Of a DNA stretch of 64,000 nucleotides, positions 1 to 64,000 are shown in pieces. The first letter of the stretch is position 1; every line of letters starts with the position of its first letter. Source of the stretch: Sulfitobacter albidus. GTDB taxonomy: Bacteria; Pseudomonadota; Alphaproteobacteria; Rhodobacterales; Rhodobacteraceae. Position numbers and translations under genes: made by a program. Below the pieces are notes generated by a model. The model was not told the DNA's origin. It searched no databases and saw only the letters and a program-made list of their open reading frames with translations. The stretch lies in NCBI RefSeq assembly GCF_018200035.1, contig NZ_CP073581.1, positions 740,501 to 804,500 on the forward strand, given 5' to 3'.

Positions 1-1
1 G

Positions 2-379
2 GATATCTCCAGCCGCCGGGTGCTGATGCTGACAGGGGTGATCGGCGCGCTGGCGATGCTGCTGGCAGTGGGGCTGGCGCTTGCGGGGCTGGCGCAGGCG
101 GTCTGGGCCATGCCGGGGGCGCTCTTTGTGCTGATGGTGGCCTATAACGGCGTGCGGCAGGGGCGGTCGACCTATCTGGTGGATATCTCGCCCGCGGATC
201 GGCGCGCGGCCTACGCCGCCGTTTGCAATACGGTGATCGGTGCGCTGCTGCTGGTGGCGGGGCTTGCAGGTGGTGGGGCGGCGTTGTTCGGCCCGCAAGC
301 GGTGCTGGTGCTGTTTGCGCTCATGGCCGTTGCCGCCGCCGTCGCAGCATATGGCCTGCCGGAGGCGGAGGACGGTTGA
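2..379 (+). CDS. MFS transporter, C-terminal part (cut by window edge)
   Basis: The reading frame is open from the window edge and ends at TGA 377-379, leaving about 125 residues. The piece has alternating hydrophobic stretches that look like the last transmembrane helices of a major facilitator superfamily permease, and a short loop with the pattern RQGRSTYLVDISPADRRAAY, which fits a conserved cytoplasmic loop near the C-terminus of such carriers. The substrate cannot be read from this fragment. It ends in a charged tail (PEAEDG). The next gene begins 48 bases downstream with its own ribosome binding site. Confidence 0.7.
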   Translation, partial: DISSRRVLMLTGVIGALAMLLAVGLALAGLAQAVWAMPGALFVLMVAYNGVRQGRSTYLVDISPADRRAAYAAVCNTVIGALLLVAGLAGGGAALFGPQAVLVLFALMAVAAAVAAYGLPEAEDG

Positions 380-427
380 ACTGCGCGCGCGATCCACTAC
401 GCTAAGCCCAACGCAAAGGGGACCAAC

Positions 428-649
428 ATGCCCAAGTACAACCGTAACTTCGACCTGACCCTCAACGACATCGACATGATCGAGGCGGCCTTGCAGGTCG
501 TCAAACGCGATCTGTCATTGGGGCGCGATGGCTCCCGCGCGCTGCTGCCGGAAGTCGAGGGCGGCGATCCGGTACGCGTCATCGACGATTTGCTGGGGCG
601 GCTGCACAATCAAAAGATTTTTTACCGCCCAGCGATGAGCCTTACGTAA
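428..649 (+). CDS. small conserved hypothetical protein (73 aa)
   Basis: A 73-residue soluble protein with a good Shine-Dalgarno-like stretch (AAAGGGGACC) just before ATG 428. The N-terminus (MPKYNRNFDLTLNDIDMIE) looks like a beta strand followed by an acidic helix, and a second helical part carries VRVIDDLLGRLHNQKIFYRP. There is no signal peptide, membrane segment or cysteine motif. It looks like the short Rhodobacterales-specific proteins of unknown function found in related genomes. It converges with the MAPEG gene on the other strand, whose stop is only a few bases away. No function is assigned. Confidence 0.65.
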   Translation: MPKYNRNFDLTLNDIDMIEAALQVVKRDLSLGRDGSRALLPEVEGGDPVRVIDDLLGRLHNQKIFYRPAMSLT

Positions 650-653
650 GCGG

Positions 654-1076
654 CTAGGCGGCCAGCACGGCAAATCCCATCGCAAGGCAGCACAGCCACC
701 CGCCGACAAAGATCAACGGCCGCAGCGGCAGGCGCGCGCCCGCGGTGATGTAGCCAACCGCATGGGCCACGCGCAGGACCAGAAAGGCGACGCTGGTCCA
801 CAGGGTCAGCGGGCCAAAGGCATCCGCGCGATCCGCCAGCAGAACGAGAATGGCAAAGGGCATGCCCTGTTCCAGCAGGTTGAGATGCGCCCGGTAGGCG
901 CGCTGCACCCAGGGGCGCTGCAACGCCGGATTGGCGATGCGCACGAACCCGTCAGGCGCGTCTGCGGGCAATGAACCTTTGGGGGCGGTATTCACCCCGA
1001 CGATGTACGGAATCCAGAGCGATGCGGCCATCAAGGCGATGACGGCGAGAACGGTCAATTCGACAGGCATGGTCAT
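654..1076 (-). CDS. MAPEG family membrane protein
   Basis: A 140-residue integral membrane protein with four hydrophobic segments (about residues 3-24, 65-85, 90-108 and 118-138). A polar stretch between the first two (LQRPWVQRAYRAHLNLLEQGMPFAILVLLADR) holds the R-A-x-x-N-x-x-E pattern typical of the MAPEG family (membrane-associated proteins in eicosanoid and glutathione metabolism). Bacterial members are usually glutathione-linked or of unknown activity; no substrate can be inferred. It lies 4 bases after the ArsR/AHSA1 fusion gene on the same strand and is probably co-transcribed with it. Confidence 0.85.
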   Translation of the reverse strand: MTMPVELTVLAVIALMAASLWIPYIVGVNTAPKGSLPADAPDGFVRIANPALQRPWVQRAYRAHLNLLEQGMPFAILVLLADRADAFGPLTLWTSVAFLVLRVAHAVGYITAGARLPLRPLIFVGGWLCCLAMGFAVLAA

Positions 1077-1080
1077 CGGC

Positions 1081-1851
1081 TCACATCTCCATCTTCAGGG
1101 GTTGGCCGGTTTCCAGCCAGGATTTGAGAGAGCCGGCAAACCGCGCCCAGCCTTCGCGCACACCGTCCTGACCCGCGGGGATGTCGAAATGTTCGATCGT
1201 CAGTTTGCACAGCGGCCCTTCGGCTTCGATCAGGAACGCCATGTGCGACGCCTTGGCGTCGGGGCCAAAGAAATCGGGCTCGAAGGTCGCCTCGATCCGG
1301 CTTTTGGGTGTAATCGACAGGGCTGTCTGGCGAAACATGACGCTGCCGTCATCCCGGAGCCAGCGCATTTCGGTGTCGACGGCGGCCTCGCCGTCGACGC
1401 GATTGCACAGGAAGTGATAGGCGGCCATCTGCGCGGGATCGCTCAGCGCGTCCCAAAGCGCATCCTGCGTGCAGCGGATGAAGGTTTGCAGGACAAAATC
1501 GGGTTTCTTTAGAGTATCGGTATCGGTATCGGTCATTGCCGTCTCGCTTTCCAATCTGGTTTTGAGGTCAAGGGCTGCTCGGGTCGCCGGTTTCACGAGC
1601 AGCGGCTCGATCCAGCGATCAATGGCTTCCTGCAGGGGCAGAGCATTGAGGTAGTGATATTTGAAGCGCCCCCGTTTGCGGCTCACGATCAGCCCGGCAT
1701 CCTCAAGCACGCCGAGATGTTTCATCACCCCAAAGCGGGACATGTCCAGCAGCTCCGTCAGGTCGGCGAGGCTCTGTCCATCGCGCTGACGCAGCGCGTC
1801 GAGCAGGGTGCGGCGGGCCGGATCGGCAAGGGCTTTGAAGATCGTGTCCAT
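1081..1851 (-). CDS. ArsR-family HTH regulator fused to AHSA1/SRPBCC domain
   Basis: A 256-residue two-domain protein. Residues 1-95 form a winged helix of ArsR type (MDTIFKALADPARRTLLDAL, then LLDMSRFGVMKHLGVLEDAGLI as the recognition region). Residues 110-256 form an AHSA1/START-like (SRPBCC) domain, with the usual opening about a protein that bends membranes or binds hydrophobic ligands (FIRCTQDALWDALSDPAQMAAYHF). Such fusions are known in Actinobacteria and Proteobacteria and probably sense a hydrophobic ligand through the second domain. A 32-base interrupted palindrome lies immediately upstream and is the likely autoregulatory operator. The MAPEG gene follows after 4 bases. Confidence 0.88.
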   Translation of the reverse strand: MDTIFKALADPARRTLLDALRQRDGQSLADLTELLDMSRFGVMKHLGVLEDAGLIVSRKRGRFKYHYLNALPLQEAIDRWIEPLLVKPATRAALDLKTRLESETAMTDTDTDTLKKPDFVLQTFIRCTQDALWDALSDPAQMAAYHFLCNRVDGEAAVDTEMRWLRDDGSVMFRQTALSITPKSRIEATFEPDFFGPDAKASHMAFLIEAEGPLCKLTIEHFDIPAGQDGVREGWARFAGSLKSWLETGQPLKMEM

Positions 1852-1864
1852 AGGAGCCTTATAG

Positions 1865-1896
1865 GTTACTCAATAGTCACGTGACAATATGGTAAC
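1865..1896. promoter_or_regulatory. putative ArsR-family operator (interrupted palindrome)
   Basis: Outer arms GTTAC (1865-1869) and GTAAC (1892-1896) flank a perfect core GTCACGTGAC (1876-1885); the outermost five bases on each side (CATTG reading outward) also mirror each other. The site begins 14 bases upstream of the ArsR/AHSA1 start codon and lies in the gap to the divergent hydrolase gene at 1970, so it could control both. Assignment to the ArsR protein is by position and family habit only. Confidence 0.6.
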
Positions 1897-1969
1897 GTAT
1901 AAATTTTGCGGAGCCTGTTGCCCAAGCCGCCGCTGGCGCCCATGATCGGCGCCAAACGGGAGCGCGCAA

Positions 1970-2707
1970 ATGGCTGATTTTCTTGATACACCGCAGGGCC
2001 GCAGGCTGGCCTATCACCGCACTGACGGGACGGGTCCCTGCGTGGTCTTTCTGGGCGGGTTGAAGTCCGACATGATGGGCACCAAGGCCGTGCATCTGGA
2101 GGATTGGGCCCGTGCGACGGGCCGCGCGTTCCTGCGATTCGACTATTCCGGGCATGGCTCATCGTCAGGCACGTTCGAGGAGGGGTGCATCGGGGATTGG
2201 CACCGTGACACGCTCGCCGCCGTCGAGGCCCTGACGGAGGGGGCGATTGTGCCCGTGGGCTCGTCCATGGGCGGCTGGCAGGCGCTTTTGCTGGCGCGCG
2301 CGTTGCCCGAACGGGTGGCCGGGCTGGTCACCATCGCCGCCGCGCCCGATTTCACCGAGGACGGATGGTGGGCTGGCTTTGACGCCGAACAGCGCGCGCA
2401 GATTGAGACGACGGGCCGGGTTGAACTGCCGTCGGACTATATGGAGCCCTACGTCGTCACCAAGCGCATGATCGAGGACGGGCGCGATCATCTGGTGCTG
2501 CGCGACGCGCTTGATTTGCCGTTTCCCGTGCGGATGCTGCAAGGCACCGCCGACACGGCCGTCACGGGTGAGACGGCGAACCGCCTCCTCGCCCACGCAA
2601 ACAGCCCCGACATGCAGCTATTGCTGGTCAAGGACGCCGATCACCGTTTTTCGGACGGGCCGTGCCTGCCACTGATTGAACGCGCCGTCGAGGAGGTGCT
2701 GGCGTGA
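1970..2707 (+). CDS. alpha/beta hydrolase
   Basis: A 245-residue cytoplasmic alpha/beta hydrolase. The nucleophile elbow is GSSMGG (about residues 98-103), an oxyanion strand is VVFLGGLKSDM near residue 30, an aspartate lies in LQGTADTAV (about 192), and the histidine in KDADHRFSD (about 224) completes a plausible Ser-Asp-His triad. The pattern resembles ABHD10-like or small carboxylesterases rather than dedicated polyester depolymerases. It is divergent from the ArsR/AHSA1 gene and its TGA overlaps the GTG start of the next hydrolase, so the two are translationally coupled. The substrate is unknown. Confidence 0.82.
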   Translation: MADFLDTPQGRRLAYHRTDGTGPCVVFLGGLKSDMMGTKAVHLEDWARATGRAFLRFDYSGHGSSSGTFEEGCIGDWHRDTLAAVEALTEGAIVPVGSSMGGWQALLLARALPERVAGLVTIAAAPDFTEDGWWAGFDAEQRAQIETTGRVELPSDYMEPYVVTKRMIEDGRDHLVLRDALDLPFPVRMLQGTADTAVTGETANRLLAHANSPDMQLLLVKDADHRFSDGPCLPLIERAVEEVLA

Positions 2708-3671
2708 AGTGGGTGGGGCGCATCGCGGGCGGGTTTGCGGCGGTGATCCTTCTGCTGTGGGCCTTTGGCCCCTATGAGCCTGCGGATCTTGCGACGGATT
2801 TTGACGCGGGCGAGCTGGATCGCGGGGTCAGTGCCTATCTCAACTGGCGCGAGGCGCAGGTGGACGGGATCACGCCCGGCGTCGAGAAACAGGTGATCTG
2901 GGCGGGCGCGCCGGAGACGGCGACGGAATGGGCCGTCGTCTACATCCACGGCTTTTCCGCAACGGCGCAGGAGATCCGCCCGGTGCCCGATCGTGTCGCC
3001 GAGGCGCTGGGCGCCAATCTGGTGCTGACGCGGTTGCAGGGCCACGGGCGCGGGGCGGAGGCGATGGCCGAAGGGACCGTCGCGGGTTGGATGAACGACA
3101 CCGCCGAAGCGCTTGCGATTGCGAATAAAATCTCGGATCGCACGCTGGTAATTTCAACCTCCACCGGCGGGACGCTGGTGGCGGCGGCGGCGGTGGATGC
3201 GGGGCTGATGCAAGAGGTGGCTGGTGCGGTGATGATCTCGCCCAACTTTGCCGTCAACAACCCGGCAGCACCCCTGCTGACGCTGCCCGCCGCGCGCTAC
3301 TGGGTGCCACTGATTGCCGGTGACAGGCGCAGTTTCGAGCCGCTCAACGACGATCAGGCGCGGTACTGGACGACCAAATACCCTTCGACCGCCGTGATGC
3401 CCATGGCCGCCCTCGTCAAAGCGGTGGACCGCCTTGATCTGAGCGACACCGAGACGCCTGCGCTTTTCATCTTTTCCGATGAGGATCAGGTGGTTGATGC
3501 CACGGCAACCCGTGCTGCCCTGGCCGAATGGGGGGGCCGACAACACAGTGGACGCCGGAGCTGACCGAGGCGGACGATCCATCGCGCCACGTCATCGCGG
3601 GCGATATCGTCTCACCGGGTCAGACGCAGGCGACGGTGGCGCGGATCCTTGACTGGGCGGCGGGGCTCTAG
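2704..3671 (+). CDS. alpha/beta hydrolase, membrane-anchored N-terminus (frameshifted)
   Basis: Starts with GTG 2704 inside the stop of the previous gene. Residues 1-25 hold a hydrophobic segment (signal anchor), and the core shows VVYIHGFSA and a nucleophile elbow ISTSTGG (near residue 155). The frame read from the start ends early at 3564 with an atypical tail. Adding one G to the run at 3531-3537 restores a continuous reading to TAG 3669-3671 (ending RILDWAAGL) and brings back a histidine in PSRHVIAGD that fits the catalytic His. The full product would be 322 residues. Either a homopolymer read error or a real break that removes the catalytic His. Confidence 0.75.
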
Positions 3672-3674
3672 CCC

Positions 3675-4304
3675 GTGCGCCGCCCGCGCAGCATGTGGAG
3701 CCTTGAGACGTTTGGCCGGGTGCGCCTGTCGCCACACTTCTACATGCGTGACTTTATGTTTAGCGAAATCAGTGGGTTTCACGGCATTCCTAACGTACCG
3801 GATGAACCTGATCTGGCGATTGCGCGCGGGCGGATGCTGTGCACGAAATTGCTGGACCCGTTGCAGGAAACCTTTGGCCGGATCGCGGTCCGCTCGGGCT
3901 ACCGCTCTGCCGCGCTCAACACCTATGGCAATGAGAACAAGCTGAACTGCGCGCGCAGCGACAACCCGATCGAATGCCATATCTGGGACATCCCCCAGAC
4001 CCCGGTGGCCGGCGCGTCGCTGGTCATCCCATGGTTTGCCGACCGCTACGCCGAGGGGCGCGACTGGCGCGATCTGGCGTGGTGGGTGCACGATCATCTG
4101 CCCTATTCAGAGATGTGGTTTTTCCCCAAACTCGCGGCATTCAATCTGGTCTGGCGGCCTGAACCGCAGCGCACGATCTCAAGCTACATCGCGCCGCGCG
4201 GCATGTTGCTGCGTGCGGGCGAGGCGCCGGGAGAAACGCCGGAGCAACGGCGCGCCCGCTACGGCGATTTTCCACCGTTTCGCGGCATTCGCTACCCCGA
4301 ATAG
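3675..4304 (+). CDS. hypothetical protein, peptidase M15-like fold suspected
   Basis: A 209-residue protein from GTG 3675, four bases after the preceding stop; an ATG at 3693 would give 203 residues starting MWSLETFGRV and is equally possible. The middle (KLLDPLQETFGRIAVRSGYRSAALN) is the pattern of D-alanyl-D-alanine carboxypeptidase/hedgehog-type (M15) proteins, where SGYRS precedes metal ligands; later histidines occur in IECHIWD and WWVHDHLPYSEMWFF. There is no signal peptide. The similarity is by motif only, and the zinc site is not certain, so it is left as hypothetical with an M15-like region. Confidence 0.65.
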   Translation: MRRPRSMWSLETFGRVRLSPHFYMRDFMFSEISGFHGIPNVPDEPDLAIARGRMLCTKLLDPLQETFGRIAVRSGYRSAALNTYGNENKLNCARSDNPIECHIWDIPQTPVAGASLVIPWFADRYAEGRDWRDLAWWVHDHLPYSEMWFFPKLAAFNLVWRPEPQRTISSYIAPRGMLLRAGEAPGETPEQRRARYGDFPPFRGIRYPE

Positions 4305-4375
4305 GCGCGCCCCCTTGCGCCGCCGCGCGCCGCTTGGCATTGCACGGACACGACCCAGCAAGGATGCGCCCCGCC

Positions 4376-5086
4376 ATGAAAGACGCTTTGGTTTTGCTCC
4401 CCGGTATGATGTGCGACGCGCGGCTTTTCGGGCCGCAGATCGCGGATCTCTCTGCCGACACCTCGGTGATGGTCTGCCCTGTGACCCAAGGCGAGCGGGT
4501 AGAGGAAATCGCCTCGGCGCTTTTGGACGTGTTGCCCAAGCGGTTTGCGCTGGCGGGGCTGTCGATGGGCGGGATCGTCGCGATGGAGATCCTGCGCCGC
4601 GCGCCTGACCGCGTGAGCCGCATCGCGCTCATGGACACCAATCCGCTGGCGGAAACACCCGTCGTTGCCGCCAATCGCGAGCCGCAGATCGTCAAGGCGC
4701 GGTCGGGGCGGATGCTGGAGGTGATGCGCGACGAGATGAAGCCGAACTACCTCGCCCCCGGACCCTACCGCAGCGAGGTGCTGGAGTTGGTGATGGACAT
4801 GGCGGAGCGGCTTGGCCCGGAGGTTTTCATCCGCCAATCCCGTGCGCTGCAACGCCGCAAGGATCAGCAGGCGACACTGCGCAAATGCAAGGTGCCGGCA
4901 TTGGTCCTGTGCGGCGCGCATGACGCCCTGTGCCCGGTCAAACGGCATGAGTTCATGGCGGAGCTCATTCCCTACGCAAAACTGGTTGTGCTGGAGCACG
5001 CGGGCCACCTGCCGACGCTGGAACAACCGGACGAGACGACGGCGGCGCTGCGCGAGTGGCTGGCGCAACCCTACGTGCTGCAATAG
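4376..5086 (+). CDS. alpha/beta hydrolase
   Basis: A 236-residue hydrolase. ATG 4376 is preferred over ATGs upstream because the protein then begins with the conserved first strand MKDALVLLPGMMCDARLFGP. The nucleophile elbow is LAGLSMGG (about residues 59-66). Acid and base candidates are in LVLCGAHDALCPV and EHAGHLPTLEQP, so the triad looks complete. It resembles small carboxylesterase/proline-iminopeptidase-like family members such as those acting on short esters. The gene stands alone between a hypothetical gene and the convergent DUF6151 gene. Substrate unknown. Confidence 0.82.
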   Translation: MKDALVLLPGMMCDARLFGPQIADLSADTSVMVCPVTQGERVEEIASALLDVLPKRFALAGLSMGGIVAMEILRRAPDRVSRIALMDTNPLAETPVVAANREPQIVKARSGRMLEVMRDEMKPNYLAPGPYRSEVLELVMDMAERLGPEVFIRQSRALQRRKDQQATLRKCKVPALVLCGAHDALCPVKRHEFMAELIPYAKLVVLEHAGHLPTLEQPDETTAALREWLAQPYVLQ

Positions 5087-5089
5087 CCG

Positions 5090-5662
5090 TTACAGCGGCA
5101 GCTTGGCGCGCTCTTGCGGGGTAGGGACATAGACGGGGGCGACGGGCTTTCCTGTCTTGATGTCGAAGAACGAGGTTTGCTTCCACCGGCCGGTGACACG
5201 CGCCACGAACGCCCGCCAGATCGTGCCGCCGTAAAGCTTTAGCGTTGAGCTGTGCCTCGACGTGCCGTCGGGCTGGGGGATGAACGCCTCTGACGCGACG
5301 GGGCCGATGGCCTCGGTGCTGTCGAGCAGGTTGGTCATCATCCCGGCAAGCGCGAATTTGGGCGTCGGCAGCATGGTGAACATCGGGACACCGCAGCAAC
5401 TGGCGCGAAAGCGCAGCAGTTTTTTCGGTGAAAACGAAAACACCGCGAGGTTGCCGCGCCCGCGTTGAAAGCTGATCTTGTCCGGGGTGGTCTGGTACAG
5501 CTCAACGCCGCGATCTTCGGGATCAACGCCGGTGGTGTAGAGCACCGCGGCCCGGCACGCGCTGCAATAGCAGCGCACGTGATTGCCGGACCGAGGGGAG
5601 GCGCCGTGCAGCGTGCCCGCAATCTCGCCGCATGCGCAGGAGAAAGGGACATCCGCCACCAA
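5090..5662 (-). CDS. DUF6151/GFA-like cysteine-rich protein
   Basis: A 190-residue protein with paired cysteines that suggest a zinc site like that of the GFA (glutathione-dependent formaldehyde-activating) fold: FSCACGEIAG near the N-terminus, VRCYCSACRAAV at about residues 29-40, and RASCCGVPMF near 86-95. It is close in pattern to proteins named DUF6151 in Rhodobacteraceae. Its start codon lies directly against the stop of phaZ, so it is likely read from the phaZ transcript, but there is no known link to PHB breakdown. Function unknown. Confidence 0.68.
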   Translation of the reverse strand: MVADVPFSCACGEIAGTLHGASPRSGNHVRCYCSACRAAVLYTTGVDPEDRGVELYQTTPDKISFQRGRGNLAVFSFSPKKLLRFRASCCGVPMFTMLPTPKFALAGMMTNLLDSTEAIGPVASEAFIPQPDGTSRHSSTLKLYGGTIWRAFVARVTGRWKQTSFFDIKTGKPVAPVYVPTPQERAKLPL

Positions 5663-6970
5663 TCAGGCCGCCGCGTTCTTGTTGGCGGCGGTTTTGTTCG
5701 CGTCCGACTTTTTCTTCTGGCGGAAGCCGGGAGGCGTCGCACGTTCGTTGTCGTCGATGAAATCCAGCACCAGCGGGCGGATGTTCTGGCGCCAGCTCTT
5801 GCCCGCGAAGATACCGTAGTGGCCGGCACCTTCCTCGACGTGGCTGGCCTTTTGGCTGTCTTTCAGCCCGGTACACAGATCCAGCGCCGCGATGCACTGA
5901 CCGGGGGCCGAAATATCATCCTTCGTGCCTTCGACGGTCTTCACCGCGACATCGGTGATCTTGCCGATGTCGACGCGCTTCCCCTTGATCGTGAACTGGT
6001 TTTTCGCGATTTCGCCGGTTTTGAAGATCCGCTCGACGGTGGAGAGGTAGAATTCGGCGGGCATGTCCATCACGGCGAGATATTCGTCGTAGAACTTGTT
6101 GTGTTTGTCGTGCTCATGCGCCTCGCCACTGGCGACCCGGCTGATCTGACCCATGAAGGCATCGCGGTGGGTGTCCATGTTCATCGAGATGAACGAAGAG
6201 AGCTGCAGCAGCCCCGGATAGACCTTGCGCCCCACGCCTGCGTATTTGAAGCCGACGCGCTGGATCATCATTTCCTGCAACTGACCCATGGTGACGGAGT
6301 GGCCGAAATCGGTGACTTCGGTGGGGGCGGCATCGGGATCAATCGGCCCGCCAATGAGGGTCAGCGTGCTGGGCTGTGCCTTGGGGTCTTCCTCGGCCAG
6401 GTAGGCGGTTGCGGCCAGCGCCAGTGGGGCGGGCTGGCACACGGCGATCACATGGGTATCGGGGCCGAGGTGGCGCATGTAATCGACGAGGTGCATCGTG
6501 TAGTCTTCGACGTCGAACTTGCCCGCGCTTACGGGGATGTCGCGGGCGTTGTGCCAATCGGTGATGTAGAGGTCACAATCGGGCAGCAGGCTGATCACGG
6601 TTGAGCGCAACAGCGTCGCGTAATGGCCCGACATGGGGGCCACGAGCAACACCTTGCGCTTGGGCTCGCTGCGACCCTGCACACGGAAGTGCAGCAGATC
6701 GCCAAAGGCACCGGGCAGCTCGATCTCTTCGGCGACGAGGCGGTCGGTGCCGTCGCTGCCTACAAAAGGGGGGATGTTCCAGTCGGGTTTGAGGTTCATC
6801 CGGCTGAAAGTACGTTCCGTCACTTCGCCCCATGCGCCCAGCCATTGCAAGGCAGGGTTTGGAATGGCGGCAAAAGCCGGGTAGGATGCCATGGCGAGCG
6901 CTGACGCGCCAAGCCACTGGTTGGTATTCCGAACCGTTTCCATCAGGTCGTAGGATGCCATGTAACGCAT
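5663..6970 (-). CDS. phaZ: intracellular polyhydroxyalkanoate depolymerase
   Basis: A 435-residue cytoplasmic enzyme that cuts stored PHB into hydroxybutyrate units. Start at ATG 6970 is chosen because GGAG lies 5-10 bases upstream and the product begins MRYMASYDLMETVRNTNQW, as in the PhaZ (PhaZa1-type) family; the frame is open further upstream but runs through the twin palindromes. The lipase-box-like VIAVCQPAPLAL carries the catalytic cysteine, LVAPMSGHYATLLR an oxyanion region, and the conserved C-terminal PHB_depo_C part ends with VEEGAGHYGIFAGKSWR. It is divergent from phaC. Confidence 0.93.
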   Translation of the reverse strand: MRYMASYDLMETVRNTNQWLGASALAMASYPAFAAIPNPALQWLGAWGEVTERTFSRMNLKPDWNIPPFVGSDGTDRLVAEEIELPGAFGDLLHFRVQGRSEPKRKVLLVAPMSGHYATLLRSTVISLLPDCDLYITDWHNARDIPVSAGKFDVEDYTMHLVDYMRHLGPDTHVIAVCQPAPLALAATAYLAEEDPKAQPSTLTLIGGPIDPDAAPTEVTDFGHSVTMGQLQEMMIQRVGFKYAGVGRKVYPGLLQLSSFISMNMDTHRDAFMGQISRVASGEAHEHDKHNKFYDEYLAVMDMPAEFYLSTVERIFKTGEIAKNQFTIKGKRVDIGKITDVAVKTVEGTKDDISAPGQCIAALDLCTGLKDSQKASHVEEGAGHYGIFAGKSWRQNIRPLVLDFIDDNERATPPGFRQKKKSDANKTAANKNAAA

Positions 6971-6989
6971 TGGGGAGCTCCTTTTCCGG

Positions 6990-7028
6990 CCCGGATATCC
7001 GGGCACTGTTGACGCCCGGATATCCGGG
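6990..7028. promoter_or_regulatory. twin 14-bp perfect palindromes between phaZ and phaC
   Basis: The sequence CCCGGATATCCGGG occurs twice, at 6990-7003 and 7015-7028, each a perfect palindrome, with starts 25 bases apart. They sit 20-60 bases upstream of the phaZ start codon. They may be a paired operator or two hairpins in the phaZ leader. They do not resemble the CTGC-N3-GCAG PhaR sites nearby. Confidence 0.6.
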
Positions 7029-7072
7029 TATGTCGCCGATCCCCTCGCGAATTTGGGCGACAATCGTTAAAA

Positions 7073-7086
7073 TGCTGCAAGTGCAA
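7073..7086. promoter_or_regulatory. putative PhaR-type site (imperfect) upstream of phaC
   Basis: TGCTGCAAGTGCAA, read as CTGC-N4-GCAA, lies 22 bases upstream of the phaC start codon. It matches three of the four right-hand bases of the CTGC-N3-4-GCAG pattern known for rhodobacterial PhaR, and is the weakest of the sites found in this window. Confidence 0.42.
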
Positions 7087-7107
7087 ACATAGGACGGACG
7101 TGTTGAG

Positions 7108-8913
7108 ATGACAACCAAAACCGACGATCAGGGTGAACCAAGCACGCAGACCATGGCGCGTATGACGCAGAATCTGCAAAAGGTTGAAGAGCTGCGCGCG
7201 CGTCTGGCGCACATCATGGTGCACCGCACCACGCATCAGGCCGCTTTGGACGGTCCGAATCAGGAATTGTTCGCCCGCGCGGCACAGGCCTACATGAAAG
7301 AGGCCGTTTCAAACCCCGCCAAGCTGATCGAGCATCAGCTGGAATACTGGACAAAATCCGTTACCCATTTTGTCGAGGCCCAGCAGGCGCTCGCGTCCGG
7401 CACCCTGTCGGCACCGGAAGACCGCACCGGCCGCGATCGTCGATTTGCCAACCCCTTGTGGGAGACGCACCCCTATTTCAACTTCGTCAAACAGCAGTAT
7501 CTGATGAACGCCGAAGCGCTGAGCCAGGCGGTCGAGGATGTCGAGGATATGGAGCCGCGCGAGAAACAGCGCCTGCAGTATTTCAGCCGCCAGATCATCG
7601 ACATGATGAGCCCGACGAATTTCCTGTCCACCAACCCCGACGCGCTGCAACGCGCGGTCGATACCGACGGGGAGAGCCTTGTCAAAGGCCTTGAAAACCT
7701 GATCAAGGATCTGGAAGCCAACGACGGCGAAATGATCGTGCGCTTGGCGGATGAAGACGCGTTCGAGCTGGGTGGCAATATCGCCACCTCGCCGGGCAAG
7801 GTCGTCTACCGCAACCGCATGTTTGAGCTGATCCAATACGCGCCCACCACCGAGCAGGTGCATACGACGCCGTTGTTGGTGTTCCCGCCGTGGATCAACA
7901 AATTCTACATTCTCGATCTCAAGGCGCAGAACTCATTCGTGAAATGGGTGACCGATCAGGGCTACACGCTTTTCATGGTGTCCTGGGTCAATCCCGACAG
8001 CACCTACCGCGACGTCGGGATGGAGGATTACGTCGAGGACGGATACCTTGCTGCGATCCGCGAGGTGAAAGAGATCACCGGCGAAAAGCGGATCAACGCC
8101 GTGGGCTACTGCATCGCGGGCACCACGCTGGCGCTGACGCTGTCATTGCTGAAACAGAAGGGCGACACGTCGGTCAAATCGGCGACCTTCTTTACCGCGC
8201 TGACGGATTTTGGCGATCAGGGTGAATTCCAGCCCTTCCTGACCGATGATTTCATCGACGGCATCGAGGCAGAGACCGAGGACAAGGGCATCCTGCCCTC
8301 TGTCATCATGGCGCGCACGTTCTCCTTCCTGCGCTCGAACGATCTGGTCTACGGGCCAGCCGTCAAATCCTACATGTTGGGGGAGACGCCGCCCGCCTTT
8401 GATCTGCTGTATTGGAACGGGGACGGGGCGAACCTGCCCGCGAAGATGGCGATGCAATACCTGCGCGGATTGTGTCAGCGCAACGAGCTGGCAGAGACGG
8501 GGTATGATCTGATGGGGTATCATCTGACGCTTGACGAGGTGGATGTACCGCTGTGCGCCATTGCCTGCGAGACCGATCATATCGCCCCCTGGAAGGACAG
8601 CTATCGCGGCATCCAGCGCATGGGCAGCGATGACAAGACATTCATCATGACCCAGTCGGGCCACATCGCCGGGATCGTGAACCCGCCGAGCAAGGGAAAA
8701 TACGGGCACTACACCAACACCGATCTGGGGCTGGACTACGCGGATTGGCTTGAAGGCGCAAAATTCACCGAAGGATCCTGGTGGCCGCGTTGGGAAAAAT
8801 GGCTCAAACGCCGCTCTGGCAAGATGATTCCGGCCCGAAATCCCGGGGATGACGGCCGAAAAATTTTGGGCGATGCGCCGGGAACCTACGTTGCCGTAAA
8901 GGCAAGGGGCTGA
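7108..8913 (+). CDS. phaC: class I polyhydroxyalkanoate synthase
   Basis: A 601-residue class I PHA synthase that joins (R)-3-hydroxyacyl-CoA units to polyester on the granule surface. The lipase-like box NAVGYCIAGTT places the nucleophile at Cys335; Asp490 (ACETDHIAPW) and His519 (TQSGHIAGIVNPP) complete the Cys-Asp-His triad of the family. The length is normal for class I (about 590-620). The N-terminal 200 residues are the variable alpha-helical domain. It faces phaZ and is followed by phaP and phaR on the same strand, each with its own upstream region. Confidence 0.96.
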   Translation: MTTKTDDQGEPSTQTMARMTQNLQKVEELRARLAHIMVHRTTHQAALDGPNQELFARAAQAYMKEAVSNPAKLIEHQLEYWTKSVTHFVEAQQALASGTLSAPEDRTGRDRRFANPLWETHPYFNFVKQQYLMNAEALSQAVEDVEDMEPREKQRLQYFSRQIIDMMSPTNFLSTNPDALQRAVDTDGESLVKGLENLIKDLEANDGEMIVRLADEDAFELGGNIATSPGKVVYRNRMFELIQYAPTTEQVHTTPLLVFPPWINKFYILDLKAQNSFVKWVTDQGYTLFMVSWVNPDSTYRDVGMEDYVEDGYLAAIREVKEITGEKRINAVGYCIAGTTLALTLSLLKQKGDTSVKSATFFTALTDFGDQGEFQPFLTDDFIDGIEAETEDKGILPSVIMARTFSFLRSNDLVYGPAVKSYMLGETPPAFDLLYWNGDGANLPAKMAMQYLRGLCQRNELAETGYDLMGYHLTLDEVDVPLCAIACETDHIAPWKDSYRGIQRMGSDDKTFIMTQSGHIAGIVNPPSKGKYGHYTNTDLGLDYADWLEGAKFTEGSWWPRWEKWLKRRSGKMIPARNPGDDGRKILGDAPGTYVAVKARG

Positions 8914-8949
8914 ATTTCAGCGATAATTTGGGGCTGATTATCGATTATG

Positions 8950-8960
8950 CTGCGGTGCAG
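8950..8960. promoter_or_regulatory. putative PhaR site 1 upstream of phaP
   Basis: CTGCGGTGCAG, an exact CTGC-N3-GCAG match, lies just upstream of the -35 element of the predicted phaP promoter. The pattern is the one described for PhaR of Rhodobacter sphaeroides; binding here is inferred. Confidence 0.6.
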
Positions 8961-8967
8961 AAAAAGC

Positions 8968-8996
8968 TTGAAATGCTGCACTGCAGCACGTATATT
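8968..8996 (+). promoter_or_regulatory. phaP promoter with PhaR site in the spacer
   Basis: TTGAAA (8968-8973) and TATATT (8991-8996) are separated by exactly 17 bases and make a good sigma-70 type promoter. The spacer holds TGCTGCACTGCAGCA (8974-8988), an almost perfect 15-base palindrome containing an exact CTGC-N3-GCAG. A bound repressor would block RNA polymerase directly, which fits known repression of phasin genes by PhaR when no PHB is present. Confidence 0.7.
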
Positions 8997-9086
8997 TGTT
9001 GCACACGCAGAAAGCTGGATGAGCCAGCCGGACGCGCCGAAATTCAGCCGGGCAAGGCCCGGTGCAACCTTTAAGGAGCTATTCCA

Positions 9087-9533
9087 ATGGCGACCAAGAC
9101 ACCAGACATGACCGCAATGATGAAAGACATCATGGGCGCATTCCCCGTCGACACAACAGCGATGGAAACACAGTTCAAAACATCCGCGACCCTGAACGAG
9201 AAACTCTCGGGCGTGGCACTGACAGCCGTTGAAAAATCCACCGAGATTTCTTCGGCCTGGACAAAAGAGACCGTTGCGAAGCTGTCGGACATGGCGAAAG
9301 CGAAATCCGAGCCAGCCGATTACGCCAAAGCAATGACCGACTTCGCCACCGCCTACAGCGAAAGCGCAGCCGAGCACATGGCGGCTTTTGCCGAAGTGGC
9401 GAAAAAAGTCCAGATGGATACAGTTGAGCTTATGATGGCCGCGGGCAAAGACATGTCCGACGAAGCCACCGCCGCGATGACAAAAGCGGGCGATGAGGTC
9501 AAAGCAGCGACCAAAAAAGCCACAGCGAAGTAA
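9087..9533 (+). CDS. phaP: phasin (granule-associated protein)
   Basis: A 148-residue phasin that coats PHB granules. It has an alpha-helical, lysine- and alanine-rich sequence with few aromatic residues (VEKSTEISSAWTKETVAKL, then the C-terminal AATKKATAK tail), as in alphaproteobacterial phasins, and lacks a signal peptide. The ribosome binding site AAGGAG lies 10 bases before ATG 9087. It stands between phaC and phaR with its own promoter carrying PhaR-type sites and a terminator-like hairpin behind it, so its level can be set independently of phaC. Confidence 0.92.
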   Translation: MATKTPDMTAMMKDIMGAFPVDTTAMETQFKTSATLNEKLSGVALTAVEKSTEISSAWTKETVAKLSDMAKAKSEPADYAKAMTDFATAYSESAAEHMAAFAEVAKKVQMDTVELMMAAGKDMSDEATAAMTKAGDEVKAATKKATAK

Positions 9534-9548
9534 ACCTCTTCACGGAGG

Positions 9549-9581
9549 GGCGTCACGTCCTCTTCCCTGAATTGTGACGCC
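9549..9581. terminator. inverted repeat after phaP
   Basis: GGCGTCAC (9549-9556) and GTGACGCC (9574-9581) form a perfect 8-bp stem 15 bases after the phaP stop, without a T run. Together with the next hairpin it may slow or end phaP transcription or protect its 3' end. Confidence 0.5.
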
Positions 9582-9584
9582 ATG

Positions 9585-9619
9585 GGGCGGGCTGGAGACA
9601 GCTCGCCCTTTCTTTTTTC
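9585..9619 (+). terminator. rho-independent terminator after phaP
   Basis: The stem GGGCGGGCT (9585-9593) and AGCTCGCCC (9600-9608), with one mismatch, is followed by a T-rich run (TTTCTTTTTT). It separates phaP from phaR. Confidence 0.75.
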
Positions 9620-9635
9620 TAAAGCCGCGTCTAGG

Positions 9636-9646
9636 CTGCGCTGCAG
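9636..9646. promoter_or_regulatory. putative PhaR site upstream of phaR
   Basis: CTGCGCTGCAG is an exact CTGC-N3-GCAG match, 20 bases upstream of the phaR start, where bound PhaR could limit its own expression, as known for this regulator. Confidence 0.6.
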
Positions 9647-9666
9647 CACAACGTTCCTGGGAGGAC

Positions 9667-10221
9667 ATGCACGTGGCGGAAACCGGGAAACCCCTTCTGA
9701 TCAAGCGATACGCCAGTCGGCGGCTCTATAACACCGAGACCAGCGACTATGTCACGCTTGAGGATATCGCGGGCTTTATCCGCGACGGTCGTGAGGTGCA
9801 GATTGTTGATCTGAAATCCGGGGACGACCTGACGCGTCAGTATCTCCTTCAAATCATTGCCGAACACGAGAGCCGGGGCGAAAGCGTTTTGCCCGTCGAT
9901 GTGCTCAACGATCTGGTGCGCAGCTACATGGGCGGCGGCGCCAGCGTGGTGCCCGAGTTCCTGCAGCAAAGCTTTGCCATGCTGCGCGACGGTCAGGCCA
10001 AGATGGTCGAAAACATGAGCCAGATGAATCCGTTGGCGAAGATGCCCGGATTTGACGCGATGCAGGCACAGCAAAAGGCGTTCATGGACGCGATGACCGG
10101 CGGTTGGTCGGGCGGCGACAAGCCGGAAAACGCGGCCAAGGTAAAAGAGGGCGGCGAGGATCTGGATGCGATCAAACGCCAGCTTGCCGAACTTCAGGAT
10201 AAACTTTCCAAGCTGAAATGA
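9667..10221 (+). CDS. phaR: polyhydroxyalkanoate synthesis repressor PhaR
   Basis: A 184-residue regulator. ATG 9667 is chosen because GGGAGGA lies just upstream and the conserved N-terminal DNA-binding domain begins at once (LLIKRYASRRLYNTETSDYVTLEDIAGFIRDGREVQ, where the RYASRRLYNT element is the PhaR hallmark). The C-terminal half, rich in M, A and Q, ends in a helix (LDAIKRQLAELQDKLSKLK) that can bind PHB or oligomerise. Family members repress phasin genes until PHB granules titrate them. CTGC-N3-GCAG sites lie at phaP, phaR and before a DUF1127 gene at 61 kb. Confidence 0.94.
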   Translation: MHVAETGKPLLIKRYASRRLYNTETSDYVTLEDIAGFIRDGREVQIVDLKSGDDLTRQYLLQIIAEHESRGESVLPVDVLNDLVRSYMGGGASVVPEFLQQSFAMLRDGQAKMVENMSQMNPLAKMPGFDAMQAQQKAFMDAMTGGWSGGDKPENAAKVKEGGEDLDAIKRQLAELQDKLSKLK

Positions 10222-10227
10222 TCGGGA

Positions 10228-10260
10228 TGTCGCCTGCCCGGTGGGCAGGCGACACCTTTT
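10228..10260 (+). terminator. strong rho-independent terminator after phaR
   Basis: TGTCGCCTGCCC and GGGCAGGCGACA pair perfectly over 12 bases around a 3-base loop, followed by CCTTTT. It ends the pha locus, before the convergent DegT-type gene. Confidence 0.85.
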
Positions 10261-10287
10261 CGGGGTGCCCCAAGCGTGGCTGACCGC

Positions 10288-11463
10288 TCAGGCGGCCTGC
10301 GGGATCGCCGTATCGAGAGCGCGCAGAAGCGTGTCGGCGACGGTTTCACATTCCGCCACGCTCAGATGGACCGGCAGGCGCACATCGCAGGCGCGCATCA
10401 GCATCGCACGGGTCTGCGGCAACTCCGGCAGATCCGGGATGAACTGCCAATTCCAGAAGGCGCGCGCGTTGTCCGCGCTTTGGCCAAAGACCTGCACCTT
10501 CAATCCCTCGGCGCCAGCTGCATCGACAAAATCCTGCACCTGTGCGTCGCTCATCCCTCCAAGGTTGAACTGAATGGAATCGGGGGCGCGCACTTCGCCG
10601 GGCAGGGGAGAGGGAACAGTGACCTGCGGCGCGCGCTGCAACCGCTCGGCCACCAGATCGTGATTGCGCCGCCCGTCTGCCACCCGGCGTGCAAGCTCGG
10701 GCAATTGCGCGCGCACCAGCGCTGCCGACAGGTTGCCCAGGCGCAGGTTGTAAAGAGGCAGTTGATTTTGGTGGGCGGCAAAGGCGTCGGCAAGCACCGG
10801 ATGCTTGCGCCAGTTGTGCTCATAGGCGCCCGACATGATGACGGCGCGGGCGGCCAGATCGGCATCGTCGGTGACCAGAATTCCCCCTTCGCCCGCGTTG
10901 ATCATCTTGTAGCTTTGGAACGAGAAACAGCCCAGGCGCCCGATGGTCCCGATTTTGCGCCCGTGCCATGTGGTGCCAAGGCTGTGGGCGGCGTCCTCGA
11001 TCACGGGGACGCCCGCCGCGTCACACTGCGCCATGATCGCGTCCATGTCCGAGGTATGGCCCCGCATGTGGCTGATGATCACCGCAGCGACCGGCGGCAG
11101 CTTTGCGGCAAAATCTTCCAGATCGATGCGATAATCCGCGCCCACTTCACACAGAACCGGGAGGCAATCGGCGTGCAGCACGGCCGACGGCACGGCCGCA
11201 AAGGTAAATCCGGGGATCATCACGCGCGCGTCGCGCGGCAGATCCAACGCCTTGAGGGAAAGAAACAGCGCGGCAGAGCAGGACGAGACGGCGAGCGCGT
11301 AGCGGCTGCCAAGCATCTGAGCAAATTCCGCCTCCAACAGCGTGACGGGCGCGTCCTGCGCCGCGTGGTAGCGGAACAGATCCCCCGTCGCCAGCAGACG
11401 GTCGACTTCGGCGCGCACGCGGTCGGGCAGGGCCTCGGCGGTATGCATATCGGGCAGGGGCAT
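10288..11463 (-). CDS. DegT/DnrJ/EryC1/StrS-family aminotransferase
   Basis: A 391-residue PLP enzyme. The Schiff-base lysine is Lys186 in SFQSYKMINAGEGG, and conserved neighbours are EDAAHSLGT (residues 156-164) and FTFAAVPSAVL near 88. Many family members transaminate sugars, but here it is the last gene of an amine/amino-acid catabolic cluster rather than a polysaccharide locus, so the substrate could be an aldehyde or keto compound from that route. It lies 92 bases behind the FAD oxidoreductase gene, with the inverted repeat ATTTCA-N6-TGAAAT across its start region, so it may also have its own promoter. Confidence 0.82.
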   Translation of the reverse strand: MPLPDMHTAEALPDRVRAEVDRLLATGDLFRYHAAQDAPVTLLEAEFAQMLGSRYALAVSSCSAALFLSLKALDLPRDARVMIPGFTFAAVPSAVLHADCLPVLCEVGADYRIDLEDFAAKLPPVAAVIISHMRGHTSDMDAIMAQCDAAGVPVIEDAAHSLGTTWHGRKIGTIGRLGCFSFQSYKMINAGEGGILVTDDADLAARAVIMSGAYEHNWRKHPVLADAFAAHQNQLPLYNLRLGNLSAALVRAQLPELARRVADGRRNHDLVAERLQRAPQVTVPSPLPGEVRAPDSIQFNLGGMSDAQVQDFVDAAGAEGLKVQVFGQSADNARAFWNWQFIPDLPELPQTRAMLMRACDVRLPVHLSVAECETVADTLLRALDTAIPQAA

Positions 11464-11555
11464 ATTTCAATTTCCTGAAATTAGGTTTTCAGAAACATAA
11501 AACAAATGCGCGACGGGGCCAAGAGCGCTTGCGTGAAACTATTGTAACAGGCGGC

Positions 11556-12859
11556 TTACAGCCCGATACGGTCGCGCAGGCTGTACCAGCTCATCGCGAG
11601 GGCCAGCAGGGGGCTGCGCATGGCGGGGCCTCCTGGAAAGGGCGTGGCGGGCACGGCCGCCATCGTGTCAAAGCCGTCGCCGTCGCCTTCGATCGCGCGG
11701 GCCATCAACAGCCCCGCGTGGGTGGCTGTGCCGACACCGTGCCCCGAATAGCCCGACGCACTCAGCAGGTTCGGCGCCAGTCGCACCAAATAGGGCATCC
11801 GTTTCATCGTGATCCCCAGGGTGCCGCCCCAGGCATAGTCGATCCGCACGTCCCGCAACTGCGGAAAGATAACGGACATCGGCCCACGTACCTTCGCCGC
11901 AATATCGCGTGGAAACCGGTAGCCATAGCTTTCGCCACCCCCGAACAGCAGCCGCCCGTCGTGGCTGCGACGAAAGTAGTTCACGACAAACCGGCTGTCT
12001 GCCACGGCCACATCGCGCGGCAATACCTCTGCCATACGATCCCCCAAAGGTTCCGTTGCGGCGACGTAATTGTTGATCGGCATCACCCGTCCCGCGACCC
12101 GGCGATCCAACCCGCCAAGATAGCCGTTCCCGGCAAGGATCACGTGATCTGCCGTCACCCGACCAGCGTCCGTCCGCACAACGCCCGGCGTCCCCCTCAC
12201 GACCTCATGCACCAGGCTGCGCTCGTGGATCCGCACGCCAGCGCCAACCGCAGCGCGGGCAAGCCCCAGCACAAAGCGCAACGGATGCAGATGCGCGGCC
12301 CCGTGATCCAGCACCCCCCACAGTAATCCGGGGAGGGGCAGATGGCGCGCAATGCCTCTGCGTCGAGGATCTCCTCCTGATCATAGCCATAGCGGGTGTG
12401 CAAATGCTCGGCGTAGGCATGCAGGTCGCGCACCTCCGACGGGCGCGAGCCTGCGTGCACGATCCCGGGGCGCAGAAAACAGTCAATGTCATGCTCCGCG
12501 ATCAAACCCTTGACCAAGGCCTTCGCATCCTCCGCCAGTGCCCAGAGCTTTGCCGCCTCCGGCGCGCCCCTCAAGCGCTCCAGCGCGTCCTGCTCCATGC
12601 GCTGCCCGGATCCAAGCTGCCCGCCGTTGCGCCCCGAGGCGCCAAAGCCCACGCGCTGCGCGTCCAGCACCACCACATCGCGCCCGGCACGCGCCAGATG
12701 CAGCGCCGCCGACAGCCCGGTAAACCCCGCACCCACGATACAGACATCCGCCCGCTGCTCCCCGCGCAACGGCTCGAACGGCGCCAACATTTCAGCCGTC
12801 GCCGCATACCAGCTTTCGGGGTACTGCCCCCGTCTGTCATTGGCGAACAACAGGTTCAT
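11556..12859 (-). CDS. FAD-dependent oxidoreductase, PuuB-like (frameshifted)
   Basis: The full span codes for about 434 residues. The N-terminus has the FAD-binding GxGxxG in [19 protein letters not shown] and the GRNGGQ region of the DAO/gamma-glutamylputrescine oxidase family; the C-terminal half has [16 protein letters not shown], the matching FAD-contact motif. The frame breaks at C6 on the + strand (12314-12319): adding one base joins [10 protein letters not shown] to [18 protein letters not shown]. Next to a glutamine-synthetase-like gene it probably oxidises a gamma-glutamylated amine to an aldehyde with release of ammonia and peroxide. The break is probably a homopolymer read error. 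Confidence 0.78.
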
Positions 12860-12905
12860 CCTGCACCCTTTTCCAAATACCTATTGCGCGACAGTCGCAG
12901 CCGGA

Positions 12906-14264
12906 TCAGACGTTGAGCAGGAGATGCTCGCGCTCCCACGGGCTGATCACCTGCAGAAATTCGTCGTATTCGGCCGCTTTTACAATGCTGTAGACCCGTG
13001 CAAAATCCGCCCCCAGAACCGTGTGCAGCGCGTCCGCCTCGTCAAACAGGCGCAGCGCGTCGCCCATGGTGCGCGGGATATCCCCGTCGCCGTCATAGGC
13101 ATCGCCTTTGAATTCCGGCTGCGGCTTGCGCGCCTCCTGCAGGCCCAGATAACCACAGGCGAGCGAGGCGGCGATGCCGAGATAGGGATTGCAATCCATG
13201 CCCGCCAGCCGGTTCTCCACCCGCCGCGCGGCGGGAGAGCTGAGCGGCACGCGAATCCCCGTCGTGCGGTTGTCGCGCCCCCAGGCAAGGTTGATCGGCG
13301 CCGCGTGGTCCTTCACGTAGCGGCGGTAGCTGTTCACATACGGCGCGATCACCGCCAGCGCGCTGGGCATATGGGTCTGCAACCCGGCGATGAAATGCAT
13401 GAAGGCATCCGTTTCCGCGCCATCGGCGGTAGCAAAGATGTTCTGCCCGGTCTTGGCATCCAGCACCGAATGGTGGATGTGCATCGCCGATCCGGGCTCA
13501 TCCGCGATCGGTTTGGCCATGAAGGTGGCGTAGCAATCGTGGCGCAACGCGGCTTCGCGGATCAGACGTTTGAAATAGAATACCTCATCGGCAAGCTTGA
13601 CCGGATCGCCATGCAGCAGGTTGATTTCCAGCTGGCCCGCGCCGCCTTCCTGGGTGATGCCGTCGATCTCGAAGCCCTGCGCTTCGGCGAAATCGTAGAT
13701 GTCGTCGATGACGGGTCCGAATTCATCCACCGCCGTCATTGAATAGGCCTGCCGCGCCGCCGCCGGACGGCCCGAGCGGCCCATCATCGGCTTGATCGTA
13801 TGCGCGGGATCGAGGTTGCGCGCGACGATGAAGAACTCCATCTCGGGGGCGACCACCGGCTCCCACCCCGCATCGCGGTAGAGCTGTACGACGCGTTTGA
13901 GCACATTGCGCGGGCTGAACTCCACCGCCTTGCCGTCGCGATCATAGGCGTCGTGGATCACCTGCAGCGTCCAGTCCCCGGTCCAGGGCGCCGCCGTCGC
14001 GGTGCTCATGTCCGGGCGCAGGATCATGTCCTTTTCGATGAAGCCCTCGTCGCCCGCGGCCTCCCCCCAATTGCCTGTGATGGTTTGATAAAAGATGCTG
14101 TCGGGTAGATGAAACGTCTCTTGCCGCGCGAATTTGCTGGCGGGCACCGCCTTGCCCCGCGCAATGCCGGGCAGGTCGGGGATGACGCATTCGACCTCGT
14201 CCAGCCTGCGCCCCTCAAGGTAGGCGCGCGCCGCGTCGGGAAGGGTATCTGTCCAATCGGCCAT
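12906..14264 (-). CDS. glutamine synthetase family protein (PuuA-like gamma-glutamyl ligase)
   Basis: A 452-residue ligase of the glutamine synthetase type III/PuuA group. N-terminal residues 1-110 form the beta-grasp part (VECVIPDLPGIARGKAVPASKF). The catalytic domain has GAGQLEINLLHGDPVKLADE, FMAKPIADEPGSAMHIHHSVLD (metal and nucleotide contacts) and NRTTGIRVPLSSPAARRVENRL. Family members attach glutamate to amines such as putrescine. Its start overlaps the stop of the GATase gene, and the FAD oxidoreductase follows after 46 bases, which is the order expected for a gamma-glutamylation and oxidation route. Confidence 0.87.
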   Translation of the reverse strand: MADWTDTLPDAARAYLEGRRLDEVECVIPDLPGIARGKAVPASKFARQETFHLPDSIFYQTITGNWGEAAGDEGFIEKDMILRPDMSTATAAPWTGDWTLQVIHDAYDRDGKAVEFSPRNVLKRVVQLYRDAGWEPVVAPEMEFFIVARNLDPAHTIKPMMGRSGRPAAARQAYSMTAVDEFGPVIDDIYDFAEAQGFEIDGITQEGGAGQLEINLLHGDPVKLADEVFYFKRLIREAALRHDCYATFMAKPIADEPGSAMHIHHSVLDAKTGQNIFATADGAETDAFMHFIAGLQTHMPSALAVIAPYVNSYRRYVKDHAAPINLAWGRDNRTTGIRVPLSSPAARRVENRLAGMDCNPYLGIAASLACGYLGLQEARKPQPEFKGDAYDGDGDIPRTMGDALRLFDEADALHTVLGADFARVYSIVKAAEYDEFLQVISPWEREHLLLNV

Positions 14265-14947
14265 CAGACCCTCGCTTTGTTCTTGAAGAAATCCGCCATG
14301 TGCTGCGCCATCTGCCCGTTATCGTTGGGCAGGGGGAGGGCGCGCTGTGCCGCGACAAGTTGTTCGTCGGGCACGACGCCTTTGCCCCGGTGGGCGATCA
14401 GCCCTTCGATGAAATCGGCGCCGAATTCAGGGTGCGGCTGCACGGTCCAGATGTGATCGCCGTAGGCAAGCATGGCGTTTTCGCAAAACTGCGATGATCC
14501 GACAACGCGGGCGCCGTCGGGCCGCTCCACCACCTGATCCTGATGCCAGGCGTTGAGCGCCACGGTCTCCCCATCCAGCGTGTATTCGGTGCGCCCCACG
14601 GACCAGCCGCCGGGAAATTTCACCACCTTGCCGCCCATCGCCTGCGCGATGATCTGGTGGCCGAAACAGACGCCGATCATGGGCTGCTCTGCCGCCGCGA
14701 TGTCGCGGATCAGATCCTCCAGCGGCGGGATCCAGTCGTGATCCTCGTAGGCACCGTGTTTCGAGCCGGTGATGAGCCAGCCGTCGGCGTCCTGCGGCCC
14801 GGCGGGAAACTCACCGTCCACCACCGAAAACGTCTGAAACGCAAATCCGTGCCCGTCCAGCAGTGCCGTGAAACGGTCCGAATAATTGCCGTGCGCTTCC
14901 AGCATTTCCTCGGGGGAGTGGCCGGTTTGAAGGATGCCGATTTTCAT
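14264..14947 (-). CDS. class I glutamine amidotransferase (GATase1)
   Basis: A 227-residue protein with a class I GATase fold. The nucleophile is Cys94 in IGVCFGHQIIAQAMGG, and the His-Glu pair lies in WTVQPHPEFGADF (about residues 169-181). There is no synthetase domain, so it is a stand-alone amidotransferase or a gamma-glutamyl hydrolase. Set between two glutamine-synthetase-like genes, it is a good candidate to remove gamma-glutamyl groups, as PuuD does in the Puu pathway, although its sequence looks more GMP-synthase-like than PuuD. It overlaps the next gene by one base. Confidence 0.85.
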   Translation of the reverse strand: MKIGILQTGHSPEEMLEAHGNYSDRFTALLDGHGFAFQTFSVVDGEFPAGPQDADGWLITGSKHGAYEDHDWIPPLEDLIRDIAAAEQPMIGVCFGHQIIAQAMGGKVVKFPGGWSVGRTEYTLDGETVALNAWHQDQVVERPDGARVVGSSQFCENAMLAYGDHIWTVQPHPEFGADFIEGLIAHRGKGVVPDEQLVAAQRALPLPNDNGQMAQHMADFFKNKARV

Positions 14948-14950
14948 ACG

Positions 14951-16285
14951 CTACACCGTGTCCAGATAGATTTCGACGCGCTCGTCCGTGTCCAGGTCTT
15001 CCATGTAATGCAGCTCCTGGCGTTTGGTCATCACCATGTTGCGAATGAGCTCGGGCGCAAAGATGCGCGCGATCTGCGCGTCGGTCTCGAACGCGTCGAT
15101 GGCGCTGGCCCAGTCGGTGGGCATCTGCGGCAGATCGGCGTCATAGGCGTTGCCGGTGATGGGGGCGGGTGGCTCTGCGCCGTCCTCGATCCCGCCGATG
15201 GCGGCCCCCAGCACGGCGGCGAGCATCAGATAGGGGTTCACGTCGCCGCCCGACACGCGATGCTCGATCCGGCGCGCGACCGGGCTGCCCGAGGGGATGC
15301 GGATCGCCGACGTGCGGTTCTCGTAGGCCCAGCTGACGCCGGTAGGCGCGTGGCTGCCGGGCACGATCCGGTCAAAGCTGTTGGCGTGCGGCGCGAACAC
15401 CAGCGCCGATCCCGGCATTGCCGCAAGGCAGCCGGCGACGGCGTGGCGCAGCGTATCGGTGCCCTCGGGCCCGCCGTTGTCAAAGACGTTGCGTCCCTCT
15501 GCGTCCAGCACCGAGAAATGCGTGTGCAGCCCCGATCCGGGATAATCGGCATAGGGTTTGGCCATGAAACTGGCGGCAAAGCCGTGCTTGCGCGCGACGC
15601 CGCGCACCAGCATCTTGAACAGCCACGCATCGTCGGCGGCGCGCAGGGCGTCGTCGCAATGCATCATGTTGATCTCGAACTGGCCCAGCCCGGCTTCGGA
15701 AATGGCCGTGTCAGCGGGAATGTCCATTTCTTCGCAGGCATCGTAAAGATCGGTAAAGAACTGATCGAACTGATCGAGCGCGCGGATGCTGAGCGTATCG
15801 GCCCCCTTGCGCCGTTTGCCCGAACGCGGCGAGGGAGGCACCTGCAATTTGCGGCCCGAGTCGTCGATCAGGAAGAACTCAAGCTCCATCGCGCAGACGG
15901 GCGTGAGCCCGCGCGCCCGGAACCGTTGCAGCACCGCATCGAGCGCGTGGCGCGGATCACCGGCATAGGGGCGGCCATCGTCGTGAAACATCCAGATCGG
16001 CAACAGCGCCGAAGGCGCGTCGAGCCAGGGCATCGGCATGAACCCACGTTCCGTCGGGCGCAGCACGCCGTCGCGGTCGCCCTGCTCGAACACCAGCGGG
16101 CTGTCGTCGATATCCTCCCCCCAGATGTCGAGGTTGAGAACGGAGAACGGGAAACGGGTGCCCTCGATCGCCACCTTGTCGGCGAACCGGGTGGGGATGC
16201 GTTTGCCCCGTGCCACACCGTTCAGATCAGCCGCCGCGACCCTGATGGTGCGGACGGACGGGTTTTTGCGAAGCCAGTTATGCAT
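14951..16285 (-). CDS. glutamine synthetase family protein
   Basis: A 444-residue second glutamine-synthetase-like ligase, clearly related to the one at 12906-14264 but not a close duplicate. It carries EAGLGQFEINMMHCDDALRAADD, AKPYADYPGSGLHTHFSVLDAEG and NRTSAIRIPSGSPVARRIEHRVSG, so the metal and ATP contacts are kept. It probably gamma-glutamylates a different amine or amino acid. Its start codon lies 26 bases downstream of a perfect 14-base palindrome, which may be a regulatory site for this gene and those behind it. The ABC permease gene ends just upstream. Confidence 0.86.
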   Translation of the reverse strand: MHNWLRKNPSVRTIRVAAADLNGVARGKRIPTRFADKVAIEGTRFPFSVLNLDIWGEDIDDSPLVFEQGDRDGVLRPTERGFMPMPWLDAPSALLPIWMFHDDGRPYAGDPRHALDAVLQRFRARGLTPVCAMELEFFLIDDSGRKLQVPPSPRSGKRRKGADTLSIRALDQFDQFFTDLYDACEEMDIPADTAISEAGLGQFEINMMHCDDALRAADDAWLFKMLVRGVARKHGFAASFMAKPYADYPGSGLHTHFSVLDAEGRNVFDNGGPEGTDTLRHAVAGCLAAMPGSALVFAPHANSFDRIVPGSHAPTGVSWAYENRTSAIRIPSGSPVARRIEHRVSGGDVNPYLMLAAVLGAAIGGIEDGAEPPAPITGNAYDADLPQMPTDWASAIDAFETDAQIARIFAPELIRNMVMTKRQELHYMEDLDTDERVEIYLDTV

Positions 16286-16310
16286 GGGATCCTGCGGAAG
16301 CGCGATATTT

Positions 16311-16324
16311 GATCAAATTTGATC
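16311..16324. promoter_or_regulatory. perfect palindrome before the second GS-like gene
   Basis: GATCAAATTTGATC is a perfect 14-base palindrome between the permease stop (16337) and the GS-like start codon (16285). A T-rich flank makes it read TTTGATCAAATTTGATC. Position and shape suggest an operator for an internal promoter; the regulator is unknown. Confidence 0.5.
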
Positions 16325-16336
16325 CCTTCCGATTTA

Positions 16337-17143
16337 CTACCTGATGAGTTGGGGGCGCAAGCGCAATTTTGGGCGCACATCCTGCGGCAGATGCCGGTTG
16401 AGGCGGCGATTGACCGCGCCAAAGATCACGATCACCACAAGCGTCAGCAGGATGAAATAGCCCGCAAGAATCGGGTAGGGCACAAAGGGGTTGAACGTCT
16501 TGTCCGCAAAATAGCTGGCGTAATACAGCGCATCACCGCGCTGCTGCCACGCCGGAAAGCTGGAGACAAAGACAAGCGTGGTGGAGTGGAACAAAAAGAT
16601 CGCCTCATTCGTGTAGGCGGGCCAGCCCAGACGCAGCATCGTGGGCCAGACAATCCGCCGAAAGCGCGCCCAGCCCGACAGGCCGTAGGCATCGGCGGCC
16701 TCGGTATCGCCCTTGGGGATGGATTGCAGCGCGCCATAGAAAATCTCGGCCGAATAGGCGGAGGTGTTGAAAAACAGCACGATCAGCGCGCCCAGCCACG
16801 CGGCGGTGAAGGCATCGAAGATCGGGAAATATGATTTGAGGCTGAGAAAAACAAAATAGCCAAAGAAGAACTGGATAAACAGCGGCGAGCCCCGGAAGAT
16901 AAAGATGAACCACTCCGCCGGTTTGCGGAAGCGCCGGCGCGGGCTGGCCTTGCCCATCGCAAGGAGCGTGGCAAAGCAGAACCCGAAGGCGAGGGCGACC
17001 ACGCCGAAATAGATGTTCCAGATCATGCCGGAACCGATCAGCGTGAATTGCTGGCACAGCGTGAAATCCTCACGCGGCAGCAACCGCTCGCCGATGCCGA
17101 TGGCGCGCAGGCCGTAGTCCTGAATGGTGGCAAGACAGCTCAC
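16337..17143 (-). CDS. amino-acid ABC transporter permease
   Basis: A 268-residue inner membrane permease of the HisM/ArtM/polar amino-acid group. GTG 17143 is chosen: it overlaps the TGA of the preceding permease (GTGA) and removes a spurious upstream extension. Five hydrophobic segments are visible, with the EAA loop near AADAYGLSGWARFRRIVWPTMLRLGWPAYTNEAIFLFHSTTL, the contact site for the ATPase. The FRGSPLFIQFFFGYF element is typical of this family. It partners the permease upstream and the ATPase at 18873-19661. Confidence 0.88.
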   Translation of the reverse strand: MSCLATIQDYGLRAIGIGERLLPREDFTLCQQFTLIGSGMIWNIYFGVVALAFGFCFATLLAMGKASPRRRFRKPAEWFIFIFRGSPLFIQFFFGYFVFLSLKSYFPIFDAFTAAWLGALIVLFFNTSAYSAEIFYGALQSIPKGDTEAADAYGLSGWARFRRIVWPTMLRLGWPAYTNEAIFLFHSTTLVFVSSFPAWQQRGDALYYASYFADKTFNPFVPYPILAGYFILLTLVVIVIFGAVNRRLNRHLPQDVRPKLRLRPQLIR

Positions 17144-17943
17144 GCCAGCTTCCTTTGCGCTTCTCCGCCTGCGGTTGCCTGGCCCAACGTCAGGCGTTTC
17201 ATCAGCCGGTCGATCACGATTTCCGAGACACGGGTAAAGCACAGATAGAACACCAGGAGTGCCAGAAAGTACCACATGCGCCAGTCGGGGTGCGGATACT
17301 CGGTGAAGCGCGGCGTTTTGGAGCCGCCAAGCTCGCGCGCCCAATAGACGATGTCCTCGACGCCCAGGAGGAATAACAGCGGCGTCGCCTTGATCAGGAC
17401 CATCCACAGATTACCCAGACCCGGCAGTGCATAGACCCACATCTGCGGGACAAGAATGCGCCAGAAGGTCTGGCGGGTGGACATGCCGTAAGCCTGAGCC
17501 GTTTCGATCTGCGCGCGGGGCACGGCGCGCATGGCGCCAAACAGCACGTTGGCCGCAAACGCCCCGAACACGATGGCGAAGGTCAGAACGGCAAGGGCAA
17601 AGCCATAGCTTTCGTGCACCCATTGCGGGGAGGTGCCCAGCGGCATCTTGGCGGCCTGACACACGAGGAAATCATTGCCCTGACGGATCGGCTGATCCCA
17701 ATCGGGGCATAGCACCTTGTGGCGCAGGTATTCGATGCCCTGATCCAGCGCGATCACGAAAAACAGGAAAAACGCGATGTCCGGCACGCCGCGCACGATG
17801 GCGATGTAGGTCTTGCCGATCCAGCGCAGCGGGGCAATCCGCGAGCGCGCGGCAGACGCCCCGCCAAAGCCAAAAGCCAGCGCGGTGGGCGCAGTGATGG
17901 CGAGCAGCAACAGCACCGTGAGCACCGACCAATAGAGGTTCAT
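17140..17943 (-). CDS. amino-acid ABC transporter permease
   Basis: A 267-residue permease homologous to HisQ/ArtQ-type proteins. Helices are visible around residues 5-25, 50-70, 115-140, 190-210 and 225-245. The EAA region is ETAQAYGMSTRQTFWRILVPQMWVYALPGLGNLWMVLIKATPLL, and RGVPDIAFFLFF is the usual family element. The final TGA overlaps the GTG of the second permease, so both are made together. A long stem-loop lies between it and the binding-protein gene upstream, which probably sets the higher level of the binding protein. Confidence 0.88.
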   Translation of the reverse strand: MNLYWSVLTVLLLLAITAPTALAFGFGGASAARSRIAPLRWIGKTYIAIVRGVPDIAFFLFFVIALDQGIEYLRHKVLCPDWDQPIRQGNDFLVCQAAKMPLGTSPQWVHESYGFALAVLTFAIVFGAFAANVLFGAMRAVPRAQIETAQAYGMSTRQTFWRILVPQMWVYALPGLGNLWMVLIKATPLLFLLGVEDIVYWARELGGSKTPRFTEYPHPDWRMWYFLALLVFYLCFTRVSEIVIDRLMKRLTLGQATAGGEAQRKLA

Positions 17944-18068
17944 ATGCTTGCCCGTCGTCAGGTAGCAGCTGAGCCAGGTCAGGCCCTCAAGCGTGTCGGG
18001 ATCGGTGCAATACTGAAAAATGGGGCCGCTCGTCGCGATGGGGGGACTATAGGTATTTTTGAAAGGGT

Positions 18069-18100
18069 GCAGGGGGGACGGGCGTGCCCAGCCCCCCTGC
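18069..18100 (-). terminator. stem-loop between binding-protein and permease genes
   Basis: GCAGGGGGG (18069-18077) and CCCCCCTGC (18092-18100) pair perfectly over 9 bases, with an inner GGGC/GCCC pair in the loop. It begins 9 bases behind the binding-protein stop and lacks a strong T run, so it is more likely a leaky terminator or an mRNA-stabilising hairpin than a full stop. Confidence 0.65.
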
Positions 18101-18108
18101 GGCGTGCC

Positions 18109-18846
18109 TTATTCGTAGGTTTTGGCGTCTTCGCCGAACCATTTGATGATGGCGGCGTTCAGTGTGCCGTCTTCCTTCATGGAGGTGATGGCGGCGTCGA
18201 ATTTCTCCTTCAGCTCGGTGTCGGATTCGCGCAGGCCCATGCCCACGCCGCCGCCGAGTGGCACATCGTCGCCCACGAACATCAGCTCCCCACCGGATTC
18301 CTCGACCGAGGGGGCCAGCGCGTCCTTGTCGGCGAAGACCGCGTCGGCCTCGCCGTTGCGCACGGCAGCCACGGTTTCGTCGTAGGTGGCGAATTCAAGC
18401 AGGGTGGCGCCGCTTTCGGCGACGTAGCCCGATTGGATCGTGCTGGTTTGCGCCGCGATCACGCCACCCGTCAGATCCGCGTCAGCCGAGGCCGCAACGT
18501 AGGCGGAAGCGGCCGGCGGGATGTAGTTCTGGGTGAAGTCGATGACCTCGTCGCGCTCATCGGTGATGCTCATGCCCGCGATGATCGTGTCGTAGTTGCC
18601 CGAGGTGAGGTTGGGGATGATGCTGTCCCAATCGTTGGTGACCCATTCGCAGGTCAGCTCGGCGCGCGCGCACAGCTCGTCGCCGACTTCGCGCTCGAAC
18701 CCGTCGACTTCGCCGGCGTCGTTGAGGAAGTTGTAGGGGGGGTAGGCGCCCTCGGTGCCCATGCGGATGGTCTTGGCGTGGCCGTCGGCGAGGGCCGCGC
18801 CCGCGACCAGTGTCAGCGCCGTGGTGGCGAGAATGATGGATTTCAT
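18109..18846 (-). CDS. polar amino-acid ABC transporter substrate-binding protein
   Basis: A 245-residue periplasmic binding protein of the SBP_bac_3 family. Residues 1-20 form a Sec signal peptide (MKSIILATTALTLVAGAALA). The mature part begins KTIRMGTEGAYPPYNFLNDAGEVDGFEREVGDELCARAELTCEW, with the family ligand contacts, and MSITDERDEVIDFTQNYI follows. Two cysteines near residues 57 and 63 could form a disulfide. It likely feeds the two permeases and the ATPase. The neighbouring catabolic genes suggest that the ligand is a basic or amine-bearing amino acid. Confidence 0.9.
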   Translation of the reverse strand: MKSIILATTALTLVAGAALADGHAKTIRMGTEGAYPPYNFLNDAGEVDGFEREVGDELCARAELTCEWVTNDWDSIIPNLTSGNYDTIIAGMSITDERDEVIDFTQNYIPPAASAYVAASADADLTGGVIAAQTSTIQSGYVAESGATLLEFATYDETVAAVRNGEADAVFADKDALAPSVEESGGELMFVGDDVPLGGGVGMGLRESDTELKEKFDAAITSMKEDGTLNAAIIKWFGEDAKTYE

Positions 18847-18872
18847 GATTGGTAACTCCCGTTTTCGGTTGG

Positions 18873-19661
18873 TTATGCGGCGTGGGTTGCAGAGAGAAAC
18901 CCGCGCAGTCGCTCTGATTTGGGCGCGCCGAACAGCGTGTCGGGCGGCCCTTGTTCTTCGATCAGGCCCTGATGCAGGAACACGACCGTGTCCGATACAT
19001 CTGCGGCCAGTTTCATATCGTGGGTGACGATCAGCATGGTGCGCCCCTCGGCGGCAAGATCCTTGATCACGCGGATCACTTCCTGCTCAAGCTCGGGATC
19101 GAGGGCCGACGTCGGCTCATCGAACAGAAGCGCCTCGGGCTCCATGCACAGCGCGCGCGCGATGGCGGCGCGCTGTTGCTGGCCGCCCGACAGCTGCGCG
19201 GGGTAGACATCGCATTTGTCGCCGATGCCGACCTTGTCGAGATAGGCGCGCGCGGCGGCTTCGACCTCTGCGCGGTCGCGGCCCAGAACGGTCACGGGCG
19301 CCTCCATCACGTTTTGCAGGATCGTCATGTGCGACCAAAGATTGAACTGTTGGAACACCATGCTGAGGTTCGTGCGGATGCGCAGCACCTGACCCGCGTC
19401 CGACGGGCGGCGCGCGTGGCCCTCACCGCGCCAGCTGACCGGCTCCCCCTTGAAATGAACCGCGCCCTGCTGGCTGTCCTCCAGAAGGTTGCAGCAGCGC
19501 AGCAGCGTGGACTTGCCAGAGCCCGACGACCCGATGAGCGAGATGACATGGCCCTTCGGCGCCGCGATGGACACGCCTTTGAGCACCTCCAGCGCGCCGT
19601 AGGCTTTGTGCAGGTCACGGATTTCGATTACCGGGTCTTGGATACTCAAAGGGGGGCCCAT
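18873..19661 (-). CDS. amino-acid ABC transporter ATP-binding protein
   Basis: A 262-residue ATPase of the HisP/GlnQ type. ATG 19661 is chosen since the conserved strand IEIRDLHKAYGALEVLKGVS follows directly; the frame is open far upstream but that part is not family-like. Walker A is IGSSGSGKST, the signature LSGGQQQR, Walker B LLFDEPTSALD, and the switch histidine lies in LIVTHD. It is the first gene of the long minus-strand cluster and energises the two permeases. The insertion around WRGEGHARRPSDAG near residue 75 is typical of histidine/lysine-type ATPases. Confidence 0.9.
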   Translation of the reverse strand: MGPPLSIQDPVIEIRDLHKAYGALEVLKGVSIAAPKGHVISLIGSSGSGKSTLLRCCNLLEDSQQGAVHFKGEPVSWRGEGHARRPSDAGQVLRIRTNLSMVFQQFNLWSHMTILQNVMEAPVTVLGRDRAEVEAAARAYLDKVGIGDKCDVYPAQLSGGQQQRAAIARALCMEPEALLFDEPTSALDPELEQEVIRVIKDLAAEGRTMLIVTHDMKLAADVSDTVVFLHQGLIEEQGPPDTLFGAPKSERLRGFLSATHAA

Positions 19662-19744
19662 CTTCGCTTGCAGCCGGTATATGACGGCAGAATCACCGCG
19701 TATGCAAACGGATCGTGATACCCCGGGGCGAGAATGACCCTGCG

Positions 19745-20182
19745 TCAGCCGCCTTCGGCGCGTTTTCGGGCGGTTGCGCTGTCGACATCGGTGACGCCCA
19801 GCAGATTGGCGACAAGGCGCAACAGCGCGTCCTCCTCTTTCGCCCGGCGACCGTCGGCGAGGGCCACGTGCCACAGCGCCTCGACCACCGCGCGGCGGTC
19901 GTCGTAGGGCACGGCGTCCTTGATCGCGCGGGTAAAGCGCACGGTATCGGGGGCCTCGGCCTCAAATGTTTCGGCGTCCGAGAGCAGGGCGTCGCGGCCC
20001 CCATCGTCAAGCGCGTAGCGCAGCGCGATGATCTCGCGGATACGGTCACGCTCCGCGGCGCTGTAATCATTATCGGAGCGCGCGACGCGCACCAGAAGGG
20101 CGGTGAGTGCCAGACGCGCGTCGGTGTCGGGCAGCGGGGCGGGGGCCGGGTCAGTCAGCCGTTTCATAAGATCTGCAAACAT
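19745..20182 (-). CDS. TerB-family protein (copy 1)
   Basis: A 145-residue soluble alpha-helical protein of the TerB (tellurite resistance) superfamily. The recognised parts are ALTALLVRVARSDNDYSAAERDRI and VVEALWHVALADGRRAKEEDALLRLVANLLGV, the latter carrying the acidic positions that bind metal in TerB. It lies 30 bases behind a paralogue of identical length on the same strand. There are no terC, terD or terZ genes nearby, so a role in tellurite resistance is not supported; such proteins may sense metal or the membrane. Function unknown. Confidence 0.82.
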   Translation of the reverse strand: MFADLMKRLTDPAPAPLPDTDARLALTALLVRVARSDNDYSAAERDRIREIIALRYALDDGGRDALLSDAETFEAEAPDTVRFTRAIKDAVPYDDRRAVVEALWHVALADGRRAKEEDALLRLVANLLGVTDVDSATARKRAEGG

Positions 20183-20211
20183 GGAAAGCTACCTAGGCGC
20201 TTGGCGCGCGA

Positions 20212-20649
20212 TTACAAAGAGGTCAGCGCGTTTTTCCGCGCGGCGGCGATGTCCTCACCGGTCAGGCCCAGCGCGATTTCGATGTCGATCAGCTGCGCTT
20301 CTTCCAGGTCGTCGCGCTTTCCGTCGGCCAAAGCCACGGCCCACATCGCGTCCCCCAGCGCCTTGCGGTGGGCATAGTCGATCTCTTCGCGCAGGATCTG
20401 GGTGAATTCCGGTGTGCCGGGAGCGTGGCGTTCAAGCGCTTCGCAATCGGCGCGCAGCTTGGCTGCGTCCAGCGGTTTGAGATCAAAAGTGCGGGCAAGG
20501 ATGCGGTCGATCTGCGCGACCTCGGCAGCCACGTATTCACGGTTGGCCAGCGCCACACGCACCAGCAACGCCCCGAGGGCAAGCTGCGCATTGGGCTGGG
20601 GCAGGGGGCGTGGATCGGGCGCGCGGCGCGGAAAAAGGCGTTCAAGCAT
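20212..20649 (-). CDS. TerB-family protein (copy 2)
   Basis: A 145-residue paralogue of the gene just downstream, sharing ALxALLVRVA at the start and the ALGDAMWAVALADGKRDDLEEAQLIDIEIALGL block near the C-terminus. The middle diverged, so the copies are old. It has no membrane segment. It lies between a secreted hypothetical protein gene (9 bases upstream) and copy 1, probably as one short operon. No partner from a tellurite island is near. Confidence 0.82.
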   Translation of the reverse strand: MLERLFPRRAPDPRPLPQPNAQLALGALLVRVALANREYVAAEVAQIDRILARTFDLKPLDAAKLRADCEALERHAPGTPEFTQILREEIDYAHRKALGDAMWAVALADGKRDDLEEAQLIDIEIALGLTGEDIAAARKNALTSL

Positions 20650-20658
20650 GGCGTAGGA

Positions 20659-21306
20659 TTAACTCAGGTCCAGCGGCTTGCCAAATGTAATCGTGTCGAG
20701 CGCGATGCCCTGAGGATCGGTATTTGTGAGGACGATTCCCGCGATGTCGTCGACACCACCCGCGCGCAGAAACCCGATCGCCTCCTCGCCCACGGGGGCG
20801 ACGGACAGATCCGCGATCACGGCACCGCTGCGCGCCAGAAAGAGAATTCGCGCTGCACCGGCCTCACCGCCGCGGATATCGAGGGTGAGCGCGTATTGAT
20901 CGTCGTCGAACAGGATGGCGATGGCCCCTTCGCCCTGTGCGCGCCGCTTGGGGTAGCCTTCGGCGCCGTAGCCGTTGAGCACACGGATGCCGCGAAAGGC
21001 CACGACCGACAGGTTCTGCCCCGCCGCGCCGGGGATCAGCGTCAGCGGACCAAAGGCGGCGCCGGTGACCGCATCGTGATCGCCGCGCCGCTCGATCCGC
21101 TGGCCGACGAAGCGTTCGGCAAACTGCGCCCCGTCAAGCCGCAGCACATCGTTGACCAGAAAGCCGGGGCCGTAGCCGCCCGGCGTGCCGTCAAAGGTGA
21201 TCTCGCGCGGCAGATCCAGCGTGTCGGGCGCCACAACGCAGACCGGATCGGTGCAGGCCCAGGCAAGCGCCGGGCAGAGTGACAGGATGAGGGCCAAGCT
21301 GCGCAT
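20659..21306 (-). CDS. exported hypothetical protein
   Basis: A 215-residue protein with a signal peptide (MRSLALILSLCPALAWA, cleavage near residue 17) and an early cysteine pair (CTDPVCVV). The rest is beta-rich with many Gly and Asp, for example YGPGFLVNDVLRLDGAQF and YALTLDIRGGEAGAARILFLARSG, which suggests a small secreted beta-sandwich. No enzyme motif is recognised. It is the first gene of the short run with the two TerB copies, so it might share their role at the envelope. Function unknown. Confidence 0.68.
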   Translation of the reverse strand: MRSLALILSLCPALAWACTDPVCVVAPDTLDLPREITFDGTPGGYGPGFLVNDVLRLDGAQFAERFVGQRIERRGDHDAVTGAAFGPLTLIPGAAGQNLSVVAFRGIRVLNGYGAEGYPKRRAQGEGAIAILFDDDQYALTLDIRGGEAGAARILFLARSGAVIADLSVAPVGEEAIGFLRAGGVDDIAGIVLTNTDPQGIALDTITFGKPLDLS

Positions 21307-21327
21307 GACCGCAGCCTAGCACAAATT

Positions 21328-21624
21328 TCAGCTGTCGTAGCCCTCAATAATGATGAGCGATCCGTCGGCCACGGTCAGGCGGATGTCCTTGGCGGCCTGG
21401 TAGGCCGGGCTTTCGTAGCAGGCGACAGCTTCGGCGTAGCTGGGGAACTCGATGACGACGGTGCGCGGATTGGCCTGCCCCTCGCGCACCTGCTGTGTGC
21501 CGCCACGCACCAGGAACCGGGCACCGTAGTCGGCAAAGGGTTTGGCATTGGCGGCGCGGTATTTGTCGTAAACCTCCGCGTCGCGCACATCCATGTTGCC
21601 GATCCAATATCCTTTGCGTGCCAT
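21328..21624 (-). CDS. DUF1330 family protein
   Basis: A 98-residue ferredoxin-like fold protein of the DUF1330 family (MARKGYWIGNMDVRDAEVYDKYRAAN, VVIEFPSYAEAVACYESPAYQAAKDIR, ending in IIIEGYDS). Length and layout fit the family, which forms dimeric alpha/beta barrels; function unknown. It lies between a secreted hypothetical gene and rlmJ on the same strand. Confidence 0.87.
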   Translation of the reverse strand: MARKGYWIGNMDVRDAEVYDKYRAANAKPFADYGARFLVRGGTQQVREGQANPRTVVIEFPSYAEAVACYESPAYQAAKDIRLTVADGSLIIIEGYDS

Positions 21625-21652
21625 ATCGTCCTCCCGTTGGTGCGGTGTGGGC

Positions 21653-22432
21653 CTAACGCAACCGGGTGAACAGCTGCGTCAGCCTGCGGGCCTCGTGATC
21701 GAGACCGTAGGGCGGGTTTAGCACAATCATGCCGGAGCCGACCATCCCATGCCCTGGACGCGCCGGGGCAAAGCGGACCTCGTGGTGCAGTGCCTCCGGG
21801 TGCGCAGCGGTCACGGCGCGCACCATCGGCACCTGCGCGCCGCTCGTCAGTACCGGATACCAAAGGGCGATCACCCCGACATTCCACGCGCGGTGCAGCT
21901 TGGCGACATGGCGCGGGATCTCGGAGTAGTCGGATTTCACCTCATAGCTGGGATCGATCAGCATCACGCCCCGGCGCGGGGTGGGAGGGCATTGCGCATA
22001 GGCCATCTCGAACCCGTCCTGGCGGTGGCATCTTGCCGGGTACGGCGACATGGCGAAATCAAGCGCGGCGTGCTCGGCCGGGTGCAATTCGGCGACATGG
22101 ATCTGGTCGGTCTCGCGCAGCAGATGTGCCGCGATGAGCGGCGAGCCGGGGTAGGCGGTCTGCCCGTGCGCGGATCGCACAGCCGCGAGCGCGCGGGCGA
22201 AAGGATGCGCCGCATCGAACCAATCGACCACCCGCGCGATCCCGGCGGCGGCCTCCCCCGTCTTGAGCGCGGCGGCGTCCTCCAGATCATAAAGCGCGCG
22301 GCCACCGTGGGTCTCAAGATAACTCAGCGGCTTGGGCTTCTTAATCAGGTAATCCAGCATCCACGCAAGCAGCGCGTGTTTATGCACATCCGCCAGATTA
22401 CCCGCGTGATAGACATGTTGGTAACTCAGCAT
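21653..22432 (-). CDS. rlmJ: 23S rRNA (adenine(2030)-N6)-methyltransferase
   Basis: A 259-residue methyltransferase that modifies A2030 of 23S rRNA. The N-terminal MLSYQHVYHAGNLADVHKH and YLETHGGRALYDL are the RlmJ family elements. The catalytic motif reads LIDPSYEVKSDY, where the usual N6-adenine methyltransferase motif is DPPY; the change P to S at the third position is worth noting, and other catalytic parts look intact. It ends with NPPYGLDHEARRLTQ. It stands just downstream of the AT-rich spacer that holds the candidate small RNA. Confidence 0.9.
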   Translation of the reverse strand: MLSYQHVYHAGNLADVHKHALLAWMLDYLIKKPKPLSYLETHGGRALYDLEDAAALKTGEAAAGIARVVDWFDAAHPFARALAAVRSAHGQTAYPGSPLIAAHLLRETDQIHVAELHPAEHAALDFAMSPYPARCHRQDGFEMAYAQCPPTPRRGVMLIDPSYEVKSDYSEIPRHVAKLHRAWNVGVIALWYPVLTSGAQVPMVRAVTAAHPEALHHEVRFAPARPGHGMVGSGMIVLNPPYGLDHEARRLTQLFTRLR

Positions 22433-22569
22433 TGGGAAACCTCTTGCAGGGCGTGTGTGTCAGGCGACATATCAATTTTGCGAAGGTGCTGTGGATCGAA
22501 TTGTGGATAAATTATGGCAAAAAGCCTCAAGTTGCTCGATTTAAACAAATAATTTATGTCAAATTTATG

Positions 22570-22601
22570 TTGACCTATCATGCACTTTAAAGTAGTATAA
22601 T
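22570..22601 (+). promoter_or_regulatory. promoter of the candidate small RNA
   Basis: TTGACC (22570-22575) is followed after 17 bases by TAGTAT (22593-22598), overlapping a consensus TATAAT (22596-22601), in an AT-rich stretch unlike its surroundings. It points toward a strong terminator at 22754, with no gene start in between. Confidence 0.58.
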
Positions 22602-22607
22602 CTGCAG

Positions 22608-22782
22608 TAGAGTGCACGCCAAAAGGGTATCCATCTACTTGGTGACTATCATACCGAAGTAGATATCACCGGTTCTCATCCGACTGGTGGCGACCCCGTA
22701 ACCTACATTCATCTGCCCCGGAGCCTGTTTGCCTGCATTGCTCCAACACTTTCAGAGACGCCGCCACGGCGTCTCTTTTTTT
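22608..22782 (+). ncRNA. candidate small regulatory RNA next to pyrG
   Basis: Between rlmJ and pyrG lies about 350 bases without a protein gene. A near-consensus promoter at 22570-22601 faces a rho-independent terminator at 22754-22782, which defines an RNA of about 175 nt. Inside are several hairpins: ATCTACTT with AAGTAGAT (about 22632-22663), CACCGG with CTGGTG (one G-U pair), and GGAGC with GCTCC near 22720-22745. No frame has a start codon with a ribosome binding site over a useful length. It does not match tmRNA, 6S, RNase P or SRP RNA motifs as far as can be told by eye. Confidence 0.55.
22754..22782 (+). terminator. rho-independent terminator (plus strand)
   Basis: AGAGACGCCG and CGGCGTCTCT pair perfectly around the loop CCA and are followed by a run of seven to eight T. 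The T run is on the plus strand, so it ends plus-strand transcription; it lies 2 bases from the pyrG stop codon on the other strand but is wrongly oriented for pyrG. Confidence 0.85.
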
Positions 22783-22783
22783 G

Positions 22784-24430
22784 TCAGACCAGCCGTGACA
22801 TTTCCTTGGCCGCGCGCACGAAATCCTTGAACAGCGGGTGGGGGTCGAAGGGTTTGGATTTCAGCTCCGGGTGGAACTGCACCCCGATAAACCACGGGTG
22901 ATCCGACCATTCGACGATCTCCGGCAGCTTGCCGTCCGGCGACATGCCCGAAAAGCACAGGCCCGCTTCCTCCAGCTTGTCGCGATAGGCGATATCGACT
23001 TCGTAGCGGTGGCGGTGACGTTCGTCGATGGCCGTGCCGCCATAGACTTCGGCCACTTTCGAGCCTTCGGTAAGGGTCGCGTCATAGGCGCCCAGACGCA
23101 TGGTGCCGCCCTTGTCGTCAGTGGCGGACCGTTCGACCTTGTGGTTGCCCTGTATCCATTCCTTGAGGTGGTAGACCACCGGCTCGAACCGCTTTTTGCC
23201 CGCCTCGTGGTCGAATTCCTCTGACCCTGCACCGGTCACGCCGGCCACGTTGCGCGCCGCCTCGATCACGGCCATCTGCATGCCCAGACAAATGCCCAGA
23301 TAGGGCACCTTCCGCTCGCGCGCGAATTGCGCGGCCTTGATCTTTCCTTCGGTGCCGCGCTCGCCAAAGCCGCCGGGCACGAGGATCGCGTGATAGCCCT
23401 CCAGATAGGGAGCGACATCGTCGGATTTGTCGAATACTTCGGCGTCCACCCATTCGACGTTGACCTTCACGCGGTTGGCCATGCCGCCGTGGGTCAGCGC
23501 CTCCTTGATGGATTTATAAGCGTCCTCAAGCTGCGTGTATTTGCCGACAATGGCGACGGAAACCTCGCCCTCGGGATTGTTCACCCGGTCGGACACATCG
23601 CGCCACACGGCCAGATCGGGCTTGGGCGCGGGCGAGATCTGAAACGCGTCCAGCACCGCCTGATCGAGCCCCTGTTCGTGGTAGGCCAGCGGCGCATCGT
23701 AGATCGTGGGCAGATCGTAGGCGGCGACAACCGCCTCCTTGCGCACGTTGCAGAACAGCGCGATCTTCTCGCGCTCTTTTTCCGGAATAGGATGCTCGGA
23801 CCGGCAGACAAGAATATCGGGCGCGATCCCGATGCTCTGCAATTCCTTGACGGAGTGCTGGGTGGGTTTGGTCTTCAACTCACCGGAAGCGGCGAGATAG
23901 GGCAGCAGCGTCAGGTGCATGAAAATGCACTGGCCGCGTGGCTTGTCGTGGGAGAACTGGCGGATGGCTTCGAAAAACGGCAGCCCTTCGATATCGCCCA
24001 CGGTGCCGCCGATCTCGCAGAGCATGAAATCGACCTCGTCGTCGCCCACGGCGAGGAAATCCTTGATCTCGTTGGTGACGTGGGGGACGACCTGAATGGT
24101 CTTGCCCAGATAATCGCCGCGCCGCTCCTTTTCGAGAACGGTCGAATAAATCCGACCCGACGAGACGGAATCGGTCTTGCGGGCCGGCACGCCGGTGAAA
24201 CGCTCGTAATGACCCAGATCCAGATCGGTCTCGGCGCCATCGTCGGTGACGAAGACCTCGCCGTGCTCGAACGGGCTCATCGTGCCGGGGTCGACGTTGA
24301 GATAGGGGTCAAGCTTGCGCAGGCGCACGCTGAACCCGCGGGCCTGCAACAGCGCGCCAAGGGCAGCAGAGGCAAGCCCCTTGCCCAGCGATGAAACCAC
24401 CCCACCGGTAATGAAGATATAGCGTGCCAT
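22784..24430 (-). CDS. pyrG: CTP synthase
   Basis: A 548-residue enzyme that makes CTP from UTP, ATP and glutamine. ATG 24430 is chosen since [29 protein letters not shown] is the universal N-terminus; the upstream extension is not family-like. The synthase domain has [39 protein letters not shown], and the GATase domain has [19 protein letters not shown] (nucleophile Cys) and [19 protein letters not shown] with the His-Glu pair. It follows secG by 190 bases on the same strand, a common alphaproteobacterial order. Confidence 0.97.
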
Positions 24431-24620
24431 GAAGCGGTCCCCCGTGCGCGTTATGCGTCTGCTCTGGTGTGTCAGGGCCTGCGCGGCAGCCCAAAGCGGC
24501 GCGAAAAAACGCAACCTCACGGGACTTAAACCTAACAGGATTCGGAGCGCCAAGGCAAGCGGAGGACCGCAACATCCTGTTGCGCGCGACCCGAATGCCT
24601 CAACAATTTGGGTTTATTCG

Positions 24621-24992
24621 TTAGTCCAGCGTCGGAACCAGCGGCGCGTTGTCACCCTGCGCGGGTGGCAGCAGGCTGTCGGCATCGGGCAGGCTGCCCG
24701 CATCGTCGTCTTGCTGGTTCAGCGCGGGCGGCGCCGCCGTCAGACGGTCGATCACCGACACACCTGCGGACGAACGTGCCGAGACGATCGTCAGCGTGAT
24801 CGAGGTGATGACGAAAGCGATGCCCAAAAGCCATGTGACCTTGCTCATCGGAGTGGCCGGTGGGCGCCCGGAGGTCGCCCCGCCACCGCCGCCACCGATG
24901 CCCAGACCGCCCCCTTCGGAGCGTTGCAGCAGCACCACGGCGATCAGGGCCAGCGCAAGGATGAGGTGGATGATCAGGACGACATTTTCCAT
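24621..24992 (-). CDS. secG: preprotein translocase subunit SecG
   Basis: A 123-residue SecG with two membrane helices (residues 3-22 and about 54-73) joined by the Gly-rich loop LQRSEGGGLGIGGGGGGATSGRPPATPMSKVTW, a family hallmark. The C-terminal extension, rich in Pro, Asp and Ala, is usual in Rhodobacterales. SecG aids the SecYEG channel in the inner membrane. It precedes pyrG on the same strand and is divergent from the nitrile hydratase genes. Confidence 0.93.
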   Translation of the reverse strand: MENVVLIIHLILALALIAVVLLQRSEGGGLGIGGGGGGATSGRPPATPMSKVTWLLGIAFVITSITLTIVSARSSAGVSVIDRLTAAPPALNQQDDDAGSLPDADSLLPPAQGDNAPLVPTLD

Positions 24993-25117
24993 GGGGTACG
25001 CTGCTCGTGGGTTAGGGCTGGTGTCTGGCTATTGGGGGTATCTAGGCAAGTTTGCGCGGCGGGGCAAGGGACGGATCACGCTGGACAGAACCTTGCGCAG
25101 GGTGCAGATTTCACCGC

Positions 25118-25732
25118 ATGCCCCATGATGATCCTCACCACCCGCATTCGCTGCTGCCCTCTGACCCCGCGCTGCGGGTCAAGGCGCTGGAAACCGTGCT
25201 GACGCGCAAGGGTCTCATCGATCCGGCCGCGCTCGACGCGATCATCGACACCTACGAGACCAAAATCGGCCCGCGCAACGGCGCGCATGTCGTGGCCAAG
25301 GCGTGGACGGATCCCGCGTTCCTCCAGGCGCTGCGCGACGACGCCACGCAGGCGGTCGCCGATCTGGGATACTACGGCCGTCAGGGAGAGCATCTGGTGG
25401 TGGTTGAGAACACGCCCAAGCGGCACAACATGGTCGTGTGCACGCTGTGCAGCTGCTACCCGTGGCCGCTGCTGGGCATTCCGCCGGGGTGGTACAAATC
25501 CGACGCCTACCGCGCCCGCGCCGTGCGCGAGCCGCGTGCGGTGCTGGCGGATTTTGGCGTGACGCTGCCTGAGCAGACAGCGGTGCGCGTGTGGGATTCG
25601 ACGGCGGAGGTCCGTTATCTCGTGCTGCCGATGCGGCCCGAGGGGACCGATGGCATGGATGCGGAGGCGCTGGCGGCGCTTGTGAGTCGTGACAGCATGA
25701 TCGGCACGGGTCTGGTGGAGGCGTTGAGATGA
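25118..25732 (+). CDS. nthA: nitrile hydratase subunit alpha (cobalt type)
   Basis: A 204-residue subunit of the metalloenzyme that hydrates nitriles to amides. ATG 25118 gives the normal N-terminus ([21 protein letters not shown]). The metal motif is VCTLCSC, with Cys108, Cys111 and Cys113; Thr109 in place of Ser indicates the cobalt rather than the iron type. Two of the cysteines are oxidised after translation in known enzymes. [30 protein letters not shown] is a further family block. The stop overlaps a short reading frame that leads into nthB. Confidence 0.94.
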
Positions 25733-25826
25733 GCCGGTACATTCAATTCACGGAGGCCGAACGCGGCTTTTGCAAAGCCGCTGCCTCGGCCGCGTCGCCC
25801 TCAGGAGGGCGACGGAGATGAGCCGG
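25726..25826 (+). repeat. 12-bp direct repeats bordering an 89-bp hairpin-rich segment between nthA and nthB
   Basis: GAGATGAGCCGG occurs at 25726-25737 and again at 25815-25826; each copy contains an ATG at the same place. The segment between holds two strong hairpins: GCGGCTTT/AAAGCCGC (25763-25781), with an outer GGCCGA/TCGGCC, and CGTCGCCCTC/GAGGGCGACG (25793-25814). Removing one repeat and the segment would place nthB directly on the nthA stop with an ATGA overlap, so this looks like an insertion or duplication at the junction. Confidence 0.62.
25729..25821 (+). CDS. 30-codon linker ORF between nthA and nthB (doubtful)
   Basis: An ATG at 25729 overlaps the nthA stop and the frame ends with TGA 25819-25821, which overlaps the nthB ATG 25818. 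The product would be 30 residues (start [20 protein letters not shown], Arg-rich end). The N-terminal MSR copies the start of nthB because of the direct repeat. It may keep ribosomes coupled across the inserted segment rather than make a useful peptide. Confidence 0.3.
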
Positions 25827-26492
25827 GTGCACGACATGGGCGGCCGCTTTGGCGACGGGCCGGTGGTGCCGGAGCCGGAGGGTGAGGTTTTTCACGCCGA
25901 GTGGCACAAGCGCGCGCTGGCGGTGACACTGGCGAGCGGATCGCTGGGCCAGTGGAACATCGATATCTCGCGCCACGCGCGCGAGAGCCTTGCGCCGATG
26001 GATTACACTGCGTTTACCTACTACGAAAAATGGATGGCGGGGCTGGCGGAGTTGCTGGTGGCGCGCGGGGTGCTGACCGAAGCCGATCTGGCAGGCGGGA
26101 CCGACGCAGACCCGCATCCGCTGGCCGACCGAAAGCTGACGGCGGAGGCCGTGCCGGAAGTTTTGGCGCGCGGCGGTCCTGCGGATCGCGACAGCGACAC
26201 AGCACCCGTGTTCAAACCGGGCGACCGGGTGGTGACGCGCCGCCTGGCGCAGAACACGCTGGTGGCGGGTGGGCACACGCGGCTGCCGCGCTACGCTGCC
26301 GGGGCGCGGGGCGAGATCCTGCGCTACCACGGCACGCATGTGCTGCCAGACAGCAATGCCCATGATCTGGGCGAGGCGCCGGAGCCGCTTTACGCGGTGG
26401 TTTTCCCCGCGTCCGAGCTTTGGGCGCAGCCGGAGCATCCGAACGACGAGGTCGTGCTGGATCTGTGGCAAAGCTATCTGGCGCCGGCATGA
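25818..26492 (+). CDS. nthB: nitrile hydratase subunit beta
   Basis: A 224-residue beta subunit, starting at ATG 25818 with the family opening [16 protein letters not shown]; an upstream extension in the same frame is not family-like. The C-terminal half is the SH3-like beta barrel with FKPGDRVVTRRLAQNTLVAGGHTRLPRYAAGARGEIL and the end region YAVVFPASELWAQPEHPNDEVVLDLWQSYL. It pairs with nthA to build the active site. Its TGA overlaps the ATG of the accessory gene. Confidence 0.94.
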   Translation: MSRVHDMGGRFGDGPVVPEPEGEVFHAEWHKRALAVTLASGSLGQWNIDISRHARESLAPMDYTAFTYYEKWMAGLAELLVARGVLTEADLAGGTDADPHPLADRKLTAEAVPEVLARGGPADRDSDTAPVFKPGDRVVTRRLAQNTLVAGGHTRLPRYAAGARGEILRYHGTHVLPDSNAHDLGEAPEPLYAVVFPASELWAQPEHPNDEVVLDLWQSYLAPA

Positions 26493-26806
26493 GCCAGCCG
26501 CCGGAGCCTGCGTTCGAGGCGCCGTGGCACGCGCAGCTGTTTGCGCTGACGGTGCATCTGAACGAGGCGGGGCATTTTGGCTGGGGCGACTGGGCGGAGG
26601 CCTTTGGCGCGACGTTGAAGCGGCACGGCCTCGCACGGGAGCTTGACGGGGGTGACGATTATTTCAATGCCTGGCTCGAGACGCTTGAGACGTTCCTGAT
26701 CGCGCGCGACATGGCCGAGGCGGGCGCATTGGGCGAGATGCGCGCGGCGTGGGAGCGCGCGTATCTGGCGACACCGCATGGCGCACCGGTGGTGCTGGAC
26801 GACTGA
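26489..26806 (+). CDS. nitrile hydratase accessory protein
   Basis: A 105-residue protein homologous to the N-terminal part of the beta subunit (PWHAQLFALTVHLNEAGHFGWGDWAEAFGATL, then YFNAWLETLETFLIARDMA). Such P14K/NhlE-type proteins carry cobalt into the alpha subunit by subunit exchange. ATG 26489 overlaps the nthB stop (ATGA). No cobalt permease gene or amidase gene lies next to it, so amide hydrolysis must be coded elsewhere. Confidence 0.88.
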   Translation: MSQPPEPAFEAPWHAQLFALTVHLNEAGHFGWGDWAEAFGATLKRHGLARELDGGDDYFNAWLETLETFLIARDMAEAGALGEMRAAWERAYLATPHGAPVVLDD

Positions 26807-26851
26807 CGCCGCTCGTGCCGTGGGCACATCGCCCCGCCCGCCGTCCCGCAT

Positions 26852-27247
26852 CTACATATCGACGTCGTCCACATCCGCTTGCCCCGACAGCGCGCGCCGC
26901 ACGATTGACCAGCTGAGCCCGATTGCCAGCACAAAGCTGAGCACGACAAGCCCAAGCCACAGATTGAAGCTTGGATTGTCGAAGTTGATCAGCCCGAAAT
27001 CCGCCGCCACCCAGATACAGGCGCCGGTGACCGCCGCGACAAGCAGCATGCCGAGCGCGCCGATACTGCGCAGGGTCGCGCGCAGGTAGATGATGTAGCC
27101 AATCAGCAGCAGCAGCCCGATGAGCACGGCTATCGGCACGTTCATCGCGCCGTAGTCTCGCACCCACTGCACGTAGTTATATTGGGTCGGGTTGAAGGTC
27201 GCGGCCAGCAGGCAAAAGGCGCAGACCCAGCGCAGGATAAATCCCAT
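26852..27247 (-). CDS. DUF6524-like membrane protein
   Basis: A 131-residue inner membrane protein with four predicted helices (about residues 4-20, 36-56, 63-84 and 92-114) and an acidic C-terminal tail ending DVDDVDM. The early motif FNPTQYNYVQWVRDYG is like the FNPTxxNYxxW of the family called DUF6524. It faces away from purA, with about 165 bases between the starts. Function unknown. Confidence 0.68.
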   Translation of the reverse strand: MGFILRWVCAFCLLAATFNPTQYNYVQWVRDYGAMNVPIAVLIGLLLLIGYIIYLRATLRSIGALGMLLVAAVTGACIWVAADFGLINFDNPSFNLWLGLVVLSFVLAIGLSWSIVRRALSGQADVDDVDM

Positions 27248-27411
27248 CGTGAAAGCTCCGGTTGGTTTGGCGCGCGACTATCCCGGCGCGGGCGGCAAAA
27301 GTCCACGGGGAATACGCAGTTTGCGGTTTCGCGTGGGCGCAGGGATGGCTATACGGGCGCGGGCCGCGCACGCAGGGCGGCAACGGATCAAACCGGATCA
27401 AGGAGAGAGCA

Positions 27412-28704
27412 ATGGCAAATGTTGTCGTCGTAGGCGCCCAGTGGGGTGACGAGGGGAAGGGCAAGATCGTCGATTGGCTCTCCGAGCGGGCCGACGTGAT
27501 CGCGCGCTTTCAGGGCGGGCACAACGCGGGCCACACGCTGGTGATCGACGGCGAGGTGTTCAAGCTGAGCCTGCTGCCCTCTGGCATCGTTCGCGGCGGC
27601 AAGCTATCGGTGATCGGCAACGGCGTGGTGCTGGACCCCTGGCATCTGGAAAAGGAAATCGCGCAGCTGCGTGGTCAGGGCGTGACCATCACCCCCGAAA
27701 CGCTGATGATCGCGGAAAACACCCCGTTGATCCTGCCGATCCACGGGGAGCTGGACCGCGCACGAGAAGAACAGACCAGCGTGGCCAAGATCGGCACCAC
27801 CGGGCGCGGCATTGGCCCCGCCTATGAGGACAAGGTCGGGCGCCGCTCTGTCCGGGTGGCGGATCTGGCCGATGACGCCACGCTAGAGCTGCGGGTGGAC
27901 CGCGCGCTGGTGCATCACGACGCGCTGCGCCGCGGGCTGGGCCTTGATCCCGTGGACCGCGACCGCCTGCTGGCCGATCTGCGCGCGATCGCGCCCAGCG
28001 TGCTGGAATACGCGGCCCCGGTGTGGAAAGTGCTCAACGAAAAGCGCCGCGCGGGCAAGCGGATCCTGTTCGAGGGCGCGCAGGGGGCGTTGCTGGATAT
28101 CGATTTCGGTACCTATCCGTTTGTGACTTCGTCCAACGTGATCTCGGGTCAGGCGGCGACGGGCACGGGGATCGGCCCCGGCTCGATCGATTTTGTGCTG
28201 GGCATCGTCAAGGCCTACACGACCCGTGTGGGCGAGGGACCGTTCCCGGCGGAGCTGCACGATGCGGATGGCCAGCGTCTGGGCGAGCGGGGCCATGAAT
28301 TCGGCACGGTCACCGGGCGCAAGCGCCGCTGTGGCTGGTTCGACGCGGTGCTGGTGCGCCAGACCTGTGCCACCTCCGGCGTGAACGGAATTTCATTTAC
28401 CAAGCTTGACGTGCTCGACGGGTTCGACACGCTCAAGATTTGCGTGGCCTATGAGCTGGACGGCAAGCGGCTGGATTATCTGCCCACCGCCGCCGATCAA
28501 CAGGCGCGCTGCACCCCGATCTACGAGGAAATGCCGGGCTGGTCGCAATCGACCGAAGGCGCGCGCAGCTGGGCCGATCTGCCCGCCGAGGCGATCAAAT
28601 ACGTGCGCCGGGTCGAAGAGCTGATCGAATGTCCCGTGGCGCTGTTGTCCACCTCGCCCGAGCGTGAGGATACGATCCTCGTGACCGATCCGTTTGCCGA
28701 CTGA
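27412..28704 (+). CDS. purA: adenylosuccinate synthetase
   Basis: A 430-residue enzyme that makes adenylosuccinate from IMP, aspartate and GTP in the purine route. ATG 27412, with AAGGAGAG upstream, gives [28 protein letters not shown], the GTP-binding loop; [15 protein letters not shown] holds the IMP-contact histidine. Further signatures are [39 protein letters not shown] and [13 protein letters not shown]. Full length. It is followed by a DUF2842 gene, as in many Rhodobacterales. Confidence 0.97.
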
Positions 28705-28774
28705 AGCGGCGGCGTGTCGCGGTTGAATTCGGCATGCGCGGGGTCATCTGTGGCTCAGGCAAAGGAGAACTCCC

Positions 28775-29008
28775 ATGGCTATGAGCTATAAGGCGCGCCG
28801 CCGCTGGTCCCTGTTTGTGCTGCTGATCGGCTTGCCGGTCTATATCGTGCTGATGATCTACGTGATCTCGCTGTTCGACCGGCCCCCGTTCTGGATCGAG
28901 CTGCTGGTTTACGTGGGATCGGGCGTGATCTGGGCGTTCCCCCTCAAGGCAGTATTCAAAGGGGTGGGGCAGGCCGATCCCGACGGCCCCGAAGACCCGC
29001 TGCAATGA
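28775..29008 (+). CDS. DUF2842 family membrane protein
   Basis: A 77-residue protein with two hydrophobic helices (residues 12-34 and 41-63) and the start MAMSYKARRRWSLFVLLIGLPVYIV typical of DUF2842, a small alphaproteobacterial family often found next to purA. AAGGAGAA lies before ATG 28775. Its stop overlaps the ATG of the glyoxalase-like gene. Function unknown. Confidence 0.87.
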   Translation: MAMSYKARRRWSLFVLLIGLPVYIVLMIYVISLFDRPPFWIELLVYVGSGVIWAFPLKAVFKGVGQADPDGPEDPLQ

Positions 29009-29370
29009 AGGCGGCAGTGCCCATCCTGCGCAGTCTGGATGAGGCGCAGACGCGGGCGTTCTACATCGATTTTCTGGGTTTCGAGATCCTGTTCGAGCAT
29101 CGTTTTGATGGCGACGCACCGCTGTACTTGGGGCTGCGCCAGGGGGCGTGCGAGCTGCACCTGTCAGAGCATTTTGGCGATGCCGTGCCCGGTGCCGGTC
29201 TGCGGATCGAAGTCGCCGACGTGGCGGCCTACTGCACGGAATTGAATGCCAAGTCCTATACGTTTGCGCGCCCGGGCGTGCAGGTTCAGGAGTGGGGCTG
29301 GGACGAGATGATGATCAAGGATCCATCCGGCAACCGTCTGGTGTTTTGCACGCCCAACGACAGGGGCTAG
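29005..29370 (+). CDS. glyoxalase/bleomycin-resistance-like (VOC) protein
   Basis: A 121-residue vicinal oxygen chelate superfamily protein: VPILRSLDEAQTRAFYIDFLGFEILFEHRFDGDAPLYLGLRQGACELHLSEHFG, then MIKDPSGNRLVF at the C-terminus, which match the bleomycin-resistance type. A metal histidine appears in CELHLSEH and the C-terminal Glu is not clear, so it may be a binding protein rather than an enzyme. Its ATG overlaps the DUF2842 stop. Confidence 0.85.
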   Translation: MKAAVPILRSLDEAQTRAFYIDFLGFEILFEHRFDGDAPLYLGLRQGACELHLSEHFGDAVPGAGLRIEVADVAAYCTELNAKSYTFARPGVQVQEWGWDEMMIKDPSGNRLVFCTPNDRG

Positions 29371-29396
29371 AGCAAAAGCCTGCTTGAGATACGCAA

Positions 29397-29422
29397 AAGG
29401 CGGCCCGCACCGGAGCCGCCTT
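29397..29422. terminator. bidirectional terminator
   Basis: AAGGCGGC (29397-29404) pairs with GCCGCCTT (29415-29422) around a 10-base loop. T runs occur on both sides when read on either strand (CAAAAGG gives CCTTTTG on the minus strand). It sits between the convergent glyoxalase-like and acidic-protein genes. Confidence 0.72.
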
Positions 29423-29444
29423 CTATCGCGCGTTGGGGAGGTGC

Positions 29445-31759
29445 TCAGCCTGCGGCGCGGGCGTCCGGTTTGAAACCGATGGCCTCTGTCGCGTGGAAAC
29501 GACCGCCCGAGAGCTTCTCGATCTTACCGTCGCGCAGCAGCTTGCCAAAGTGGCGCAGGCGATCCTCGCGGGACGAGCTTTCGGCTTCGGCCTGGCGCAC
29601 GAGTGTCATCAGCTGCGGACGCGAGAACTGCTCATTTCCCTCGACGTAGGCGATGTATGCGGCGGCGGCTTCGAGCAGATCCGGCAGCGCTTCGGCACCG
29701 GCATCACGGGCAAAGTTCACAAAACCCTCGGCCTGCGGCGCGTCGCTTGTGGTGTTGTCCACAACTGCGGCCACGCGGCGGGGGCGTACCGGCGCCGACG
29801 GCGTCGCCCTGTCCACATCGATGCGCTGCTCCGCCACGAGTTTGAGCGGGGCCGGGCGCTGTTCTGGCGGACGCTGGGTGCGCTGGGCCGACGCCACGGG
29901 CCGACGGGGGCGCACAACGCTCGCCAGATCGTCGCGGTAGGCGTCATCCCTGGTCTCGTCGCTGTCCCCGGCGCCGACGGCCTCGTCGGCCTTTTTCGCG
30001 GCGACCGCAGCGCGCAGATGGGCAAAGGCATCGCGGCGCGTAGCACTTTCGGGCTCATGCATCTGGCTGTCGGCTTCGTCCATCAGACGGTCGATGTCGT
30101 CGTCATCCCCGTCCGTGTCCTGCGCGGCGATGTCGGCAGCCGCGTCGTTCTCGTCGACGGTTTCGTGCTCGGCAGTGTCGTCCTCATCCTCGTCCGCGTC
30201 GAAAGTATCGCCTTCGTCGGATGTGTCCGCGTCCGCGCGTGGCGCCTCGTCCACTTCCGTGTCGTCCGCGGTAGCCTCTTGATCGTCTGCGACCGGGGCC
30301 GATCGACCCTGCATGTCGGCCTCAAGCTCGGCCAGTTCGCGCGCAAGCTCGGCCTCCTCGTCATCGCTCAGCGAAGAGCGGCGCGCGGGGGCCACCTCGG
30401 CAGTGTCGTCTTCGTCCTCGTATTCCTCCAGCTGGCCCGCGCTGATGGCCGCTTCGAGGGTGGCCCGCTTGACCTTGAGAACGCGGGTACGGCGGGCGGG
30501 TTTCTCCGGCTCCGGCGGGAGGGCCGCGAGCGTATCCTCTCGGTCGAAGAGATTGCCGTCCTCGGCGTCGTCGGTATCGGTGGCCTCATCTGCCTGCCGC
30601 GCGTCTTCCGCGGCGTCTGCGTGCAGTGTGGCCTCGGCCTCCTCCTCCGCGTCGTCCTCATCCTCGTCAAAGGTTGAAAACTCCGAATCGTCGGTGCCAT
30701 CGTCGATCAGGATGTTTTCCTCGTCGTCTTCCTCATCGGACAGACGGCTGAGCAGGGCGTCGATATCTTCTTCGGCCTCCTCCTCCTGCTGCGCGTCGGC
30801 CTCGGCATCCTGCGCAAGATGGGCGGGCACGGCGGCGTCATCTTCGTCCAGCGCGTCCTCGATATCGCGCAGCGTATCGGCGACAACGTCGGTTGGTGCC
30901 GCGTCCGCCTCGCCAAAGTCGGCGTCAAAAGCCGGATCATCGGGTTGAGACAACAGGGCAGCGCCGTCGGCGTGTTCGTCCTCCAGATGATCGGTCGTTG
31001 CCTCCGGCTGCTGGGAGACGACGGCGCGGATGCGCTTGAGTTTTTCGGCGATGCTGTCGGGGCGGGGGCCGGGGCGGCTTCCTCCTCCTCGAACTCGGGA
31101 ATGTCGCGCGACCCGCTGTGCGGTGCGTCGGAGGTGTCATCGGCAAAGAATGCCTCGACCTGCGCGTCGGGCAGGCTTGGCACAATGTCGGGAACATCCG
31201 CGGGGGCGTCTTGTGCGACCTCCGCTTCGTCCTGCGCGGGTGAGGTTTCGGCATCGTCGAGCTGGGCCAGATCGGTCTCGCCCACATGAGCGTCGGCTTC
31301 GAGCGGCGCGGCGGGGACCTCGGCGGTCTGCGCAATCTGCGGTACAGGAACGGGCGCCGCGTCAGTCCCACCGTCCGGTGTGGTTTCGGTCGCCGCATCC
31401 TCGACTGCATTTGCGGCATCCGTATCAGGTGCCGCTGGCAGCGGCGTCTGCGTTGGCGCATCGGCACGCACATCCGGCTCTGTCGTGGCGTCAACCGGTG
31501 CGGCGGCAGCGGCGGAGAGCACGATACGGCCCTCATCCTCGCGGGCCTCGACCCGGCGCGCGGTTTCGCGCTGGGCGATATGTGCCAGCATCTGGGCGTC
31601 GGGCTGTGGCGGTTCGGCCCCGAAATAGCGGTCGTCGGCGGCCAGATCGCGGAAATACTCCGCAATCGCCTTCATCGTGCCGAAGGAATCATCGAATCCC
31701 TCAAGCGTGCACGAAAATGTGCCATAGGAAACGGTAAGAATTTTGTTGTTATTGATCAT
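29445..31759 (-). CDS. large acidic low-complexity protein, Rhodobacterales type (frameshifted)
   Basis: Over the full span it codes for about 771 residues. The N-terminus ([51 protein letters not shown]) looks like a conserved domain; the middle of about 550 residues is rich in Asp, Glu and Ala and must be disordered; the C-terminal 60 residues ([47 protein letters not shown]) form a compact helical part. The frame breaks near G runs at 31059-31068: one added base joins ...APAPAP to [20 protein letters not shown]. Function unknown. Confidence 0.68.
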
Positions 31760-31896
31760 CGGATGCTCGTCCTCTGCGTCTGTCGCCGAGATGTTTACCA
31801 CGATGGGCAAGACCATAGCGGCTCGAAACAATGCCACGCGCGGTGTCTTTTTGTGTCCATATTGTGTCTTGCGGCCAAAACCGGCAAACCTGCGAC

Positions 31897-32586
31897 ATGT
31901 CGAAACTCATCATTGACGTTCCAGAACCAATAACCCTCGTCGGTGGGGGACAGGGTAGCGCGGCAGACCTTGCCGAGACGTTAACCATGGCGCCGCATCT
32001 GGTGGCGGTCGACGGCGGGCTTTCCCTCGCGCTTGAGGTCGGGACGGATCCGCTGGCGGTGATCGGCGATATGGACAGCGTGGCGCCGGGCGCGCTGGCC
32101 CGCATCCCCCCGGAGCGGCAGCACCGGGTCAGTGAACAACAAACCACCGATTTCGACAAGGCCCTGCGCGCGGTGCGCGCGCCCGTGGTCGTCGGCGTTG
32201 GTTTTGGCGGCGGGCGGGTCGATCACCAACTGGCCGCGTTTCATACGCTGCTGGTGCACGCGGAGCGCCCCACGATCCTGCTGGCGGAAGACGAGATCGT
32301 CGTGCTGGCCCCGCCACGGGTCACACTTGACTGCCGGGCGGGGGAGACAGTCTCGCTCTTTCCCATGGTTGCGGTGACCGGCACCAGCCGGGGGCTGGAG
32401 TGGCCGATCGACGGGCTTGATTTCCACCCCGCGCAGTTCATCGGCACGTCAAACCGCGCCACCGGCCCGGTCGAGATCGAAATGCACGCGCCGGGAATGT
32501 TGCTGATCGTGGCACGGCGCCATCTCAGGCCGTTGGTGGCACAGTTTTCGCAAGGCGGCGCGCGGTGGCCTGCTCGCGCAGGATGA
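31897..32586 (+). CDS. thiN: thiamine diphosphokinase
   Basis: A 229-residue enzyme that turns thiamine into thiamine diphosphate with ATP. ATG 31897 gives [19 protein letters not shown]; signatures are [28 protein letters not shown] and [14 protein letters not shown], followed by [22 protein letters not shown], which hold the metal and ATP contacts. The C-terminal barrel includes [21 protein letters not shown]. Its 3' end overlaps the 3' end of the convergent DMT transporter gene by 62 bases. The gene name is by family likeness. Confidence 0.85.
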
Positions 32587-33447
32587 CGTAAACGCCGGCC
32601 CCCATGGTGATGGCGATGCCAAGGGCGGCCAGCGCGTTCGGAAACTCCGTAAACATGAAGTAGCCGATCACCGTGGCAAAAGGGATTTCAAGATATTGCA
32701 TCGGCGCCAGCGTGGCAGAGGGGGCAAAGCGCAGCGACCATGTCATCATCAGATGCGCCAGCGTCCCGAGCGCGCCGAGCGCGGCAAAAAGCATCCACGT
32801 CTGCGTGTCTGAGGGCATCGACAGCGTCAAGGGTGTGAAACCCGCCGAGGAGCCGATTACGATCAGCGGCAGCAGAATACCCGTCGCCATCACCCCCGAC
32901 AGCGCTTGCAGTGCGATGGGGTCCACGTCCTTGGCGATCTGGCGCGTGGTGAGCATGAACAGCGCAAAGACAACCGCCACGCCCATCGGCAGCAGCGCGA
33001 TGGCGCCGACATCTACGAAATTGGGCTGCACGACGAGCAAGGTGCCGCCGAACCCGACGGCGCAGGCGATCATCCGGCGCGCGCCAACTTCCTCTCCCAG
33101 CACCAGATGCCCGAGCAGCAGCATGATGAAGGGCATCACAAAAGCGATGGCAATGGCGTCCGCCAGCGGCAGGAATTGCAGCGAGGTGAACATGCCGCCG
33201 ATCCCGAGGATATGCAGCACCGTGCGGCGCCACGCGAGGCGCAGCACGCGACCAGACAGCCACAGACGTTTTCCGGTGATCCAGACGATCGGCAGCAAGA
33301 TCCCCGCCTGCACCACGAACCGGATGAGCACCAGCTGCCCCAGTGAGACCGTGTCCCCCAACACCTTTGCCATGCCGTCACCCAAGGGGCGAGCACACAA
33401 AAGCCCAGCATCAGGGCGATGCCGAGCGGGGGGCGATCGTTTGTCAT
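32525..33447 (-). CDS. EamA/DMT-superfamily transporter (frameshifted)
   Basis: A drug/metabolite transporter of about 307 residues with ten helices in two EamA repeats; LQFLPLADAIAIAFVMPFIMLLLGHLVLGE is the end of the first repeat and PMQYLEIPFATVIGYFMFTEFPN lies in the second. From ATG 33447 the product begins MTNDRPPLGIALMLGFCVLAP, but the frame breaks at the G run 33386-33389 (+ strand); one added base joins it to LGDGMAKVLGDTVSLGQL, the start of the first repeat. Homopolymer error is likely. The substrate is unknown. Confidence 0.8.
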
Positions 33448-33488
33448 GCCGCCACCCTAGGCCGGAGCCGGGGTGACGGCAATCGGTG

Positions 33489-34163
33489 TCAGAGCAGTTT
33501 CAGCAGTGCCTTAGCAGCCGCCTCGGAGGACGCGGGGTTCTGACCCGTCACCAGCTTGCCATCGGTGACGGCAAAGCTGGCCCAGTCATCGCCCTTCTCG
33601 TAAGTGCCGCCGTTCTCCTTGAGCATGTCCTCGACAAGGAACGGGACCACATCCGTGAGGCCGACGCCCTCTTCCTCACCATTGGTAAAGCCGGTGACGC
33701 GGCGGCCCTTGACCAATGGCGCGCCGTCGGGGCCTTTGGGGTGCTTGAACACGGCGGGCGCGTGGCAGACTGCGCCGATGGGTTTGTCGTGGGCCGCGAA
33801 GGTCTCGATCAGCTTGATGCTGTCGGCATCCTCGGCCAGATCCCACAGCGGTCCGTGACCGCCGGGGTAGAACACGGCGTCGAACTCGCCTGCGTCCATG
33901 TCCGCCAGCTTGCGGGTCGTGGCCAATGCGCTTTGGGCGCTTGCGTCTTCCTTGAAACGGCGGGTGGCGTCTGTCTGCGCGTCGTCGCTATCGCTTTTGG
34001 GGTCAAGCGGCGGCTTGCCGCCCTTGGGAGAGGCCAGCGTGATCTGCGCGCCCGCGTCCTTGAGCGTGTAGTAGGGGGCGGCGAATTCTTCGAGCCAGAA
34101 GCCCGTCTTTTCGCCCGTATCGCCCAGATCCTCGTGTGAGGTGAGTACCATCAGAATGTTCAT
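33489..34163 (-). CDS. DJ-1/PfpI family (type 1 glutamine amidotransferase-like) protein
   Basis: A 224-residue protein of the Hsp31/DJ-1/PfpI superfamily. ATG 34163 gives MNILMVLTSHEDLGDTGEKTGFWLEEFAAPYYTLKDAG. The nucleophile cysteine lies in PIGAVCHAPAVF, and FDAVFYPGGHGPLWDLAED is the family block in front of it. Such proteins act as chaperones, glyoxalase III or deglycase-like enzymes; the YxxxG and GHGP pattern fits the Hsp31-like glyoxalase III group. The gene stands alone behind the DMT transporter. Confidence 0.85.
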   Translation of the reverse strand: MNILMVLTSHEDLGDTGEKTGFWLEEFAAPYYTLKDAGAQITLASPKGGKPPLDPKSDSDDAQTDATRRFKEDASAQSALATTRKLADMDAGEFDAVFYPGGHGPLWDLAEDADSIKLIETFAAHDKPIGAVCHAPAVFKHPKGPDGAPLVKGRRVTGFTNGEEEGVGLTDVVPFLVEDMLKENGGTYEKGDDWASFAVTDGKLVTGQNPASSEAAAKALLKLL

Positions 34164-34237
34164 GTCGTGCCTCGCGATGTTTGAATGTGTCAATCACTCA
34201 ATGCGAGGCTGCGGCGTTCGTTCCGCCTGACGGGGCG

Positions 34238-35607
34238 TCAGCAGTTGGGCACGTTCACGGCCAGCCCGCCCAGCGAGGTTTCCTTGTACTTTTCGCTCAT
34301 ATCCGCTCCGGTCTGGCGCATCGTCTCGATACAGGCATCGAGCGGTACCAGATGGGTGCCGTCGCCGCGCAGCGCGAGTGACGCCGCCGATACCGCCTTG
34401 ATCGCGCCCAGCCCGTTGCGTTCGATGCAGGGCACCTGCACCAGCCCCTTGACCGGATCGCAGGTCATGCCGAGGTGATGCTCAAGGGCGATCTCGGCGG
34501 CGTTCTCGACCTGCTCTGGCGTGCCGCCCATAACGGCGCACAGCCCGGCGGCGGACATGGCGGCAGCCGATCCAACCTCCGCCTGGCAGCCCGCTTCGGC
34601 GCCCGAGATCGAGGCGTTGAACTTCACCAGCCCACCGATTGCGGCAGCGGTCAGCAGGAAATCCTCGACGTGGCTTTCCGACGCGCCGGGCACGTGATCG
34701 AGGTAATAGCGGAGTGTGGCGGGCATCACGCCGGCCGCGCCGTTCGTGGGCGCGGTGACCACCTGGCCGCCCGCCGCATTTTCCTCGTTGACGGCCATGG
34801 CATAGACGCTCATCCAGTCGTTGATCGTGTGCGGCGCCTGCTGGTTCAGCCCACGCTCGGCAATCAGCGCGTCGTGGATCCCCTTGGCGCGGCGTTTGAC
34901 CGACAGACCGCCGGGCAGGATGCCGTCGGTCTCAAGGCCCCGCTGGATGCAGTCGTTCATCACCTGCCACAGGCGTTTGCTGCCGCGGGCAAGGTTCTCG
35001 GCCCCGCCGCGCGCCTCTTCGTTGGCGCGTTTCATGCCCGCGATATCCTTGCCCGAGCTGCGCGCCATCTCAAGCATCTCGGCGGCGGTCTTGAAGGGGT
35101 AGGGCACCGGATCGCCCTCGTCGGTGTCCTTGCCGGCGGCCAATTCGGCCTCGGTCATCACAAAACCGCCGCCGATGGAGTAATAGGTCTCGCGCAGGGT
35201 CACGTCGCCCTGCGCGTCGGTGGCCATCAGCATCATGCCGTTGGCGTGGCCGCGCAGGGGCGTGTCATAGTCAAAGATCAGATCGGCCTTTGGGTCGAAC
35301 CTGAGCGAAGCACCGTCGAGCGCGATCGTACGGGTCGCCGCGATCTGCGCGAGGGTCTCTTCGGCCTTGTCGGCATCATAGTCCTCCGGGTGAAGCCCGC
35401 GAGGCCAAGGATCGTGGCACGGTCGGTGGCGTGACCCACACCGGTAAAGGCAAGGCTGCCGTGCAGCGAGGCGCGCAGCCCCGCAAACTGGAACGGCGAG
35501 GCGCGCATCAGATCAAGAAACCGCGCGGCGGCCACCATCGGCCCCATGGTGTGCGAGGAGGAGGGGCCGATTCCGACCTTGAACATCTCGAAAACGGACA
35601 AAAACAT
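34238..35607 (-). CDS. sdaA: L-serine ammonia-lyase (frameshifted)
   Basis: The span codes for about 456 residues of an iron-sulfur L-serine dehydratase that yields pyruvate and ammonia. ATG 35607 overlaps the GST stop and gives [34 protein letters not shown], the family N-terminus. The alpha-type domain holds [41 protein letters not shown] and [19 protein letters not shown] with the cluster cysteines. One missing base in a C run (35388-35390, + strand) breaks the frame after ATILGLAGF; adding it restores [12 protein letters not shown]. Probably a read error. Confidence 0.85.
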
Positions 35608-36302
35608 CAGATCGCACTCCCTTCGGGTGGATTGGGGTAGTCGGGTGCGGTGAAAGGGGTGTCGTTCATCCCTTCGGCACGGATCAGCGCGGCGCAGGCA
35701 GGCAAGGCCTCGATCCGCGCGCACATCGCGGTGAGATGCGCGAACGCGCGCAGATCAAACCAGCTGCGATCGGTATCGCCGGGATAGATCGCGCACCAGC
35801 GCAGGCACGCCGCCACGTAGAAATCCAGCGCGCCGGTGCCGTGCCCAAACCATGCGGCGTCTGCGGCGATATCCTCAAGGGCGGCGAACGCCGTCAGGAT
35901 CGGCGCACGCAGGCCTGCGCGCAGGCGCGCCTGATCGGCGGGGGCCGGACCGATGTATTTGTCCGGATAAAATGTCATGCGCAGCGCCGGGTGCAGGGTG
36001 TTGGACACGTAGAACAGCCATTTGAGGTACGCGCCGCGCTGCGGATCGCCGGGCACGGGCGCCAGCCCCGGATGCCGCTCTGACAGCCACAAAAGGATCG
36101 CCCCGGTTTCAAACAGCGCACCCTCGGGCGTCTCGAGCGCGGGGATCAGCCCGTGCGGGTTGAGCGCACGGAAGGCCGCGCTGCGCTGGGCGCCCCGCGC
36201 ACGGTCGACCAACTGCGTGGTATAGGATGCGCCCACGTGCTCCAGCGCAAGCCGCACGATAAGCGACGCATTGTCGGGGGCGTAGTGCAGCACGTAGGAC
36301 AT
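35607..36302 (-). CDS. glutathione S-transferase family protein
   Basis: A 231-residue protein with a thioredoxin-like N-terminal domain (residues 1-80; LHYAPDNASLIVRLALEHVGASYTTQLVDR, then NPHGLIPALETPEGALFETGAILLWLSE, which holds the cis-Pro and the glutathione-binding ETG) and a helical C-terminal domain. ATG 36302 is chosen so that the first strand is at the N-terminus. The gene is directly upstream of sdaA and overlaps it by three bases. The substrate is unknown. Confidence 0.86.
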   Translation of the reverse strand: MSYVLHYAPDNASLIVRLALEHVGASYTTQLVDRARGAQRSAAFRALNPHGLIPALETPEGALFETGAILLWLSERHPGLAPVPGDPQRGAYLKWLFYVSNTLHPALRMTFYPDKYIGPAPADQARLRAGLRAPILTAFAALEDIAADAAWFGHGTGALDFYVAACLRWCAIYPGDTDRSWFDLRAFAHLTAMCARIEALPACAALIRAEGMNDTPFTAPDYPNPPEGSAI

Positions 36303-36413
36303 GGAGGCGTTGATAGGGCCTGAAAGGTCAGGCCGCCACGGCAAAACCGACGCTTTTCTACGGGATCGCGCACCTTAGCGTTTCATTAACCATGCGGTGA
36401 GAGGGTGATGGCG

Positions 36414-36980
36414 ATGAAATATGTGCTGTTCTCCCTGATGATGTGCGCGCTGCCGGTCGCCGCGCAGGACCGCGATTCGCTGATCGCCGTGCTGGAGACG
36501 CGGATACCGGGCGCCACGCTGAAGGATCTGCGCGCCGATCCAGACCGCTTCCTGACGGAGGCGGCGGGCGTTGTGCTGGGATTTGGCGGGCCTGCGGGGA
36601 TCGACGCCGACGGGATCGAGGCGGCCATCGCGGCCGAGCGCGCGCGCGTCCGTGCGCGCGAGTTGCGCCGGCTGCTTGAGGCGGATCTGAACGACGATCT
36701 GGCAGTCAGCACGGCAGAGATGGCGGTCGTCATCGGCGCGGCAAGTGCCACGATGCGCGGGCGACTGATGGGCTGGCATCTGGACGCCGACCGCGACGGC
36801 GACGGCACCGCCAGTTGGGCGGAGCTGCGCGCCTTCGGCCGGGCCCGTGCGCGGGCCGCATTGGGGGCCGAGGATGCACAGGCCCTGCGCCGCCTGATGA
36901 TCTTTGACACCGACGCCGATGGCCGTGTTACCGTGGCCGAGCTGCGCCGCGCCATCGCCCTGCTCAACCCACCGGGCTGA
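36414..36980 (+). CDS. exported EF-hand-like protein
   Basis: A 188-residue protein from ATG 36414, with GAGAGGG at the right distance; ATG 36408 and GTG 36405 are also in frame. A signal peptide covers residues 1-18 (MKYVLFSLMMCALPVAAQ). EF-hand loops are seen in DADRDGDGTASWAELRAF (the clearest, with Asp at positions 1, 3 and 5) and DTDADGRVTVAELRRA; a third, ADLNDDLAVSTAEM, is degenerate. It may bind calcium in the periplasm. The role is unknown. Confidence 0.78.
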   Translation: MKYVLFSLMMCALPVAAQDRDSLIAVLETRIPGATLKDLRADPDRFLTEAAGVVLGFGGPAGIDADGIEAAIAAERARVRARELRRLLEADLNDDLAVSTAEMAVVIGAASATMRGRLMGWHLDADRDGDGTASWAELRAFGRARARAALGAEDAQALRRLMIFDTDADGRVTVAELRRAIALLNPPG

Positions 36981-37071
36981 GCGGGCCGGGATAAAATGCG
37001 CGCCCCCTCTCGCCCCGCGCGGGCAAAGCCCCTATACCAATTTGCAGACCCACCGAAACGGAGCTGCCGCC

Positions 37072-37854
37072 ATGGCCGGAGAACTCTCACCCATCGACAA
37101 GGCCAAATTCGTCGCCGCCAAACGCGCCGCCGCCTTTGTGGAGGATGGGATGCGTGTGGGGCTGGGCACCGGATCAACCGCCGCGTGGCTTGTGCAATGC
37201 CTGGGCGAGCGGGTGCATGAGGAGGGTCTGCGCATCCGCGGCGTCCCCACATCGAGCCGCACCGCGCAGCTCGCGCGCGAAGTCGGGATCCAGGTGATCT
37301 CGCTTGACGAGGCGAAATGGCTGGATCTGACCATCGACGGCGCCGATGAATTCGACGGGGATCTCAACCTCATCAAGGGCGGCGGCGGCGCGCTGTTGCA
37401 GGAAAAGATCGTGGCGACCGCGTCGGACCGGATGATCGTGATCGCCGATGCCGCCAAGGAGGTCGAGACCCTTGGTGCCTTCCCCCTGCCGATCGAGGTG
37501 ATCCCCTTTGGCTGGCAAACCACGCAGGCGCTGGTCGAGGAGACGCTGATTTCGATGGATGTGCTGGGCCGATCGTCGACGCTGCGCATGAACGGTGACG
37601 TGCCCTTCATCACCGATGAGGGCAATCACATCCTTGATCTGCATCTCGGCCGCATCGGCAACGCGCGCCAGCTTGCGCTCGTGCTCAACCAGATGCCCGG
37701 CTGCGTCGAAAACGGCCTGTTCATCGACATCTGTGACACGGTTGTGATCGGCTTTGGGGATGGAAAGGTCGAGCTGCGCGACATAAATGAGGGGACCATC
37801 GCCACCGAGCGTGTGGATTTTGTCGAAAGCGACAATCTGTTTTCCGACCTGTGA
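37072..37854 (+). CDS. rpiA: ribose-5-phosphate isomerase A
   Basis: A 260-residue enzyme that interconverts ribose 5-phosphate and ribulose 5-phosphate in the pentose phosphate route. ATG 37072 gives MAGELSPIDKAKFVAAKRAAAFVEDGMRVGLGTGSTAAWLVQ, with the GLGTGSTA phosphate loop; DLTIDGADEFDGDLNLIKGGGGAL holds the catalytic Asp/Glu region and KGGGGAL the lysine. Full length. gor follows after 25 bases on the same strand. Confidence 0.96.
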   Translation: MAGELSPIDKAKFVAAKRAAAFVEDGMRVGLGTGSTAAWLVQCLGERVHEEGLRIRGVPTSSRTAQLAREVGIQVISLDEAKWLDLTIDGADEFDGDLNLIKGGGGALLQEKIVATASDRMIVIADAAKEVETLGAFPLPIEVIPFGWQTTQALVEETLISMDVLGRSSTLRMNGDVPFITDEGNHILDLHLGRIGNARQLALVLNQMPGCVENGLFIDICDTVVIGFGDGKVELRDINEGTIATERVDFVESDNLFSDL

Positions 37855-37879
37855 CCCGACTGCAAAGGACTCCCCCAAT

Positions 37880-39244
37880 ATGAGCGACTATGACTACGAC
37901 CTGTTTGTGATCGGGGGCGGATCCGGTGGGGTGCGCGCTGCACGTGTGGCCGCGGGCGAGTATGGCGCACGTGTCGGCCTGGCCGAAGAGGACCGCTATG
38001 GCGGCACCTGCGTCATCCGTGGCTGTGTGCCCAAGAAGCTGATGGTCTTTGCGTCGAGCTACCGCGACAGCTTTCAGGACGCCCGTGACTACGGCTGGGA
38101 CGTCAATGACGGCCCGTTCAACTGGCATAGCTTTTCCGAGAAAATGCGCGGGGAGCTGGACCGGCTCGAAGGTATTTACCGCAATCTGCTGGACGGCTCG
38201 GGCGTCGACAAATTCGACGCGCGTGCGCGCGTGAAGGATGCGCACACGGTGTCCCTCTCCACCGGTGAGGAGAAAACGGCCAAGACGATCCTGATTGCGA
38301 CGGGGGGGCGACCCGTCCGCCCGCAGAACCTTGAAACGGCCCATCTGGGGATTGTTTCCGACGATATTTTCCACCTCGACACGCTGCCGCGCTCGATGTT
38401 GATCGTCGGCGGTGGCTATATCGCGTGTGAATTCGCCTGCATCCTGCACGGGTTGGGGGTGGATGTGTCGATGTATTACCGGGGCGGGCAAATCCTGAAC
38501 GGATTCGACGACGAGGCGCGCGGCCTTGTGGCCGAGCAGATGCGCGCACGCGGGATCGACATGCACTCCGGCGCCAGCGTGCTGGAAATGGAAGAACGCG
38601 ACGGCGGCATCTGGACCAAATCGACGTTCGGGCAGGAGCGGATCTACGACAAGGTCTTCTTTGCCACCGGGCGCCGGCCGAATACCGACGACATGGGGCT
38701 GGAAGAGGTCGGCGTGAAGCTCGCGCGCAATGGCGCGGTCGAGGTCGATGAATTCAGCCAGACTGCCGTGCCCTCGATCTACGCGATCGGCGACGCGACG
38801 GACCGGCTCAACCTCACGCCGGTGGCAATCCGCGAGGGGATGGCGTTTGTGAAAACCGTGTTCGGTGACGAGAAAACGCCGGTCGATCACGATCTGGTCG
38901 CCTCTGCCGTTTTCACCCAACCCGAGATGGGGACCGTGGGGATGACCGAGGAAGAGGCCGAGGCGCAAGAGCCCATCGAGGTCTACGCCACATCGTTCAA
39001 GCCGATGCAGACCGCGTTCGCGGGCCGTGACGACCGGGTGATGATGAAGCTGATCGTGAGCGTCGAGACGCGGCGCGTGCTTGGCTGTCATATCGTCGCA
39101 CCGCAGGCGGGCGAGATGATCCAGCTGGCGGGCATCGCTGTGAAAATGGGCGCAACCAAAGAGCAATTCGATGCAACCTGCGCCGTTCACCCCACCATGT
39201 CGGAAGAATTGGTGACAATGCGCACCCCGGTGCGCACATCTTGA
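37880..39244 (+). CDS. gor: glutathione-disulfide reductase
   Basis: A 454-residue flavoprotein that reduces glutathione disulfide with NADPH. ATG 37880 gives YDLFVIGGGSGGVRAARVAA (FAD site). The redox pair is Cys44 and Cys49 in GGTCVIRGCVPKKLM. ILIATGGRPVRP, LIVGGGYIACEFACILHGLG (nucleotide site) and IYAIGDATDRLNLTPVA follow, and the C-terminal HPTMSEELVTM has the active-site His and Glu. It lies between rpiA and hflK, an order common in Rhodobacterales. Confidence 0.95.
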   Translation: MSDYDYDLFVIGGGSGGVRAARVAAGEYGARVGLAEEDRYGGTCVIRGCVPKKLMVFASSYRDSFQDARDYGWDVNDGPFNWHSFSEKMRGELDRLEGIYRNLLDGSGVDKFDARARVKDAHTVSLSTGEEKTAKTILIATGGRPVRPQNLETAHLGIVSDDIFHLDTLPRSMLIVGGGYIACEFACILHGLGVDVSMYYRGGQILNGFDDEARGLVAEQMRARGIDMHSGASVLEMEERDGGIWTKSTFGQERIYDKVFFATGRRPNTDDMGLEEVGVKLARNGAVEVDEFSQTAVPSIYAIGDATDRLNLTPVAIREGMAFVKTVFGDEKTPVDHDLVASAVFTQPEMGTVGMTEEEAEAQEPIEVYATSFKPMQTAFAGRDDRVMMKLIVSVETRRVLGCHIVAPQAGEMIQLAGIAVKMGATKEQFDATCAVHPTMSEELVTMRTPVRTS

Positions 39245-39327
39245 TTTCGCCCGGTGAGCGCACAGGTTAAGAGCACAGACAGACGGGCGCCCGCAGGGGC
39301 GGGTACTGAATAAGGGAAGAGAGATTT

Positions 39328-40533
39328 ATGGCTGGCAATACGGGCGGTCCTTGGGGCGGCGGCGGCAATTCTGGCGGCGGGAACAACGGCGGCGGCAACA
39401 ACGGCGGCGGCGGGGGCAACCGGCCTCCGAATGGCGGCGGCGACAAACCCCCGATCCCCGAGATCGACGAACTGGTGAAAAAGGGTCAGGAGCAGCTGCG
39501 CGTGTTGATGGGCGGCGGTGGTCGTTCAAACGGGACCGGCGGCGCCGGTGGTGGCGGCGGCGGCCCCGCGCTGACCCGCGGCACAGTTGGGATTGGCGTG
39601 CTGGTCGCTGCGGCGGCGTGGCTTTTTGCGTCCACCTACACGGTGCGTCCCGAACAGCAATCGATCGAGCTTTTCTTGGGTGAGTTTTCCGGCATCGGCA
39701 CCGAGGGTCTGAACTTTGCCCCCTGGCCGCTGGTCACCGCCGAAGTGTTCGACGTCACGACCAACCGCACCGAAACGCTGGGCGTCAGCCGCGGCGGGCA
39801 GGGCAACGATGGTCTGATGCTGACCACGGACGAAAACATCGTCGACATCGATTTCCAGGTCGTCTGGAACATCAAGGATGCGCAGCAGTTCAAATTCTCG
39901 CTGCGCGATCCGGACAGCTCGGTGCGTGCGATTTCCGAATCCGCGATGCGCGAAGTCATCGCGCAGTCCGAGCTTGCACCGATCCTGAACCGGGATCGTG
40001 GTCTGGTGGAACAGCAGGTCGAAGAGTTGATCCAGACGACGCTTGATAACCGCGAAACCGGCATCAACGTGCTGCGTGTAAACGTGAACAAGGTCGACCC
40101 GCCGGAGCGGACGGTCTCCGTCACCGATGCGGAAGGCAACACGCAGCAGGTATCGGTTGTCGACGCCTTCCGCGATGTTCAGGCCGCCGAGCAGGAGCGT
40201 GACCGTCTTGAGCGTCAGGCCGACGCCTACGCCAACCAGCGCACGGCCGAGGCGCGCGGTGAATCCGCGCAGCTGCTTGAGGCCGCCGAGGGCTACCGCG
40301 CCCGCGAGGTCAACGGCGCCATCGGTGAAGCGAGCCGGTTCGAGGCCGTTCTGACCGAATATGCCGCCGCCCCCGAGGTCACGCGCAAGCGTCTGTACCT
40401 GGAGACGATGGAAAAGGTCTTTGGCGACGTCGACAAGATCATTCTTGAGAACAGCGGCGGGCAGGGCAGTGGCCAGGGCGTCGTGCCCTATCTTCCCCTC
40501 AACGAGCTGCGTCGCAGCGGAGGTAACAACTGA
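39328..40533 (+). CDS. hflK: FtsH protease modulator HflK
   Basis: A 401-residue SPFH-domain membrane protein. The N-terminal 75 residues are Gly- and Asn-rich (NSGGGNNGGGNNGGGGGNRPP), then one membrane segment (about 85-105) and the band-7 domain with VNKVDPPERTVSVTDAEGNTQQVSVVDAFRDVQAAEQERDRL, followed by a coiled coil. It forms a cage with HflC around the FtsH protease in the periplasm. Its TGA overlaps the hflC ATG (TGATG). Confidence 0.95.
   Translation: MAGNTGGPWGGGGNSGGGNNGGGNNGGGGGNRPPNGGGDKPPIPEIDELVKKGQEQLRVLMGGGGRSNGTGGAGGGGGGPALTRGTVGIGVLVAAAAWLFASTYTVRPEQQSIELFLGEFSGIGTEGLNFAPWPLVTAEVFDVTTNRTETLGVSRGGQGNDGLMLTTDENIVDIDFQVVWNIKDAQQFKFSLRDPDSSVRAISESAMREVIAQSELAPILNRDRGLVEQQVEELIQTTLDNRETGINVLRVNVNKVDPPERTVSVTDAEGNTQQVSVVDAFRDVQAAEQERDRLERQADAYANQRTAEARGESAQLLEAAEGYRAREVNGAIGEASRFEAVLTEYAAAPEVTRKRLYLETMEKVFGDVDKIILENSGGQGSGQGVVPYLPLNELRRSGGNN
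39352..39440 (+). repeat. low-complexity GGCGGC/AAC repeat in hflK
   Basis: A run of GGC, GGT and AAC codons in the first part of hflK codes for a Gly/Asn-rich tail. It is imperfect and in frame; length changes in multiples of three would be harmless. Confidence 0.6.
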
Positions 40534-41429
40534 TGAAAAAGACGAGTTTCCTGATCCCGATCATCGTGATTGCCGTTGCCGCCGTGCTGTCGTCGATCTT
40601 TGTCGTGGACGAACGTGAGAAGGCGCTGGTGCTGCGCTTTGGCCAGATCAAACAGGTGGCCGAGGAGCCCGGTCTGGGCTTCAAGGTGCCATTGATCGAT
40701 GAGGTCGTGCGCTTTGAAGACCGGATCCTGTCGCTTGAGACGGAGTTGATCGAGGTTACGCCCGCCGACGACCGTCGCTTGGAAATCGACGCCTTCGTGC
40801 TCTACCGCATTTCGGATGTGGTGCAGTTCCGTCAGGCGGTCGGCGCCGGTGGCTTGACCCGCGCGCAGAACGATCTGAGCGGTATTCTTGAGGCACAGAT
40901 CCGTGCCGTGCTGGGTTCGCAGGGTGTGACCTCCAACACGATCCTGTCGCCGGAGCGTTCCGCACTGATGGACCAGATCCGCGAGCAATCCGACAGCCGC
41001 GCCGAGGCACTGGGCCTGTCGGTCGTGGATGTGCGCCTGCGTCAGACCAACCTGCCCGAGCAGAACTTTGACGCCACGCTGGAGCGGATGATCGCCGAAC
41101 GGGACCGTGAAGCGACGGATGAACGCGCCCGTGGTCGTGAGGCCGCGTCGCGTGTGCGCGCCCTTGCGGATCGTACCTACGAAGAGATCATCTCGGAGGC
41201 GCGCCGCGACGCGCGCATCATCGAGGGTGAAGCCGACGCGGAGCGCAACCGCATCTTTGCGGAAGCCTACTCCAAGGATCCGGAATTCTTTGAGTTCTAC
41301 CGCTCGCTGGCCGCGTATGAAGAATCGCTGCGCGGCAACAATTCGACGATGGTGATCTCGCCGGATAGTGAATTCTTCAACTATCTGCGCTCCGATCAGG
41401 GGGCTGATTCAATCGCCGCCGGCAATTGA
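40533..41429 (+). CDS. hflC: FtsH protease modulator HflC
   Basis: A 298-residue partner of HflK. One N-terminal membrane helix (residues 5-22, ILIPIIVIAVAAVLSSIF region) precedes the SPFH domain (ERALVLRFGQI-like EKALVLRFGQIKQVAEEPGLGFKVPLIDEVVRFEDRIL) and a coiled coil with many Arg and Glu (EQSDSRAEALGLSVVDVRLRQTNLPEQNFDATLERMIAERDREA). Full length. The transcript ends at a strong terminator 20 bases later. In many relatives degP follows; here three other genes intervene. Confidence 0.95.
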   Translation: MKKTSFLIPIIVIAVAAVLSSIFVVDEREKALVLRFGQIKQVAEEPGLGFKVPLIDEVVRFEDRILSLETELIEVTPADDRRLEIDAFVLYRISDVVQFRQAVGAGGLTRAQNDLSGILEAQIRAVLGSQGVTSNTILSPERSALMDQIREQSDSRAEALGLSVVDVRLRQTNLPEQNFDATLERMIAERDREATDERARGREAASRVRALADRTYEEIISEARRDARIIEGEADAERNRIFAEAYSKDPEFFEFYRSLAAYEESLRGNNSTMVISPDSEFFNYLRSDQGADSIAAGN

Positions 41430-41451
41430 TTTGACCCTCAGCCACGCAGAA

Positions 41452-41479
41452 GGCCGCTCCTGACCGGAGCGGCCTTTTT
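41452..41479 (+). terminator. rho-independent terminator after hflC
   Basis: GGCCGCTCC and GGAGCGGCC pair perfectly over 9 bases around TGACC and are followed by TTTTTC. The T run reaches into the last codon of the convergent regulator gene. Confidence 0.9.
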
Positions 41480-42165
41480 CATGTGCCCTCCCCCAGCTGC
41501 GCCTCATAGGCGACAAGGTCGCGGGTGGGATCGTCGGCAAACCGCGCGTCGCTGATGACCAGCCCGGTGATGCGGTCCAGCCGAAAATGCCGAAACGCGC
41601 CGCGCGTCTCGCACCAGCCCGCCAGCAGCCAGACAGGGCTGAAGAACACCAGCGCCAAGGGGCGCACCTGCCGCGTGCTGGCGCGGTCTTGGGTGTCGCG
41701 ATAGTCAAACGTCAGATACCGCCGCGCGCGGATCGCTTCGCGCAGATCGGAAAACGGCACGTCCCACGGCAACGGCGCCTGCCGTGGCCCCGCGTAGGTC
41801 GTGAGCTGTTGCAGATCGCCCTGCATCCGTGCGGGTAGGGCGGCTTCGATCTTGTGCAGCGCGCTTTCGGCCTTGGCGGCAAAGGCATCGTCGGTCCATT
41901 GCCGCACGATGCTGATCCCCAGCGCCAGCGCCTCGGCCTCTTCGCTGTCGAAGGTGACGGGCGGCAGGTAGTACGCCTTGTCGATGACATAGCCGACGCC
42001 CGCCTCCCCGGTGATCGGCGCGCCCGTGGCCACCAGCGCGTCGATGTCGCGGTAGACGGTGCGCGTGCAGATGCCGAACGCCGCCCCGATCTGCGCGGCG
42101 GTGACGGCGCGGCGCCTGCTGCGCAGGAATTGCGCGATCCCGATCAACCTGTCCGCCCGCCGCAT
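41479..42165 (-). CDS. YafY-family (HTH-WYL) transcriptional regulator
   Basis: A 228-residue regulator. ATG 42165 gives MRRADRLIGIAQFLRSRRRAVTAAQIGAAFGICTRTVYRDIDALVATGAPI, a DeoR-like winged helix, followed by a WYL domain (residues 135-220) with YLTFDYRDTQDRASTRQVRPLALVFFSPVWLLAGWCETRGAFRHFRLDRI, a predicted ligand or nucleotide sensor. It is divergent from the RidA gene, with a perfect 9-bp palindrome (TGACA-N6-TGTCA core) between them that is the likely operator. Confidence 0.87.
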   Translation of the reverse strand: MRRADRLIGIAQFLRSRRRAVTAAQIGAAFGICTRTVYRDIDALVATGAPITGEAGVGYVIDKAYYLPPVTFDSEEAEALALGISIVRQWTDDAFAAKAESALHKIEAALPARMQGDLQQLTTYAGPRQAPLPWDVPFSDLREAIRARRYLTFDYRDTQDRASTRQVRPLALVFFSPVWLLAGWCETRGAFRHFRLDRITGLVISDARFADDPTRDLVAYEAQLGEGT

Positions 42166-42201
42166 GGCCGCTGCTCCTGAAAAAATGTGCCCCGGAAATC
42201 T

Positions 42202-42225
42202 CTGCTGACACAATGCTGTCAGCAG
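42202..42225. promoter_or_regulatory. putative operator for the WYL regulator
   Basis: CTGCTGACA (42202-42210) and TGTCAGCAG (42217-42225) form a perfect 9-base inverted repeat with a 6-base spacer, in the gap between the divergent WYL regulator and RidA genes, 37 and 47 bases from the two start codons. Such TGACA/TGTCA dyads are common for HTH-WYL regulators. Confidence 0.66.
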
Positions 42226-42271
42226 GGTGTCTGTAGCAAGGTTTCATCAACGCAAGAGAGAAGGAATCATC

Positions 42272-42667
42272 ATGCAACGTATGCCCGTAAATCCTTGGGA
42301 TTGGTCCCAGAGCCTTGGCTATCATCAGGCAGAGATCGTCAGCGGCGCGCAGCGTCAGCTGACCGTGGCGGGCCAGACGTCGGTCGATGCGACTGGCGCA
42401 CCGCAGCACGCGGACGACATGCGCGCGCAGATCACGCTGGCGCTCGACAATCTTGAGGCCGTGCTGACCGGGGCGGGGATGACCCTTGCCGATGTGACCC
42501 GGCTGGGCGTCTATGCCACGGATGTCGACGCGGCCTTGCAGAACTTTGATCTGATGGGGATGCGCTTTGGCCCGCATGGGGTGAAGCCACCGATGACGCT
42601 GTTGGGCGTGACCCGGTTGGCACTGCCCGGTCTGATGTTCGAGATCGAGGCGGTCGCACAGCAGTAG
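42272..42667 (+). CDS. RidA family protein
   Basis: A 131-residue Rid-fold protein (DUF/endoribonuclease L-PSP superfamily) that may clear reactive enamine or imine products of PLP enzymes. ATG 42272 with AGAGAAGGA upstream gives MQRMPVNPWDWSQSLGYHQAEIVSGAQRQLTVAGQTSVDATGAPQHADDMRAQITLAL; the later NLEAVLTGAGMTLADVTRLGVYATDVD is the family block. The canonical RidA Arg at the active site is not obvious, so it may be a Rid subgroup member with another role. A class III aminotransferase converges on it. Confidence 0.85.
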   Translation: MQRMPVNPWDWSQSLGYHQAEIVSGAQRQLTVAGQTSVDATGAPQHADDMRAQITLALDNLEAVLTGAGMTLADVTRLGVYATDVDAALQNFDLMGMRFGPHGVKPPMTLLGVTRLALPGLMFEIEAVAQQ

Positions 42668-42676
42668 CTGCGCGCC

Positions 42677-44034
42677 TCAGGCGGTGGCGCTGTCCACCGC
42701 CTCTGCCAGCCGGTCCACGATCAGCGCGATCTCCGCCTCGGTCGAGGTGAAGCACGGCGCAAGCAACGCATGATCCCCGCGCGTGCCGTCCACACAGCCC
42801 TGTGCGGGGTAGCAGATCATGCCGGCCTGCATCGCTGCCACCTGCACCCGCCCCGCGATTCCGCGCGCGGGATCGAATGGCGCCTTGCTCGTCCGGTCCT
42901 CGACGAATTCGCAGGTCCAGAACAACCCGCGCCCGCGAATATCGCCCACATGGGGATGATCGCCCAACCGCGCGCGCAGGGCCGCTTCGAGCTGTGTGCC
43001 GCGCGTGCGCACGTTGCTCAACAGATCGCGGTCGTCGATTTCTTTCATCACCGCCATCGCCCCGGCGCAGGCGACCGCGTGGCTCATGTATGTATGCCCG
43101 TTCCAGAGTCGGCCGGAGCCTGCGAGGATCGCGTCGCAGATCCGCTCGGACGCGAGCACGGCCGCAATCGGCTGGTATCCCGCGCCCAGCCCCTTGGCCA
43201 TCGTGGTCAGATCGGCGGCGACGCCTTCCTGCTCCAGCGCGTAGAGGCTGCCGGTGCGCCCCATGCCGCACATGACCTCATCCGCGATCAGCACGATGCC
43301 GTGACGGTCGCAGATCTCGCGGATGCGGCGCCAGTATCCTTCCGGCGCGGGCTGCGTGCCCAGCGAGGCGCCCACGACCGGCTCGGCCACAAAGGCGCAA
43401 ACGGTTTCGGGGCCCAGGTCCTGAACGCGGTCCTCTAGCTGCTGCGCCATACGGGCGCCGAAATCAGCCTCCGTTTCATCCGCCCCGCGCAGACGGTAGC
43501 CGTAGGTCGCATCAATGTGCTGCGTCTCGATCAGCAGCGGGGCGAAGGGCGCCCGGCGGCCCGCGTGGCCCGACACGGCCAGGGCGCCCAGCGTGTTGCC
43601 GTGATAGGACGGCGCGCGCGCGATCACATGCGCGCGCTGCGTCTCGCCCCGCTCCACATGGTATTGCCGCGCGAGCTTCAGCGCCGCCTCCATCGCCTCC
43701 GAGCCGGAGCCGAGATACATCACCCGTCCGGTACCGGTGCCAGCGGGCGCACGCGCGACCAGATAGTCCGATAGTGCCTCTGCCTGAGGGTTCGTGAACA
43801 GCCCGGTGTGCGCGTATGCCAGCGTGTTGACCTGTTCGCAGATCGCCGCGCGCACGGCGGCGTTGTCATGGCCCAGCGACGATACCGCCGCCCCCCGCAA
43901 GCATCGAGGTAGCGTTTGCCCTCGCCGTCGATCAGCCACGCGCCTTCACCGCCGACGATCGAGGGTTGCTGCGCCGTCAGACTGCGGCGCAGGACGCGGC
44001 TTTGCGGGCTGTTTGGCACGGTATCTAGGGTCAT
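42677..44034 (-). CDS. class III PLP-dependent aminotransferase (frameshifted)
   Basis: Over the full span about 452 residues. ATG 44034 gives MTLDTVPNSPQSRVLRRSLTAQQPSIVGGEGAWLIDGEGKRYLDACGG; the frame breaks at the C6 run 43891-43896 (+ strand), and one added base restores AAVSSLGHDNAAVRAAICEQV. The PLP parts are MYLGSGSEAMEAALKLARQYH, LIADEVMCGMGRTGSLYA and the Schiff-base Lys in DLTTMAKGLGAGYQPIAAVL. The substrate is unclear; omega-amino acids or diamines are typical for the class. It converges with the RidA gene after 9 bases. Confidence 0.82.
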
Positions 44035-44214
44035 GGAGGGCTCCGCATCGAGGCTCAGATATGGCGTCAGCATAACCGCTTTGGCCGCGATAAACAGAAC
44101 AATGGTTCACGCCGCCGTGCACCGTGGTTGAAATAGCGTGGCGGTGTCACATCTTTGAGCTTGAGCCAACGCTGCTCCACAGGCAGTCTGAGCGCAGTCG
44201 ATCAGGAGAGTATT

Positions 44215-45714
44215 ATGCAGCCCAAAGCGGTCGCCCGAACCCGAACACAGCCCAACCCGGCGCAGAAGCTGGCCCTGCGCGGGGCCATGATGGGGCTTTT
44301 GGCCCTTGCCCTTATCGCCGTTCAGACGGTGATGGCACAGGCCCGCCCCGAAAGCCTCGCGCCATTGGCGGAGCAGATCAGCCCCTCGGTCGTAAACATC
44401 ACGACCTCGACGCTGGTCGAAGGACGCACCGGGCCGCGCGGCATCGTGCCCGAAGGCTCCCCGTTCGAGGATTTCTTTCGCGAGTTTCAGGACCGCAACC
44501 GAAACCGCAACGGCGAGAACGCGCCAGCGCCGCGCCGGTCCTCCGCACTTGGATCGGGTTTCGTGATTTCCGAGGATGGGTTTGTCGTCACCAACAACCA
44601 CGTCATCGAGGGTGCCGACGAGATCACCATCGAATTCTTCTCCGGTGAAGAGCTGGTCGCCGAGGTGATCGGGACCGATCCCAACACGGACATCGCGCTC
44701 TTGAAGGTCGAGGCCGACGGGCCGCTGCCCTTCGTCAGCTTCGGTGACAGCGACAACGCCCGTGTGGGCGATTGGGTCATCGCCATGGGCAACCCGCTGG
44801 GGCAGGGGTTCTCTGTCTCGGCAGGGATCGTGTCGGCGCGCAACCGCGCGCTGTCGGGCACCTACGACGACTACATCCAGACCGATGCGGCGATCAACCG
44901 GGGCAACTCGGGCGGGCCGTTGTTCAACATGGACGGTGAGGTGATCGGCGTGAACACGGCGATCCTGTCGCCCAACGGCGGCTCCATCGGGATCGGCTTT
45001 TCCATGGCGGCCAATGTGGTGACCCGCGTGGTGGACCAGTTGCAGGAGTTCGGTGAGACGCGGCGCGGCTGGCTCGGCGTGCGCATCCAGGACGTGACTG
45101 AGGATGTGGCCGATGCCATGGGCATGGATACCGCGACCGGTGCGCTCATCACCGACGTGCCCGAAGGCCCCGCGCGCGACGCGGGCCTTGAGACCGGCGA
45201 TGTGATCCTGTCGTTTGACGGGGTCGAGGTCGAGGACACGCGCGGTCTGGTGCGTCAGGTCGGCAACAGCCCCGTGGGCGCCACCGTGCGCGTGACCGTT
45301 TTGCGCGAGGGCAACAGCCAGACGATCCCCGTCACGCTGGGCCGCCGTGAGGACGCCAACGGCGAAAGCACCGCCTCCGAGGACGAGGAAGACACTCCCG
45401 CCGAGCCCGAGGTCTCCTCGCTGCTGGGTCTGACGGTGACACCGCTGACCGACGAAATGCGTGAAGAGCTGGGCGCCGAGCCCGGCATGGACGGTCTGGC
45501 CGTGACGGAGGTGACCGAAGGTTCGGAAGCGTTCGAAAAGGGCCTGCGCGCCGGTGACATCATCACCGAAGCGGGCCAGCAGAAGATCACCAGCATCGCA
45601 GAGCTGAACGCCCGCATCGACGCGGCGCGCGAGGCCGGGCGCAAATCGCTGCTGCTGCTGGTGCGCCGTGCGGGCGATCCGCGCTTTGTCGCGCTGACAC
45701 TCGACGCGGACTAG
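44215..45714 (+). CDS. degP: Do-family periplasmic serine protease DegP/HtrA
   Basis: A 499-residue exported protease and chaperone. A hydrophobic signal segment is near residues 20-42 (GAMMGLLALALIAVQTVMAQA). The catalytic triad is His129 (NNHVIEG), Asp159 (NTDIALLK) and Ser232 (GNSGGPLF). Two PDZ domains follow (RRGWLGVRIQDVTEDVADAMG and the region after LLGLTVTPLTDEMREELG). ATG 44215 with AGGAGAG upstream is chosen. In relatives it directly follows hflC; here a regulator-RidA-aminotransferase block separates them. Confidence 0.94.
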   Translation: MQPKAVARTRTQPNPAQKLALRGAMMGLLALALIAVQTVMAQARPESLAPLAEQISPSVVNITTSTLVEGRTGPRGIVPEGSPFEDFFREFQDRNRNRNGENAPAPRRSSALGSGFVISEDGFVVTNNHVIEGADEITIEFFSGEELVAEVIGTDPNTDIALLKVEADGPLPFVSFGDSDNARVGDWVIAMGNPLGQGFSVSAGIVSARNRALSGTYDDYIQTDAAINRGNSGGPLFNMDGEVIGVNTAILSPNGGSIGIGFSMAANVVTRVVDQLQEFGETRRGWLGVRIQDVTEDVADAMGMDTATGALITDVPEGPARDAGLETGDVILSFDGVEVEDTRGLVRQVGNSPVGATVRVTVLREGNSQTIPVTLGRREDANGESTASEDEEDTPAEPEVSSLLGLTVTPLTDEMREELGAEPGMDGLAVTEVTEGSEAFEKGLRAGDIITEAGQQKITSIAELNARIDAAREAGRKSLLLLVRRAGDPRFVALTLDAD

Positions 45715-45736
45715 GATCAACGCTGATCAGGGAAAG

Positions 45737-45766
45737 GGCGCGCCGGGAGACCGGGGCGCCTTTTTT
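45737..45766 (+). terminator. rho-independent terminator after degP
   Basis: GGCGC-CCGG pairs with CCGG-GCGCC, with one bulged G on each side and a GAGA loop, followed by six T. Confidence 0.85.
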
Positions 45767-45773
45767 CGTGCCG

Positions 45774-46307
45774 TCAGGCCGGATCGCGTGGCACGGCGAC
45801 GATACCCAACGCGCGCGCCGTCTTGATCGACAGCACGTCGGCGGGCAGCCCGTCGGCCGTCTGAACGGCAAGCACCGCGCGGCGGGTGGCCGCATCCATG
45901 TTGCCCGTCACCGCCCCCGCATAAAGCCCGCGCGCCTGCAACGCGCGTTGCAGGGTCGAGACGAATTCGACCGTGAAGGCGGGCGGGCAGGGGGTTTCAA
46001 ACCAGCGGTCGGTGCGCGGGGTCACGATCTGGCGGCGGCTTTCGTCGCGGTAGACAGGCAGCGAGGCGATGCTGCCGTCCGGGTTGGTCTTGGCCGGTGT
46101 GACGAGCACACGCTCGGTCACCGTCTCGATCACGGCGGGCGTGGGGATCTTGCCCCAGCAGGTGCCGGGCGGCGCGCCGGGCGGTGCTAGCCCGTTGCCC
46201 TGCACGACCCCCTCTGCCGAGACGGTCTGCCCCCCACCGGTGGTGCAGGCGGCCAGCGTGGCAAGAAGGGCCGCACAGATGCTGCGCGTCAGAATGTCCT
46301 GTATCAT
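45774..46307 (-). CDS. lipoprotein with peptidoglycan-binding-like domain
   Basis: A 177-residue protein with a lipobox (LLATLAAC, Cys21) at the end of a signal peptide. Residues 105-170 (VSTLQRALQARGLYAGAVTGNMDAATRRAVLAVQTADGL) match the pattern of the PG_binding_1 domain, which is three helices that bind peptidoglycan. The middle has a Cys pair (TCWGK and TPCPP) that could form a disulfide. It is convergent with degP, with a terminator between. It likely anchors to the outer membrane and holds the wall. Confidence 0.75.
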   Translation of the reverse strand: MIQDILTRSICAALLATLAACTTGGGQTVSAEGVVQGNGLAPPGAPPGTCWGKIPTPAVIETVTERVLVTPAKTNPDGSIASLPVYRDESRRQIVTPRTDRWFETPCPPAFTVEFVSTLQRALQARGLYAGAVTGNMDAATRRAVLAVQTADGLPADVLSIKTARALGIVAVPRDPA

Positions 46308-46438
46308 GGCCCGCTGTCTCCGAGGCTCTTGGTTCCGGCGCAGACTAGCCGCTTTGCGCGGTGCTGCCTAGAACCCGCGTGCGGCGCGGGCGCGCGGGCG
46401 GCAAAAACGGGCTGGCAGGGCCGGGCCCGCTTGGCTAA

Positions 46439-46797
<359 letters not shown>

Positions 46798-46798
<1 letters not shown>

Positions 46799-47574
46799 TG
46801 GCAGCGCGGCGTCTGCCCGCGCGCGTGTGGCACGGCCCCGCGCGCCGCGTGTGGCTGGCGCTGTGCGTGTGGCTGGCGCTGCTGGTCCCGGTGGCGGCGG
46901 GCGCGCAAGATATCGTCTCGGCGCGTTATACCGATCCGACGACGCGCTATCCGCACGGGGTGCTGGGCGACACGGTCGAGCACGCGGGCCTTGAGGTCAC
47001 GCTGGGTGATGGCAGCAGGCGGACGCTGCTCTGGCCACAGGAGATCGTCTTCGAGGATACAGCACCGCGCGTAATGGACCTGAGCGGCGATGGCGCGCCC
47101 GAAGTGATCGTGGTCGAGAGCGATCAGAACCTCGGCGCGCGGCTTGCCGTCTACACGATGCGGGACGGTGCGCTCACGCTCTTTGCCGCCGGTCCCTTCA
47201 TCGGGCAACGCTTTCGCTGGCTCGCGGTGGTGGGCGCCGGGGATCTGAACGGCGATGGCAGGCTAGAAATCGCCTATGTCGACCGCCCCCATCTGGCCAA
47301 GACCCTGCGTGTGATGCGGGTCGAGCGGATCGACAGCGTGAACCACGTGCTGCGCGAGGTGGCCAATCGCCCCGGCCTCACCAACCACCGCATCGGGGAG
47401 CGCGACATCGCGGGTGGCATCCGCGATTGCGGGCAGGGACCAGAGATGATCCTCGCCACCGCCGATTGGGCGCGGCTAGTCGCGGTCACCTTCGACGGTA
47501 CGACGACCCAAGCGCGCGACATCGGCCGCCACCGGGATCGTGCGAGCTTTGCCGCCGCACTCGCCTGCGAATGA
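46798..47574 (+). CDS. exported VCBS/FG-GAP-like repeat protein
   Basis: A 258-residue protein beginning at ATG 46798 with a long Arg-rich signal peptide (WLALCVWLALLVPVAAGAQ). Two calcium-loop-like repeats are seen, DLSGDGAPEVIVVESDQN and DLNGDGRLEIAYVDRPH, typical of FG-GAP/VCBS beta-propeller blades. It likely folds as a small propeller in the periplasm. It overlaps the ferredoxin and the next gene (ATGA). Role unknown. Confidence 0.78.
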
Positions 47575-47959
47575 TCCGCGCACTGGCATTTGCGGCGCTC
47601 ACCGCCACGCCGCTGGCCGCGCAGGAGCAGATCAGCCCGGATGATTTTCTGGATCTCGCCGTGGGGCGCACGCTGACCTTTCGCGGGGTCATCTCGGGCG
47701 AAGTGGTCGGGATCGAGCAATTCCTGCGCCGTGATCTGTCGGTCTGGGCCGGGCAGGACGGGCGCTGCACCTACGGGCGGATCGAGGTGCGCGGGCCGTT
47801 TTTGTGCTTCATCTACGAGGACTACCCGAACCCCGACAATTGCTGGACGACCTACAGCGACGACGGTGCCCTGCTGGTTGTCTCGCAGACGTCGTTCCAG
47901 ACCCAGCGCATCAGCGACGTGAGCGAAAAGCCCGTGCTGTGCGAGGGCGCGCCGGTTTC

Positions 47960-47963
<4 letters not shown>
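47571..47963 (+). CDS. exported small hypothetical protein (paralogue of the one at 50.8 kb)
   Basis: A 130-residue protein from ATG 47571 with a signal peptide (MIRALAFAALTATPLAAQ). The mature part holds FLDLAVGRTLTFRG and CFIYEDYPNPDNCWTTYSDDGALLVVSQ. A homologous protein of identical length at 50847-51239 has the same CFVYEDRPDPQCW element, which marks a small family with conserved cysteines. It overlaps the propeller gene upstream and the convergent purD by four bases. Confidence 0.7.
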
Positions 47964-49225
<1,262 letters not shown>

Positions 49226-49295
49226 GGGCGCGCTCCCTTGGCCTTTGTTGGTGGGCGTTCTAATCTGGCACGGAGCGCAGCACAAGGACGCGGGC

Positions 49296-50842
49296 ATGGA
49301 GCTTTTTGACGACGGTGAGGACGACGGCCCGCAGGACGGCAACCGCCCCGAATACACCGTGGGCGAGCTGTCGGGGGCCATCAAACGCGCCATCGAGGGG
49401 GAGTTTGGCCACGTGCGTCTGCGCGGCGAGGTGGGGCGCGTGACGATCCCGCGCTCGGGGCATCTCTACCTCGATCTTAAGGACGACCGCGCGGTGATCG
49501 CGGGCATCATCTGGAAGGGTCAGTTGGCCAAGCTTGCGACCCAGCCCGAAGAGGGGATGGAGGTGATCGCCACCGGGCGGCTGACGACCTTTCCGGGGCA
49601 ATCGAAATACCAGATCATCATCGAGGATCTGAAACCCGCGGGCGCCGGCGCGCTGATGGCGCTCTTGGAAAAGCGCCGCGCGGCGTTGCAGGCCGAAGGG
49701 CTGTTCGAGGCGTCGCGCAAACGCCCGCTGCCCTATCTGCCGGAAGTGATCGGCGTCGTGACCTCGCCCACGGGGCGGTGATCCGCGATATCCTGCACCG
49801 GCTGCGGGACCGGTTTCCGCGCAAGGTGCTGATCTGGCCGGTGGCGGTGCAGGGCGCAAAATGCGCACCCGAGGTGGCGCGCGCGATTGCCGGGTTCAAC
49901 GCGCTTAGCCCCGGCGGCGCGATGCCCCGGCCCGATCTCATCATCGTGGCACGCGGCGGCGGCTCGGTCGAGGATCTGTGGGGCTTTAACGAGGAAGCGG
50001 TCGTGCGGGCAGCGGCGGCCTCCGACATCCCGCTGATTTCCGCCGTGGGGCACGAGACCGACACGACGCTGATCGACTACGCCTCGGACAAGCGCGCGCC
50101 GACACCCACGGCGGCGGCAGAGCTGGCGGTGCCCGTGCGGCACGAGCTGATGGCCTGGCTGCGCCAGCTTGACGCGCGCATGGGTCAGGCGCTGAGCGGC
50201 GGTTTGGCGCGGCGTGACCAGCGCCTACGCGATCTGGCGCGCGCGCTGCCGCGCCCAGACACGCTGACCGAAACCGCGCGGCAACGGCTTGACCGGGCGG
50301 GCGACAGGCTCGATCCGGCGCTGCGCGCGGGCGTGCAGAAACGTGCGCTGCATCTGGCGCAACGGGCCGGGGGCCTGCGCCCGCAAGCGCTGCGCGAGCG
50401 GATCGCGAACCACCGCCGCACGCTCGACCAGCTCTCGGCCCGGCTGACGCCTGCGGTGACCCGTGTGATCGCCAACAAACGGCGCGCGAGCGACGCGCAG
50501 CGTCTGCGCCCCGATGCGCTGACCCGCGAGACCGCGCGTCAGGCGGAGCGTCTGTCGAGCATCACGCGCCAGTTGTCAGACGCGGCGACCCGTCAGACCA
50601 AGCACTGGCGTCGCCAGATCGAAAACGCGGAGCGTTTGCGCCGCACGCTGGGCTATGAGGCCACGCTGGAGCGCGGATTTGCGGTGGTGCGCAGCGGCGA
50701 GAGCGTCATCACCACCACCAAAGCCGCCAAAGAGGCGGGCGCGCTGGAAATCCAATTCGCCGACGGCCGCTTGAGCATCGGTGGTGCTGCACCGCCCAAG
50801 AAGAAATCCGGCAAACCGCCCGAACAGGGCAGCCTCTTCTGA
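49296..50842 (+). CDS. xseA: exodeoxyribonuclease VII large subunit (frameshifted)
   Basis: The span codes for about 515 residues. The N-terminal OB-fold ([61 protein letters not shown]) is clear, and the nuclease core has GVVTSPTG then [56 protein letters not shown] and [29 protein letters not shown]. At the G4 run 49772-49775 one base is missing between PTG and AVIRD; one added G restores the frame. The long coiled coil at the end is usual. It degrades single-stranded DNA with XseB. Confidence 0.9.
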
Positions 50843-50846
50843 CGCG

Positions 50847-51239
50847 TCACACCCCGATCTTGGGGCCGAGGCACAGAAATTCCTCGGTGCTTTCGTTCGC
50901 CTCATACAGCGGCACCTGTGCGGGATCATTCTCGAACCGCGCGATCAGGCCGCGCGTGCCCAGCTCAAAGCTCCAGCATTGCGGGTCGGGGCGGTCTTCG
51001 TAGACGAAACAGATCAGCCCGCTGTCCTCGTACCATTCGCCGTCCTTGCATTCGCCGTCCAGAAACGTCCAGCGCACGCGGCGGTTGGGCAGATAGATCT
51101 CCGCGCCGTAGGCTTCGCCGTTGTTGCCGTAATACAGGGTCTTGCCCTGTGTATAGGCGTCGAATTCCGCCGCAGACATGGTCTGGGCGGCGGCGGGCAG
51201 GGCGGTAAGCAGCCAAAGGGCGCAGATCAGATATCGCAT
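50847..51239 (-). CDS. exported small hypothetical protein (paralogue of the one at 47.6 kb)
   Basis: A 130-residue protein from ATG 51239 with a signal peptide (MRYLICALWLLTALPAAAQ). It contains FDAYTQGKTLYYGNNGEAYG, then GLICFVYEDRPDPQCWSFEL and ends near EFLCLGPKIGV. The CFVYEDxPxPxxCW element and its length are shared with the protein at 47571-47963, so the two are paralogues about 3 kb apart. It converges with xseA. Function unknown. Confidence 0.7.
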   Translation of the reverse strand: MRYLICALWLLTALPAAAQTMSAAEFDAYTQGKTLYYGNNGEAYGAEIYLPNRRVRWTFLDGECKDGEWYEDSGLICFVYEDRPDPQCWSFELGTRGLIARFENDPAQVPLYEANESTEEFLCLGPKIGV

Positions 51240-51399
51240 GGCGCCACCCTGCCAGAGCGCGGGGCCAAGCGCCACCGTTTCCGATGCGCGTCAGCGGGCG
51301 CCCGCGCGGCGCGCAAAACGGGCCTCTTGTGTCGTTTTTCGTCTCAATCACACCGGCGCGCTTTGCTACACCGCACAAAGACCGCAGGGGAGACGCATC

Positions 51400-53100
51400 A
51401 TGGCACTGGACGCAAAAACCGACTGCCCCGACAAGGGCGTGTGGAAATCCGGCAAGGGCCGGGGGCGCCGCCATACCAAGGGCCGCCAGCTGGACGATAC
51501 AGCCTGGGCCGAGGTGCGCGACCTGCTGGGGGCGGAGCCGCGCGACCGCGACCTGCTGATCGAGCATCTGCACCTCATTCAGGACCGCTTTGGCCACCTG
51601 TCCGCCGCGCACCTGCGCGCGCTGGCCGAGGAAATGCGCCTGTCGATGGCCGAGGTCTATGAGGTCGCGACCTTCTACGCCCATTTCGACGTGGTCAAAG
51701 AGGGCGAGACGCCGCCGCCCGCGCTCACCATCCGGGTTTGCGATTCGCTCGCGTGCGAGCTGGCGGGCGCGCAGGCGCTGAAATCCGCACTAGAGGACGG
51801 GCTGGACGCCAGCAAAGTCCGCGTGCTGCGCGCGCCCTGCATGGGCCGCTGCGATACCGCCCCGGTGCTGGAGCTGGGCCACAAACACATCGACCACGCC
51901 ACGCCCGAAAAGGTCGAGGCGGCGATTGCGGCGGGTGACACCCATGCGGTGATCCCCGACTATGAGGGCTATGACGCCTACGCGGCGCAGGGCGGTTATG
52001 CCACGCTCACCGATCTACGCGAGAGCGGCGATTGGGAAGAGGTGCAGGAGCGCGTTTTGTCGTCGGGTCTGCGCGGTCTGGGCGGTGCGGGCTTCCCGTC
52101 GGGCAAGAAATGGGGCTTCGTGCGCGGCAATCCGGGCCCGCGCTATCTGGCCGTGAACGGCGACGAGGGCGAGCCGGGCACGTTCAAGGATCGCTACTAT
52201 CTTGAACGCACGCCGCATCTTTTCCTTGAGGGGATGCTGATTGCCGCCTGGGCGGTCGAGGCCGATCGCATCTATCTTTACATGCGCGACGAATATCCGG
52301 CGGTGCTGGAAATCCTCGCGCGCGAGATTGCGGCACTTGAGGATGCAGGCGTCGTCTCCCCCGGCTATATCGATCTGCGCCGGGGGGCGGGCGCCTACAT
52401 CTGCGGTGAGGAATCCGCGATGATCGAAAGCATCGAGGGCAAGCGCGGTATCCCGCGCCACCGCCCTCCTTATGTCGCACAAGTCGGCATCTTTGGCCGC
52501 CCCACGCTGGTGCATAACGTCGAGACGCTGCATTGGGTCGCGCGGGTCTGCCGCGAGGGGCCGCAGATCCTGTCGTCGGTCGAGAAAAACGGCCGCACCG
52601 GGCTGCGCAGCTATTCAGTGTCGGGCCGGGTGGCCACTCCGGGGATGTACCAACTGCCCGCCGGATCGACCATCACCGACATCATCGCGGCGGCGGGCGG
52701 CATGGCCGAGGGCCATGTGTTCAAGGCCTATCAGCCGGGCGGGCCCTCCTCGGGGCTGCTGCCCGCGTCGATGCACGACATCCCGATGGATTTTGACACA
52801 TTGCAGCCGCATGGCAGCTTTATCGGATCGGCGGCGGTCGTGGTCCTGTCAGAGCACGACAGCGCCCGCGCCGCAGCACTCAACATGCTGCGGTTTTTCG
52901 AGGACGAAAGCTGTGGTCAGTGCACGCCCTGCCGGGTGGGCTGTGAAAAGGCCGTGAAGCTGATGCAGGCCGACCGCTGGGACCAGCCGCTGCTCGAAGA
53001 GCTGTCGCAGGCGATGGTCGATGCGTCGATCTGCGGGCTGGGGCAGGCGGCGCCGAACCCCATCCGCCTGACGATGAAGCATTTTCCCGACGAGATCTGA
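51400..53100 (+). CDS. NuoE-NuoF fusion (FdsG/FdsB-like) NADH-binding subunit
   Basis: A 566-residue protein from ATG 51400. Residues 30-160 are NuoE-like with the 2Fe-2S ligands in VCDSLACELAG and APCMGRCDTA; residues 190-560 are NuoF-like, with the FMN site GLRGLGGAGFPSGKKW, the NAD site NGDEGEPGTFKDR, and the 4Fe-4S motif ESCGQCTPCRVG with CGLG near the end. Such fusions are subunits of NAD-dependent formate dehydrogenase or similar hydrogenase modules. The expected catalytic (FdsA/FdhF) subunit gene is not next to it: downstream is a convergent transglycosylase gene. Confidence 0.87.
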   Translation: MALDAKTDCPDKGVWKSGKGRGRRHTKGRQLDDTAWAEVRDLLGAEPRDRDLLIEHLHLIQDRFGHLSAAHLRALAEEMRLSMAEVYEVATFYAHFDVVKEGETPPPALTIRVCDSLACELAGAQALKSALEDGLDASKVRVLRAPCMGRCDTAPVLELGHKHIDHATPEKVEAAIAAGDTHAVIPDYEGYDAYAAQGGYATLTDLRESGDWEEVQERVLSSGLRGLGGAGFPSGKKWGFVRGNPGPRYLAVNGDEGEPGTFKDRYYLERTPHLFLEGMLIAAWAVEADRIYLYMRDEYPAVLEILAREIAALEDAGVVSPGYIDLRRGAGAYICGEESAMIESIEGKRGIPRHRPPYVAQVGIFGRPTLVHNVETLHWVARVCREGPQILSSVEKNGRTGLRSYSVSGRVATPGMYQLPAGSTITDIIAAAGGMAEGHVFKAYQPGGPSSGLLPASMHDIPMDFDTLQPHGSFIGSAAVVVLSEHDSARAAALNMLRFFEDESCGQCTPCRVGCEKAVKLMQADRWDQPLLEELSQAMVDASICGLGQAAPNPIRLTMKHFPDEI

Positions 53101-53102
53101 CG

Positions 53103-53993
53103 CTATTTGTTCTGCACTACAAGGCAGCGGCAGCCACGACGCTTGAGCTCATCGCACAGGCGCATGGCGCCGCGCCGTGTGTCGCGGCCCACACGGCCAA
53201 AGTAATAGCCGTTCTTGCCCGACACCCGGTTTTTCACAAAAATCAGGTCCAGCTTTTCGCGGTTGAGCGGGGCGCGGCAGGCGCCCGTGGCGCGCCCGAT
53301 CTTGGCCTTGGCCGCGTCCTTCGAGGTGCCGAATCCCAGCTGCACGCCCCAGGGTTTGATCGCGGGCGGCGGCGGTTTGGGAAGCTTGACCGGCGTCAGC
53401 CTGCGGTTCTTGGCCATCTCGCGGCAGGCTTCGATAAACGGCTTTGTCTTGTCGAGCCGCATGTCGAGGTCTTTGGGCGGCGCGTCGCGCCATTGCTCGG
53501 CGCTCAGCCCGGTGATGATGGGCACGTAGTTGACCGTCTCCCGCGCCAGCCCCTTGCCTTCCAGAAAACCCTCCGCCCGCCGCTCCCCGCCGTTGTAGCC
53601 GATCGCGGCCATGCCTTCGTTGCCATAGCGGCGCACCATCTCGGCGAGGTATTGCGCGGAATGCTCCAGCGCGTCGGCGGGGTTATAGGGATCCTTCAGC
53701 CCCCGCAGCCGGGCGGTGGAGGGGATGAATTGCGCGATCCCGCGCGCGTTTGCGGGGCTCAAGGCGTTGGGGTCAAAGCGGCTTTCCTGCCAGATCAGGC
53801 GGGCGAAGAAATCGGTGTTCAGACCGTGGCGGTCGCTGAACACCTTGATCGCGTTGCAGGTGTCGTAGACAAAATGCGCGGGCCGGATGCAATGCGCGTG
53901 CCCCCATTTGCCGGTGCTGCACGCGCGCTGCGGCGGCTCGGCGGCGGCGGTCGTGGCCCATAGGGCAGCGGTAAGAGCAAGGATCAGGCGCAT
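53103..53993 (-). CDS. lytic transglycosylase (SLT domain)
   Basis: A 296-residue protein from ATG 53993 with a signal peptide (MRLILALTAALWATTAAA). The SLT fold follows, with catalytic Glu70 in ARLIWQESRFDPNALSPANARGIAQFIPSTA and LEHSAQYLAEMVRRYGNEGMAAIGYNGGERR later. The last 80 residues, rich in Lys, Arg and Pro, form a SPOR-like or basic domain (YYFGRVGRDTRRGAMRLCDELKRRGCRCLVVQNK) with paired Cys. It cuts peptidoglycan glycan strands in the periplasm. Confidence 0.87.
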   Translation of the reverse strand: MRLILALTAALWATTAAAEPPQRACSTGKWGHAHCIRPAHFVYDTCNAIKVFSDRHGLNTDFFARLIWQESRFDPNALSPANARGIAQFIPSTARLRGLKDPYNPADALEHSAQYLAEMVRRYGNEGMAAIGYNGGERRAEGFLEGKGLARETVNYVPIITGLSAEQWRDAPPKDLDMRLDKTKPFIEACREMAKNRRLTPVKLPKPPPPAIKPWGVQLGFGTSKDAAKAKIGRATGACRAPLNREKLDLIFVKNRVSGKNGYYFGRVGRDTRRGAMRLCDELKRRGCRCLVVQNK

Positions 53994-54098
53994 GGCCTTT
54001 GGTGGCCTGCGCACCTGCGCGTGTCAATCGCACACCCTTCCCTCCGCCCTGCCAAAGGGTTAGATCGGTGGGAAGTTCCAGATCAAAGGCGTTTCACG

Positions 54099-55541
54099 GT
54101 GGCATTCTTCAAAAAGCTCAAGGATCGGTTGTTCAAATCCTCGTCCAAGATCGACGAGGGGCTGGAGGCGATCGTCAGCGACGGCGGCGAGGCCGAAGAA
54201 CGCGTTGATGAGGTGATGGAAACGCCTGCAGAGGCGTTTGACGACGGTCCGGTTCAGGACGCGCCTGCGGATGTGTCTTCGGCTCCCGCGCCGGTGGAGG
54301 CGCCAGAGGATGCGGCGCAGATCGCGGCGGAGGCCCGCGCGCAGGCCGAGCGCGCGGCACAGGCGCAGCGGGCGCGAGACGCCGAAATGCGCGCTTCTGA
54401 GGAGGCACAGGCGCAGCGCAAGGCAGAGGAACAGGCAAAGCAGGACGCCGAAGCGAAAGCACAGACGCGACGCGATGCAGAGGCACAGGCTCAACGCGAG
54501 GCCGAAGCGCAACGACACCGCGAGGCCGAAGCGCAAGCCCGACGCGACGCCGAAGCCAGACGCGAGGCAGACCAGGCCGCCCCCGAACCCGCTCCGATCC
54601 CGCTGACCCCTGTGGCGCCTGATCTCGCTGACGTCCCGTCCGACGATCCCGCGCCCAAACGTGGCATCCTTGGCCGTCTGATGGGGCGTGGCGGTGCGCC
54701 GGTGGTACGCCGCACCCTCGACGACGAGATGCTTGAGCAGCTCGAAGAGCTGCTGATCACCGCTGATATGGGGGTGGACACGGCCCTGCGCGTCACCGCC
54801 AACATGGCCGAAGGCCGCATGGGCCGCAAAATGTCCGTGGCCGAGATCAAAGAGCTTATGAGCGCTGAAATCGCGCGGATCATGGAGCCGGTGGCCAAGC
54901 CGCTGCCGCTTTACAAAAAGACGCCGCAGGTGGTGTTGGTCGTGGGGGTGAACGGCTCGGGCAAGACGACGACGATCGGCAAGCTTGCCAGCCAGTTCCG
55001 CGCGGCGGGCAAGCATGTGGTGATCGCTGCCGGCGACACCTTTCGCGCGGCGGCGGTCGAGCAATTGCAGGTCTGGGGGGAGCGCGCGGGCGTGCCGGTG
55101 CTGACCGCGCCCGAAGGATCCGACCCCGCCAGCCTTGCCTTTGACGCCATGACCAAGGCCGAAGCGGACGGCGCGGACCTTTTGATGATCGACACGGCCG
55201 GACGGCTGCAAAACCGCGCGGATCTGATGGAAGAGCTGGCCAAGATCGTGCGCGTCATCCGCAAGAAAGACCCCGACGCGCCGCACAACACGTTGCTGGT
55301 GCTGGATGCGACGACGGGTCAAAACGCGGTCACGCAGGTGAAGGTATTTCAGGAAATCTCGGACGTATCGGGCCTCGTGATGACCAAGCTTGACGGCACC
55401 GCCAAGGGCGGCGTGCTGGTCGCACTCGCCGATCAGTTCGGCCTGCCCATCCACGCCATCGGTGTGGGAGAGCAGATCGACGATCTGCAGCCCTTTGATC
55501 CGCAGGAGTTCGCCGACGCGCTGACCGGGGTTGCGCGGTGA
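54099..55541 (+). CDS. ftsY: signal recognition particle receptor FtsY
   Basis: A 480-residue SRP receptor. GTG 54099 gives MAFFKKLKDRLFKSSSKIDEGLEAIVSDG, the amphipathic membrane-targeting start; upstream in-frame codons are not family-like. Residues 70-170 are a charged A domain very rich in Ala, Glu, Gln and Arg (a low-complexity linker), then the NG domain: GVNGSGKTTTIGKLA (G1), DTFRAAAVEQLQVW, DTAGRLQNRADLM and TKLDGTAKGGVLVALA. It brings ribosomes to SecYEG. The DMT transporter follows 13 bases later. Confidence 0.95.
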   Translation: MAFFKKLKDRLFKSSSKIDEGLEAIVSDGGEAEERVDEVMETPAEAFDDGPVQDAPADVSSAPAPVEAPEDAAQIAAEARAQAERAAQAQRARDAEMRASEEAQAQRKAEEQAKQDAEAKAQTRRDAEAQAQREAEAQRHREAEAQARRDAEARREADQAAPEPAPIPLTPVAPDLADVPSDDPAPKRGILGRLMGRGGAPVVRRTLDDEMLEQLEELLITADMGVDTALRVTANMAEGRMGRKMSVAEIKELMSAEIARIMEPVAKPLPLYKKTPQVVLVVGVNGSGKTTTIGKLASQFRAAGKHVVIAAGDTFRAAAVEQLQVWGERAGVPVLTAPEGSDPASLAFDAMTKAEADGADLLMIDTAGRLQNRADLMEELAKIVRVIRKKDPDAPHNTLLVLDATTGQNAVTQVKVFQEISDVSGLVMTKLDGTAKGGVLVALADQFGLPIHAIGVGEQIDDLQPFDPQEFADALTGVAR

Positions 55542-55554
55542 TGCGGCGCGCCGG

Positions 55555-56457
55555 GTGACCGACTGGATCACCAGTATCGAGGGGACAGAGGCTGGCCACC
55601 GCGCGGCGCTCGCCCTTGCGTTGATGGCGGCGTTTCTGCACGCGGTCTTTGGCGCGCTGCAAAAGGGGCGGCACGATCCGTGGCTCACGCGCGGGGCGAT
55701 TGATGCCTGCTATTGCCTGATCGCAGCACCCTTTGCGCTGTTTGTCGTACCCTGGCCCGAGGACGGCATGTGGATCATCTTTTTCGGCGCTTTCGTGATC
55801 CATCTGGCCTACAAGACGTTGCAGGCCATGGCCTATACCCGTGGCGCCTATACGGTCGTCTACCCGGTGGTGCGCGGGACGGGGCCGCTGTTTACCGTGA
55901 TCGGTGCCTATTTGATCTTCAACGAAAGCTTCAACGCCGTGCAGTGGCTTGGCGTGGCGACCCTGATGGCCGGGATCTTTGGTCTGGCGCTCTATAATCT
56001 CGCCTATCTGGAGACGGAGCGCGACACCCTGCGCGCCGCACTTGGCCTTGCGGTGCTGACCGGGCTGTTTGTCGCGCTCTACACCACCTACGACGCCTAC
56101 GGCATCCGCGCCACGCCCGATCCGTTCACCTTTCTGGCGTGGTTTTTCATGATCGACGGGCTGGTGTTCCCGTTTGTGGCGCTGCACCGCTGGCGCGCGA
56201 TGGCCGATCCACCCGCCGTGGGGCCGTTGATGGCGCGCGGTCTGGTGGGCGGTATCGTCGCACTCTTCAGCTTTGGGGCGATCATGCTGGCGACACGGCT
56301 TGATAAGGTGGGCGAAGCGGCGGTACTGAGGGAGACTTCGACCGTGTTTGCCGCGCTGATCGGCTGGCTGGTGCTGAAGGAAACCGTCGGCCCCCGCCGC
56401 ATCGCGCTGATGGCGCTGATCGCGGCTGGCGCCGTTATCGTCGAGATGGGAGGCTGA
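55555..56457 (+). CDS. EamA/DMT-superfamily transporter
   Basis: A 300-residue transporter with about ten helices. GTG 55555 is preferred because it places VTDWITSIEGTEAGHRAALALALMAAFLHAVFGALQKGRHD at the N-terminus; a TTG further upstream (55531) is inside ftsY. EamA signs are GAYLIFNESFNAVQWLGVATLMAG in the first half and LVLKETVGPRRIALMALIAAGAVIVEM in the second. The substrate is unknown. Four genes from ftsY to yciB run together. Confidence 0.85.
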   Translation: MTDWITSIEGTEAGHRAALALALMAAFLHAVFGALQKGRHDPWLTRGAIDACYCLIAAPFALFVVPWPEDGMWIIFFGAFVIHLAYKTLQAMAYTRGAYTVVYPVVRGTGPLFTVIGAYLIFNESFNAVQWLGVATLMAGIFGLALYNLAYLETERDTLRAALGLAVLTGLFVALYTTYDAYGIRATPDPFTFLAWFFMIDGLVFPFVALHRWRAMADPPAVGPLMARGLVGGIVALFSFGAIMLATRLDKVGEAAVLRETSTVFAALIGWLVLKETVGPRRIALMALIAAGAVIVEMGG

Positions 56458-56459
56458 GC

Positions 56460-57074
56460 ATGGCGCAAGCGCGCGAGATCAACGGAGTTCTCAAACAGGT
56501 GCTGGAGCTGGGGCCGACGATCGCCTTTTTCGTGCTCTACCTGCGGATCAAGGATGACACGTTCACCATCGGCGGCACCGACTACACCGGCTTTATCGTA
56601 GCCGCCGTCGTGTTCGTGCCGATCCTGCTGGTGGCGATGGGGATCCTCTGGGCGCTGACCGGAAAGCTGAGCCGGATGCAGGTGTTCACCGCCTTCATGG
56701 TGATCTTTTTCGGCGGGCTGACGGCGTGGTTCAACGATGAGCGGTTCTTCAAGATGAAGACGACGATTGTCTACGGGCTCTTGGCCGCGATCCTCGGGGT
56801 CGGGCTTTTGCGCGGGCGGTCCTGGCTGGAATACGTCATGGCCGAGGTGATGCCGATGGATCATGCGGGCTGGATGATCCTGACGCGCAGGCTCACGGCG
56901 CTGTTCGTGGTGCTGGCCGTGGCGAATGAGATCATCTGGCGCACCATGTCGACGGAAACCTGGGTCAAGATCGAGACATTCGGATTTCCCATCGCGATGA
57001 TGGTTTTCCTGTTCTGGCAGTTCTCGCAATTGCAAAGCCACCTCATCGAGGAGGACGGCGACAAATCTTCGTAG
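56460..57074 (+). CDS. yciB: septation protein A / inner membrane protein YciB
   Basis: A 204-residue membrane protein with five or six helices. The family elements GPTIAFFVLYLRIKDD near the N-terminus, SRMQVFTAFMVIFFGGLTAWFNDERFFKMKTTIVYGLLAAIL and the late RLTALFVVLAVANEIIWRTMSTETWVKIETFGFP are typical of YciB/IspZ. It takes part in envelope integrity and normal cell division. It starts 2 bases after the DMT transporter stop. Confidence 0.92.
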   Translation: MAQAREINGVLKQVLELGPTIAFFVLYLRIKDDTFTIGGTDYTGFIVAAVVFVPILLVAMGILWALTGKLSRMQVFTAFMVIFFGGLTAWFNDERFFKMKTTIVYGLLAAILGVGLLRGRSWLEYVMAEVMPMDHAGWMILTRRLTALFVVLAVANEIIWRTMSTETWVKIETFGFPIAMMVFLFWQFSQLQSHLIEEDGDKSS

Positions 57075-57118
57075 AAGATTTGGGCCCAAAGTTTCGGATG
57101 AAACTTTGCCCCGCGCGG

Positions 57119-57814
57119 CTAGCGTTTGAAGAGCCTGTCCTGTGCGTCTTTCTTGAACCCGGCGCGTTTGTCCGCGTGCAGCGCGCGGCCTGCCTGAACG
57201 CCCGGGCGCGCGCCCATCGTGTCGAGCCAGCGGGCCATATGTGGTTTGTCGTCCAGTGTCTGCTGCTGACCTTCCCACAGCGACGCCCAGCCCCAGATCG
57301 CAAAATCGGCAATCGTGACGGTATCGCCCGCAACAAACTCATGTTGCGCCAATTGCCGGTCGAGCACACCGTAGAGCCGCGCCGTCTCCGTGCGGTAGCG
57401 GTCCTTTGCGTAGGGCAGATCGTTGGGCGGATCCATCGCGGGCGCATATTTCAGGAAGTGATGGGCTTGCCCCGCCATCGGCCCCAGCCCGCCCATCTGC
57501 CACATCAGCCATTGATCGACCGCTATCCGCTCTCGTTCGGTCGCGCCGCAGAACTTTCCGGTCTTGCGCGCGAGATATTGCAGGATCGCGCCGCTTTCAA
57601 AGATCGACACGGGCGCGCCATCGGGGCCGTCGGGGTCGGTGATCGCGGGCATCCGGTTGTTGGGTGAGATCGCAAGGAAGGCGGGATCAAACTGATCGCC
57701 CGCCCCGATGTTGATCAGATGGGTGGTGTAGGGGAGCCCCATCTCCTCCAGGCAGATCGAGATCTTCCAGCCGTTCGGCGTGGGCCAGTAATAGAGATCA
57801 ATGGGCTGGTTCAT
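57119..57814 (-). CDS. glutathione S-transferase (YghU/YfcG-like)
   Basis: A 231-residue GST from ATG 57814. The thioredoxin-like part is MNQPIDLYYWPTPNGWKISICLEEMGLPYTTHLINIGAGDQFDPAFLAISPNNRMPAITDP; the Pro in RMPAI and FESGAILQYLA bind glutathione. The C-terminal helices hold FVAGDTVTIADFAIWGW. It is of the disulfide-bond-reductase-like type (YghU or YfcG). Its ATG overlaps the end of the lipase-like gene upstream by 17 bases. Confidence 0.86.
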   Translation of the reverse strand: MNQPIDLYYWPTPNGWKISICLEEMGLPYTTHLINIGAGDQFDPAFLAISPNNRMPAITDPDGPDGAPVSIFESGAILQYLARKTGKFCGATERERIAVDQWLMWQMGGLGPMAGQAHHFLKYAPAMDPPNDLPYAKDRYRTETARLYGVLDRQLAQHEFVAGDTVTIADFAIWGWASLWEGQQQTLDDKPHMARWLDTMGARPGVQAGRALHADKRAGFKKDAQDRLFKR

Positions 57815-58643
57815 GAGAGGCGGCCTTTCGCAGAGTGCTCGGCCAACTCTTGCGGGTTTGGCGCGGGGGTGCAAGGGCCGCCCGCGGCAGGCTGTCGGGA
57901 TCGAGCGCGCCGGACAACAGCGCGCGGTTCAGCGCCATCACCCCCTCGCGCGTGTAGCTCGACCAGTGGCAGACCGTGCGCGCGGGCGCCGCGATGGGGT
58001 AGCCAAGAGCCGCAAGCCGCGCGCGGCTACGCGCGCAATCGATCATCACGCGGGTGCTATTGGCACAGCCGATGCCGCCCCCGATCCCGCCCGCGCCGGG
58101 AACGGCAAGCGTAAACAACCGCTCAAAAATAGCGTTCTGCGCGCTGGTGATCTGGATGCAGTGTGCCGCCAATCCCGCCGGGCTGCGCAGGGCATGCTGC
58201 GCCATGTCACGGTGCGCGGCACCGCTCAACAGCAATATCCGATCCACATCGCCTGCTTGCAGATATGGCAGGGCCGCCAGCGCCAGCGTCGCCCCCAGCG
58301 AATGGGCCACCAGCTGCACCGGTCGCCCCGCCTGCCGCAGACCGGCGATCAGGGTGGCCAACTGCCCCCCGCGCGCCAGCGCATGACCATGCACATCGCG
58401 CAACCGCCCCCTTGCGTGCCAGCCAAAGCCCAGGGCCAGCACATCCGGCCCCCCAAGCCCCAGCCCTTCGGGCCAGGCGGCGGGCGCAAAAATCTTGGCG
58501 TGGGGGCAGTGGGCGGGCATCAGTGGCGTGTATTTGTACCCGTGCACCATGACCACGACCCGTCGCGTGCCGCGCGGCAGATCCGTCGGCAGGCACAGCG
58601 GTGCCTGCGGCGCACGCGGCGCGGTGATCGGCAGGAGCGGCAT
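57798..58643 (-). CDS. alpha/beta hydrolase (lipase-like)
   Basis: A 281-residue protein from ATG 58643, with no signal peptide. The nucleophile elbow is VAHSLGATLALAAL (Ser near 131) and RVVVMVHGYKYTPLMP provides the oxyanion strand; AGAGGIGGGIGCANSTRVMIDCARSR contains Cys residues, and ARTVCHWSSYTREGVMALNRALLSG is near the C-terminus. The set of motifs is like lipase-class or DUF900-like esterases; the substrate is unknown. It is divergent from the metZ leader. Confidence 0.72.
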   Translation of the reverse strand: MPLLPITAPRAPQAPLCLPTDLPRGTRRVVVMVHGYKYTPLMPAHCPHAKIFAPAAWPEGLGLGGPDVLALGFGWHARGRLRDVHGHALARGGQLATLIAGLRQAGRPVQLVAHSLGATLALAALPYLQAGDVDRILLLSGAAHRDMAQHALRSPAGLAAHCIQITSAQNAIFERLFTLAVPGAGGIGGGIGCANSTRVMIDCARSRARLAALGYPIAAPARTVCHWSSYTREGVMALNRALLSGALDPDSLPRAALAPPRQTRKSWPSTLRKAASHEPAH

Positions 58644-58735
58644 GGCCGGTCCCTTCCTCATCTGATGCTGAAGCTGGAGTTGCACAAGCATGTTTCAGGG
58701 ATGTGAAAATCCCGTTACGCCCCCGTTCGATGATC

Positions 58736-58764
58736 TTGACGCGGTGCTTTTGCTCACGTAACCC
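58736..58764 (+). promoter_or_regulatory. putative promoter of metZ
   Basis: TTGACG (58736-58741) is followed after 17 bases by TAACCC (58759-58764). The -10 is weak, but the start of the transcript it predicts falls directly at the beginning of the riboswitch. Confidence 0.42.
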
Positions 58765-58765
58765 T

Positions 58766-58822
58766 CGCGCCGTGGTGATTTGTTACCGGATTGCAGGCCA
58801 CGTAAAACAAGCTGCTAAAAGG
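58766..58822 (+). ncRNA. SAM-II riboswitch upstream of metZ
   Basis: CGTGG (58771-58775) pairs with CCACG (58798-58802) as P1; the loop carries TGATTTGTTACCGGATT, close to the conserved TGATTT-ACCG-ATTGCAG core, and GCAG (58793-58796) can pair with CTGC (58812-58815) as the pseudoknot P2, followed by TAAAA. This is the SAM-II pattern known from alphaproteobacterial metX/metZ/metA leaders. Bound SAM should lower metZ expression. Confidence 0.82.
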
Positions 58823-58868
58823 TCAGGATGAAAGGCCCCTTTCGCTTGACCGCGTGTGGGGTTTTTTT
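58821..58868 (+). terminator. hairpin and T run in the metZ leader
   Basis: GGTCA pairs with TGACC and, inside, GAAAG with CTTTC; a run of seven T lies 10 bases behind (58862-58868). It may act as the expression platform of the riboswitch. The distance between stem and T run is unusual, so a role in translation is equally possible. Confidence 0.45.
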
Positions 58869-58907
58869 GTGCCGACCGGCCCCCGGCACAGCGAGAGGAC
58901 GACAACC

Positions 58908-60086
58908 ATGACCAAATGGAAACCGGGCACGCAGGCCGTGCATGCAGGCACCCGCCGCAGCCAGTACGGCGAGGTGAGCGAAGCGATTTTTCTCACCCAG
59001 GGATTCGTGTACGAAAGCGCCGAGCACGCCGAGGCGCGGTTCATTTCGTCAGGCGACGATGAATTCATCTATGCGCGCTATGGCAACCCCACCGTGGCGA
59101 TGTTCGAGGATCGGATTGCCGCGCTCGAAGGGGCCGAGGATGCCTTTGCCACCGCGTCGGGCATGGCCGCCGTGTCGGGTGCGCTGACCTCGATGCTGAA
59201 GGCGGGCGATCACGTGGTCTCCGCCCGCGCGCTCTTTGGCTCGTGCCTCTACGTGCTCGAAGAGATCCTGACGCGGTTCGGGGTCGAGGTGACCTTTGTC
59301 GACGGCGCGAACCTTGCGGAATGGGAGGACGCGATCCGCCCCGACACGACCGCCGTCTTCTTTGAGTCGATGTCGAACCCCACGCTGCAACTCGTTGATA
59401 TCGAAGCGGTTTGTACACTTGCCCACAGGCATGGCGCGACCGTTGTTGTGGATAACGTGTTCTCCACCCCGGTTTACTCTAAGGCCATCGCACAAGGCGC
59501 TGATGTTGTTATCTATTCCGCGACCAAGCACATCGACGGACAGGGCCGGGCGCTGGGCGGTGTGATCCTGGGCAGCCGGGAGTTCATTCGCGGCACGGTC
59601 GAGCCCTACATGAAGCATACCGGCGGCTCGATGTCGCCTTTTACCGCGTGGATCATGCTCAAGGGGCTTGAGACGATGCGCCTGCGGGTCGCGGCCCAGA
59701 CCGAAAGCGCGGGCAAGATCGCGGCGGCGCTTGCCGGGCACCCGGCGTTGAAAGAGGTGGTGTATCCCGGCGCAACCGATCACCCGCAGCACGCGCTGTG
59801 CCAGCGACAGATGGGCGCGGGCGGCACGATGCTGGCGCTTGAGCTGCGCGACAAGGCGGAGGCGTTCACCTTCCTCAATGCGCTGGAAATCGCGCTGATT
59901 TCGAACAATCTGGGCGATGCCAAGACCATCGTGACGCATCCCGCGACCACAACCCACCAACGGCTGAGCGAAGAGATGCGCGCGACGCTGGGGATCTCGG
60001 CAGGATGGGTGCGTGTGAGCGTCGGGCTTGAGGATGCCGACGATCTGATCGCGGATTTCCGCGCAGCGCTCGATGCCGTAAACTAG
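58908..60086 (+). CDS. metZ: O-succinylhomoserine sulfhydrylase
   Basis: A 392-residue PLP enzyme of the Cys/Met metabolism family. ATG 58908 gives MTKWKPGTQAVHAGTRRSQYGEVSEAIFLTQGFVYESAEHAEARFISSGDDEFIYARYGNPTVAMFEDRIAALEGAEDAFATASGMAAVSG. The Schiff-base lysine is Lys207 in VIYSATKHIDGQGR. It makes homocysteine from O-succinylhomoserine and sulfide. The leader carries a SAM-II riboswitch, which fits the MetZ role. Confidence 0.93.
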   Translation: MTKWKPGTQAVHAGTRRSQYGEVSEAIFLTQGFVYESAEHAEARFISSGDDEFIYARYGNPTVAMFEDRIAALEGAEDAFATASGMAAVSGALTSMLKAGDHVVSARALFGSCLYVLEEILTRFGVEVTFVDGANLAEWEDAIRPDTTAVFFESMSNPTLQLVDIEAVCTLAHRHGATVVVDNVFSTPVYSKAIAQGADVVIYSATKHIDGQGRALGGVILGSREFIRGTVEPYMKHTGGSMSPFTAWIMLKGLETMRLRVAAQTESAGKIAAALAGHPALKEVVYPGATDHPQHALCQRQMGAGGTMLALELRDKAEAFTFLNALEIALISNNLGDAKTIVTHPATTTHQRLSEEMRATLGISAGWVRVSVGLEDADDLIADFRAALDAVN

Positions 60087-60187
60087 GCCCTGCGTGGCGC
60101 TAACGGCGCGCATTGGGTGAATTATTTTTGGCAATATCGCGGCGCGCGCCTACATCTGGTCGGTGACGGAAACAGGGGGGCTCACCC

Positions 60188-61282
60188 ATGAATATCGCAA
60201 CACCGATCAAGGAAACGCCGGATCGCCCGGCGGCCGAGGCCGCGCTTGAAACGCTGCGCGCCTGGGCGGCGAACGCCAGCGCGCAGGACGTGGCGACCCT
60301 GGAGCCGGCGCTTGCGCAACTACTCGAAGGGGCCGAAGCCTATCCGTTGATGGAGCGTGAGTTTGACGCCGATTTCACCGTCACCCCCGAATACAAGGCA
60401 AGCCTGCCCGATCTGCAGAACGGCCCGTCGAGCCTGATCCGCGGCGCGCGCCAGCAAATCCAGCACGTCGGCATCTCGAACTTCCGCCTGCCGGTGCAAT
60501 TTGCCACCCGCGACAACGGGACGCTGACGCTTGAGACGTCCGTGACCGGCACCGTCAGCCTTGAGGCGGACAAGAAGGGCATCAACATGTCCCGCATCAT
60601 GCGCAGCTTTTACAAGCACGCGGAGCGGCGGTTCAGCTTTGAGGTGATCGAGGCGGCGCTGGACGACTACATCACCGATCTGGAAAGCTTTGATGCGAGG
60701 TTGCAGATGCGCTTTTCCTTCCCGGTGAAGGTGCCCAGCCTGCGCTCTGGCCTTGAGGGATACCAGTATTATGATGTCGCGCTTGAAGTCGTCGAAACGG
60801 CGGGCGTGCGCCAGCGCATCATTCACCTTGATTACGTCTATTCCAGCACCTGCCCCTGTTCGCTGGAGCTCAGCGAGCACGCCCGTGCCGCGCGCGGCCA
60901 GCTGGCCACACCTCATTCGCAACGCTCGGTCGCGCGGATTTCGGTGCTGATCGAGCAGGGGGCAGATTGCCTGTGGTTCGAGGATCTCATCGACGCCTGC
61001 CGCCGCGCGGTGCCGACAGAGACGCAGGTGATGGTCAAACGCGAGGACGAACAGGCCTTCGCCGAGCTGAACGCCGCCAACCCGATCTTTGTCGAGGATG
61101 CCGCGCGCCTGTTCTGTCAGCAATTGCTGGCCGATGCGCGGATCAGCGATTTCCGCGTGATGGCCAGCCATCAGGAAAGCCTGCACAGCCACGATGCCGT
61201 CAGCGTCCTGACCGAGGGGCCGACATTCGCGCAAGCGAGCCTTGATCCGCGGACCTTCAGCACGTTGTTCCACGTCGGTTGA
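60188..61282 (+). CDS. folE2: GTP cyclohydrolase FolE2
   Basis: A 364-residue GTP cyclohydrolase IB, a zinc-independent replacement for FolE that starts folate and queuosine-type pathways. Signatures are VQFATRDNGTLTLETSVTGTVSLEADKKGINMSRIMRSF, the STCPCSLELSEHARAARGQLATPHSQRSV block with the active-site Cys, and SHQESLHSHDAVSVLT. It has the tunnelling-fold of the family. The 5' region has no clear Zur box. A strong hairpin follows the stop. Confidence 0.93.
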   Translation: MNIATPIKETPDRPAAEAALETLRAWAANASAQDVATLEPALAQLLEGAEAYPLMEREFDADFTVTPEYKASLPDLQNGPSSLIRGARQQIQHVGISNFRLPVQFATRDNGTLTLETSVTGTVSLEADKKGINMSRIMRSFYKHAERRFSFEVIEAALDDYITDLESFDARLQMRFSFPVKVPSLRSGLEGYQYYDVALEVVETAGVRQRIIHLDYVYSSTCPCSLELSEHARAARGQLATPHSQRSVARISVLIEQGADCLWFEDLIDACRRAVPTETQVMVKREDEQAFAELNAANPIFVEDAARLFCQQLLADARISDFRVMASHQESLHSHDAVSVLTEGPTFAQASLDPRTFSTLFHVG

Positions 61283-61285
61283 TGC

Positions 61286-61316
61286 ATCGGGCCGCGTGCG
61301 CGTCGCGCGGCCCGAT
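61286..61316. terminator. perfect stem-loop after folE2
   Basis: ATCGGGCCGCG (61286-61296) pairs perfectly with CGCGGCCCGAT (61306-61316) around a 9-base loop, 4 bases after the folE2 stop. There is no T run, so it may stabilise the mRNA or aid factor-dependent termination. Confidence 0.6.
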
Positions 61317-61366
61317 CGCCCATCGGTTGCAAGGCCCGAAGACCGGGTATGCACAAATGGCGGTAC

Positions 61367-61381
61367 TGCTGCGGTGCAGCA
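61367..61381. promoter_or_regulatory. putative PhaR-type site upstream of the DUF1127 gene
   Basis: TGCTGCGGTGCAGCA is a 15-base palindrome (arms TGCTGC/GCAGCA) with an exact CTGC-N3-GCAG at 61369-61379. Its first 13 bases equal the PhaR-like site 1 of phaP. It lies 60 bases upstream of the DUF1127 start and far from the pha genes. Confidence 0.55.
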
Positions 61382-61440
61382 AGCCCTATCTCTTGGTCAC
61401 GGGGAAAGTTGATCCCCGCAATAAATCCAAGGCATCCGAT

Positions 61441-61722
61441 ATGACCTACCAACACACCGCAACCGATCACTTCTCAGCCAAGATGCCCGGCGCGGGCCTG
61501 TCGACGGCACCGGCGCCCTTCCTCAGCGCGGGCCGCGCATTGCGTGTCACGGGCGCGTTCTTTTCCAGCCTGATGGGCGCGCTTATGCGGGCCTCGACCT
61601 CCGCCGCGCGCGTCGATCAGTGCGAAGCGCTGCGCGCGAAATCCGACGCCGAGCTTGCGAAAATGGGCATCAAACGCGATGAAATCGCGCACTATGTCTT
61701 CAAGGATCTGATGTACCTCTGA
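61441..61722 (+). CDS. DUF1127 domain-containing small protein
   Basis: A 93-residue protein from ATG 61441 (MTYQHTATDHFSAKMPGAGLSTAPAP...). The C-terminal half has the DUF1127 signature RxxxDAELAKMGIKRDEIAHYVF (here AKSDAELAKMGIKRDEIAHYVFKDLMYL). Such Arg-rich proteins bind RNA or act in stress and metabolic control in Rhodobacterales. Further upstream codons are open (61279, 61357) but cross the palindrome. A PhaR-type site 60 bases before the start suggests coupling to PHB state. Confidence 0.78.
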   Translation: MTYQHTATDHFSAKMPGAGLSTAPAPFLSAGRALRVTGAFFSSLMGALMRASTSAARVDQCEALRAKSDAELAKMGIKRDEIAHYVFKDLMYL

Positions 61723-61754
61723 CGCTTTCCGGCTATCGCCGATCCACCGACGTT

Positions 61755-61792
61755 AACCCGCCCGTGGCCATTCAGGCCCGGGCGGGTTTTTC
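61755..61792 (+). terminator. rho-independent terminator after the DUF1127 gene
   Basis: AACCCGCCCG pairs with CGGGCGGGTT over ten bases, with an inner GGCC/GGCC pair, followed by TTTTTC. It separates the DUF1127 gene from trkH. Confidence 0.9.
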
Positions 61793-61851
61793 GTTTGACG
61801 GGATCGGGTGTGATGCTTGACACCGCGCCGGTCGCGCGCCAACGCTGCACC

Positions 61852-63297
61852 ATGGATCTGCGCCCCGTTGGATATGTGATCGGCCTGCTGGTCGCCTTTC
61901 TGGGGGCGGCGATGATTGTGCCTTTGCTGGTCGATCTGGCCGAGGGGCGCGGCCATTGGCCAGTTTTTTTTCAATCCATGGTGATTACGGTGGTCGGCGG
62001 CATGGCCATGGCGCTGGCCTGTGCCAGTGGCGTCCGCGAGGGGCTGACGATCCAGCAGACCTTTCTGCTCACGTCTTCGGTCTGGCTCGCGCTTCCCCTT
62101 TTTGGGGCGATCCCCTTCGTACTGGGCGCGACCGAGGCGCGCACGGTCGACGCGATTTTCGAAGCGATGTCAGGGCTCACCACCACCGGATCCACCGTTT
62201 TCACCGGTCTCGATACGCTGCCCAAGGGATTGTTGATCTGGCGCGCAATCCTGCAATGGCTGGGGGGCATCGGCATCATCGTTGTGGCGATGGTGTTCCT
62301 GCCCGAGTTGCGCGTCGGCGGCATGCAGATCTTCAAATCCGAAGCTTTCGACACGCTGGGAAAGATCCTGCCCCGGGCGGGGCAGATCGCAACGCAGATC
62401 TCGGGGCTCTACGTGGCGTTCACGCTGATCTGCGCGCTGGTCTACCTGTATTTCGGGATGAGCCTGTTTGACGCGACATCCCACGCGATGACGACCATCG
62501 CGACGGGCGGCTTTGCCAATTACGACGCGTCTTTCGGGGCGTTCAAGGGACCGTTGGAATATGCCGCGGCGCTTTTCATGATGCTCGCGGCGCTGCCGTT
62601 CGTGCGCTATGTGCAGTTGATTAATGGCAACCCGACCGCGCTGCACCGTGACCCGCAGGTGCGCGCCTTCGTGGCGGTGATCGCGGTGCTGACGCTGGTG
62701 CTGATCGTCGTGCTTGAAGAAGGCGTGCATCTGGGCGTCGAGGAATCGCTGCGCGAGGCGGTGTTCAACGTGACCTCGATCATTTCCGGCACCGGCTATG
62801 CCTCGGTCGATTACATGCAATGGGGCAGCTTTGCGGTGGCGCTGTTCTTTTTCATCGGACTGATTGGGGGCTGTGCCGGGTCAACGGCCTGTTCGATCAA
62901 GGTTTTCCGCTATCAGCTGCTGTTCGCATCGGTGCGCGCGCAGCTGCGGCGCATTCGCTCGCCAAGCGGTATTTTTACGCCGCGCTACGACGGGCGACCC
63001 GTGGGCGAGGATGTGCTGGCGTCGGTCATGTCGTTCTTCATGTTCTTCGTGGTGACGCTGGGGCTGGTCGCCGTGGCGCTGTCGATGACGGGTCTGGATT
63101 TTGTGACTTCGGTCTCGGGGGCGTCGGCGGCGCTGGCCAATATCGGGCCCGGGCTTGGCGACATCATCGGGCCTGCGGGCAACTTCGCCACGCTCAACGA
63201 CCCCGCCAAATGGATCCTGACGCTGGCGATGCTGCTGGGTCGGCTAGAGCTGATGGTGGTCTACGTCATCTTTACAGTGAATTTCTGGAGGGCCTGA
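61852..63297 (+). CDS. trkH: TrkH family potassium uptake protein
   Basis: A 481-residue membrane channel subunit of the Trk K+ uptake system. ATG 61852 gives MDLRPVGYVIGLLVAFLGAAMIVPLLVDLAEGRGHW, the family N-terminus; the frame is open 15-57 bases upstream. Four pore loops are visible, for example EAMSGLTTTGSTVF, SHAMTTIATGGF, NVTSIISGTGYAS and SGASAALANIGPGLG, each with the selectivity glycine. The TGA overlaps the ATG of the ThDP enzyme gene. Confidence 0.93.
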   Translation: MDLRPVGYVIGLLVAFLGAAMIVPLLVDLAEGRGHWPVFFQSMVITVVGGMAMALACASGVREGLTIQQTFLLTSSVWLALPLFGAIPFVLGATEARTVDAIFEAMSGLTTTGSTVFTGLDTLPKGLLIWRAILQWLGGIGIIVVAMVFLPELRVGGMQIFKSEAFDTLGKILPRAGQIATQISGLYVAFTLICALVYLYFGMSLFDATSHAMTTIATGGFANYDASFGAFKGPLEYAAALFMMLAALPFVRYVQLINGNPTALHRDPQVRAFVAVIAVLTLVLIVVLEEGVHLGVEESLREAVFNVTSIISGTGYASVDYMQWGSFAVALFFFIGLIGGCAGSTACSIKVFRYQLLFASVRAQLRRIRSPSGIFTPRYDGRPVGEDVLASVMSFFMFFVVTLGLVAVALSMTGLDFVTSVSGASAALANIGPGLGDIIGPAGNFATLNDPAKWILTLAMLLGRLELMVVYVIFTVNFWRA

Positions 63298-64000
63298 TGG
63301 CTGATCCGACTGAACGCCCCTTGGGTGCACAGATTTCCCACATGCTCCGCGCCCGCGGCGTCGATACCATCTTTGGCATCCCCGGTGTGCATAATCAGGA
63401 GATGTACCGCGGCATCGAAGAGGCCGGGATCACCCATGTGCTGGCGCGTCATGAGCAGGGGGCCGGTTTCATGGCCGACGGCTACGCGCGGGCGAGCGGC
63501 AAGCCGGGCGTGGCGTATGTGATTACCGGCCCGGGGCTGTGCAACATCATGACGCCGATGGGGCAGGCCTATTCGGATTCGGTGCCGATGCTGGTGATCT
63601 CAAGCTGTCTTGACGAGACGGCGGCACGGCGCGGGCAATTGCACCAGATGAAAGACCAGCGCGCCGCCGCCGAAACGGTCTGCGACTGGTCCGAAGAGGC
63701 CCGCACGGCCGAGGCCGCCTATACGCTGGTCGACCGCGCCTTTGCGGAGTTCAAAACCGCCCGCGCGCGCCCCAAGCATATCCAGGTGCCCATCGCCGCG
63801 CTTGAGGCGCAGGCGCCCCCACCGCCTACGGCAAGCCAGACCGATATGTTGGGGCCGCCTGAGGCTGATCCGGCCGCGGTGCGCCGGATTGCCGAAGCCC
63901 TCTCTCGCGCGCGGCGGCCCGTGTTCGTTCTGGGGGGCGGGGCCGTCGAGGGCGGCAGCCTGTGGCCGCGATTGATGGTGGCGACGGGGGCTGCGTCATT
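63297..64000 (+). CDS. thiamine-diphosphate-dependent enzyme, N-terminal part (cut by window edge)
   Basis: Starts with ATG 63297 inside the trkH stop and is open to the window end (about 234 residues). The N-terminal Pyr domain shows FGIPGVHNQEMYRGIEEAGITHVLARHEQGAGFMADGYARASGKPGVAYVITGPGLCNIMTPMGQAYSDSVPMLVISS, with the catalytic Glu in RHEQGAG. It is of the acetolactate-synthase-like group; the sequence is close to those called 5-guanidino-2-oxopentanoate decarboxylase in relatives, but the specific activity cannot be settled here. Confidence 0.8.
   Translation, partial: MADPTERPLGAQISHMLRARGVDTIFGIPGVHNQEMYRGIEEAGITHVLARHEQGAGFMADGYARASGKPGVAYVITGPGLCNIMTPMGQAYSDSVPMLVISSCLDETAARRGQLHQMKDQRAAAETVCDWSEEARTAEAAYTLVDRAFAEFKTARARPKHIQVPIAALEAQAPPPPTASQTDMLGPPEADPAAVRRIAEALSRARRPVFVLGGGAVEGGSLWPRLMVATGAAS

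Follow-up and report, generated by a model that had tools for sequence, protein, structure and literature searches.

For bidirectional promoters of bacteria, 18 bp is reported as the commonest spacing between the two transcription starts (PMC10268837, PMC12825309). The locus between pyrG and rlmJ of Sulfitobacter albidus resembles these promoters, because its predicted starts have this 18-bp spacing and its -11A and -7T bases are reciprocal. It differs in that the reverse RNA at the pyrG locus ends at a strong terminator, and in that the starts here are predicted only. The intergenic small RNAs (sRNAs) of Ruegeria pomeroyi and Paracoccus denitrificans are a second group of described systems. 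In Ruegeria 99 putative sRNAs were reported, 30 of them trans-encoded (PMC4809877), and in Paracoccus half of the 16 confirmed sRNAs are described as being without sequence relatives (PMC5107571). Like the RNA considered here, they are intergenic, non-coding and often without relatives; unlike it, they were seen as transcripts, whereas the pyrG-side RNA is known from sequence alone. The main texts of the two surveys do not mention pyrG (PMC4809877, PMC5107571). StsR of Rhodobacter sphaeroides is likewise an sRNA of a related bacterium, but it was ruled out as the same RNA, being 72 nt long and described in a paper whose main text does not mention pyrG (PMC8307010). A search of one literature library found no publication on Sulfitobacter small RNAs or on a Roseobacter intergenic sRNA at pyrG.

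Results

The window, that is the whole stretch of 64,000 nt that was analysed, corresponds to C1:740501-804500 in a genome of 3.86 Mb. According to the gene calls, its minus strand carries the genes of RlmJ (21653-22432; closest named relatives in Sulfitobacter), CTP synthase or PyrG (reading frame ending at 22784) and SecG (24621-24992). The rlmJ-pyrG spacer spans 22433-22783 (351 nt), with both flanking genes on the minus strand. A promoter and a terminator on its plus strand delimit a predicted non-coding RNA, about 178 nt in length (22605-22782). The G+C content is 29% in 22500-22604 and 52% in the predicted RNA, against 64% in the window.

The intrinsic terminator lies at 22754-22782 of the plus strand. 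It has a perfect stem of 10 pairs, 7 of them G-C (22754-22763 with 22767-22776), a loop of 3 nt and a run of seven T (22776-22782) whose first T is inside the stem. The T run is found on the plus side only and ends one base before the pyrG stop codon. A rho-independent terminator with its T run on the RNA strand is what is looked for in intergenic sRNA genes of the intrinsically terminated kind. The terminator exceeds chance expectation, for none of 5000 shuffles of the spacer held one as strong. On the minus strand of the spacer the terminator scan listed no intrinsic terminator.

How are strong terminators placed relative to genes elsewhere in this genome? To this end, the window and 20 further stretches of the same genome, 464 kb altogether, were surveyed with a fixed criterion. 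The survey gave 27 strong terminators, and for 23 of them the closest gene upstream lies on the terminator's own strand. According to gene calls that are crude (for instance, a shadow frame at 18951-19718 was taken over an opposite-strand ORF of 333 aa), the four exceptions are the spacer terminator and those at L135:9728, L139:16286 and L149:9345. By the same crude calls only two of the 27 are antisense to both neighbours, the spacer terminator and the one at L135:9728. In the latter, which has 8 pairs, the T run is interrupted and the upstream gene lies 23 nt off; the spacer terminator is 322 nt from its upstream gene.

Upstream of the predicted RNA there is a sigma70-like promoter on the plus strand (22570-22598; TTGACC, 17 bp, TAGTAT), which matches the consensus at 9 of 12 positions. 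An opposed promoter-like site with the same number of matches (22594-22622; TTGGCG, 17 bp, TATACT) faces rlmJ on the minus strand. A perfect TATAAT is also present at 22596-22601, but it is 20 bp from TTGACC. The plus promoter is weak evidence, because an equally good plus site occurs in 19.8% of 2000 shuffles of 22440-22640 (42.4% for either strand). The positions of the two sites and the published geometry give a pseudo-symmetric -10 element, TAGTATA (22593-22599), shared by both directions. At 22594 and 22598, what is -11A in one direction coincides with -7T in the opposite one. The predicted starts are 22605-22606 on the plus strand (C at 22605, A at 22606) and 22587 on the minus strand (A), so that 22605 and 22587 are 18 bp apart. 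A shared -10, reciprocal -11A and -7T and this start spacing are the features by which bidirectional promoters are recognised. The window has 13 promoter-like sites, and no other two of them share a -10. The arrangement is uncommon, not unique, because 400 kb from other parts of the genome held two such pairs in a total of 55 promoter-like sites and one was found in 1.45% of 2000 shuffled islands. Since the plus and minus sites share one -10 in the 18-bp geometry, the predicted RNA is best read as the properly terminated divergent partner of rlmJ transcription.

Other short motifs surround these sites. An inverted repeat, TGCACT ... AGTGCA (22581-22616), flanks the shared -10, and there is a palindrome, ACTTTAAAGT, at 22584-22593; the two might form a putative operator for both directions. 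Further upstream, TGTGGATCG and TGTGGATAA stand in tandem at 22490-22510. The DnaA-box consensus is TTATCCACA, and TGTGGATAA is a perfect DnaA-box 9-mer. Sites with at most one mismatch to the DnaA box are not significant, because the window has six of them against 4.07 expected.

In the predicted fold of the plus-strand RNA, three hairpins precede the terminator. They are SL1 (22633-22664; 12 pairs and one bulge, pair probabilities 0.53-1.0), SL2 (22667-22689; 8 pairs, 0.60-0.98) and SL3 (22720-22744; 5 + 3 pairs, 0.93-1.0). Between SL2 and SL3 runs a linker (22690-22719) that is mostly unpaired apart from a weak 3-bp hairpin at 22690-22699. The whole RNA folds with -58.4 kcal/mol and a z-score of -3.47, and none of 200 shuffles is as good. 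This score leans on the terminator, because z is -1.42 once the terminator is removed, with 19 of 200 shuffles folding as well. The predicted internal fold is then within chance expectation. The opposite strand folds with -62.5 kcal/mol (z -2.53; 4 of 200 shuffles as good).

No plus-strand ORF of at least 20 aa lies wholly inside the predicted transcript. One of 33 aa with a TTG start (22729-22830) begins inside it and extends beyond the terminator, and on the minus strand a 63-aa ORF with a GTG start (22426-22617) overlaps the start of rlmJ. The latter and an open plus-strand stretch of 57 residues have no protein relatives in Pfam, PHROGs or a large protein set, and a hidden small protein was rejected on this ground.

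No Rfam family matches the spacer at its gathering score. Weak matches to ncS54 (22.3 bits, gathering score 43), BjrC1505 (20.3 bits, 50) and suhB/mmgR (16.5 bits, 41) run through the terminator hairpin of the spacer RNA, to which the first two owe much of their score. All three lie well under their gathering scores and were rejected. The same was decided for mir-363, whose weak match covers only the dyad around the promoter, and for 6S RNA (RF00013), which is not matched at the spacer and has its single match in the genome elsewhere. The 6S candidate, at C1:1887233-1887387, reaches 42.4 bits, under the cut-off of 46.4; the Rfam 6S model may be insensitive in this genome.

A sequence-only reading made before this analysis can be compared with these results. 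It had proposed an RNA of about 175 nt that has no coding frame, belongs to no recognised family and lies on the strand opposite to its neighbours, and all of this agrees with what was found. So do the perfect terminator that it described and the statement that its orientation excludes pyrG, the terminator being directed away from the transcription of both neighbours. Three descriptions need correction. The near-consensus promoter is promoter-like, but it has 9 of 12 matches only and is equalled in many shuffles; the AT-rich island covers 22500-22604 but not the RNA itself; and the several internal hairpins are predicted as SL1-SL3, but their fold without the terminator is unremarkable.

Are there relatives of the RNA in other genomes? 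The searches used a sample of one genome per species. At the DNA level, 59 other genomes gave nothing at E <= 0.001, E. coli nothing at E <= 0.01 and plasmids and phages nothing at E <= 1, and no second copy was found in the genome itself. In an even sample of the family, 196 of 394 genomes match at E <= 1, which is about chance level, because E is given per genome. One of them reaches E <= 0.001 besides the genome's own match (L114; 34 nt, 8e-4). Fifteen family matches were inspected, 19-40 nt long, and 13 of them overlap an open frame at least about 270 codons long; open frames reach 185 codons in L114, the best match, and 122 in L127. Such overlap is an indication only, because shadow frames are frequent at this G+C content. 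L114 and L115 hold no Rfam matches. The search of 385 genomes of the class gave, besides the genome's own match, one match of 28 nt (G655; E 6e-5). It aligns to 22539-22566, the AT-rich part outside the RNA, and is taken as chance. One pattern of 16 nt matches 13 viral contigs, where the match extends to 16-19 nt only, and two longer patterns match no viral contig.

A covariance model, R1, was built from the single sequence and run on the large sets with strict filters, so distant relatives were possibly missed. In 62 genomes of the genus it found the genome's own copy and one partial match (G003; positions 117-148, E 0.74). In the 394 family genomes there were two full-length matches besides its own, with 24.0 and 22.7 bits and E-values of 0.01 and 0.03 per genome. 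In the alignment of L170 and L171 to R1, the best agreement is a terminator, and both loci were rejected as relatives. The match in L170 looks like the 3' end of another gene, because it starts at the first base beyond an ORF of 126 aa. The match in L171 begins within an ORF of 510 aa, presumably GroEL, and ends just past it. On these searches there is no credible relative among the 62 genus, 394 family and 385 class genomes, the plasmids and the phages, and the unit is found in one genome only among the genomes searched.

The comparison of the spacer itself started from 112 loci; 30 of them, own genome included, are a part of the matches of one genus search. At 51 of the 112, rlmJ and pyrG are near enough for the spacer to be taken out, which gave 38 distinct spacers including that of the window. 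Spacer length at the 51 loci varies from 27 to 1798 nt, and long spacers often hold unrelated ORFs; those in L004, L006 and L023 look alike by eye. None of the remaining 37 spacers is related to that of the window, which gave one blastn match of 23 nt (E 0.63) against L003-L111. A search for perfect stems in the 120 nt next to pyrG found no comparable plus-strand terminator in any of the 37. In that search L011 has a weak 6-bp plus-strand site, and L040 and L111 have a terminator on the minus strand. By eye, several spacers, L011 and L019 among them, have next to pyrG a GC-rich hairpin with imperfect pairing whose rlmJ side carries A's, that is, a terminator-like site oriented as pyrG is. Judged from these spacers, the pyrG-rlmJ junction is variable among relatives.

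As for function, Hfq is encoded in the genome (E 3e-33) and the predicted RNA would carry a U-rich 3' tail, the two features looked for in an Hfq-dependent sRNA. These two features make a trans-acting sRNA plausible. Three segments of the RNA were compared with 372 translation-start regions, which derive from the crude gene calls. No mRNA target signal above shuffles was found, the duplex energies being equalled or bettered by shuffles in 29, 9 and 28 of 60 cases.

Discussion

What kind of unit is this? The terminator, the way it points and the absence of a coding frame lend good support to the view that the spacer holds a non-coding transcription unit which stands alone and ends at an intrinsic terminator. 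Somewhat better than even is the chance that it is a transcribed, orphan, lineage-specific sRNA gene read from the shared promoter. RNA polymerase would bind the pseudo-symmetric -10 element in either orientation. Heading one way it would give an rlmJ transcript whose leader is about 155 nt long. Heading the opposite way it would make the RNA of about 178 nt, to be released at the terminator just before the pyrG stop codon, and this RNA would persist as a structured, U-tailed sRNA if it is made and is stable. Given that the unit is transcribed, we tentatively propose that the RNA pairs with mRNAs in trans with Hfq, a role whose chance we put a little below even. In favour of the sRNA gene are the terminator with its T run on the plus side only, its absence from shuffles and from the other spacers, its placing antisense to both neighbours, the shared -10, the lack of protein relatives, the encoded Hfq and the 6S candidate being located elsewhere. 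Against it stand the lack of credible relatives in the searched genomes, the frequency of promoter-like sites in shuffled AT-rich DNA, the two further -10-sharing pairs in the genome, the C at the plus start predicted at 22605, the unremarkable fold without the terminator and the duplex energies that shuffles equal or better. The orphan status is usual for sRNAs of this kind, because half of the confirmed Paracoccus sRNAs are described as lacking relatives (PMC5107571).

The leading rival is that the RNA is a by-product, the functionless divergent half of the rlmJ promoter. The terminator, and not the RNA, would then matter, being kept for, or happening to have, the effect of sparing pyrG antisense transcription. 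The shared -10 element fits such a by-product, as do the T run that stops just short of the pyrG stop codon, the ease with which shuffles equal the fold once the terminator is taken away, the lack of credible relatives in the searched genomes and the lack of a target signal above shuffles. Against this, stem-loops over 150 nt are more than a simple barrier would require, and the prediction shows SL1, SL2 and SL3 as well-defined hairpins. We regard the by-product reading as rather unlikely. The unit might also be what remains of an acquired element or a decayed gene at a variable insertion spot, with the terminator left behind. This would agree with spacers that range from 27 nt to 1.8 kb at the 51 loci, the long ones often with unrelated ORFs, and with a spacer whose upstream part is AT-rich and which occurs in a single genome of those searched. 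A remnant is nevertheless improbable, given that searches of proteins, plasmids and phages found no match and that the genome itself showed no second copy. Might the structure act on the minus strand instead, as the 3' end of the pyrG mRNA or as the rlmJ leader? The energy is lower there (-62.5 against -58.4 kcal/mol, with 4 of 200 shuffles as good at z -2.53), and no minus-strand terminator is listed between pyrG and rlmJ. But the T run is on the plus side only, and, measured against its own shuffles, the plus strand is the more exceptional of the two (z -3.47, none of 200), which makes action on the minus strand very improbable.

The sRNA gene from the shared promoter, if that reading is right, may be newly born and specific to the species: a divergent transcript from the symmetric -10 element upstream of rlmJ would have gained a strong terminator and stable hairpins, and pyrG would be protected by this terminator. 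We consider this history rather unlikely. If it is true, the locus is an example of promoter symmetry giving rise to new non-coding RNA genes. The unusual terminator-defined unit is real; as an sRNA candidate it is fair, unproven and ordinary in kind. If it is transcribed, it is a new candidate sRNA of a Sulfitobacter-type bacterium, and the -10 that it has in common with rlmJ would be a concrete, testable case of non-coding RNA genes arising from promoter symmetry. If it is not transcribed, the locus illustrates how an AT-rich island together with a lone terminator can pass for a gene.

The sequence-only reading went further and proposed an undescribed regulatory RNA. The terminated non-coding unit in this proposal is well supported, but regulation is not, as there is no target signal and a by-product would fit equally. 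The search for relatives with conserved hairpins, which that reading had named as a test, found no credible relatives, and this weakens the claim; orphans are, on the other hand, reported to be common among such sRNAs (PMC5107571).

Some further features of the window were noted. Two neighbouring TerB-family proteins are encoded on the minus strand at 19745-20649. A nitrile hydratase alpha-chain gene is found at 25052-25732, within 25052-26492, and the ORF that follows it there may, by our own reading, be a putative beta chain. A SAM-alpha riboswitch lies at 58762-58838, with an Rfam score of 64.4 bits.
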